The position numbers were made by a program, and so were the translations under genes. DNA of 26,850 nucleotides from a virus: positions 1 to 26,850 of IMG/VR virus record IMGVR_UViG_3300050821_006420; one strand, 5' to 3'. Shown in pieces: positions 1-26,850 of the stretch (its first letter is position 1; every line of letters starts with the position of its first letter). The notes under the pieces are model-generated. The model worked only from the letters and a program-made list of their open reading frames with translations, made no database searches and had not been told where the DNA came from.

Positions 1-404
1 GTGCCGGTCAGCGTGCTTTCGAGGTCACGCTTCAGTTCGTTGGCTGCCTTGGCAAGGTTGTAGGCCTTGGCCGAGCGCATGCCCGCCTTGTTGGCGGCTT
101 CGAGGGTACCCGTGACCGAGACGATCTTGCGGCTGATCTGGGTGTAGTTTCCTACACGGTTGGTCGCTGCACGAGTATCCGTGGTGGAGACGATGTCGTC
201 GCCTTCGAGCTGCGCGTTGGTGGTCACCGCCGCAGCAAGAGTGTCGGTCTGCCATTCCGTGAAGGTCTGGGAGGCCTTGTCGCGTCCGATGTTGCTCTGG
301 AAGGGTACGTCTACCGGACTGATGTTGTAGATGATGTCGGAGAGATCCTCCCGCACCGACTTGGTATAGTCGTAGCGGGTGATCGTGTTGGTGACGATTG
401 CCAT
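1..404 (-). CDS. Major capsid protein, SU10-type (DUF5309), N-terminal part
   Basis: The start and first 134 codons are present and the gene runs off the left edge. The protein forms the head shell. I recognise the SU10 major capsid protein family from the N-terminus: a basic first strand, then SPVDVPFQSNIGRDKASQ and, further on, FTEWQTDTLAAAVTTNAQLE and EGDD, which are hallmarks of the family. The start ATG at 402-404 has a GGAG-type site a few bases upstream. It lies just after the scaffold gene, as expected for portal-scaffold-capsid order. The family call is firm; the C-terminal two thirds cannot be seen. Confidence 0.9.
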   Translation of the reverse strand, partial: MAIVTNTITRYDYTKSVREDLSDIIYNISPVDVPFQSNIGRDKASQTFTEWQTDTLAAAVTTNAQLEGDDIVSTTDTRAATNRVGNYTQISRKIVSVTGTLEAANKAGMRSAKAYNLAKAANELKRDLESTLTG

Positions 405-426
405 TTAAATTCTCGCTCCAGGGGGA

Positions 427-1419
427 TCATTCCCAGATCCCCGCTTTGTTGAAGATATCGGCCGCGTCCTCGACGCGGCCGGTCTGGGCGAGACGCTGTT
501 TGTCGCGGGTGAGTTCGACTTGACGGCCTGGCGTGGACGAACCGGCACCGGGAGAGGCTGAACGGGGACCACGGCTGACGGGGCGCGGACGCTGGGCGTT
601 TGTGATCTTGCTCAGGGTATATTCGGCGAAGAGCGCGCGAACAGCCCTGGCATCGGTCGCATTGTCGATCTCTTCCTCGGTCCATCCGCCCTTGATGGCG
701 AAGGCCCTGAGATCCGCCACGTCCTTCTTGCGAGTTGCCTCGTCCTTCCACGATGGGATGAAGCCGAGAACCTTGTCGTTTTCCTCGACGATCTTCCGAC
801 CACGTTCCTTTTCTGTCTCCTGCTGCTGCAGGGCCTGCACGCGAGTCTGCTCTGCCTTGACGGCGTTGAGCTTCTGCTGCTTGAGGTCCCACTTCTGTCT
901 TTCGACCACGAACTTGAACTCGTCTTCGGCGCTCAACTTGTCCCAGTCGGGCTCCGCTTCGCCGTTGGTTTCCAACTGCTTGGCGAGTTGCCCCAGAACC
1001 TGGGCATATTGGGCGCGTTCCTGCTTCACCGCAGCCGCCTCGGCCTCGAAGGATTTCTTCTCCGCCGCAAGCGCCTGACTACGCTGACTGATCCACTTCT
1101 GACCGGAATAGCCTCTCTGGAGTTCTTCGAGCGCGACCTGCTGTTCCTTGCCGTCGACCTTGACGGTGTAAAGCGGCTGCTCTTCGGACTCCTGTTCGGT
1201 CTCTTCCTGCTCAGTTGCTTCCTCTTCCTCGCCTTCGGCAGGTTCCTGAACCTTGGCCGGCGTCTCGGGCGGTTCGGAGGCCTCCTGCTCCTTCCTTGGA
1301 GCAGCCTCTTCCTCTTGGGACTCGTCGTTACCCAGATTTTCATCGCGGGCGAGCAAGCCTTCGAGGGCCGTGCTGGCGTCGGCCAAGCTCATGTCTTCGT
1401 TCGCTTGGGGTTCGGCCAT
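427..1419 (-). CDS. Capsid scaffolding protein
   Basis: A 330-aa, highly charged protein between portal and capsid genes, the classic place for a head scaffold. Residues about 10-85 are strongly acidic (long E/Q runs). Residues about 100-215 are Q/E/K/A-rich and should form a coiled coil. The C-terminal third carries a basic stretch (RPRPVSRGPRSASPG), typical of scaffold contact with the capsid shell. There is no enzyme motif. Its ATG overlaps the stop of the upstream 81-aa gene by one base (TGATG). Function is inferred from composition and position, not from a specific family match. Confidence 0.8.
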   Translation of the reverse strand: MAEPQANEDMSLADASTALEGLLARDENLGNDESQEEEAAPRKEQEASEPPETPAKVQEPAEGEEEEATEQEETEQESEEQPLYTVKVDGKEQQVALEELQRGYSGQKWISQRSQALAAEKKSFEAEAAAVKQERAQYAQVLGQLAKQLETNGEAEPDWDKLSAEDEFKFVVERQKWDLKQQKLNAVKAEQTRVQALQQQETEKERGRKIVEENDKVLGFIPSWKDEATRKKDVADLRAFAIKGGWTEEEIDNATDARAVRALFAEYTLSKITNAQRPRPVSRGPRSASPGAGSSTPGRQVELTRDKQRLAQTGRVEDAADIFNKAGIWE

Positions 1420-1664
1420 CAGATTCTCCTTGTGATCCGCTGGTTGTTCCAGTTCTGGATCTTGTCTTGATTATTGAATGACTCGATCTTGGTGCGCAGA
1501 AGAATGATCGCCTGCAAGGCATGCCAGCAGTCCTCGCGGCGTTCTGGCGTCGGTGCGTTCTTCCAGAACTGCACCTGATCCTCTTCAAGGCGACGCAGCA
1601 ATTCCATCAGCGTGCCGTTGGTGGCCAGCGTCTGGACGTTGGAGATGAACTCGATGTCGCTCAT
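1419..1664 (-). CDS. Conserved small phage protein downstream of portal
   Basis: An 81-aa protein, mainly helical with LMELLRRLEEDQVQFWKNAP near the middle and no membrane segment. Its start overlaps the portal stop by four bases (ATGA) and its stop overlaps the scaffold start, so it is translationally coupled to head assembly genes. It could be a portal-associated or head-assembly accessory protein, but the sequence shows no motif that proves a role. I do not recognise a named family. Confidence 0.7.
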   Translation of the reverse strand: MSDIEFISNVQTLATNGTLMELLRRLEEDQVQFWKNAPTPERREDCWHALQAIILLRTKIESFNNQDKIQNWNNQRITRRI

Positions 1665-3973
1665 TGGGCAGCCTGCGGGGCATTAGCAGCGATGTGCGCC
1701 TGGGCGATCTGCGCGGCGGCATCCATGGCGTTGCCTCCGTGATCCACTGCCGTCTGCATCAGGTTGGCATGATGGTCGACCGCCGCCTGGATCTGCGCGG
1801 TGCTGATCGCCTCGTCATGGGAGATCAGGGCTTCCAACTGGGTTTCGTTGAATGAGCCGGTCGCCGCGATCTGGGCGGTCGCGAGTTTGACGGCGGCGTC
1901 GAGGCGCATCTTCATCATGGCCTGGTTGTGCTGCATGATGGTGTTCTGCTGTTCCTGCTGCGCCTGCGCCTGATTCTTCTGGGCCTGCACCTGAACCTTC
2001 TGCTGCTCGATCTGGGCAAGCATGACAGTCGGGTCCTGCTTCTTGGGCATGTTCTGGGCGTGCTGCATGATCTGCTGGGGCGTGACGTCGGCAAAGAACT
2101 TCGTCTCGTCCTTGAAGCCCGCGAGGTGGCACATCTCGGCCAATGTCTCGCGGTATTTGTCCACCGGCACGAGAGGATTGTCCGGGCCTAGGAGCTGGAT
2201 GATGCTTTCCTGGGTCTGCTTGATCTGGGCCAGGAAGGCGAGGCTCTGCATGTCCGAACCGCGACCGAGGGCGACGTTGGGCACGCAGTCGAGATCGGAG
2301 TCCCAGAAGCGGGGGTCCATCTCGACGAACTGGTCGCGCAGGCGGATGATCCTTGGCTTGTCCTGATGCCTTACCACCATGCGGTAGATGCCCTTCATCA
2401 GGCGCTTCATGCCGTTGTCGGCGAACAGCCGCGCCACCATCTCCTTGCGGCCCTGTCCGGCCTGGATGGTGTTGTTCACCGCGTTGGGGGTGGCACTTTG
2501 AAGGGCATCGGGGTCCAAGCCTGCAGCAGCGTCGGAGATTCCCGTACGGCGTTCCTTGACGTTGTCGAGGTACTGGATGACGGGAAGCGCGTATTGGCCC
2601 TGGAACGGGGTTTCGAGGGGCTGCACCATGCCGGGCTGGCGGGCGCGGATGACGTTGCCGATCTCGTTGTTCAGGACGTCGTCGAGGTTGACCTGGCCTT
2701 CAACGACGACAGTGCGTGGGTTGATGCTCTGCTTGAGGCTATCCAGGAGGTCGCGCGTGACGCTGCTCTTGATGAGCTGCAGGTCCATCGTCTGGTCGGC
2801 GACCGACTGGCCGATCAGGAGGTGGGGGGTCGGGTCGGGACAGAAGACGGCAAAGGGGATCTCGTCAGCAACTTCGTCGAAGAGGATGTGCGGCCCGATG
2901 GAGCAGACGTGGCGGAGTTCAGCAATTCCGTCGCCGTCCCGGTCCACTCGTATCCATGACTCGATGTATACGAAACGCTTGAGCGCGGAATTGGGACCGG
3001 TATCACGCGAGAAGATGTTGACAGCAGGATTGCGCGTAATCGCCTCAAGGTTGGTGAGGTAGTAGGAATCGTCGGAGTTGGTGATGCTTTCGATGTCATC
3101 GGGGTCGTATCCCATGTCGACGAGGTCGGAGACGGTCTTCAGACTCCGGTGTCCAATGTAACGACTCGTGTCCAGGTCACGGGTCTCTCGATCGATAAGA
3201 AACTCTTCGGGGGGAATACACTCCAGGACGACGCGCTGTTTCTTCCGTTCACGTCGAATACGAACGTCATAGACGACTTCGGCAGGGACGATGACGTTGC
3301 CTCCCATTTCGACGGCGGCCGTCTTGGTGACCGGGTCGGCTTCGAGGATTTCGACATCTTCTTCCCTCTGCAGGAGCATGAGCTGGTCATGGCTGATGCC
3401 CGAGTAATCCGCCTCGCTGATCTCGATGTCGTCCGACCAGTGCCACTTGATGACGCCGGTTTTAACGGTAAGCGCGTCCTTCAGGCAGTTGTGGAAGATC
3501 TCGAAGCCCGCATTGTCGTTCCAGAAGATGTGATTGACATAGTCGGTCGCCTGGTCGGCCTGCTCGACGCTCTTCTTTGAGTTCGGGATGAACTGCACGA
3601 TGGTCTGGGCTTGAGTAAAAATCCTGAGAAGATCGGGGATCATGGCGAGGACGGAGTCGCGGACCTCGGTCATCACGACTTCGGAGCGGCCTTCCTCCTC
3701 GTTTCCAAAGAGCCTGCCAAGGTAGTAGGCCTGGGCTAGGGCCCGGTCAGGGGCGATGTAGCCGTCGATGAACAGCATGGCGTCGCTGATCGTGCCATGG
3801 ACCTGCACGCCGTATTCGTAGTCGTCCATGCGCTTGCGGCCGGTCGCGGCGCGGTTAGAGACTCCCACACCTTTTGGCAGGCCCTCGGCTCCTGAATTCG
3901 ATTTGCCGGGATCGCCGGGGAGTTCGTAGTTTCCCTGCCCGACCTGGCGCATCTGGAACTTCATGTCCGCCAT
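1661..3973 (-). CDS. Portal protein, P22-like length
   Basis: A 770-aa protein. Portals form the dodecameric head vertex through which DNA is packed. Length is close to the P22 portal (725 aa). The first about 550 residues are a mixed alpha/beta core with typical portal segments (YDVRIRRERKK, PPEEFLIDRETRDL, GQSVADQTMDLQLIKS, GISDAAAGLDPDALQSATPNAV). Residues about 640-770 are a long Q/A-rich helical tail that could form the barrel seen in P22. The gene stands between TerL and scaffold. The start ATG at 3971-3973 lies inside the 3' end of the upstream 53-aa gene. Confidence 0.88.
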   Translation of the reverse strand: MADMKFQMRQVGQGNYELPGDPGKSNSGAEGLPKGVGVSNRAATGRKRMDDYEYGVQVHGTISDAMLFIDGYIAPDRALAQAYYLGRLFGNEEEGRSEVVMTEVRDSVLAMIPDLLRIFTQAQTIVQFIPNSKKSVEQADQATDYVNHIFWNDNAGFEIFHNCLKDALTVKTGVIKWHWSDDIEISEADYSGISHDQLMLLQREEDVEILEADPVTKTAAVEMGGNVIVPAEVVYDVRIRRERKKQRVVLECIPPEEFLIDRETRDLDTSRYIGHRSLKTVSDLVDMGYDPDDIESITNSDDSYYLTNLEAITRNPAVNIFSRDTGPNSALKRFVYIESWIRVDRDGDGIAELRHVCSIGPHILFDEVADEIPFAVFCPDPTPHLLIGQSVADQTMDLQLIKSSVTRDLLDSLKQSINPRTVVVEGQVNLDDVLNNEIGNVIRARQPGMVQPLETPFQGQYALPVIQYLDNVKERRTGISDAAAGLDPDALQSATPNAVNNTIQAGQGRKEMVARLFADNGMKRLMKGIYRMVVRHQDKPRIIRLRDQFVEMDPRFWDSDLDCVPNVALGRGSDMQSLAFLAQIKQTQESIIQLLGPDNPLVPVDKYRETLAEMCHLAGFKDETKFFADVTPQQIMQHAQNMPKKQDPTVMLAQIEQQKVQVQAQKNQAQAQQEQQNTIMQHNQAMMKMRLDAAVKLATAQIAATGSFNETQLEALISHDEAISTAQIQAAVDHHANLMQTAVDHGGNAMDAAAQIAQAHIAANAPQAAQ

Positions 3974-4122
3974 GGACGGTCCTTGGCGCTCTCGTTGCGC
4001 TTTTCAATCTCAAGCCACTTCAGGCGCCAGCCCTTCAACACCAGATCGTGCGCCTCAATGAGTTTCCTCAGCGAAACGGCGCCGAGATGACGTTTCCAGG
4101 CGCGGACGTGGGCGTCGAACAT
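3961..4122 (-). CDS. Small basic protein, 53 aa
   Basis: A 53-residue reading frame, MFDAHVRAWKRHLG at the start, rich in K, R and W. It is worth calling because its ATG overlaps the stop of the 100-aa gene by one base (TGATG) and its stop overlaps the portal start by 13 bases, filling what would otherwise be a gap. One amphipathic helix is likely. No family recognised; function unknown. Confidence 0.55.
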   Translation of the reverse strand: MFDAHVRAWKRHLGAVSLRKLIEAHDLVLKGWRLKWLEIEKRNESAKDRPWRT

Positions 4123-4424
4123 CAGGAGGAGATCTCCACGATGGTCGCGGTGCAGGTCGCGGTGGCGACGCCCCAGAGGTCACCCTGGTAGATGCCGATG
4201 AAGCCGTTCACATCGTTGGCCTGCATGACGAAGGGCAGCGTGTTGCTGACGAGCACGCCGATGCCCGTGCCGGTCGTGGTGACGCCGGGGTTGCCGACGA
4301 ACAGGGAACCGGCGACCGGAAGCCCGATGGAGCGGTAGGATGCTCCCTTGTTCGCTGCCAGAAGAAGGACGGCGGTCGCGGTGTTGGTGACCGTGGCGGC
4401 CTTGGTGGTGAGGACGTTGGACAT
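4122..4424 (-). CDS. Small structural-type protein, 100 aa
   Basis: A 100-aa, Thr/Val/Gly-rich, beta-type protein without charge clusters (TATAVLLLAANKGASYRSI, NPGVTTTGTGIGVLV). This composition fits a virion surface or decoration protein, and it lies in the head gene block. It has no signal peptide. Its ATG overlaps the stop of the next gene upstream by one base. Decoration or head-fibre function is an inference from composition and place. Confidence 0.65.
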   Translation of the reverse strand: MSNVLTTKAATVTNTATAVLLLAANKGASYRSIGLPVAGSLFVGNPGVTTTGTGIGVLVSNTLPFVMQANDVNGFIGIYQGDLWGVATATCTATIVEISS

Positions 4425-4717
4425 CAGAACATCTTCCGGCGCTTGAGGCCGCTCATTTTGCCCGCCTTCACGGTCGCGGCATGCTGGGCCGGACTCTGGA
4501 CGGCGGAAGTGACCTTGCCGCCGAGGCCTCCTGCCGTGGGGGCGCCGAAGCCGGGGCCGTTGCCCTTAGTGGCTCCCACGGGGTTGGTGTTGCCCATCGG
4601 GGCCATCGTCTGATGGTGGAGGTTGGTGGCGCCGGCGTTCATGTTGCCGACGCTGTTCGGGAGCTTCTCGAACTTCGACATTGTCGAGCCGAGCTTCGCC
4701 TTATCTACCCAAGCCAT
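4424..4717 (-). CDS. Small Gly/Asn-rich head-region protein, 97 aa
   Basis: A longer open frame extends upstream, but I start at ATG 4715-4717 because it has GAGGAAG about 5 nt upstream and because the upstream part is used by another small gene in a second frame. The 97-aa product begins MAWVDKAKLGSTMSKFE, has a Gly/Ala/Asn-rich low-complexity middle and ends with a basic tail (GLKRRKMF). No family recognised. Position suggests a minor virion or assembly role. Confidence 0.65.
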   Translation of the reverse strand: MAWVDKAKLGSTMSKFEKLPNSVGNMNAGATNLHHQTMAPMGNTNPVGATKGNGPGFGAPTAGGLGGKVTSAVQSPAQHAATVKAGKMSGLKRRKMF

Positions 4718-4869
4718 GATTTCTTCCTCTTCTTCAGGATGCCGGTTCCGGCGTCCGCCTGATTGAACTCCTTCGCCACCTTCACCGGGATGCCGACCTT
4801 CCTGGCGAAAGCGGGGTTGTGGGCCGCCGCCGCCATGGTCCGCGCCTGCTTGGGTGACTTGCTCGGCAT
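4705..4869 (-). CDS. Conserved small phage protein (MPSKS type), 54 aa
   Basis: A 54-aa frame starting MPSKSPKQARTMAAAAHNP and continuing FARKVGIPVKVAKEF. This pattern (MPSKS, a lysine-rich helix, then VGIP...VAKEFNQAD) is one I know from many unrelated phages as a conserved small protein of unknown function. It overlaps the start of the 97-aa gene by 13 bases in another frame, and its ATG overlaps the stop of the 66-aa gene by one base (TGATG). It ends KKSWLG, the same six residues as its upstream neighbour. Confidence 0.7.
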   Translation of the reverse strand: MPSKSPKQARTMAAAAHNPAFARKVGIPVKVAKEFNQADAGTGILKKRKKSWLG

Positions 4870-5069
4870 CAGCCCAGCCAACTCTTCTTGCCCATGTCGG
4901 GGTATTTCCGGTGGACCGCCGCCCGAATACGGGGCGCGATGGCCTTGCCGGAAGACCTCGCGAGGGCGTTCCTCGCATGGCTCTCATCCTCTATGGGATA
5001 GGAGCGGTCGGGGCCGGCGAAGTTCTTCGAGGAGATCTTCTTGCGTGCGGCGGCGTTAAGCTTTGCCAC
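4869..5069 (-). CDS. Conserved small phage protein (SKNFAGPDRSYPI type), 66 aa
   Basis: I choose the GTG start at 5067-5069 because GGAGGAGGA lies about 6 nt upstream; a longer frame with an ATG at 5126 lacks such a site. The 66-aa product contains KNFAGPDRSYPIEDESHARNAL followed by a helix and AAVHRKYPDM. This F-x-x-P-x-x-R-x-YP-x-x-D-x-x-HARxAL pattern is common in small phage proteins of unknown role. It overlaps the 63-aa gene by 14 nt. Confidence 0.7.
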   Translation of the reverse strand: MAKLNAAARKKISSKNFAGPDRSYPIEDESHARNALARSSGKAIAPRIRAAVHRKYPDMGKKSWLG

Positions 5070-5247
5070 GGAAGTCCTCCTCCGACCAGCGATGCTCCTT
5101 GCCCTCGTGGTTGTCCCATTTGGCATGGTCGATGAAACGCTCGCGTTCCCGCAGTTCGAGGACCTCGATGCGCTGCTCCAGGGTGCCGATGCGGTTGAGC
5201 AGGGCCTCGATAGCCAGCGCTTGCGCGGGGGAGAGGTCGTCGCTCAT
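5056..5247 (-). CDS. Small coiled-coil protein, 63 aa
   Basis: Begins MSDDLSPAQALAIEALLNRI and continues with a heptad-like helix (GTLEQRIEVLELRERER), then an acidic/basic tail. A longer open frame reaches 5586, but it overlaps the 69-aa and HNH genes, so the internal ATG at 5245-5247 is preferred; it overlaps the stop of the 69-aa gene by four bases (ATGA). Function unknown. Confidence 0.65.
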   Translation of the reverse strand: MSDDLSPAQALAIEALLNRIGTLEQRIEVLELRERERFIDHAKWDNHEGKEHRWSEEDFRGKA

Positions 5248-5453
5248 TTCTTGGGGTCGTAGAGGCCGGGGTTGTTCTGGCTCTTGGCGTAGCTGCCGCT
5301 CTTCTTCGGCCGCGACGGGGTGTGGCCCGAGTTGTCGATGATCGCCCGCTTGGGCGTGTGCTTGCCGCCGCCCTCGCTCTTGGGGGCTTTGTAGCCTCCG
5401 GTCTGGAAGCCGGCGGTGTTCATCTTCTCGGTGGTGATATTGTTGGCGCTCAA
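5244..5453 (-). CDS. Small basic protein after the HNH gene, 69 aa
   Basis: A 69-aa protein rich in G, S, K and N (SANNITTEKMNTAGFQ, GGGKHTPKRAIIDNSGH, KSQNNPGLYDPKK), probably disordered. It starts with TTG at 5451-5453, and GGAG about 7 nt upstream supports this start. That ribosome site lies inside the last codons of the upstream HNH gene. No family recognised. Confidence 0.6.
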   Translation of the reverse strand: MSANNITTEKMNTAGFQTGGYKAPKSEGGGKHTPKRAIIDNSGHTPSRPKKSGSYAKSQNNPGLYDPKK

Positions 5454-5920
5454 GATAGTTCTCCTTTGACGTGAGCCCAGCTTTTGCCCCGAATGGCAGC
5501 GCTGGTACTCGGCTGACTAATACCGAATTGTTTGCCAATCTTTTCATGGCTAAGGTCCGTCTCAATCGCCATTTTTCGGATGGCAATTACAGCTTCCGCG
5601 TTGAGCTTAGTGCGAGCGCGGCCTCTCACCATCTTATCCCGAGTGTTATCGCCGTTCGTCCCGAGATAAAGATGCCGAGGATTTACGCAGGCGGGGACAT
5701 CGCATTTGTGAAGAACAAGCATGTCTTCTGGGATTGCTCCAAAATGAAGTTCCCAGCTCAAACGATGGGTCTGAACTATTCGTCGGCTTCCATCGATTCG
5801 ACTGCCTATGGTCATGCGACCATAGCCATATTCGCCGTCATCCGAACCACACCACAAAAGACAACCGCTGTTTGGCTCGGGGATGGTCTTTGCCATAAGC
5901 CGCTCAAGGGGAGGCTTCAT
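5450..5920 (-). CDS. HNH homing endonuclease 1
   Basis: A 156-aa protein of the HNH_3 type (zinc-finger-like HNH nucleases, often mobile). Start ATG 5918-5920 overlaps the TerL stop by four bases; the open frame upstream of it lies inside TerL and is not used. Order of parts: a PNSGCLLW strand near residue 17, a HRLSW helix near 52, then HKCDVPACVNPRHL at about 71-84 with the catalytic His and Asn and the paired Cys, then a C-terminal DNA-binding helix-turn-helix (EKIGKQFGISQPSTSAAI). It splits TerL from the small genes, and its last five codons supply the ribosome site of the next gene. Confidence 0.88.
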   Translation of the reverse strand: MKPPLERLMAKTIPEPNSGCLLWCGSDDGEYGYGRMTIGSRIDGSRRIVQTHRLSWELHFGAIPEDMLVLHKCDVPACVNPRHLYLGTNGDNTRDKMVRGRARTKLNAEAVIAIRKMAIETDLSHEKIGKQFGISQPSTSAAIRGKSWAHVKGELS

Positions 5921-7389
5921 ACTACGCCTCTCAAACCACGCTTTAGACTTTGTCCGGGAATCCAGGCGGGGGCACGTCCGCCGACCAAGGCTCCCTGGCC
6001 GGCGAACGTAAGACAAAGTGCGTCGGCAAGGTCGGGACTCTTCCTGATCCTTGCCTTCATCTCTTCCTTGTCCTCGATCTTGTACTTGCCCGTCGAATGG
6101 TACTTGTAGCGCGTGCTGACCAGTTCCATGCGCAGCTCGTCGTCCTTGGGCAGTCGGCAGACCCGGGTGGTCAGCCAGTCCTTGACCATGATCCAAAGCT
6201 CGTCGCGGAGACGGTAGGCTTTGAGGTTCATGGCGGTGGATTCGGAGACGTTGACATCGCGGACGTTGAACTTGAGTTCACGGAGACGGTCGGCGACGCC
6301 TGAACCCAGGCCGATGGAGTCGACATTGATCTCGGAGGGCCGGTCCATGTTGGCTTCCATGGCGACCCAGCCGGTGACGCCCATCAGGTCGAGGCCGCGC
6401 TGGCTCTTGACCTCCAGGACGACGTTGCCCTGGCGCTTGCAGATTGTCGATCGGTCATCGCCGTAGCGGGCGACGTCGACGCCGTAGATCAGGGGTTCGG
6501 TGGTGAGGAGGGCGATGTCCCGGTTCATGGCGCCGTCGACGAGGTCGGCCGAGATGAGGGTGTCGGATTCGGACACCGGGAACTCTCCGAGAACCTTGAC
6601 ACGGTATTCAGTCGAGCCCTCGCCCCAGCGGTGGAGGGTGTCGGCTATGAAGTCGGCGCTCACCAGCCGGTTGCCCACGCAAGACTCGTGCATGGTGAGC
6701 CAGTTGGAGCGCAGCGAGTTATGGGTGTCGAAGAAGAAGCCGGAGTTGCGGGTCGGGTTGCCGATGAGGATCGTTACGCAATTGTGCCCCGACATACTCC
6801 CAGCAGCCGCAGAATACACGGCTTCAGGGATGCCCGAGGCCTCGTCAAAGATAAGTAGAACGAACCCGTCCGAATGCACTCCTTGCATTGCCTCGGGGCG
6901 ATCCATTGAAGAAGTCTTTGCACTGACGAAGCTCTCCTCAATCTTGTTGCGAAGCTCGGCCTTCAAAACGATGCGGTCGGTGAAGACCTCGAACAAGACC
7001 CGGCAGAAGTCAGGGAGACGGCTGAACCACTTCTTGATCTCCGGATAAAGAGCATCGAAGAGCTGTCCAGCCGCTGGGGCCGTCACCACGGTCTTCTGGG
7101 GATATCTGACCGTCTGATGCCACACCACAAGCATCCCGCACACCGCGGTCTTGCCTACTCCATGTCCCGTCCGAACGCTGATCCTCTTGCGTCCCGCCGC
7201 CACCGACCTCAAGAACTCGCGCTGCCACGACAGCAGATCGACCCTCAGAACCTCCTCGGCAAAGGCCACCGGGTCGTGCCGGTAGCGATGCACGAAGGCA
7301 TCGAACTTCTGCCGCATCTCGACAGCCTGCTGCGACTGCGAACGAGGCTTTGTTTCACGTGAAACAGTCGGGGCAATCGCATCACCCAT
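5917..7389 (-). CDS. Terminase large subunit (packaging ATPase and nuclease)
   Basis: A 490-aa motor protein that packs DNA and cuts the concatemer. Walker A is GHGVGKT at 75-81 and Walker B is VLLIFDEA at 177-184. The RNase H-like nuclease has acidic residues in IYGVDVARYGDD (D305), INVDSIGLG (D357) and SPDLADAL (D453/D456). I place the start at ATG 7387-7389, which overlaps the upstream stop by 8 nt (ATGGGTGA); a GTG at 7431 would add 14 residues and cannot be excluded, as neither has a strong ribosome site. Confidence 0.92.
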   Translation of the reverse strand: MGDAIAPTVSRETKPRSQSQQAVEMRQKFDAFVHRYRHDPVAFAEEVLRVDLLSWQREFLRSVAAGRKRISVRTGHGVGKTAVCGMLVVWHQTVRYPQKTVVTAPAAGQLFDALYPEIKKWFSRLPDFCRVLFEVFTDRIVLKAELRNKIEESFVSAKTSSMDRPEAMQGVHSDGFVLLIFDEASGIPEAVYSAAAGSMSGHNCVTILIGNPTRNSGFFFDTHNSLRSNWLTMHESCVGNRLVSADFIADTLHRWGEGSTEYRVKVLGEFPVSESDTLISADLVDGAMNRDIALLTTEPLIYGVDVARYGDDRSTICKRQGNVVLEVKSQRGLDLMGVTGWVAMEANMDRPSEINVDSIGLGSGVADRLRELKFNVRDVNVSESTAMNLKAYRLRDELWIMVKDWLTTRVCRLPKDDELRMELVSTRYKYHSTGKYKIEDKEEMKARIRKSPDLADALCLTFAGQGALVGGRAPAWIPGQSLKRGLRGVV

Positions 7390-7570
7390 TGAGCCTGAAC
7401 TCGCCCCTGAAAGGCTGCCCCTCAAACTCACCAGTGATATAGAGCCGCGTCGTCACATCAACGACGCCCTCGTCCGTCACGAAATACGCGACAGGACCGC
7501 GCTTCTGAGCCAGCAGCCGGTCCAGCTTTTCCTCAATCCGGTAAAGCGCCGCCCGCGTCGTAGGGTCCAT
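7382..7570 (-). CDS. Small protein upstream of TerL, 62 aa
   Basis: A 62-aa protein: an N-terminal helix (TRAALYRIEEKLDRLLAQK) and then beta-type sequence with TRLYITGEFEGQPFRGEF. It overlaps TerL by 8 nt and the upstream gene by 1 nt, so it belongs to the packaging operon. No family recognised. Confidence 0.6.
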   Translation of the reverse strand: MDPTTRAALYRIEEKLDRLLAQKRGPVAYFVTDEGVVDVTTRLYITGEFEGQPFRGEFRLNG

Positions 7571-7779
7571 CAGGCCTCTTCCCCTTCTAGGGCAGCAACA
7601 TTCTTACTTTCGCTCGTCGGCGCAAAGTCAATATCTTGCGCGGATCCAGCCGCAGGATTGTTCAAAGCGGCCCTCATCTCCGCCAAGGCCACCTTCAACC
7701 GGTGCCAGTCATGATCCCGCACCGCCAGATCCGCCTGGTCCAGCAACGTCAGCCCAGTCCCACCTCTGCTCATTCCCAT
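7570..7779 (-). CDS. Small helical protein, 69 aa
   Basis: A mostly helical, mildly acidic 69-aa protein (LLDQADLAVRDHDWHRLKVALAEMRAAL). It opens the gene run after a 278-nt gap. Two in-frame ATGs, at 7777-7779 and 7771-7773, both lie close to GGGTGG/GGATGG-type sites, so the exact start is open. Function unknown. Confidence 0.55.
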   Translation of the reverse strand: MGMSRGGTGLTLLDQADLAVRDHDWHRLKVALAEMRAALNNPAAGSAQDIDFAPTSESKNVAALEGEEA

Positions 7780-8057
7780 CCACCCACCCCTATCTCTCTG
7801 ATTTCTAATAATTTTCCTAAATTTCTCCGCCCCAAAGCCGTGGAAGAAAACTGAATGCGGGGGTGCTGCATCGGCAGCCGCACCCTCCGGTGGTCACCGC
7901 ATCCGGGGGGCCTCGAGCTGCTGGCTGCCCTGCACCGGATAACCCAACGATCTCAATGCCTTAGCCTCTGTTCACGTTGACTGATCGAGCCTGCGTTGCA
8001 CATCGCATAATGTACATTATGACAAATGAGGGTGAACAACGTAGCAACATCAATGGG
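7780..8057. promoter_or_regulatory. 278-nt intergenic region between TerS and the TerL run
   Basis: No convincing gene is seen here. On the minus strand the region reads: a perfect 16-bp palindrome (8006-8021), then GC-rich inverted repeats near 7860-7915 (GGGTGC...GCACCC with an inner bulge, and CGGTGACCACCG), then an A/T-rich stretch just before the 69-aa gene. It may hold a promoter or processing site that sets the ratio of TerS to TerL. No clear -35/-10 pair and no clean U-tract terminator were found. Confidence 0.4.
8006..8021. repeat. Perfect 16-bp palindrome
   Basis: CATAATGTACATTATG reads the same on both strands. It is AT-rich within a GC-rich region and lies 37 nt after the TerS stop. 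It differs from the AACGATATCGTT operators elsewhere, so it would bind another dimeric protein. A regulator binding site is the simplest idea, without direct proof. Confidence 0.6.
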
Positions 8058-8549
8058 TTAGCTCTCATCAACATCAGTGGTGTGGACAACAGGTGCACTC
8101 GCCTCTTCCACGATCTCCACACTCTTTCGCCATGCTCTGTCGACTGCCTCTGTTACCCTCTGATCGGTGTACTGTTGAAGTGCATCCAGGTGTGATTGGG
8201 TGACATCGACGCTGACATTCATCGATCTCTCAACCAGGTAGCCTTGAGCCTTCATAATCAGCTCTTTACCCTTCAAGGCTGCTGTGAACTCGCCATCGAT
8301 ATGTGCCTGCTCTGCAATATGGGCGACGTCATTGACCATCTTGTCCTTGGAGACGTCGAGGCGTTCGGCAGTGCGGAGTCTGAGTGCTTTGACTGCCTCA
8401 GACACAACAGGTTTCAACAAGTTCTCGCTGGCGATCTGTTGAGCCGATCTTGCTCGATAGCCGGCCTTGATTGCAGCCCGTGTGCCATTGCCATCCTTGA
8501 CGTATTCGCGGGCGAACTTGTCCTGCTTGATGGTTAGGCCTGCAGTCAT
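8058..8549 (-). CDS. Terminase small subunit (Terminase_2 type)
   Basis: A 163-aa protein that binds the packaging start site and brings in TerL. The N-terminus LTIKQDKFAREYVKDGNGTRAAIKAGY followed by SAQQIASENLLK is the standard DNA-binding domain of the Terminase_2 family; an oligomerising helical middle and an acidic C-terminal tail follow. The ATG overlaps the stop of the 93-aa gene by four bases. Unusually, a 278-nt gap and two small genes separate it from TerL. Confidence 0.9.
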   Translation of the reverse strand: MTAGLTIKQDKFAREYVKDGNGTRAAIKAGYRARSAQQIASENLLKPVVSEAVKALRLRTAERLDVSKDKMVNDVAHIAEQAHIDGEFTAALKGKELIMKAQGYLVERSMNVSVDVTQSHLDALQQYTDQRVTEAVDRAWRKSVEIVEEASAPVVHTTDVDES

Positions 8550-8827
8550 TGTGCAGCCTTGGCTGCTCTTGCCTCTTTGGTGCGGCCATCGAGCTTCACT
8601 GGCTGTGAAGGACTGGAGACGCTGACGATGATGTTTGCAAGGTCGGCGCGTATCTTGGGGTCACTGATGTCTGGCAGGCGAGGCTTGCCCAGTTCGTCCC
8701 TTGCGTCCTGCATGACTCTCAGGACCTCTTTCCAGTTCCTGTGGTCTGCCTGGTACTGGGCCATCTCTATGGACTGCTCTGCCAGTCTGATGGCTGCTGT
8801 GAGCCTGTCTGTTATGGATGTGGCCAA
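8546..8827 (-). CDS. First gene of packaging operon, 93 aa
   Basis: A 93-aa helical protein (TAAIRLAEQSIEMAQYQADHRNWKEVL, then DARDELGKPRLPD) ending with a basic tail. It starts with TTG at 8825-8827, preceded by AAGGG at 8 nt; no ATG or GTG exists between this codon and the next stop upstream. It is coupled to TerS (ATGA). Function unknown; it heads the leftward packaging transcript. Confidence 0.6.
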   Translation of the reverse strand: MATSITDRLTAAIRLAEQSIEMAQYQADHRNWKEVLRVMQDARDELGKPRLPDISDPKIRADLANIIVSVSSPSQPVKLDGRTKEARAAKAAQ

Positions 8828-8987
8828 GGGGAATGCCCTTTGATGCAGATGAGAATGCGCGCGAGGGTGATGACCTATTTGCGGTATGTCAAGTGGATGG
8901 TTCTAGCCACTGGTGGCATTGAGCCCGATACATACACGCAGTTATCGCATCGGCACTGCTGGTCCTCAATGCGCAATCATGTGGGGC

Positions 8988-9016
8988 TTGACTAAACGAT
9001 ATCGTTAGCCCATCTT
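8988..9016 (+). promoter_or_regulatory. Rightward promoter with operator in its spacer
   Basis: TTGACT (8988-8993), a 17-nt spacer and CATCTT (9011-9016). The -35 is good and the -10 is weak. The spacer contains the perfect palindrome at 8995-9006, so a bound protein would block polymerase. It would drive the exported-protein gene at 9047. Confidence 0.5.
8995..9006. promoter_or_regulatory. RHH operator site A, perfect 12-bp palindrome
   Basis: AACGATATCGTT is a perfect palindrome. Its halves recur as inverted pairs in front of both RHH regulator genes (15347-15380 and 17502-17523). I infer that it is the shared binding site of one or both RHH proteins. Confidence 0.65.
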
Positions 9017-9046
9017 GGGTGTGCGCAACTTGAAGGGGAAACATCA

Positions 9047-9313
9047 ATGCGAAAGCTTCTGATAATTGCAGCCTGCCTGGCGAGTACCGGCGCACAGGCC
9101 CAGACAACCTGCCAGACCATAGGCCAGCAAATCTACTGCTCCAATGGCCTGCAGGGCTCGACCGTGGGCAATAACACCTGGTGGAACAACGGTCAGACCC
9201 AGCAGCGGATCGGCAACTTTGACTACTTCAGCAGCCCTGCAGCGCCGGCGCCGGTATATACTCCGCCTCCGGTGTTTCAACCTCTGCAGCCGATTCAGCC
9301 CTGGCACCGTTGA
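9047..9313 (+). CDS. Small exported protein, 88 aa
   Basis: An 88-aa protein with a clear Sec signal peptide: MRKLLIIAACLASTGAQA, with likely cleavage after AQA. The mature part starts QTTCQTIGQQIYCSN (two Cys, possibly a disulfide), then Asn/Gly/Trp-rich sequence, then a Pro-rich tail (PVYTPPPVFQPLQPIQPW). GAAGGGGA lies about 7 nt before the ATG. It is an isolated plus-strand gene with its own promoter among minus-strand operons, which suggests a lysogenic-conversion or envelope-acting gene. Its last 86 nt overlap the convergent 91-aa gene. Family not recognised. Confidence 0.7.
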   Translation: MRKLLIIAACLASTGAQAQTTCQTIGQQIYCSNGLQGSTVGNNTWWNNGQTQQRIGNFDYFSSPAAPAPVYTPPPVFQPLQPIQPWHR

Positions 9314-9503
9314 GATATTCGTAGAGGCGCCTCAACGTAGGCGTCTCCTCCTGGATGCGCTGCCATGACGTGCTGGTATTGGCGAGCGTTGCCTGCACGG
9401 GATTGGATATACGCCTGTTCTTGTCCAATGGCGTCAATACGAAAGCATGTCGACGTTTGGTGCTTACGGGCGCACGTTTGAACGGTTCCTTGATATGGCT
9501 CAA
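9228..9503 (-). CDS. Last gene of accessory operon, 91 aa
   Basis: A basic 91-aa protein (SHIKEPFKRAPVSTKRRHAF, then TLANTSTSWQRIQEETPTLRRLYEYL). I choose TTG 9501-9503: it overlaps the stop of the glycosyltransferase-like gene by two bases and has GGAGACAGG just upstream. The C-terminal 28 residues (Ala/Glu/Pro-rich) are encoded opposite the end of the exported-protein gene, so at least the tail may be poorly constrained. Function unknown. Confidence 0.5.
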   Translation of the reverse strand: MSHIKEPFKRAPVSTKRRHAFVLTPLDKNRRISNPVQATLANTSTSWQRIQEETPTLRRLYEYLNGARAESAAEVETPEAEYIPAPALQGC

Positions 9504-10399
9504 AACCTGTCTCCGTCCGCCGTTGAAGGCCTGAATGCAGCCGGACCTATCCGTGCGTTGATGTATTCGATGGCCGCACGTTCCGCCTCCAGATAACGCT
9601 CGTCCAATGGCGCAGGCTTCTCGATCTGACGAACGATCTCCTCGCTGGCCGGCAGCCCGTCGGCATCGCGCTTGCACCAGAGATTGCAAAGCTCCTCAAG
9701 GTTGGATGGCATCGGCAATCCAAGTTCGTTCCTGATAAGCCCCGCCCTCCACACACGCTCGCGTCTCGTTATCCCGTAATGAGCCCACCACAGCGACATG
9801 CGTCGCAAACGTGGGTTCCACTTCCCGCCCTTGCTGGCAAACTCGATGGGAAGCATCGGCAGGCCGCTTCCCGTAATGAAGCTGTACGTCTCAGCAATCG
9901 CAGTGTCGCTGAACCAGAACGGATAACGTGCGTCCAGAACCTCGCCGACTAGTTCGACCCACCGCTTGCCCATCACGAACAGCGTAGGTTGCCCCGGATT
10001 GGCCTGGTCCTTCAATCCCCCGATCTTCAGGTCCGGATGCACCCAGTCATGGTTGCGCCATGCCCAGCTGATGCAATGGTCCCACCTCGGCGTCGCTATG
10101 ATCCCGTCGTCCGGCAGCGTTATCAGCGCATCGGCGTCGGTCAGCTTCGCCAGCCTGTTCCAGCATGAGCCCACGCCTATTGGACGCGGCTTTTCGTCAA
10201 TTGATGCGTTTAGCGCGGGAACGGACATATCCCGTCGAAAGTAGTCGTTTAACACGACGGCAGTCGTCGGCACATCGTCATCGCAGGCCACTAGGAACTC
10301 AAGCTCATGGTCCCCCGTCGCCAGCATCCGCATCGACTCGATGATGCCCACCACTTGCTGTGGTTTGCCCCGCGTGACGATCAGCGCGGCGATCTTCAT
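9500..10399 (-). CDS. Glycosyltransferase-like protein, GT-A type
   Basis: A 299-aa protein. The N-terminus MKIAALIVTRGKPQQVVGII looks like the first strand and helix of a GT-A nucleotide-sugar fold; VACDDDVPTT near residues 38-47 and LITLPDDGI near 93-101 offer the acidic DxD-like residues that hold the metal and sugar nucleotide. The rest (PFWFSDTAIAETY, RRMSLWWAHYGI) is less typical. ATG overlaps the SDR stop by four bases. It probably transfers a sugar made or modified by the preceding enzymes; the acceptor is unknown. No membrane segment, so cytoplasmic. Confidence 0.6.
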   Translation of the reverse strand: MKIAALIVTRGKPQQVVGIIESMRMLATGDHELEFLVACDDDVPTTAVVLNDYFRRDMSVPALNASIDEKPRPIGVGSCWNRLAKLTDADALITLPDDGIIATPRWDHCISWAWRNHDWVHPDLKIGGLKDQANPGQPTLFVMGKRWVELVGEVLDARYPFWFSDTAIAETYSFITGSGLPMLPIEFASKGGKWNPRLRRMSLWWAHYGITRRERVWRAGLIRNELGLPMPSNLEELCNLWCKRDADGLPASEEIVRQIEKPAPLDERYLEAERAAIEYINARIGPAAFRPSTADGDRF

Positions 10400-11100
10400 A
10401 TTGCTCGGCTCTGTCCGCCATCCACGACGATGTTAGCTCCATTGATATGCCTGGCAGCGTCGCTGCACAGGAACGCTACAATGGCAGCCACGTCTTCAGG
10501 CGTGCCCATGCGCACATCGGGCGAGCTCGGCGGCTTGCCCACGTCGATCTCGCCAGGCGCCACGCTGTTGAACGTGATTCCGTCCCTCGCCAGATAACTC
10601 TGCGTCGCCAGACTCTTCATCAGTGCCGTCTGCGCCGCCTTCGTCATCACGAACCAAGGACGTCCGTTGCCGTCCTTGCCTCCATGGATGGACGTGATGG
10701 TCACCACGCGTCCCCATTTGTATTCACGCATTCGCGGAAGCGCCAAGCAGGTGAACTCCATCGTGGCGACTGCATTCTTCTCATAAACCTGAGCCCAAAC
10801 TTGCGTCGGAGTGTCGACAACATCTTCTTCTCCCCAGCGCCCTCCACCACCCACGTTATTGATAAGAATATCGGGAGCGCATGTATTGACGATTGCCTCA
10901 GCTCTGCCATTTCCCGTCTGTAGCGCGTCGTAACGGAACCATTTCACGCCCGGTTCTTCGTGGTGATTGCGGGAACAAATGGATACTGCATGACCATCAG
11001 CAGCCAACTTCCTGGCGATTGCCAATCCAATACCCCTGGTGCCTCCAGTAATGAGCGCCCTGCGCGGATTGACAAAACGCTCTCTGGTGATTTCAACCAC
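10396..11100 (-). CDS. Short-chain dehydrogenase/reductase with Tyr-to-Phe active site
   Basis: A 234-aa Rossmann-fold SDR. It has the NAD(P) glycine motif TGGTRGIG (18-25), the NNVG motif (81-84, usually NNAG), Ser137 in ITSIHGG and the C-terminal INGANIVVDGG. At the catalytic YxxxK position it has FVMTK: Phe150 replaces Tyr, 13 residues after Ser137, and Lys154 is kept. The codon is TTC, one base from TAC. I use the GTG at 11098-11100, which overlaps the transketolase stop by 8 nt; an ATG at 11113-11115 is the alternative. It may bind its substrate without normal hydride-transfer chemistry or use another acid. Confidence 0.85.
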   Translation of the reverse strand: MVEITRERFVNPRRALITGGTRGIGLAIARKLAADGHAVSICSRNHHEEPGVKWFRYDALQTGNGRAEAIVNTCAPDILINNVGGGGRWGEEDVVDTPTQVWAQVYEKNAVATMEFTCLALPRMREYKWGRVVTITSIHGGKDGNGRPWFVMTKAAQTALMKSLATQSYLARDGITFNSVAPGEIDVGKPPSSPDVRMGTPEDVAAIVAFLCSDAARHINGANIVVDGGQSRAI

Positions 11101-11947
11101 CGAACGGTATCCCATAGCCGTCATCGACCCACGCAAGCTCGCCCATCGGCTCACGCTTCACCGGCCCAAGAAACTCGTCTTCGAGCGTCGTCTGGCCGGC
11201 ATCCAACATCTGCTCGGCTACAATCGACCATAGCCCGCCATTCGGATGATGCTCGTCCCAGATAACGGTGTTTTCAGTAACAAATCCGGACAGATCCGGC
11301 GCCGGCTTGAGGCGAAAAACGTCGACCACGCATTTCACCACATGACAGCGCGCACGCTGCGTCTCGATCCCTGTAGAAATCGTAATAGCCTTCTTCTCGA
11401 CGCCAAAGGTGCAGTAGCCGTAACTGAAATCCTGATTGGCCCGGTAAAGGTCGTGCGCCGGGTCCTTATCGAGCCGAATGTAATGCGGCGTGCCTGCCGT
11501 ATAAGCTATTCGCACGCAAGCCTCGGCACACACGCAGTCCGCCGGATTGTAGATCGTGAGGTTAGCCAGCGTTCGCATCACGCCCACATCTTCCGTCGCA
11601 TGGTGCGTCGGCCCATCCAGCCCCATCGACAGGCCAGAGCCGATGCCGAGGATCGTCACCGGCAGGTTGGGAATGCAGATCCCCACCTTGATCTGCTCCC
11701 AGCCCCTCATCAGGTGGGCGATGATGCCGTAGACGAACACCTTCTTGCCCGCGCTCGCGAGGCCCGCCGCAAGGCTCATCATGTTCTGCTCGGCCACGCC
11801 CACGTTGATCGCGCGTTCGGGAAACTCCCGCCTGATCTCGTCCAGTTTCCAGGCTGCTGCGTCGTTGCACAGGATCACGATGGAGGGATCAGCCTTCATC
11901 AGGCCATGCAGGACTCCAAACACAGCATCTCTAAAGTCGCGCTTCAT
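11093..11947 (-). CDS. Transketolase C-terminal subunit (pyrimidine-binding and C domains)
   Basis: A 284-aa protein equal to the second half of transketolase, which moves two-carbon units between sugars using thiamine diphosphate. It has the catalytic glutamate motif GVAEQN (Glu53), then SMGLDGPTHHATEDVGVMR (109-124) and the NPAD motif, followed by the C-terminal domain. The start ATG 11945-11947 overlaps the oxygenase stop by four bases. Its partner half is encoded about 1.5 kb upstream, separated by three genes. Split transketolases are known in surface-sugar and branched-sugar pathways, but the halves are usually adjacent. Confidence 0.88.
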   Translation of the reverse strand: MKRDFRDAVFGVLHGLMKADPSIVILCNDAAAWKLDEIRREFPERAINVGVAEQNMMSLAAGLASAGKKVFVYGIIAHLMRGWEQIKVGICIPNLPVTILGIGSGLSMGLDGPTHHATEDVGVMRTLANLTIYNPADCVCAEACVRIAYTAGTPHYIRLDKDPAHDLYRANQDFSYGYCTFGVEKKAITISTGIETQRARCHVVKCVVDVFRLKPAPDLSGFVTENTVIWDEHHPNGGLWSIVAEQMLDAGQTTLEDEFLGPVKREPMGELAWVDDGYGIPFGG

Positions 11948-12498
11948 ATGCTGGGAAGCCCTTCGTTGTAGAACTCCTGTGGGATCTTCTCTGCCCAGCG
12001 CGCCCACAGCAATAACCTTGGGACCGATGGAATGAGCCCACAGTGGTATTGGGTGTTGTCGGCCAGCCAGGCCGTGCCCTTCGGACCATATAGAGGCTCC
12101 AGCAGGCCATCGGGACGCATATGAAGCTGGGCCGAGTCAATCGGAGTGTCGTAGCCTAATATGAAGAGGGCCACGATCTTGGAGCCGCCACGGTCCTTGT
12201 GCAGACCATGTAGACCGGGAAAATAGGGTGTATGTTTTGTCGTATAAAATGCGTTAAGCGACCACAGGATTGCTTGCTCTCCAAAGAACTTAGAGACTAT
12301 CGGCGTGAGATTCTTCGCATAGTCGAGGAAATGCGGAGCAGCGATGACGCTCTCCATCGAATTGCATTCCATTCCCATTCGGGGCCGCGCCTTGATGTGC
12401 CCCGGATGGCGCTTGCAGGTATCGAGGAAAGCCACGACGTCATCGATCCAGGGCACGATGCCGAGGCGCGCAAAGCCCTGTTGGTTGAGGTCGCTCAC
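11944..12498 (-). CDS. Fe(II)/2-oxoglutarate oxygenase-like protein (PhyH-like)
   Basis: A 184-aa protein. The start is GTG 12496-12498, overlapping the DNA methyltransferase stop (GTGA), with GGAG 8 nt upstream. The likely metal triad is His100-x-Asp102 (LHKDRGG) and His152 (QYHCG), with Arg161 as the 2-oxoglutarate-binding residue; these positions and spacings fit phytanoyl-CoA-type and related non-heme oxygenases. It would hydroxylate a small molecule, a sugar or possibly a base. The family is inferred from this motif set and not from close similarity. Confidence 0.6.
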   Translation of the reverse strand: MSDLNQQGFARLGIVPWIDDVVAFLDTCKRHPGHIKARPRMGMECNSMESVIAAPHFLDYAKNLTPIVSKFFGEQAILWSLNAFYTTKHTPYFPGLHGLHKDRGGSKIVALFILGYDTPIDSAQLHMRPDGLLEPLYGPKGTAWLADNTQYHCGLIPSVPRLLLWARWAEKIPQEFYNEGLPSI

Positions 12499-13172
12499 AA
12501 CAGCATCTCCTGCGTGGCCTTCGGCTTGGGCTCGGCAAATAGCCGGGGCTGACGATAGGCTTCCTCTATCCGGCGGCACGCGATGTCGAAATATTTGGGC
12601 TCTATCTCTATCCCGATGAACTTGCGAGAGAGGTTGACGCAGGCGACACCCGTGGTGCCGCTGCCGCAAAAAGGATCGAGGATGGTGTCAGCGTCAGGCA
12701 GAAAGCCGAGGCACCATTGCATTAAATCGGCGGATTTTTGCGTTGGATGCTCGAACGATTCGCCCGCCCGACTCGCTCCTTCCCATTCTTTAGTAAACTT
12801 CTGAATGCGGCCTAGAAAGTTAGTCCATGCAAGTTCACAATGGGAGTATATGAAGCCCTTGCGCGGCCCTGATGGCGACTTGTCCCACACGAGCCAGCCA
12901 TTCGTTCCGGGCAGTTTGTCAGAGAAATTGTTTGCTCCCCACAGGATGACGGCGGGGTACTTGAGCAGGGGCGCAGGATCAAAAGGGACGTCGTCGCCGC
13001 GCACCGTTTCGTCGCCCCACATCTTCGAGCCGTTTGATCCGCGCAGCGGCTTATACCCAATCCCATAAGGCGGATCTGTCACCACCGCATCGACCTTGCC
13101 GAGCGTCGGCAGTATCTCAAGGCAATCCCCGAGATACAGCGTGCAGTCGCCTATGGTTTCGACGCGGTTCAT
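12495..13172 (-). CDS. DNA methyltransferase (N6-adenine or N4-cytosine), beta-class order
   Basis: A 225-aa SAM-dependent DNA methyltransferase. The catalytic motif IV DPPYG is at 33-37, followed by the conserved HPTQK (142-146) and the SAM-binding motif DPFCGSGTT (166-174), then a helix GIEIEPKYFDIACRRIEEA. Catalytic motif before SAM motif is the order of CcrM-like enzymes. There is no nuclease partner, so it is probably a solitary enzyme used against host restriction or for regulation. It is placed inside a sugar-enzyme operon and coupled to the oxygenase. Confidence 0.9.
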   Translation of the reverse strand: MNRVETIGDCTLYLGDCLEILPTLGKVDAVVTDPPYGIGYKPLRGSNGSKMWGDETVRGDDVPFDPAPLLKYPAVILWGANNFSDKLPGTNGWLVWDKSPSGPRKGFIYSHCELAWTNFLGRIQKFTKEWEGASRAGESFEHPTQKSADLMQWCLGFLPDADTILDPFCGSGTTGVACVNLSRKFIGIEIEPKYFDIACRRIEEAYRQPRLFAEPKPKATQEMLL

Positions 13173-13188
13173 GCAAGCGCCTGCTCGA

Positions 13189-13443
13189 TCATGGCTTCAA
13201 TATCTTGTCGTGAACGCTTCTTATCAGAGCAAGGACGCTCTCTGTCATTGCCTCTGCATAGACTTCGTCCAGATCGCCTCTTTCTCTGAGTTCGTTCAGC
13301 CATGCCATCTTGGCCTCAGCGGCCTCCACCATGGCAATCGCCTGCTTGAGATCAGGCCGCACATTCACTGGCTCAGGCACCTTTTCAATTTTGTCAGGGA
13401 TGCTTGCGGCTTCGCGTTTCATCCAGTCCGGTGCGTCACTCAT
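13189..13443 (-). CDS. Small helical protein, 84 aa
   Basis: An 84-aa protein from ATG 13441-13443, which overlaps the transketolase N-half stop by four bases. It starts MSDAPDWMKREAASIPDKI and is mostly helical (LKQAIAMVEAAEAKMAWLNELRERGD). No family recognised. Confidence 0.6.
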   Translation of the reverse strand: MSDAPDWMKREAASIPDKIEKVPEPVNVRPDLKQAIAMVEAAEAKMAWLNELRERGDLDEVYAEAMTESVLALIRSVHDKILKP

Positions 13444-14159
13444 GCCAGCGCCTGTCGCGCTATCGCAATCTGGTCGCCTTCTGGATGCCTGTGGTGCCAT
13501 TTGGGATTGCCCTCCATGAAGGGAATGCCCTTGCCCTTGATTGTACCGGCAACAATGCAGAGCGGCGTAAATTCGCGCGACTTATAGCGCAGTTCGGCCA
13601 TAAGCAGCATTTCGATATCGTGGCCGGGGCAAAGCGCGACGCTCCATCCAAAGCCATTGAATGCAGAAACAGAATTTATGCCGAGAACTTCCTCGGTGAA
13701 GTTGGCGCACGATTGCTTGTTGTCATCGATGATGGCGATGAGATTGGTAAGCTCATGGTGGCGCGCGAACATCGCCGCTTCCCAGATCGCGCCTTCATGC
13801 AGCTCGGCATCGCTCAGGACACAGAACGTCCGTGCGTTGCTGCTGTCGAGTTTATGAGCCAACGCGATGCCCGCCGCGATGCCCAGCCCCTGTCCCAGCG
13901 AGCCGCTGCAGATCGCAGGCCAGCCAGGCCACATCAGTTGGTCGGCCTTCATGCCAAGGTCTTCGAGGATGGCGTCAAGCGTCAGATGGCCGTGCGTCTT
14001 GCTCAAGATGAAACGATCTCCCGGTTTCATCGTGCCGTAGAACAGTGCAACGGCGATCTCCACCCATGAAAGCGCGCTCGCTATGTGGCCCTTGCCGATC
14101 CTGAGAGCGTTCTCAAGGATGGCGCGGCGGATCTCCGCTGCCTTGGCTTCGAGGTTCAT
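13440..14159 (-). CDS. Transketolase N-terminal subunit (thiamine diphosphate domain)
   Basis: A 239-aa protein equal to the first half of transketolase. It shows GKGHIASALS (His25), DRFILSKTHGH (about 48-58), GSLGQGLGIAAG (86-97), the diphosphate/metal motif as SDAELHEGAIWEA (116-128, where many enzymes have GDGE) and IIDDNKQS (143-150). ATG 14157-14159 is confirmed by a four-base overlap with the 24-aa upstream gene. It should pair with the C-half at 11093-11947 to form one enzyme. Confidence 0.88.
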   Translation of the reverse strand: MNLEAKAAEIRRAILENALRIGKGHIASALSWVEIAVALFYGTMKPGDRFILSKTHGHLTLDAILEDLGMKADQLMWPGWPAICSGSLGQGLGIAAGIALAHKLDSSNARTFCVLSDAELHEGAIWEAAMFARHHELTNLIAIIDDNKQSCANFTEEVLGINSVSAFNGFGWSVALCPGHDIEMLLMAELRYKSREFTPLCIVAGTIKGKGIPFMEGNPKWHHRHPEGDQIAIARQALA

Positions 14160-14230
14160 TGGTGCCTGCACCATATGATGCCAAATATGCAAAGCTCCGC
14201 AGCCGTAACGCAAAGGCAGATAGTTAGCAT
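14156..14230 (-). CDS. Tiny hydrophobic peptide, 24 aa
   Basis: A 25-codon frame exactly fills the gap between the SAM methyltransferase and the transketolase N-half. Its ATG overlaps the upstream stop by one base (TAATG) and its TGA overlaps the downstream ATG (ATGA). The product is Cys- and Ile-rich and could span a membrane (MLTICLCVTAAELCIFGIIW, then CRHQ). It may be a real membrane peptide or only a coupling frame that passes ribosomes to the next gene. Confidence 0.4.
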   Translation of the reverse strand: MLTICLCVTAAELCIFGIIWCRHQ

Positions 14231-15177
14231 TAGGGCGCACCCTCCAGCGCATCGATGCGGGCCTGCTTGGCATCGGCGTATACATCATGCGGTGGCTTCC
14301 ATATCATCTGCGAGTAACCTTCCAGCAAAAGGCTGCCGAAGCCCGTCCTGTGTTGTGTGCGATCTATGGCGAAATTGTTTGGACGCCAAAAACCACGCTT
14401 CTCATGGATCTTGATTGCTGTGTAATCCACCAGATTTGACGGGTCATACAATCCAATGACTGGCTCAATGTGGAAACACGCCGCAGGCTTGGCGCGCAGT
14501 AGGAAATCCTTGAAGGGCCGCCAGCGCGTGCCGGTCTGCTCTAATGCGCCGATGGTCAGGACTGCCGTGTTGAGGGGGAATCCATACGCAAGCGGAGGAT
14601 CAAAGAAATCAAATGCGCAGCCGCCGAGAATGTTGGGAAATACATCCGCCAATTCATTTGCGATCTCAATCGATGCCGTGGCCCAATCAAAGCCGCAGAT
14701 GTATTTGTCTGGAAACTCATGCGCCAGAAAAGCGAGGTTATGACCTGAGCCACACCCGAACTCGTAGATGAAATCGAACTCGCTGAGATAGCGCCGCGCG
14801 AACCAGCCTCGGAAGACCTTATACCAATTCCGTTCAAACATCGGATCGGCCGGCCGGATGAACTGGCTGTCCAGGCGAAGGTATTCGGAGGGACGGAGGT
14901 ATTTCGGCTCCAGTGCCGCGATGTCTCCGGTGCGGCGGAACTCGTCCAGGTTCTCCCGCCAGCCCTTCTGCCAACGCTCAATGTTTTCGCCGGCAATCGA
15001 GAAGTCCCTGCGCTCGATCCTCAAGAGCAGGTCGAGGATGACAGCGTCGCGTTCGTCACCTTCAACGATGTTGTAACTCCAGTCATATTTCGCGATCTCC
15101 AGGAACGTCTTGGCATCGAGAAGACCGCCGAACATCTTCTCGAACGCGCCCGGCGACAGGAAATGGCCATAGGTCAC
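14230..15177 (-). CDS. SAM-dependent methyltransferase, class I
   Basis: A 315-aa protein. A helical N-terminal part (about 1-135) is followed by the SAM-binding motif FIYEFGCGSGHNLAFLA and then CGFDWATASIEIA. The acidic residue after strand 2 (FDWA) should bind SAM ribose. The substrate is unknown; similar domain layouts occur in sugar and NDP-sugar methyltransferases. Start is GTG 15175-15177, overlapping the RHH stop (GTGA). It is the first enzyme of the RHH-led operon. Confidence 0.8.
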   Translation of the reverse strand: MTYGHFLSPGAFEKMFGGLLDAKTFLEIAKYDWSYNIVEGDERDAVILDLLLRIERRDFSIAGENIERWQKGWRENLDEFRRTGDIAALEPKYLRPSEYLRLDSQFIRPADPMFERNWYKVFRGWFARRYLSEFDFIYEFGCGSGHNLAFLAHEFPDKYICGFDWATASIEIANELADVFPNILGGCAFDFFDPPLAYGFPLNTAVLTIGALEQTGTRWRPFKDFLLRAKPAACFHIEPVIGLYDPSNLVDYTAIKIHEKRGFWRPNNFAIDRTQHRTGFGSLLLEGYSQMIWKPPHDVYADAKQARIDALEGAP

Positions 15178-15338
15178 TTGGCAATCGCCTCGCGTAGCAG
15201 CACGCGCACCAGTTGGGACAGGCTCGGCAGCTTGCGCGCCTTCATCTCCCGCTTGAGCGCCGCCAGTTCCTCCTTCGGGATGCGCGTCACCGGCAACTTG
15301 GGCGCGTTGGTCAGGTCTACTTCTGCATTTCTAGCCAT
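15174..15338 (-). CDS. RHH transcriptional regulator 1, 54 aa
   Basis: A 54-aa Arc/CopG-type ribbon-helix-helix protein: a DNA-contacting strand (KLPVTRIP, about 14-21), helix 1 (KEELAALKREMKARKL) and helix 2 (SLSQLVRVLLREAIAK). RHH proteins act as dimers on short inverted repeats, and a 10-bp inverted repeat lies at its own promoter. It is first in the accessory operon, so it probably represses itself and the sugar/methylation genes. Its ATG comes 6 nt after the -10, which suggests a leaderless mRNA. Confidence 0.78.
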   Translation of the reverse strand: MARNAEVDLTNAPKLPVTRIPKEELAALKREMKARKLPSLSQLVRVLLREAIAK

Positions 15339-15344
15339 GGCTAT

Positions 15345-15373
15345 AGGATATCGTTGTATAAGTTGCCCGTCAA
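15345..15373 (-). promoter_or_regulatory. Promoter of RHH1 and the accessory operon
   Basis: On the minus strand: TTGACG (15368-15373), a 17-nt spacer and TATCCT (15345-15350). The -35 overlaps one operator arm and the -10 overlaps the other. Only 6 nt separate the -10 from the ATG, the same as at the RHH2 promoter. Confidence 0.6.
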
Positions 15374-15380
15374 CGATATC
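15347..15380. promoter_or_regulatory. RHH operator site B, 10-bp inverted repeat
   Basis: GATATCGTTG (15347-15356) and CAACGATATC (15371-15380) are perfect inverted copies 14 nt apart. Each is a partial copy of the AACGATATCGTT palindrome of site A. The right arm also carries the stop codon of the 42-aa gene. Confidence 0.7.
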
Positions 15381-15507
15381 ATTTCTTTGCTTTGCTGAGC
15401 CTCAAGGATTCCCTGAAGGCTTCCAGCAGCTTCACTCGGTCGGCGTCGATCCGCTCCAATGTGCGCCACCATGGGGGCCGTTCACATGCTGTGGGCTTCT
15501 CGCTCAT
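15379..15507 (-). CDS. Small protein after the initiator, 42 aa
   Basis: A 42-aa frame coupled to the initiator stop (ATGA at 15504-15507). The product starts MSEKPTACERPPWWRTL and continues as a helix (ERIDADRVKLLEAFRES) with a basic end. Its TGA lies in operator site B, so a transcript from the initiator could run on into the RHH1 operon. Function unknown. Confidence 0.45.
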   Translation of the reverse strand: MSEKPTACERPPWWRTLERIDADRVKLLEAFRESLRLSKAKK

Positions 15508-16115
15508 GCCGCTGCTCCCTTCACGACAGGATATTTCCGGCGCCAATCCTCAAGCAAATCTCTTGGCATGAGATGACCGCTGCCCAACTGGTCGGGCGGT
15601 GGACCCCAGAACGGTTTCCAGCATCGCTTGCCAAGATCAGGCCGATGGCCCTCCAAGCGTTTGGCCCATTCTTCCCTGCTCGTGAGCGGGCGAGCGCCTT
15701 CAGGCGCAAGCGAGCCCGCGCTCTGAGGTTCAATGGGGGTTCCATGAGGGTTATGGGTGTCAGATTGACGGGGGTGGGGTGTCAATTTGACGGGACTCCC
15801 CCGTCGTTTTGACGGGGGTGGGGTGTCATCCTGACGGGGGGTAGCGTCAATTTGACGGGGGTCCATATGTAGATAGAAAAGGCTGCTCGAACCAGATCTT
15901 GTTTCACGCGTTATATGGCCATCGTCTATCAAACGGGCGATTGCGCGCTGGATAGTCCTCTCGTCGGCTCCTGTGAACTGTTCCAAGCGCGTCAGCGACG
16001 GCCAGCAACATTGCGACTGATCGTTGTAATGGTCGGCCAGAGCCAAAAGGACAATCTTCGCGGTGGGATCAGTTAGAGTGAGGTCGAACGCCCACTGAAT
16101 TGCAGCAATTGACAT
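15504..16115 (-). CDS. Replication initiator-like helix-turn-helix protein
   Basis: A 203-aa protein. Residues 1-75 form a winged helix-turn-helix of the HTH_36 type (WPSLTRLEQFTGADERTIQRAIARLIDDGHI), as in replication initiators of phages and plasmids. Residues about 84-125 are Pro/Arg-rich with repeats (DPRQIDATPRQDDTP, TPHPRQSDTHNP), encoded by five iterons. The C-terminus (EEWAKRLEGHRPDL, WKPFWGPPPDQL) may recruit a helicase. The layout resembles lambda O, with the origin inside the initiator gene. The RBS GGGGAG lies 6 nt before the ATG and inside a hairpin. Confidence 0.7.
   Translation of the reverse strand: MSIAAIQWAFDLTLTDPTAKIVLLALADHYNDQSQCCWPSLTRLEQFTGADERTIQRAIARLIDDGHITRETRSGSSSLFYLHMDPRQIDATPRQDDTPPPSKRRGSPVKLTPHPRQSDTHNPHGTPIEPQSAGSLAPEGARPLTSREEWAKRLEGHRPDLGKRCWKPFWGPPPDQLGSGHLMPRDLLEDWRRKYPVVKGAAA
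15759..15864 (+). repeat. Five tandem iterons, probable replication origin
   Basis: Five units start at 15759, 15781, 15803, 15825 and 15846 with spacing 22, 22, 22 and 21 nt. The core is GTCAATTTGACGGGGG; units 2 and 5 match it best and units 1 and 3 share TTGACGGGGGTGGGGT. Each has a small palindrome (GTCAA-N-TTGAC) followed by a G-run. A 22-nt step is about two helix turns, so sites line up on one DNA face. AT-rich DNA follows (from 15865). A period not divisible by three shows selection on DNA, not on protein. Confidence 0.75.
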
Positions 16116-16120
16116 TGAAA

Positions 16121-16173
16121 ACTCCCCGTCAAAAGGAATTGCTCGTATCCGACCGGAAGCAAGGACGGGGAGT
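16121..16173 (-). promoter_or_regulatory. Hairpin that pairs with the initiator ribosome site
   Basis: ACTCCCCGTC (16121-16130) and GACGGGGAGT (16164-16173) on the plus strand are perfect 10-bp inverted repeats. In the minus-strand mRNA the downstream arm contains the GGGGAG ribosome site of the initiator, so the stem would hide it. The 33-nt loop has an inner TTGCT/AGCAA pairing. The arm also shares CCCCGTCAAAA with iteron 3, so the initiator might bind here as well. Confidence 0.6.
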
Positions 16174-16241
16174 ACCCGCTGCCGGTGTCGGAAGGGCCGC
16201 TAAACCTTTTCCGAGCAACCCGAACCATAGCAAATGCAGAT

Positions 16242-16270
16242 ATTCTTTAGTAGTTGCAAGATGTGCGCAA
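16242..16270 (-). promoter_or_regulatory. Probable promoter of the initiator gene
   Basis: On the minus strand: TTGCGC (16265-16270), 17-nt spacer, AAGAAT (16242-16247). Both boxes are moderate. The repeat AGTTGCAAG sits in the spacer. A start near 16235 would give a leader of about 120 nt that includes the RBS hairpin. Confidence 0.4.
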
Positions 16271-16310
16271 AATGTCACAGAAATTTATTGACAGGGGATA
16301 ACTTGCAACT
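16252..16310. repeat. 9-bp inverted repeat at the initiator promoter
   Basis: AGTTGCAAG (16252-16260) and CTTGCAACT (16302-16310) are perfect inverted copies 41 nt apart, with partial copies nearby (TTCTTGCATT, AGTCGCAAGAC). One copy is in the promoter spacer. This looks like an operator pair for a second regulator, not the RHH proteins. Confidence 0.5.
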
Positions 16311-16455
16311 TCTTGCATTGTGTTCCATTTGATACTCTAAGTCGCAAGACCTGCGCTGGCACCGTATCTGCCGCATTGTTGAAAGCCCTTTTCCAGGCCC
16401 ATGCCCCACATTGGTCTGGCAGGCGACCCATTGCCCCCGAGGCTCAAAGGTTGCC

Positions 16456-16498
16456 CGGCCCGCTCGGCACTCTCCCCCGCCGATGCGGGCCGTTTTAT
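16456..16498 (+). terminator. Rho-independent terminator, plus-strand reading
   Basis: The stem CGGCCCGC (16456-16463) pairs with GCGGGCCG (16485-16492); an inner TCGGC/GCCGA extends it past one bulged T. TTTTAT follows at once. In the minus direction no U-run follows, so it acts on rightward transcripts. No plus-strand gene is seen before it; it may end a noncoding RNA or protect the leftward genes from opposing transcription. Confidence 0.55.
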
Positions 16499-16824
16499 GA
16501 GAGCCGCCAGTCGATCTCGGGATAGAGCGCCTTGCAGAGCTTCCATTTCAGCTTGAACTCCGCCGTCTGGAAGCCCTTGGCATCCTCCGCGACCATTCGC
16601 TGATTCTTTCCGCGACCCTGCCAATAGCGCCAGTCAGCGCGATATTTACAAATCAGCTTGTCATTCACTTCAAGATGCCATTCAGGCTGGCGCATCAGTC
16701 CCTCGATTTCTCCCCGCCTCTGCATGTCCAGCAGCACAAGGTGGCGCTCCAGCTCTTTCTTGGAGTCGAACTTCTCGCCTCTAAATTCACACCGTGTATT
16801 CCCATATTTTAAACGTGCGCCCAC
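16495..16824 (-). CDS. DUF1064 protein, PD-(D/E)XK nuclease-like
   Basis: A 109-aa protein. KYGNTRCEFRGEKFDSKKELERH at the start is the typical DUF1064 opening. YRADWRYW followed by VAEDAKGF gives the D...DxK pattern of PD-(D/E)XK nucleases and Holliday-junction resolvase-like folds. Phages carry it near replication and recombination genes, as here. The GTG start has GGAGG about 5 nt upstream and lies inside the HNH2 tail (16-nt overlap). Nuclease activity is an inference. Confidence 0.82.
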   Translation of the reverse strand: MGARLKYGNTRCEFRGEKFDSKKELERHLVLLDMQRRGEIEGLMRQPEWHLEVNDKLICKYRADWRYWQGRGKNQRMVAEDAKGFQTAEFKLKWKLCKALYPEIDWRLS

Positions 16825-17288
16825 ACCTGCCTCCGCTTGATATAGCCAATTAGAGAGCGATGAACGCCGTAACGATCGGCGATTTCGTTCTGTGTGCCTG
16901 ACGTCGCACGAATGGCGCGCACCTGCTTAGCCGTTAACTTGGCCGTATTGATCCTCTCGCCTCTCGCCTGTTTGAATGTCTTGTTTCTTGCATCCATATC
17001 CGCTCTGTTCTGGAGGGCGGTTCCTTCATATAAATGGGCGGGATTTACGCAGCCCCGATTGTCGCAATGATGGCAGGAAAATTTCCCCTCACGGATTTTA
17101 CGCCCTAACTTTACTTCTAACATCCAACGGCTGGCAGCCATTCTACGATCACGAATTTTGAGCCATCCATAGCCTGCGCGTTTGCTGCCATTCCATTCCC
17201 AGCATTTGGTCCAATCCTTTGGCAGATCGGTATAGAAAAGCAGTCGCTCCTTGGCGGACCAATCTGGATTGCATCTACGTTGCGTCAT
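16809..17288 (-). CDS. HNH homing endonuclease 2
   Basis: A 159-aa HNH protein starting at ATG 17286-17288, which overlaps the RHH2 stop by four bases. It contains CWEWNGSKRAGYGWLKI, then the HNH core SCHHCDNRGCVNPAHLYEGT, then a C-terminal helix-turn-helix (QNEIADRYGVHRSLIGYI) and the ending RRQVWAHV, as in its relatives in this window. It stands between RHH2 and DUF1064 and its final codons hold the DUF1064 ribosome site. Confidence 0.87.
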   Translation of the reverse strand: MTQRRCNPDWSAKERLLFYTDLPKDWTKCWEWNGSKRAGYGWLKIRDRRMAASRWMLEVKLGRKIREGKFSCHHCDNRGCVNPAHLYEGTALQNRADMDARNKTFKQARGERINTAKLTAKQVRAIRATSGTQNEIADRYGVHRSLIGYIKRRQVWAHV

Positions 17289-17482
17289 GGCTTCAGTGTC
17301 TCCTTCACGCATTGCCGGACGACCTCGGCAAACGAGGTCTGACGGATCGCCGCCTCGCGCCGCAAGCGGATCAGCATCCACGGCGGCCAGGTGATCGACA
17401 CCCGGGGGCTCGCGTGCGGCGGCTGCTTGCCGTTGGCATGGGAGCCGACGGCGGGAACTTTTCTGCTGTCACCCATTCTCAT
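17285..17482 (-). CDS. RHH transcriptional regulator 2, 65 aa
   Basis: A 65-aa protein with a flexible basic N-terminus and a ribbon-helix-helix from about residue 26: strand RVSITWPP, helix 1 WMLIRLRREAAI, then TSFAEVVRQCVKETL. It is distinct from RHH1 but has the same operator type at its promoter. The ATG at 17480-17482 is 6 nt after the -10, so the mRNA may be leaderless; a second ATG at 17474-17476 is possible. It lies at the divergence of the leftward replication and rightward early operons, a good place for a switch regulator. Confidence 0.72.
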   Translation of the reverse strand: MRMGDSRKVPAVGSHANGKQPPHASPRVSITWPPWMLIRLRREAAIRQTSFAEVVRQCVKETLKP

Positions 17483-17488
17483 TTTGCC

Positions 17489-17516
17489 ATCTTACCAAAA
17501 TATATCGTTGGGTCAA
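17489..17516 (-). promoter_or_regulatory. Promoter of RHH2 and the DUF1064 operon
   Basis: On the minus strand: TTGACC (17511-17516), a 16-nt spacer and TAAGAT (17489-17494). One operator arm lies in the spacer and the other overlaps and precedes the -35. The ATG is 6 nt after the -10. Confidence 0.6.
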
Positions 17517-17523
17517 ACGATAT
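17502..17523. promoter_or_regulatory. RHH operator site C, 8-bp inverted repeat
   Basis: ATATCGTT (17502-17509) and AACGATAT (17516-17523) are perfect inverted copies, 6 nt apart. They match the halves of site A and the arms of site B. The site lies between the leftward RHH2 promoter and the rightward early promoter and could control both. Confidence 0.7.
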
Positions 17524-17526
17524 CTA

Positions 17527-17554
17527 TTGACAGCCATCTTTAATAGGATATTCT
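17527..17554 (+). promoter_or_regulatory. Rightward early promoter
   Basis: TTGACA (17527-17532), a 16-nt spacer and TATTCT (17549-17554). This is the best promoter match in the window. Operator site C ends 3 nt upstream. It leads into the annealing-protein operon. Confidence 0.65.
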
Positions 17555-17577
17555 TGGGGACAACAAAGGAGACGCTG

Positions 17578-17811
17578 ATGTCCCGCGAACAATCCGACCA
17601 GGTGGCCTTAGCCGTCGATTATCCGACGCGGCCCAATCCCTTCGACAACGTTGTCTTCATGAAGAACGTCATTGCCTCGGGCTCGATTGTGCCGCCGTCC
17701 GGCGAGAGCCGCAACGTCAGGCGGCAGGACTTCATCGTCGGCTGCGTCGTCTGCCTGTTCGTCGCCGCCGGGATCGCGGCTTTCCTCATCGGCCTGCTAT
17801 GGAGACATTGA
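17578..17811 (+). CDS. Small membrane protein, first early gene, 77 aa
   Basis: Start ATG 17578-17580 with GGAG 6 nt upstream. A 50-residue polar N-terminal part is followed by one membrane helix (FIVGCVVCLFVAAGIAAFLI) and a short end, so it is probably an inner-membrane protein with its N-terminus in the cytoplasm. First in the rightward early operon; it could act on host functions. No family recognised. Confidence 0.65.
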   Translation: MSREQSDQVALAVDYPTRPNPFDNVVFMKNVIASGSIVPPSGESRNVRRQDFIVGCVVCLFVAAGIAAFLIGLLWRH

Positions 17812-18053
17812 TGGACCTCGAACACGAAATCGCCAGCATCGCCAAGGTCCACGCCGACCTGATGAAGGACGGCCTGAAGCACGGCGAGATCATCGCCATG
17901 GGGAAGGTATGTAGCGAGATCAACCGCATGGAGGATGCGGCGGGAGTCTCCACCGGATACTGGATAGGCTACCGCAGGGCCCTGATGGACGTGCGTCGCT
18001 TCATCATGGCGAGCCGCAAGGACAACCCCGAAGACTGGAATGGAGTCGCTTGA
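17811..18053 (+). CDS. Small early protein, 80 aa
   Basis: Starts at ATG 17811-17813, overlapping the upstream stop by one base (TGATG), with GGAG 6 nt upstream; a 5' ATG at 17799 is less likely. It is helical: MDLEHEIASIAKVHADLM, then YWIGYRRALMDVRRFI. Function unknown. Confidence 0.6.
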   Translation: MDLEHEIASIAKVHADLMKDGLKHGEIIAMGKVCSEINRMEDAAGVSTGYWIGYRRALMDVRRFIMASRKDNPEDWNGVA

Positions 18054-18313
18054 TGGGCCGCGTCAAGGACTACTGGCACGACGAGATTTGCGCGCAGGAC
18101 GATGAAGAGGCTTATCACACCTCAAGCAGCCCTGCCGAGGAATACGATCGCGTCGAGCGGATGCGCACCGAGATGGAGAAGGCCATGGGGCCGGATTACA
18201 GCAAGCAAGGCATCTTCATCCATCACAGATGCGCCTATTGCGACGACGGCAGACTGCCCTGCAGGCAGGGCGCTCCCAACCGCTGCGACAACCCGAGGGC
18301 ACGCAATGACTAA
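18053..18313 (+). CDS. Small Cys-rich early protein, 86 aa
   Basis: Starts at ATG 18053-18055 (TGATG overlap). The N-terminal 60 residues are acidic and helical. The C-terminus has HHRCAYCDDGRLPCRQ and then NRCDN, a CxxC plus two further Cys that could hold zinc. It precedes the annealing-protein gene and overlaps it by 8 nt. No family recognised. Confidence 0.6.
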   Translation: MGRVKDYWHDEICAQDDEEAYHTSSSPAEEYDRVERMRTEMEKAMGPDYSKQGIFIHHRCAYCDDGRLPCRQGAPNRCDNPRARND

Positions 18314-18980
18314 CATGAGAATCTGGGATGCGCTGTCCAAGACAGATCCCAAACATACCAAGCAGTTCAAGCGTGCGGGTGGCTTCTCCGGCACGGCCAT
18401 GAAGCCGATCTGGATGGTCAAGCGGCTCACCGAACAGTTCGGTCCTGCCGGCATCGGCTGGGGCATGCACAAGCCCGAGTTCCAGACTGTGCCCGCTGGC
18501 GAGGAAATCCTTTGCTTCTGCACCGTTGGTCTATGGTACCGCGAAGACGACAAGAGTCCCCCTCTGGTCGTCTATGGCGTGGGTGGGGACAAAGTACTGG
18601 GCAAGAACAAGTACGGTCCCTTCACCAACGATGAGGCCTTCAAGGCGAGCTATACCGACGCCCTGTCTAACGCCATGAAGCAGATCGGCGTCGGCGCCGA
18701 CATCCACATGGGCCTGTTCGATGACGAGAAATACGTCCGCGACACCGCCCGCGAGTTCGAGAAGGCTCCCGTAGACGAGGACGTCTCCGCCGGGGCGCGG
18801 CGCTGGGTAGCCACCGAGTCCGGCGTCCTGGCAACCCTCGAAAATGCAGAGGATGTGAAGGGCTGGAACGCCCGCAACGCCAAGGCCCTCAAGAAGCTGC
18901 AGGCAAACTTCGAGGATCAGTACGATATCATCATGAAAGTATACGGCACGACATTGGAACGTTCGGAGGCAGGAAGATGA
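18306..18980 (+). CDS. Probable single-strand annealing protein (Rad52/Sak3-like)
   Basis: A 224-aa protein. The opening IWDALSKTDPKHTKQFKRAGGFSGTAMKPIWMVKRLTEQFGPAGIGWG, then a central strand block and NDEAFKASYTDALSNAMKQIGVGADIHMGLFDD resemble phage annealing proteins of the Rad52-like superfamily, where a substrate-type KASYTDAL helix recurs. Such proteins pair complementary single strands in phage recombination. NinB follows, which agrees. The subgroup is my inference. GAGGGC lies about 6 nt before the ATG. Its last 12 residues recur at the end of the next gene, in different codons. Confidence 0.65.
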   Translation: MTNMRIWDALSKTDPKHTKQFKRAGGFSGTAMKPIWMVKRLTEQFGPAGIGWGMHKPEFQTVPAGEEILCFCTVGLWYREDDKSPPLVVYGVGGDKVLGKNKYGPFTNDEAFKASYTDALSNAMKQIGVGADIHMGLFDDEKYVRDTAREFEKAPVDEDVSAGARRWVATESGVLATLENAEDVKGWNARNAKALKKLQANFEDQYDIIMKVYGTTLERSEAGR

Positions 18981-19474
18981 AGGTTCCTCGTCATTGGACG
19001 CTATCGCAACGTCTCGCTCATTATAGCGTGCACGGATCGGCTGGATGCATTCTTTGGACTGCGGCCAAACTCCAATGTGGCTACGGAGTATTATTTTGGG
19101 AGGGGCGTTCTCAATATGCCCATCGGCTTGTCTGGACGGTTGCTAACGGCCCGATTCCGAAGGGATTTCATATCCTGCATAAATGCGATGTGCCGCTTTG
19201 CATCAATCCGAGGCATCTCTTCTTGGGGAGACATGCAGATAACATGGCCGACATGGTCGCCAAAGGGCGCCACGTCGCACGGCAAGGCGAAGCCTGCGGG
19301 CGCTCAAAACTTACGGAGACGCAGGTCCGGGCGATCTATCAAGCTCCCGGTTCCCTCAGAGAAGTGGCCCACCAGTTTGGTATCAGCAGGGCGCAGGTCC
19401 GTAGAATCAAGAATCGCCTTGCATGGAAACATCTCTATGGAACCACGCTAGAAAGGGCACAGGCGGGGCTGTGA
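18977..19474 (+). CDS. HNH homing endonuclease 3, with a fused foreign tail
   Basis: A 165-aa HNH_3 protein. It has GCILWTAAKLQCGYGVLFW, HRLVWTVANGPIPKGF, the HNH core HKCDVPLCINPRHLFLG (69-84) and a C-terminal helix-turn-helix ending RLAWKHL (147-153). Its relative HNH4 stops exactly at WKHL, but this one continues with 12 residues, YGTTLERAQAGL, that match the end of the annealing protein. Its ATG overlaps the annealing-protein stop (ATGA) and its stop overlaps the NinB start (GTGA). Confidence 0.88.
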   Translation: MKVPRHWTLSQRLAHYSVHGSAGCILWTAAKLQCGYGVLFWEGRSQYAHRLVWTVANGPIPKGFHILHKCDVPLCINPRHLFLGRHADNMADMVAKGRHVARQGEACGRSKLTETQVRAIYQAPGSLREVAHQFGISRAQVRRIKNRLAWKHLYGTTLERAQAGL

Positions 19475-19884
19475 GCGTTTTAGCTACCTTCCGGCTATCC
19501 GGATACGAAGATTACAAAAGGGCCGTGGTGGGCGTTAATTCGGCTCCTATGGGCATGGTGGTCACAATTGCAGAGCCAGTGCGAAATAAGGACCAGAACG
19601 CGAGGCTGCATGCTCTGCTGGCTGATCTTGTGACGGCCAGACCGGTGTGGGCGGGGGAGCGGATGGGAATCGAGGACTGGAAGGCTCTGATGGTGCATGG
19701 GGTGGACGTGCATGAGGGGCGGACGGCGGGGCGGGCGGTGCCCGGTGTGGAGGGGGGTGTTGTCCTGCTCCGCCGTCAGACGCGCACGATGAGCAAGAAG
19801 GACCTGTCCGAGCTGATCGAGTACATCGAGGCGACCATGGTCAAATGGGGCATACCGGTGAAGGACACGAGGCACGCAGCATGA
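19471..19884 (+). CDS. ninB: NinB-like recombination protein
   Basis: A 137-aa protein of the NinB family, which in lambda binds single-stranded DNA and can replace RecFOR in recombination. The family segments are visible: RNKDQNARLHALLADL, then RMGIEDWKALMVHGV, and the C-terminal TRTMSKKDLSELIEYIEATMVKWGI. Start is GTG 19471-19473, overlapping the HNH3 stop; the longer frame upstream lies inside HNH3. Together with the annealing protein and DUF1064 it forms the phage recombination set. Confidence 0.88.
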   Translation: MSVLATFRLSGYEDYKRAVVGVNSAPMGMVVTIAEPVRNKDQNARLHALLADLVTARPVWAGERMGIEDWKALMVHGVDVHEGRTAGRAVPGVEGGVVLLRRQTRTMSKKDLSELIEYIEATMVKWGIPVKDTRHAA

Positions 19885-20015
19885 CGTTTGATTACGAACG
19901 CTTCCTTGCAAATCGGGAGCGTCATCGGCGCCGCATGGATCGTCTTCATCTTATCCAGCTTATTTTGGTTGTTGCAATCGTTGCGATTTATGGATGGAAG
20001 GCATTCTCCAGATGA
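19881..20015 (+). CDS. Small membrane protein, 44 aa
   Basis: ATG overlaps the NinB stop by four bases. The protein starts MTFDYERFLANRERHRRRM (strongly basic) and has one membrane helix (LIQLILVVAIVAIYGW). Its stop overlaps the next ATG. It should sit in the inner membrane with its N-terminus in the cytoplasm. Function unknown. Confidence 0.55.
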   Translation: MTFDYERFLANRERHRRRMDRLHLIQLILVVAIVAIYGWKAFSR

Positions 20016-20833
20016 AACGCAGCGGGTTCAAACGGAAGGCAAAGCCGGCGAAACGCGAGGCGAAACGAACTCAAATGGCGGGGTGGGATATGAATGAGCC
20101 AGCAGACATCGTGAAGCGGCTTTATTATTGGTTGCGCCAAAGAGAACTCTCATCTGATCCGGTCGTCTTCGCTAGCGGTGATGTGACTACAATACGCAAA
20201 ACCCTGAAAGACGCTGCCGACCTGATCGAACGCCTCTCCAGTGCGCCAGTAAAGGATGAGTTCGTTTCGCCTCGCGAGGCACCATCTGACGAAGTGTCAG
20301 AGAGCGCCGTGGAGAGAGCGGACCAGCAGCTTCATCAAGTTCTATTGCGGATGGCTTTACGCGTCGAAGGCGGCAGAGAGAATGTTGCAATCGGACAGTA
20401 CTTCGCAAAAGAGATTGTTGCCGCCTGCTCTATGGCCCGCGCCATTATCTCAGCCCTCCAGAAGGCCACAGGCGGTGAACCGCGAGGCGAAACGAACTCA
20501 TCTCCTGTCGCAGACACAGAGGCGATGGAAGCAGCGCGGCGGATCAAGGACGACGTGCGCAATCACGATGAAGAAGCCCGCATGGTCGCCCGCGCCCTAC
20601 TAGCGCGGGAAGGTGCCCGGGAGGCGGTGACACGCCCAATGATCGAGTTTCGACAAGAGCTTCGGGAGAAGCGTGAGGCCGAGTTACGGGCTGCGGTGAT
20701 CGAGGAGTGCGCGAAGGTGGTAGACGATGAAATCCTAAAAGTCGGGCACGTCCTAGATGAGGCGGACTTGCAATCGCTGGCAAATCTAGCCGCCACCATC
20801 CGCGCTCTCGGGGCACGGAAGGAGCAGGGGTAA
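20012..20833 (+). CDS. Ead/Ea22-like early protein with DNA-level repeats
   Basis: A 273-aa hydrophilic protein. The first 25 residues are basic (MKRSGFKRKAKPAKREAKR); ATG 20091 (MNEPADIVKRLYYWL) is a second possible start, with GGGGTGGGAT before it. The middle and end are helical and charged. ADIVKRL and AADLIERLSS are typical of variable early phage proteins like Ead and Ea22. Three identical 20-bp repeats (two direct, one inverted) lie in this gene and are read in different frames, so the gene looks assembled from shuffled pieces. Confidence 0.55.
   Translation: MKRSGFKRKAKPAKREAKRTQMAGWDMNEPADIVKRLYYWLRQRELSSDPVVFASGDVTTIRKTLKDAADLIERLSSAPVKDEFVSPREAPSDEVSESAVERADQQLHQVLLRMALRVEGGRENVAIGQYFAKEIVAACSMARAIISALQKATGGEPRGETNSSPVADTEAMEAARRIKDDVRNHDEEARMVARALLAREGAREAVTRPMIEFRQELREKREAELRAAVIEECAKVVDDEILKVGHVLDEADLQSLANLAATIRALGARKEQG
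20054..20500 (+). repeat. Three identical 20-bp repeats, two direct and one inverted
   Basis: CGCGAGGCGAAACGAACTCA occurs at 20054-20073 and 20481-20500, and its exact reverse complement at 20257-20276. The three copies encode REAKRT, EFVSPRE and RGETNS in the same gene, so protein function does not explain them. They could be binding sites or scars of recombination. Confidence 0.75.
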
Positions 20834-21024
20834 TGGACGCGCCAAGAGGACGCTTCACATCAAATCCCTCCGAGGATCGGACCCAATGGTTTGTCTGGGA
20901 TACCGGACGTTTCCCACCTGAGCCTATCTACGTTGGCACTATGGAGGAGTGTGGCGGGGTTGCCGACGTTCTCAACGCCCGGCGCGATGGAGACATAAAT
21001 GGGGCACGGAAGGAGCAGGCATGA
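20833..21024 (+). CDS. Small early protein, 63 aa
   Basis: ATG overlaps the upstream TAA by one base (TAATG). The 63-aa product (TSNPSEDRTQWFVWDTGRFP, then YVGTMEECGGVADVLNA) ends GARKEQA, nearly the same as the end of the gene before it, because of the repeated block. No family recognised. Confidence 0.55.
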   Translation: MDAPRGRFTSNPSEDRTQWFVWDTGRFPPEPIYVGTMEECGGVADVLNARRDGDINGARKEQA

Positions 21025-21230
21025 GCGACGGACTGACTGGAAAAGCCGCGCAGGAGATGGTTGACCGGCTTGCGCTAGAGGCGCGGATACGGACCTTGGA
21101 AGAGGCGCTGCGGGAAATCGCCATGGGTCGAGGTCCGTTCAAGATCGATCCAATGGCACACGCCGAGAGTGTCATCGAGACAATGAAAGAGGTCGCCCGC
21201 GCCGCGCTCGCCCACAAGGACAAGACATGA
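21021..21230 (+). CDS. Small early protein, duplicated type, 69 aa
   Basis: ATG overlaps the previous stop by four bases. The 69-aa helical protein contains ARIRTLEEALREIAMG and ends ARAALAHKDKT; both segments return in the 97-aa gene at 21318, with long identical DNA. It is a partial paralogue in a cassette array of small early genes. Function unknown. Confidence 0.55.
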   Translation: MSDGLTGKAAQEMVDRLALEARIRTLEEALREIAMGRGPFKIDPMAHAESVIETMKEVARAALAHKDKT

Positions 21231-21544
21231 GCGATCCAATTCCGATGATCTTGATCGCGTCATTCTATCTGATTTTATTTATCACGCCCGCGCTCTCGGG
21301 GCACGGAAGGAGCGGACATGAGCAAACTGCCAGAGCGGTTGGAGATGGTCGATGGCGAAAAGATGTATGACACGCCAGAAGAACTTGAGGCACTTTGCCG
21401 TCAATCCGCCGCGCGGATACGGACCTTGGAAGATGCGCTGCGTTGGTTCATCGATGACATCGACGGCACACATACGGTGCTGCTCGATTTCGATGCAGCA
21501 GTTGAACGCGCCCGCGCCGCGCTCGCCCACAAGGACAAGACATG
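21194..21544 (+). repeat. Exact 36-bp direct repeat
   Basis: Positions 21194-21229 and 21509-21544 are identical over 36 bp and encode ARAALAHKDKT in both genes, in the same frame. A 23-bp repeat (21081-21103 and 21411-21433) with a near-identical extension encodes ARIRTLE in both. Identity at third codon positions points to recent duplication or recombination. Confidence 0.75.
21227..21370 (+). pseudogene. Small frame or broken early gene between duplicates
   Basis: An ATG-started frame of 47 codons (MSDPIPMILIASFYLILFIT, a possible membrane helix) overlaps the next gene by 53 nt. Another frame without any start codon encodes YHARALGARKERT and ends in a TGA that overlaps the next ATG; it matches the end RALGARKEQ of the 20012-20833 protein. 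I think this is a frameshifted remnant of a duplicated gene, though the 47-aa peptide might be made. Confidence 0.35.
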
Positions 21545-21611
21545 CAGGCACGATTACGAAGCCCTCGATGACAAAGGCTGGCGCTGCAAACTCTGCGGGC
21601 ACCAGACATGA
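21318..21611 (+). CDS. Small early protein with C-terminal zinc motif, 97 aa
   Basis: Starts MSKLPERLEMVDGEKMYDT with GGAAGGAGC 4 nt upstream. The middle shares ARIRTLEDALR and ARAALAHKDKT with the 69-aa gene. A C-terminal extension has CRHDY and then CKLCGHQT, a likely four-ligand zinc knuckle. Thus it is a longer paralogue that has gained a metal-binding end. Function unknown. Confidence 0.58.
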   Translation: MSKLPERLEMVDGEKMYDTPEELEALCRQSAARIRTLEDALRWFIDDIDGTHTVLLDFDAAVERARAALAHKDKTCRHDYEALDDKGWRCKLCGHQT

Positions 21612-21745
21612 CCCACGCCCACGTCTGGCTCTATCCGAGCTACAGCGGCTGGTGGCGCGAGTGCATGGGCTGCGGTCTGGTGCAGTGGCAGCATCAGCGC
21701 TGGTTTAGGTGGGCGTACTGGTCAACACGTAGGACCTGGTTGTGA
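21608..21745 (+). CDS. Small Trp-rich protein, 45 aa
   Basis: Coupled to the gene before (ATGA). The 45-aa product is very Trp-rich (SYSGWWRECMGCGLVQWQHQ, then WFRWAYW) and has a CMGC pair that could bind zinc. Too small for a family call. Its stop overlaps the next GTG. Confidence 0.5.
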   Translation: MTHAHVWLYPSYSGWWRECMGCGLVQWQHQRWFRWAYWSTRRTWL

Positions 21746-21885
21746 AGGCGCTCGGTATCGCGGTCGTTTTCCTGCTCGGCGTCTGTCTGGGAATGGCCTT
21801 CCTGTCGGCCACCGTGCCGTCGTCGATCGGGCCGCTTACGACTGCGGCCAGTCCAATGGGTCCAAGATGCGGAGGGAAATGCTGA
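21742..21885 (+). CDS. Small exported or membrane protein, 47 aa
   Basis: GTG start (GTGA overlap). One hydrophobic segment at the N-terminus (VKALGIAVVFLLGVCLGMAF) and then a Ser/Pro/Gly-rich part that ends PRCGGKC. It could be a membrane-anchored or secreted peptide. Function unknown. Confidence 0.5.
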   Translation: MKALGIAVVFLLGVCLGMAFLSATVPSSIGPLTTAASPMGPRCGGKC

Positions 21886-21995
21886 TGTCCATGCGAACCG
21901 AGATGTCTGCCACCTGGAGCGCCACCATCCTCATCACCATCTACCTCGCCCTGCTGGGCCTTGTCGTCTGGGGAGTCTTCCAATGGTTCCACTGA
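21885..21995 (+). CDS. Single-span membrane peptide, 36 aa
   Basis: ATG overlaps the previous TGA by one base. MSMRTEMSATWS is followed by one membrane helix (ATILITIYLALLGLVVWGVF) and a short end. It belongs to a row of small membrane genes at the end of the early operon. Function unknown. Confidence 0.48.
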   Translation: MSMRTEMSATWSATILITIYLALLGLVVWGVFQWFH

Positions 21996-22069
21996 ACGAG
22001 GTCGAGATGTCCTTCCGGGATGCGCTCTACGTTATCGCCCGCGTCGCATGGTGGCGGCTATGGAACTGA
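21983..22069 (+). CDS. Tiny peptide, 28 aa
   Basis: A 28-codon frame (MVPLNEVEMSFRDALYVIAR at its start) overlapping both neighbours by 10-13 nt. It bridges the gap between two membrane-protein genes, but without a clear ribosome site. It could be a coupling frame. Confidence 0.3.
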   Translation: MVPLNEVEMSFRDALYVIARVAWWRLWN

Positions 22070-22242
22070 CCACATGGCACTTCGTAGCGATGGAACTCGG
22101 CCTGCTCGCCTGCCTCGCCATCGTCATCTGGAAATGGATACGCCTGCATAGGAAGCCCAGGCAGGAGCCGCCGCTACGGGCCAAGCCCGACTGGATGAAC
22201 GAATGGAAAGCGCCCCCGCAGGAGACGGGGCACGAGTCCTAG
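22060..22242 (+). CDS. Small membrane protein, last early gene, 60 aa
   Basis: Starts MELTTWHFVAMELG, followed by one membrane helix (LLACLAIVIWKWI) and a basic, Pro-rich cytoplasmic tail (RLHRKPRQEPPLRAK). I choose ATG 22060-22062 over upstream starts that run through other genes. Its TAG and the stop of the convergent lysis gene share the bases CTAG at 22239-22242. Confidence 0.5.
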   Translation: MELTTWHFVAMELGLLACLAIVIWKWIRLHRKPRQEPPLRAKPDWMNEWKAPPQETGHES

Positions 22243-22436
22243 GGGTCTTTCGCCAGAGCCGCCTGCAGGTCGCTGACCTGTTGGTCCAAAGCCACCCAAT
22301 CCGGATCGCTCGGAGCCGCATTGGCATCCAATACGGTACGGACCTTTGCATAGAGAGAAGCCAGGCTGACACCGGCAGAGGCAAGCGTCGGAGCGAGCGA
22401 GATAATCTCGGCAATGAGGGCGAGGATTGCAGGCAT
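22239..22436 (-). CDS. Small hydrophobic protein of lysis region, 65 aa
   Basis: A 65-aa protein with an N-terminal hydrophobic helix (MPAILALIAEIISLAPTLAS and onward) and a polar helical end (DPDWVALDQQVSDLQAALAK). It is the last gene of the lysis run, right after the lipoprotein gene. It could be a holin-like or anti-holin protein; the evidence is only hydrophobicity and place. Confidence 0.55.
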   Translation of the reverse strand: MPAILALIAEIISLAPTLASAGVSLASLYAKVRTVLDANAAPSDPDWVALDQQVSDLQAALAKDP

Positions 22437-22814
22437 CTACTTGCTCCCGAATGTGTCGGTGACGACCTTGAAGGCCGCCACGCTCTGCGTTGCAGCCGTG
22501 ACCGCTGCCTGCACCACTAGGGGACTGGAGCCCAGCGAGCGCACTGCGTTCTCCGCCGCCTGGGTGCCAGCGTCTGCCGCCACTGAGGCCTTGCGGATCT
22601 GCTCGACCACCACCGGATCACGGCAGATCACGACCGTCCCGCCACAGGGCGGACGCTGGTTGTAGGCAACGGCCACGATCAGCAGGCCGGCATAGGTGGA
22701 CTTTGCGGTATAGGCGCTCTTGCTAAGAGCCGTCATGTCGACCGTCGAGGTCGCCGTATTGAAGGTCGAACAGCCTCCCAGAGCGAGGATGGCCATGCAC
22801 AGGATGCGGGTCAT
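22437..22814 (-). CDS. Lysis-region lipoprotein, 125 aa
   Basis: Starts MTRILCMAILALGGCSTF: a lipoprotein signal with lipobox ALGGC and likely acylation at Cys15. The mature 111 residues are Ala/Thr/Val-rich and helical with one Cys pair (PPCGGTVVICRD). Located beside holin and endolysin genes, it may serve as an outer-membrane lysis protein (spanin-like role), but it is longer than usual o-spanins. ATG overlaps the holin stop. Confidence 0.62.
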   Translation of the reverse strand: MTRILCMAILALGGCSTFNTATSTVDMTALSKSAYTAKSTYAGLLIVAVAYNQRPPCGGTVVICRDPVVVEQIRKASVAADAGTQAAENAVRSLGSSPLVVQAAVTAATQSVAAFKVVTDTFGSK

Positions 22815-23122
22815 TCGGAAGCCCTTTTCACATTTGGAATGTTGGCATCGTTAGCCGCCTGCGCGGCGCCGCCGGTCGCATTGTCCGACACCTTGATCTT
22901 GATGACGCCCGGAATGGCCGCCGCGTCGGCAATGCTTCGCTTCTGGGTGTTGGCGAGGATTCCCCACACGCCCGCGCCAATCGGCGGGATGATGGCGATG
23001 GCGAGATTGACCCACAGGTTGAGCTTGTCGGATGGTACCCCGTAGGCCAGCAGCAGGGCCGCCAATGGTCCCCCCGCTCCCAGCAGGAGGCGTAGCATGG
23101 CTTCGATTTGTTGCTGGTTCAC
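22811..23122 (-). CDS. Holin-like membrane protein, 103 aa
   Basis: Starts at GTG 23120-23122 (GTGA overlap) with GGAGG 7 nt upstream. Two membrane helices are visible (LLLGAGGPLAALLLAYG and LAIAIIPPIGAGVWGIL), with a short loop and a soluble C-terminus (IADAAAIPGVIKIKVSDN). This is a form I know from small phage membrane proteins next to lysozymes. It would make the membrane hole that frees the lysozyme. Confidence 0.65.
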   Translation of the reverse strand: MNQQQIEAMLRLLLGAGGPLAALLLAYGVPSDKLNLWVNLAIAIIPPIGAGVWGILANTQKRSIADAAAIPGVIKIKVSDNATGGAAQAANDANIPNVKRASE

Positions 23123-23232
23123 TTGAAGGCCTCCCAGATGATCCAGATGACCCACCAGCTTGCAAGGACGCCGCCCGCAAGGACGAGGATCACCACGCCG
23201 TCAGGAGCCTTCCAGGGGTCGGTATGGTTCAA
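23119..23232 (-). CDS. Single-span membrane peptide, 37 aa
   Basis: TTG start at 23230-23232 overlapping the upstream stop (TTGA); the stop overlaps the holin GTG. The peptide has one membrane helix (VVILVLAGGVLASWWVIWII). It fills the space between two lysis genes. Function unknown, perhaps a lysis regulator. Confidence 0.45.
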   Translation of the reverse strand: MNHTDPWKAPDGVVILVLAGGVLASWWVIWIIWEAFK

Positions 23233-23336
23233 CCGAGGAACCTGTAGAGCGAGCCAAGGCAGATGCCCGCCATGGCAGCACTGAGAGCCAGTACCGGCTC
23301 AATCGATGCGCGCAGCAAACTGAGTGCCTTTGTCAT
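23229..23336 (-). CDS. Small membrane peptide, 35 aa
   Basis: ATG overlaps the HNH4 stop (ATGA). MTKALSLLRASIEPVLALSA and the following AMAGICLGSLYRFLG make one hydrophobic helix with a basic end. Likely the gene that stood directly after the lysozyme before HNH4 entered. Function unknown. Confidence 0.45.
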   Translation of the reverse strand: MTKALSLLRASIEPVLALSAAMAGICLGSLYRFLG

Positions 23337-23797
23337 AGGTGCTTCCATATTCGACGCCGCCGAATAAGAGAAATGCTGGCAACAGATACACCATATTCCC
23401 AAGCGATTCTCCCCATGTCGCGGGGATCTTCTCGGATAGCGATCACCTGTTCATTGGTCAGCTTGCTGCGCCCATGATCCGAACCTTTGGGAGATCTGTG
23501 TCTTCCCTTCCTCATCTTGTCGGCCGTGTTGTCTTGGGTGCTGCCCAGAAACAGATGATCAACATTGATGCAAGATGGCACATCGCATTTATGGCAGACG
23601 CATATGCCTTCTGGAATCGGTCCCTTATGGACGGTCCATGCCAGTCGGTGGGCCATTCTTCCCTGTCGATGCCAAGCCAACATGCCGTGACCTGAAGGGG
23701 TAACCTTTGCCATCCAAAGGATGCAGCCAGAATTAGGCTCTGGGATCGAATAGAAATCCAGCCGCTCGGCCAGACTCATCTTTCGATCAACCATCAT
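23333..23797 (-). CDS. HNH homing endonuclease 4
   Basis: A 154-aa HNH_3 protein: PEPNSGCILWMAKVTPSGHG, AHRLAWTVHKGPIPEG, the HNH core HKCDVPSCINVDHLFLGSTQDN, and a C-terminal helix-turn-helix (MGRIAWEYGVSVASISLI) ending RRRIWKHL. It is close to HNH3 and HNH1 in layout. Inserted between the lysozyme and small lysis genes with four-base overlaps on both sides. Confidence 0.88.
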   Translation of the reverse strand: MMVDRKMSLAERLDFYSIPEPNSGCILWMAKVTPSGHGMLAWHRQGRMAHRLAWTVHKGPIPEGICVCHKCDVPSCINVDHLFLGSTQDNTADKMRKGRHRSPKGSDHGRSKLTNEQVIAIREDPRDMGRIAWEYGVSVASISLIRRRRIWKHL

Positions 23798-24276
23798 GGA
23801 ATTCGGGCCTCAAAAGCTGTTCCCATAAACTGCGCTTTCTCCGCGTTTCGTCTCGCCGTGATCTCGGGCGGTATATGCCAGCGGTTGAACTCTAGCGCCG
23901 CTGCCCCCATTTCGCCAGCGTTAATATATCTTAACATTGTGGAAGACTCAAATGCCCTTACACCCACATTGTAGGCAAAGCTTACAAGGGCATCGAATTG
24001 GGATTGCGTCAGCGCGACCCTGACGTTCTGGTTGATGGCCGTCTCGAACTCATCGAGGTCCTTGGCAAAGGCTTCCTCGACCTGGATGTCCGTCCATGTG
24101 TCGCCCAGATGGACCTCGGGGCCGGTGTGTCCGTATCCCACCGTGGGCACGCCGACGCTGTCCAGGTAGACGGCGTTCCGCTTGCCCTCCCGGCCCATCA
24201 GCAACTCCAGCCCCTGGGGTGAGATCGTATTAGTTATTGGTCGTCTTGGCGGCCAAGTAATAGACCGTCCCTCCAA
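23794..24276 (-). CDS. Endolysin, T4/P22-type lysozyme (GH24)
   Basis: A 160-aa muramidase that cuts peptidoglycan at lysis. The catalytic triad spacing of T4 lysozyme is kept: Glu30 (GREGKR), Asp39 (VYLDSVG), Thr45 (VPTVGYGH). SFAYNVGVRAFESSTMLRYIN and the end EITARRNAEKAQFM are also typical. There is no signal peptide or anchor, so it needs the holin. The ATG at 24276 overlaps the tailspike by 47 nt; no better start is visible, and the first 18 residues may not be real. Confidence 0.9.
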   Translation of the reverse strand: MEGRSITWPPRRPITNTISPQGLELLMGREGKRNAVYLDSVGVPTVGYGHTGPEVHLGDTWTDIQVEEAFAKDLDEFETAINQNVRVALTQSQFDALVSFAYNVGVRAFESSTMLRYINAGEMGAAALEFNRWHIPPEITARRNAEKAQFMGTAFEARIP

Positions 24277-25972
24277 TATCTATGGCAATCGTCCGATTGG
24301 GCGCCGTGGGAGATACTACGTTAGCGGCGCCCAGCTTCCACAGCCCGGCCGTAGACCCGGAGGGTGCGGCCGATTGAAAGCCACCAGCCGTTATAAACGC
24401 GCTTGCCGAAATAGAGCCGATATCAACGCCGTTGACACGATATGCATGAAGCGATCCTACCCCGGCATTATAATAAAAATTGCCGTCTCCCGCCGCGCCG
24501 CCATAGACCCCGAGAGCGCCCGCCGTCGTCAGCGTTCCATTGAGCGACAGGACGTTATAGGTCGTATTGTCGGACAACCTGTCGAGCGCCAGGACGTTGC
24601 TGGCCCCGGTGTTAACGGAGAACGAAGAGTCAGCGAGCCGCGTTCCGGTGATGGAGAGGCAGCCGGTCCAGATGTTGGTAGTGTTCCCCGAATTGTTGAG
24701 AATGGCACCCGTCGAACAGCCGTTGAAGTTGACGGCTGACATAACAGTGCGTTGGACGCCCGAGGCGATCCTGATGCCATAGCTGGCATTCGTGCTGGCG
24801 CCAAGAATCGCACCGGCCTTGCAGCCGACAAAGAAATTGTCGGCCGTAGAGCTTCCGCCATCCGCTCCAAGATCAATGGAGGGATAGGAATTAACGCCCG
24901 CCTTGGAACAATCGGTAAACGTGCAGTTGACGAAACCCACCGAGCGGGCCGTGATCCGGGCGGCGGAACGCTGGGTATTCCCGATATAGCAGTTGGTAAA
25001 CGTCATCTGCTGGGTATTGGAAGCCGCGTCGTAGACGATTGACAGGGCGTCCAGGTCGGCACTTCCCTGCCCTGACGCGCCGGAATTGTTTGTGAGGTCG
25101 CAATTTGAAAAGTGAGCATCGAACATGCTCTCGATTCGCATGGCCGAAATGCTCGCTCCATCAACCTCCATGTCGTCAATGTAGTCGAACTGGGGAATCT
25201 GGCTGGCCGATGCTGCGGTGTTTATGACGTGATAGCCATAAGTGCCGGCGAGCAACGCCAGGCCCTGCACACGCAGGGTTGCGGTGAAGCCATCGCGCAG
25301 GAATGCCACCTGTCCGGCAAAGCGGCATTGCACAGTCACGTCGATCAGCGTGAGTTGGGCTGAGATTGCGGGCGGGACGCTATACCATTTCAGGCCATAG
25401 GCTCCCCCGACCTGGATGGCATTGATGGCGACATACATGAACTCGATGCCGTTGGTGTTGTCTCCCACCAGAACGCCATTCCAGCATTGGTCGAAGGCGA
25501 CATTGACCAGGCGGATGGCGGCGGCATTCAACATCCAGAGGGCAATCCCGCCGGTCTTGGTCCCATGGGTAACGAACATATCGCGCAGCACGAAGCCATA
25601 AAGCTGGGTGACGCTCACACCGTTGACGACGATGCTGTTCGCAGAACCGTTAGAGAAGTGAAGTTGTGTTGCGCGTTGCCCTGCTCCCCGCAGCGTGATG
25701 TTGCTGCCGGTGATGTTGAGAGTGCCGGTGATGAGGTAGGTTCCTGGGGGAAAATCAACGACACCCCCTCCGGCTGCTTGCGCCGCCGTAATGGCTAACT
25801 GCACCGCCGGCGTATCATCAGCCACGCCATTCCCTGCCGCGCCGAAGAGCGGGCCCATGACGTTGAACGCGGGAATGGAGGTAAAATCGTCGTCAAGATA
25901 CGATGCCGGAACCTCAATCGGAGAGGTGCCCGTAATCGTGCCGAAGATATGCGGAACGGCCATCCCACCCAT
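24230..25972 (-). CDS. Tailspike/tail fibre with pectate-lyase-like beta-helix
   Basis: A protein of about 580 aa. An N-terminal part (MAVPHIFGTITGTSPI, YLDDDF) should attach to the tail. From residue about 45, FGAAGNGVADDTPAVQLAI and GGGVVDFPPGTYLITGTL mark the start of a Pectate_lyase_3 beta-helix, followed by many short N/S/G-rich coils and a C-terminal part with GSLHAYRVNGVDIGSIS. It probably binds or cleaves host surface sugars. Start choices are 25984 (GTG), 25972 or 25963; none has a clear ribosome site. Confidence 0.82.
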   Translation of the reverse strand: MGGMAVPHIFGTITGTSPIEVPASYLDDDFTSIPAFNVMGPLFGAAGNGVADDTPAVQLAITAAQAAGGGVVDFPPGTYLITGTLNITGSNITLRGAGQRATQLHFSNGSANSIVVNGVSVTQLYGFVLRDMFVTHGTKTGGIALWMLNAAAIRLVNVAFDQCWNGVLVGDNTNGIEFMYVAINAIQVGGAYGLKWYSVPPAISAQLTLIDVTVQCRFAGQVAFLRDGFTATLRVQGLALLAGTYGYHVINTAASASQIPQFDYIDDMEVDGASISAMRIESMFDAHFSNCDLTNNSGASGQGSADLDALSIVYDAASNTQQMTFTNCYIGNTQRSAARITARSVGFVNCTFTDCSKAGVNSYPSIDLGADGGSSTADNFFVGCKAGAILGASTNASYGIRIASGVQRTVMSAVNFNGCSTGAILNNSGNTTNIWTGCLSITGTRLADSSFSVNTGASNVLALDRLSDNTTYNVLSLNGTLTTAGALGVYGGAAGDGNFYYNAGVGSLHAYRVNGVDIGSISASAFITAGGFQSAAPSGSTAGLWKLGAANVVSPTAPNRTIAIDIGGTVYYLAAKTTNN

Positions 25973-26002
25973 GGTATCACCCACGGGTGGGGAAAACTAT
26001 AC

Positions 26003-26338
26003 CTACGGTGCTGGCTTGGGCGCGGCCGGTGCAGGAAGTACGGCCTCAAGCGACGTCGCCGCTGCCGTGAGGGAAGTCGTAGCCGTGGTGAGAGCCGCAA
26101 CGACCGGATCAAGATCGGCCGGAGCGATGCCGCCCGTGCCGGAAGCCTGGAGGGCCTGGATGTCGGCAATCGCCGCCGTGACATCGGTTCCAACCTTGGC
26201 AACGGCGGTGCCGATACCGGTAGCAGCAGCCTGAAGTTCAGCAAGTGTAGCCATGATGGTATCTCCTATGCGTTCTAGGTGCCGCAGGATGCGGTCCAGT
26301 TTCTCACTATCGTTGTGGATGTAAACGTGGATGTCCAT
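26003..26338 (-). CDS. Ala/Thr-rich coiled protein upstream of tailspike, 111 aa
   Basis: A 111-aa frame with two possible starts. The full form begins MDIHVYIHNDSEKLDRILRH. An internal ATG at 26252-26254 (MATLAELQAAATGIGTAV) has AGGAGA 7 nt upstream, a better site, and gives 83 aa. The rest is an Ala/Thr-rich helix set with LQASGTGGIAPADLDPVV and a Pro-rich end. Small proteins of this type are common near phage tail and lysis genes. Function unknown; both forms may be made. Confidence 0.6.
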   Translation of the reverse strand: MDIHVYIHNDSEKLDRILRHLERIGDTIMATLAELQAAATGIGTAVAKVGTDVTAAIADIQALQASGTGGIAPADLDPVVAALTTATTSLTAAATSLEAVLPAPAAPKPAP

Positions 26339-26339
26339 T

Positions 26340-26576
26340 TTAACTCATCCAAGCTCCGAGGGGGAGCATCAGAATTGACGGGAAGTGTCCACCGCCAAGC
26401 ATCACCTTCAGGAACCATAGCAGAACCACGAGGAAGATGATGGCCCCGAGGATCTGCATCACCTTGGGCGGGACCGGGATACCGAGAATGCCCAGCACCC
26501 AGATGACGGCGTAGAACAGCAGCCCAAGGATGAGCAGCAGAATAAGGAAGTTGATGACCATAACGGCTAAAGACAT
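26340..26576 (-). CDS. Two-span membrane protein (Thivi_2564-like), 78 aa
   Basis: Two membrane helices (VMVINFLILLLILGLLFYAV and KVMQILGAIIFLVVLLWFL) around a short IPVPP loop. The layout, with a PPKVMQILGAIIFLVVLLW second helix, is like the small Thivi_2564 family membrane proteins. GGAG lies 7 nt upstream of the ATG. It might help in lysis as a holin partner, but no direct sign shows this. Confidence 0.62.
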   Translation of the reverse strand: MSLAVMVINFLILLLILGLLFYAVIWVLGILGIPVPPKVMQILGAIIFLVVLLWFLKVMLGGGHFPSILMLPLGAWMS

Positions 26577-26608
26577 GGCAGTCTCCTTCGCAACCTAAAC
26601 GCGCGGCG

Positions 26609-26830
26609 TCATAAAGGTTCCCTTTTTGACTCCATCGCGCGGCCCTCCTGAACTCCCTTGGCATTAGCCCCCGCCCGCACTTCCTCGACAAGCTGGGTCA
26701 TCTTGCTGTTCGTCAGGTTATGCACCTCGTTTATGCGTTTGGTGTTACGCAACCCAATAAGGACTGTCCCCGTCGAGGTGACGAGCGTGGCAACCGCCAT
26801 GATTACCTGGGCAAGCTCTGCGCCGGTCAC
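26609..26830 (-). CDS. Small membrane-anchored helical protein, possibly partial at 5' end
   Basis: One membrane helix (LAQVIMAVATLVTSTGTVLI) and a charged helical tail (NLTNSKMTQLVEEVRAGANA). The GTG at 26828-26830 starts 73 aa. The frame stays open to the window edge, where the last visible bases would read TG of a codon followed by Ala-Ser-Gly; an ATG there, completed one base outside the window, is possible. Could be a small lysis or tail-region protein. Confidence 0.5.
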   Translation of the reverse strand: MTGAELAQVIMAVATLVTSTGTVLIGLRNTKRINEVHNLTNSKMTQLVEEVRAGANAKGVQEGRAMESKREPL

Positions 26831-26850
26831 GGAGGGTGATCCCGATGCCA

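Follow-up and report, generated by a model that had tools for sequence, protein, structure and literature searches.

The locus described here raises the question of how a free-standing HNH nuclease gene came to lie directly behind the gene of an annealing protein while carrying, at its own C-terminus, a second version of that protein's last residues. It lies in a window of 26,850 nucleotides, which is the whole stretch of DNA that was analysed (positions 1 to 26,850 of the IMG/VR virus record IMGVR_UViG_3300050821_006420). The upstream gene (18306–18980, plus strand) was assigned through its homologues as a RAD52-like single-strand annealing protein of PHROG 7838. That family is labelled "exonuclease", but some of its members from phages carry the annotation Rad52/22 or RAD52-like annealing protein; the family appears to hold RAD52-like annealing proteins and its label may be wrong. 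In profile searches of the PDB the annealing protein had no structural match, and the HNH family had just a weak one, on its HTH side.

The annealing gene ends with YGTTLERSEAGR and a stop codon (18942–18980, plus strand), and this stop overlaps the start of the nuclease gene, HNH3, as ATGA. The whole HNH3 open reading frame spans 18977–19474, its nuclease body occupying 18977–19435 on the plus strand. HNH3 belongs to the HNH_3 family, as it matched PF13392 with 55.7 bits (E 3.8e-15) against a gathering cut-off of 24.8, and H68, N77 and H80, invariant in an alignment of 11 relatives, supply the H-N-H residues. The only Pfam models matched were HNH_3 and an HTH, the latter toward the C-terminal side. 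After the residues WKHL the protein continues in frame into YGTTLERAQAGL and a stop codon (19436–19474, plus strand), and this second stop overlaps, as GTGA, the start of the next operon gene, which encodes the recombination protein NinB (19471–19884, plus strand; PF05772, E 5.8e-25). Because the annealing reading frame is closed by a stop codon where HNH3 begins, and HNH3 has its own start codon, no splicing is needed, and the element was rejected as an intein or group I intron, in which splicing would restore an interrupted gene. Elsewhere in the window, on the minus strand, a block at 9500–14288 holds genes of metabolic or surface-related appearance, judged from their sequence alone (a glycosyltransferase-like gene, a short-chain dehydrogenase and a DNA methyltransferase), among them two transketolase-like halves (11093–12007 and 13440–14288).

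Re-reading of the sequence confirmed the coordinates, peptides and codons that the original prediction had given for the two tails. The tail attached to the annealing gene reads TAC GGC ACG ACA TTG GAA CGT TCG GAG GCA GGA AGA TGA and the displaced tail at the end of HNH3 reads TAT GGA ACC ACG CTA GAA AGG GCA CAG GCG GGG CTG TGA. Nine of the 12 residues are identical and eight of these nine are written in different codons, with GAA alone the same; the two tails share 20/36 nucleotides. It had also been claimed that a related nuclease in the window, HNH4 (23336–23797, minus strand), stops where HNH3 runs on, and the comparison bore this out: HNH4 is 48% identical to HNH3 and terminates at WKHL.

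A match of 12 residues is short, and could in principle have arisen by chance, or could belong to the nuclease as a functional part with a fortuitous likeness to the host tail. We consider this extremely improbable. The local score of the window tails was 51, above every permutation control (maximum 46 in 5,518 swapped-partner comparisons from 139 HNH loci). Among 1,209 control gene triplets just four scored at least 43: the window itself, a second HNH locus (L255) and two matches that were low in complexity and out of frame. HNH4 and the other relatives end at WKHL or its equivalent, and the pattern Y...L(E/D)R belongs to the annealing-protein C-termini of two relatives, L001 and L008. In addition, the displaced-type tail was not present in the aligned HNH relatives, and a search of IMG/VR for the pattern YGTTLERx[EQ]AG, which leaves out the record searched from, found nothing beyond this record. 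The tail motif, which might have proved common in unrelated HNH proteins, thus does not appear to be a normal part of any of them.

The original prediction held that the attached tail had been recoded to evade cleavage, and this part of it was not supported. With one identical codon observed against about 3.25 expected under independence and phage codon usage (P of 0 or 1 = 0.10), selection for codon avoidance found no support. The divergence of the tails is saturation, not demonstrated codon avoidance. Since two ends with independently chosen codons would differ to this degree, a diverged donor allele is enough to account for it, without any special recoding; "recoded" here means no other thing than a diverged donor allele.

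The origin of the two tails was addressed through sibling elements that have HNH-free partners. The HNH-bearing contig L155 and the HNH-free contig L298 are 99.3% identical across the 2,101 nt that begin with the displaced tail, which in L155 is identical to the native tail of L298 at 120/120 nt. Upstream, their identity is 90–100% per 30 nt until approximately 200 nt before the insertion and is then about 67–83%, giving 99.2% for the gene body and 76.5% for the 3' segment. The switch in L155 to a diverged 3' end, with the HNH gene behind it, thus lies approximately 200 nt ahead of the insertion. A second pair, L315 and L367, has a body identity of 98.9% and a 3' segment DNA identity of 56.8%, with the native sequence resuming at L315:2678. 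The 3' segments of L356, L323 and L315 cluster with one another (87–95%) and each of their gene bodies is closest to a different HNH-free gene. In the third pair the displaced tail of L090 matches the HNH-free tail of L217 at 41/45 nt (the first 30 at 30/30) and the attached tail matches it at 30/45 nt; no breakpoint can be placed in this pair because the gene body differs too.

Judged by these alignments, the displaced copy is the native one in L155 and L090, and the attached end is foreign in all three pairs. From the three pairs we conclude that in these siblings the attached tail came with the nuclease and the old one was displaced, as the original prediction had proposed for an incoming HNH gene with a complete, diverged 3' end. 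L155/L298 and L315/L367 are, in addition, presence/absence polymorphisms with precise insertion into a near-identical gene. All the supporting pairs are metagenomic contigs, and for L155 an assembly error is unlikely because several contigs (L294–L297) share its arrangement. The HNH gene of L315 has a large internal deletion relative to that of L323 and the foreign gene end is still attached; L314 and L315 (about 2407–2700) both have the appearance of a decayed element, in which an HNH gene with a large internal deletion stands beside a retained foreign 3' end.

The pairs also bear on the idea that the gene end was duplicated locally, at or before the HNH insertion, and that both copies then mutated in place. 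Such a duplication would yield the same layout, and no near relative contradicts it for the window. However, selection would no longer have maintained the old peptide in a displaced copy in HNH3, and still seven consecutive residues were kept while the synonymous sites became saturated. In L155 the displaced copy is unchanged and the attached end is the diverged one over approximately 200 nt, a switch that needs a foreign source. A local duplication is therefore very unlikely, and we return to replacement of the gene end from a foreign donor as the preferred reading.

For the window itself we infer the direction of this replacement, because IMG/VR, GTDB genomes and named phages yielded no near HNH-free allele of the annealing gene. 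A near-DNA search of named phages using the window gave no match, and NinB-based and GTDB searches likewise recovered no near HNH-free relative. A homologous C-terminus was present in two relatives only, L001 (68%) and L008 (74%), both of which are without an HNH gene at this place. Their codons at Y, L and R are TAT, CTN and AGG, like those of the displaced tail, and differ from the TAC, TTG and CGT of the attached tail. HNH-free relatives with codons of the attached type at the NinB junction, which would have told against the original prediction, were not found. In L008 the annealing gene also meets the next gene by GTGA, the same overlap as that between the displaced tail and NinB.

The opposite direction, in which the attached tail is ancestral and HNH3 came in with its C-terminus already extended by the tail of a foreign annealing gene, draws on the fact that neither window copy has a close HNH-free match and on the glycine codon, at which the attached copy agrees with L008 (GGC) better than the displaced copy does. 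Set against this are the Y, L and R codons of both relatives, the GTGA junction, and the sibling pairs, in which the displaced copy is native (L155 and L090) and the attached one foreign. This direction is, in our judgment, unlikely. The codon and junction comparison, at few positions and with two distant relatives, favours the displaced tail (19436–19474) as the ancestral end of the annealing gene, and by analogy with L155/L298, L315/L367 and L090/L217 the attached tail (18942–18980) would be the copy brought by the element, the true left edge of the incoming DNA possibly lying further upstream than 18942. The predicted displacement of the old tail thus holds for the three sibling pairs, and its application to the window follows from homology of architecture, together with weak codon and junction evidence.

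Together, these data make it very probable that HNH3 is a homing element, with a diverged annealing-gene 3' end and the HNH gene together forming its mobile unit. Under this model the nuclease would cleave the annealing gene of an HNH-free phage near the stop codon, and an HNH-bearing relative would serve as template for the repair of the break. The gene of the recipient would gain the donor's version of the 3' end, followed by the HNH gene, and the host gene would stay whole. Copying of the donor's 3' coding end would take place on the left; on the right the junction would be clean, and the recipient's own tail would be left there behind the nuclease gene as the last 12 residues and stop of HNH3, with the NinB overlap kept. 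The displaced tail would supply homology on the right side, as has been proposed for the WHO elements of yeasts (PMC7282813). Because the new end differs in DNA from the old one, we infer that it should resist the nuclease and that it should not recombine with the old tail, blocking deletion of the element. The sibling elements display a foreign 3' end with an HNH gene, a clean right junction and a native, displaced tail; the window itself has this architecture and a diverged duplicate. The clean right junctions suggest cleavage at or near the insertion site.

To see how often such duplicates occur, we screened every HNH locus fetched for a second copy, behind the nuclease, of the upstream gene's C-terminus. 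The sample of this survey was not random, and it sees just those duplicates that still resemble each other; a comparison of the twin tails by themselves passes over L323 and L356, for example. Duplicates of a 3' end with a score of at least 40 were found at 5 of 139 HNH loci, compared with 0.08 expected from partner swapping. With later loci added the count was 5 of 148 versus 0.20 expected, and one very high value in this null set probably came from overlapping loci. The clear 3' cases were L090 (a helicase), L155, L193 and the window. L046, another annealing gene, has a weaker 3' duplicate, yet one that is in frame and in the right place. One of the five loci at or above the threshold, L007, was a low-complexity match and was not counted; the weak or low-complexity matches of L140, L138 and L105 were also not counted as examples, and L010 and L032, first taken as further cases, did not hold up. 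A major head protein tail, NFEAIKLQKLAA, is duplicated after an HNH gene of a different subtype at L255:884–1900, with fewer synonymous differences between the twin tails than in the other cases. This locus surfaced in the control set because the search profile missed its HNH gene, and the best relatives of its major head protein in GTDB, at 63%, are too distant for an empty-site comparison.

A mirror form of the element was found at L131, where a duplicate of the beginning of the downstream gene precedes the HNH gene (a 22-residue match, score 82). There the old start now forms the N-terminus of the nuclease, in fusion with it, and the downstream gene itself begins with a diverged sequence (L131:2447–2947 and 2944–3288). 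L168:2413–3046 is a second mirror-image element, weaker than L131, also with a diverged start of the downstream gene. In the seven cases compared (the window, L090, L155, L193, L046, L131 and L168), 49 of 68 identical residues are written in different codons. No named-phage relatives were found for the genes of L155, L131, L193 and L168, and no GTDB relatives for that of L131.

Most HNH loci tested lack a detectable tail duplicate, and none was found at the named T7-like HNH loci (SD6, CR44b and others). In Kayfunavirus the HNH gene lies cleanly between genes 15 and 16, and nearby variation in gene 16 does not track it. Based on these loci, tail-replacing insertion is not the sole mode for these nucleases. 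The window has further HNH_3-like genes at 5453–5923 and 16812–17381, besides HNH4; one of the three adjoins the terminase gene and one overlaps a lysozyme-like gene, and no tail duplicate was detected at any of them. Different HNH genes lie directly after RAD52-like annealing genes in L070, L032, L034 and L046, and this site is a possible insertion hot spot.

On balance, we favour the view that these loci belong to a widespread, unrecognised class of free-standing phage HNH elements that carry a diverged terminus of the target gene, 3' or, in the mirror form, 5'. Homing would swap the end of the gene for a presumably resistant one and displace the old end, often fused to the nuclease; gene ends would become mosaic, and the foreign end could outlive the nuclease, as in L315. 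Such a class would explain how useful genes can take up a nuclease gene at their ends with neither intron nor intein, and would account for the abrupt mosaic gene ends beside HNH genes in phage genomes. The pairs L155/L298 and L315/L367 make the mechanism directly testable.

The closest free-standing enzymes in phages are the Seg and Mob endonucleases of T4, which are without intron or intein, carry out intronless homing and marker exclusion with co-conversion of flanking sequence, and in some cases are of the HNH_3 type (PMC2988022, PMC10448857). They are reported to cleave at a distance of hundreds to thousands of bp from the insertion site (PMC2988022), unlike the cleavage suggested here, and the portions of these accounts covered here do not describe a tail duplicate (PMC2988022, PMC10448857). 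T4 I-TevI, an enzyme that remains attached on one side of the break it makes, is a known case of one-sided co-conversion (PMC2988022). A literature search of partial coverage returned no phage report of an architecture such as that of HNH3.

The same 3'-end-replacing layout is that of the WHO elements of Torulaspora and Lachancea yeasts, which home into FBA1 and swap its 3' end for the donor's; the old 3' end persists as a gene fragment on the right-hand side of the nuclease, and the unit consists of the nuclease and the upstream 3' region (PMC7282813). The WHO nuclease was shown to be allele-specific, and the 3' ends evolve discordantly from the gene body (PMC7282813). The window has this order of target gene 3' end, nuclease and second 3' end, with foreign and native ends assigned there as argued above. 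WHO elements reside in yeast nuclear genes and have an intein-like nuclease with a zinc finger and fragments of ~400 bp (PMC7282813), whereas the phage elements reside in operons, use an HNH_3 nuclease, have fragments of 12 to about 40 codons and several different target genes, and sometimes fuse the nuclease in frame to the old tail. HNH3 was rejected as a member of the WHO family proper (HO/VDE-related), as the intein-like nuclease domain is absent and Pfam finds HNH_3 and HTH only.

A similar arrangement is found in the mORF hybrids of fungal mitochondria (Glomus atp6, atp9, cox2 and nad3; Allomyces atp6), in which an endonuclease ORF lies near the 3' end of a gene, a foreign C-terminus is attached and the native one lies downstream (PMC3630166). 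The twin C-termini differ strongly in DNA (63.5% for atp6) and little in protein (91%); the differences from the phage elements are the mitochondrial setting, the LAGLIDADG or GIY-YIG nucleases and the longer C-termini (PMC3630166). The HomeR gene drive is likewise aimed at a gene's 3' coding end, for which it supplies a re-coded, rescuing and cut-resistant version, but it is an engineered Cas9 drive in Drosophila and serves as an analogy only (PMC7968924). The logic of the phage elements is the same as that already known from WHO elements and mORFs, and the phage version, apparently recurrent, is new in its nuclease family, its short displaced ends, its several targets, its in-frame nuclease fusion and its 5' mirror form. 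By extending a yeast nuclear and fungal mitochondrial mechanism to bacteriophages and to another nuclease superfamily, it suggests convergence on a natural "home and rescue" design.
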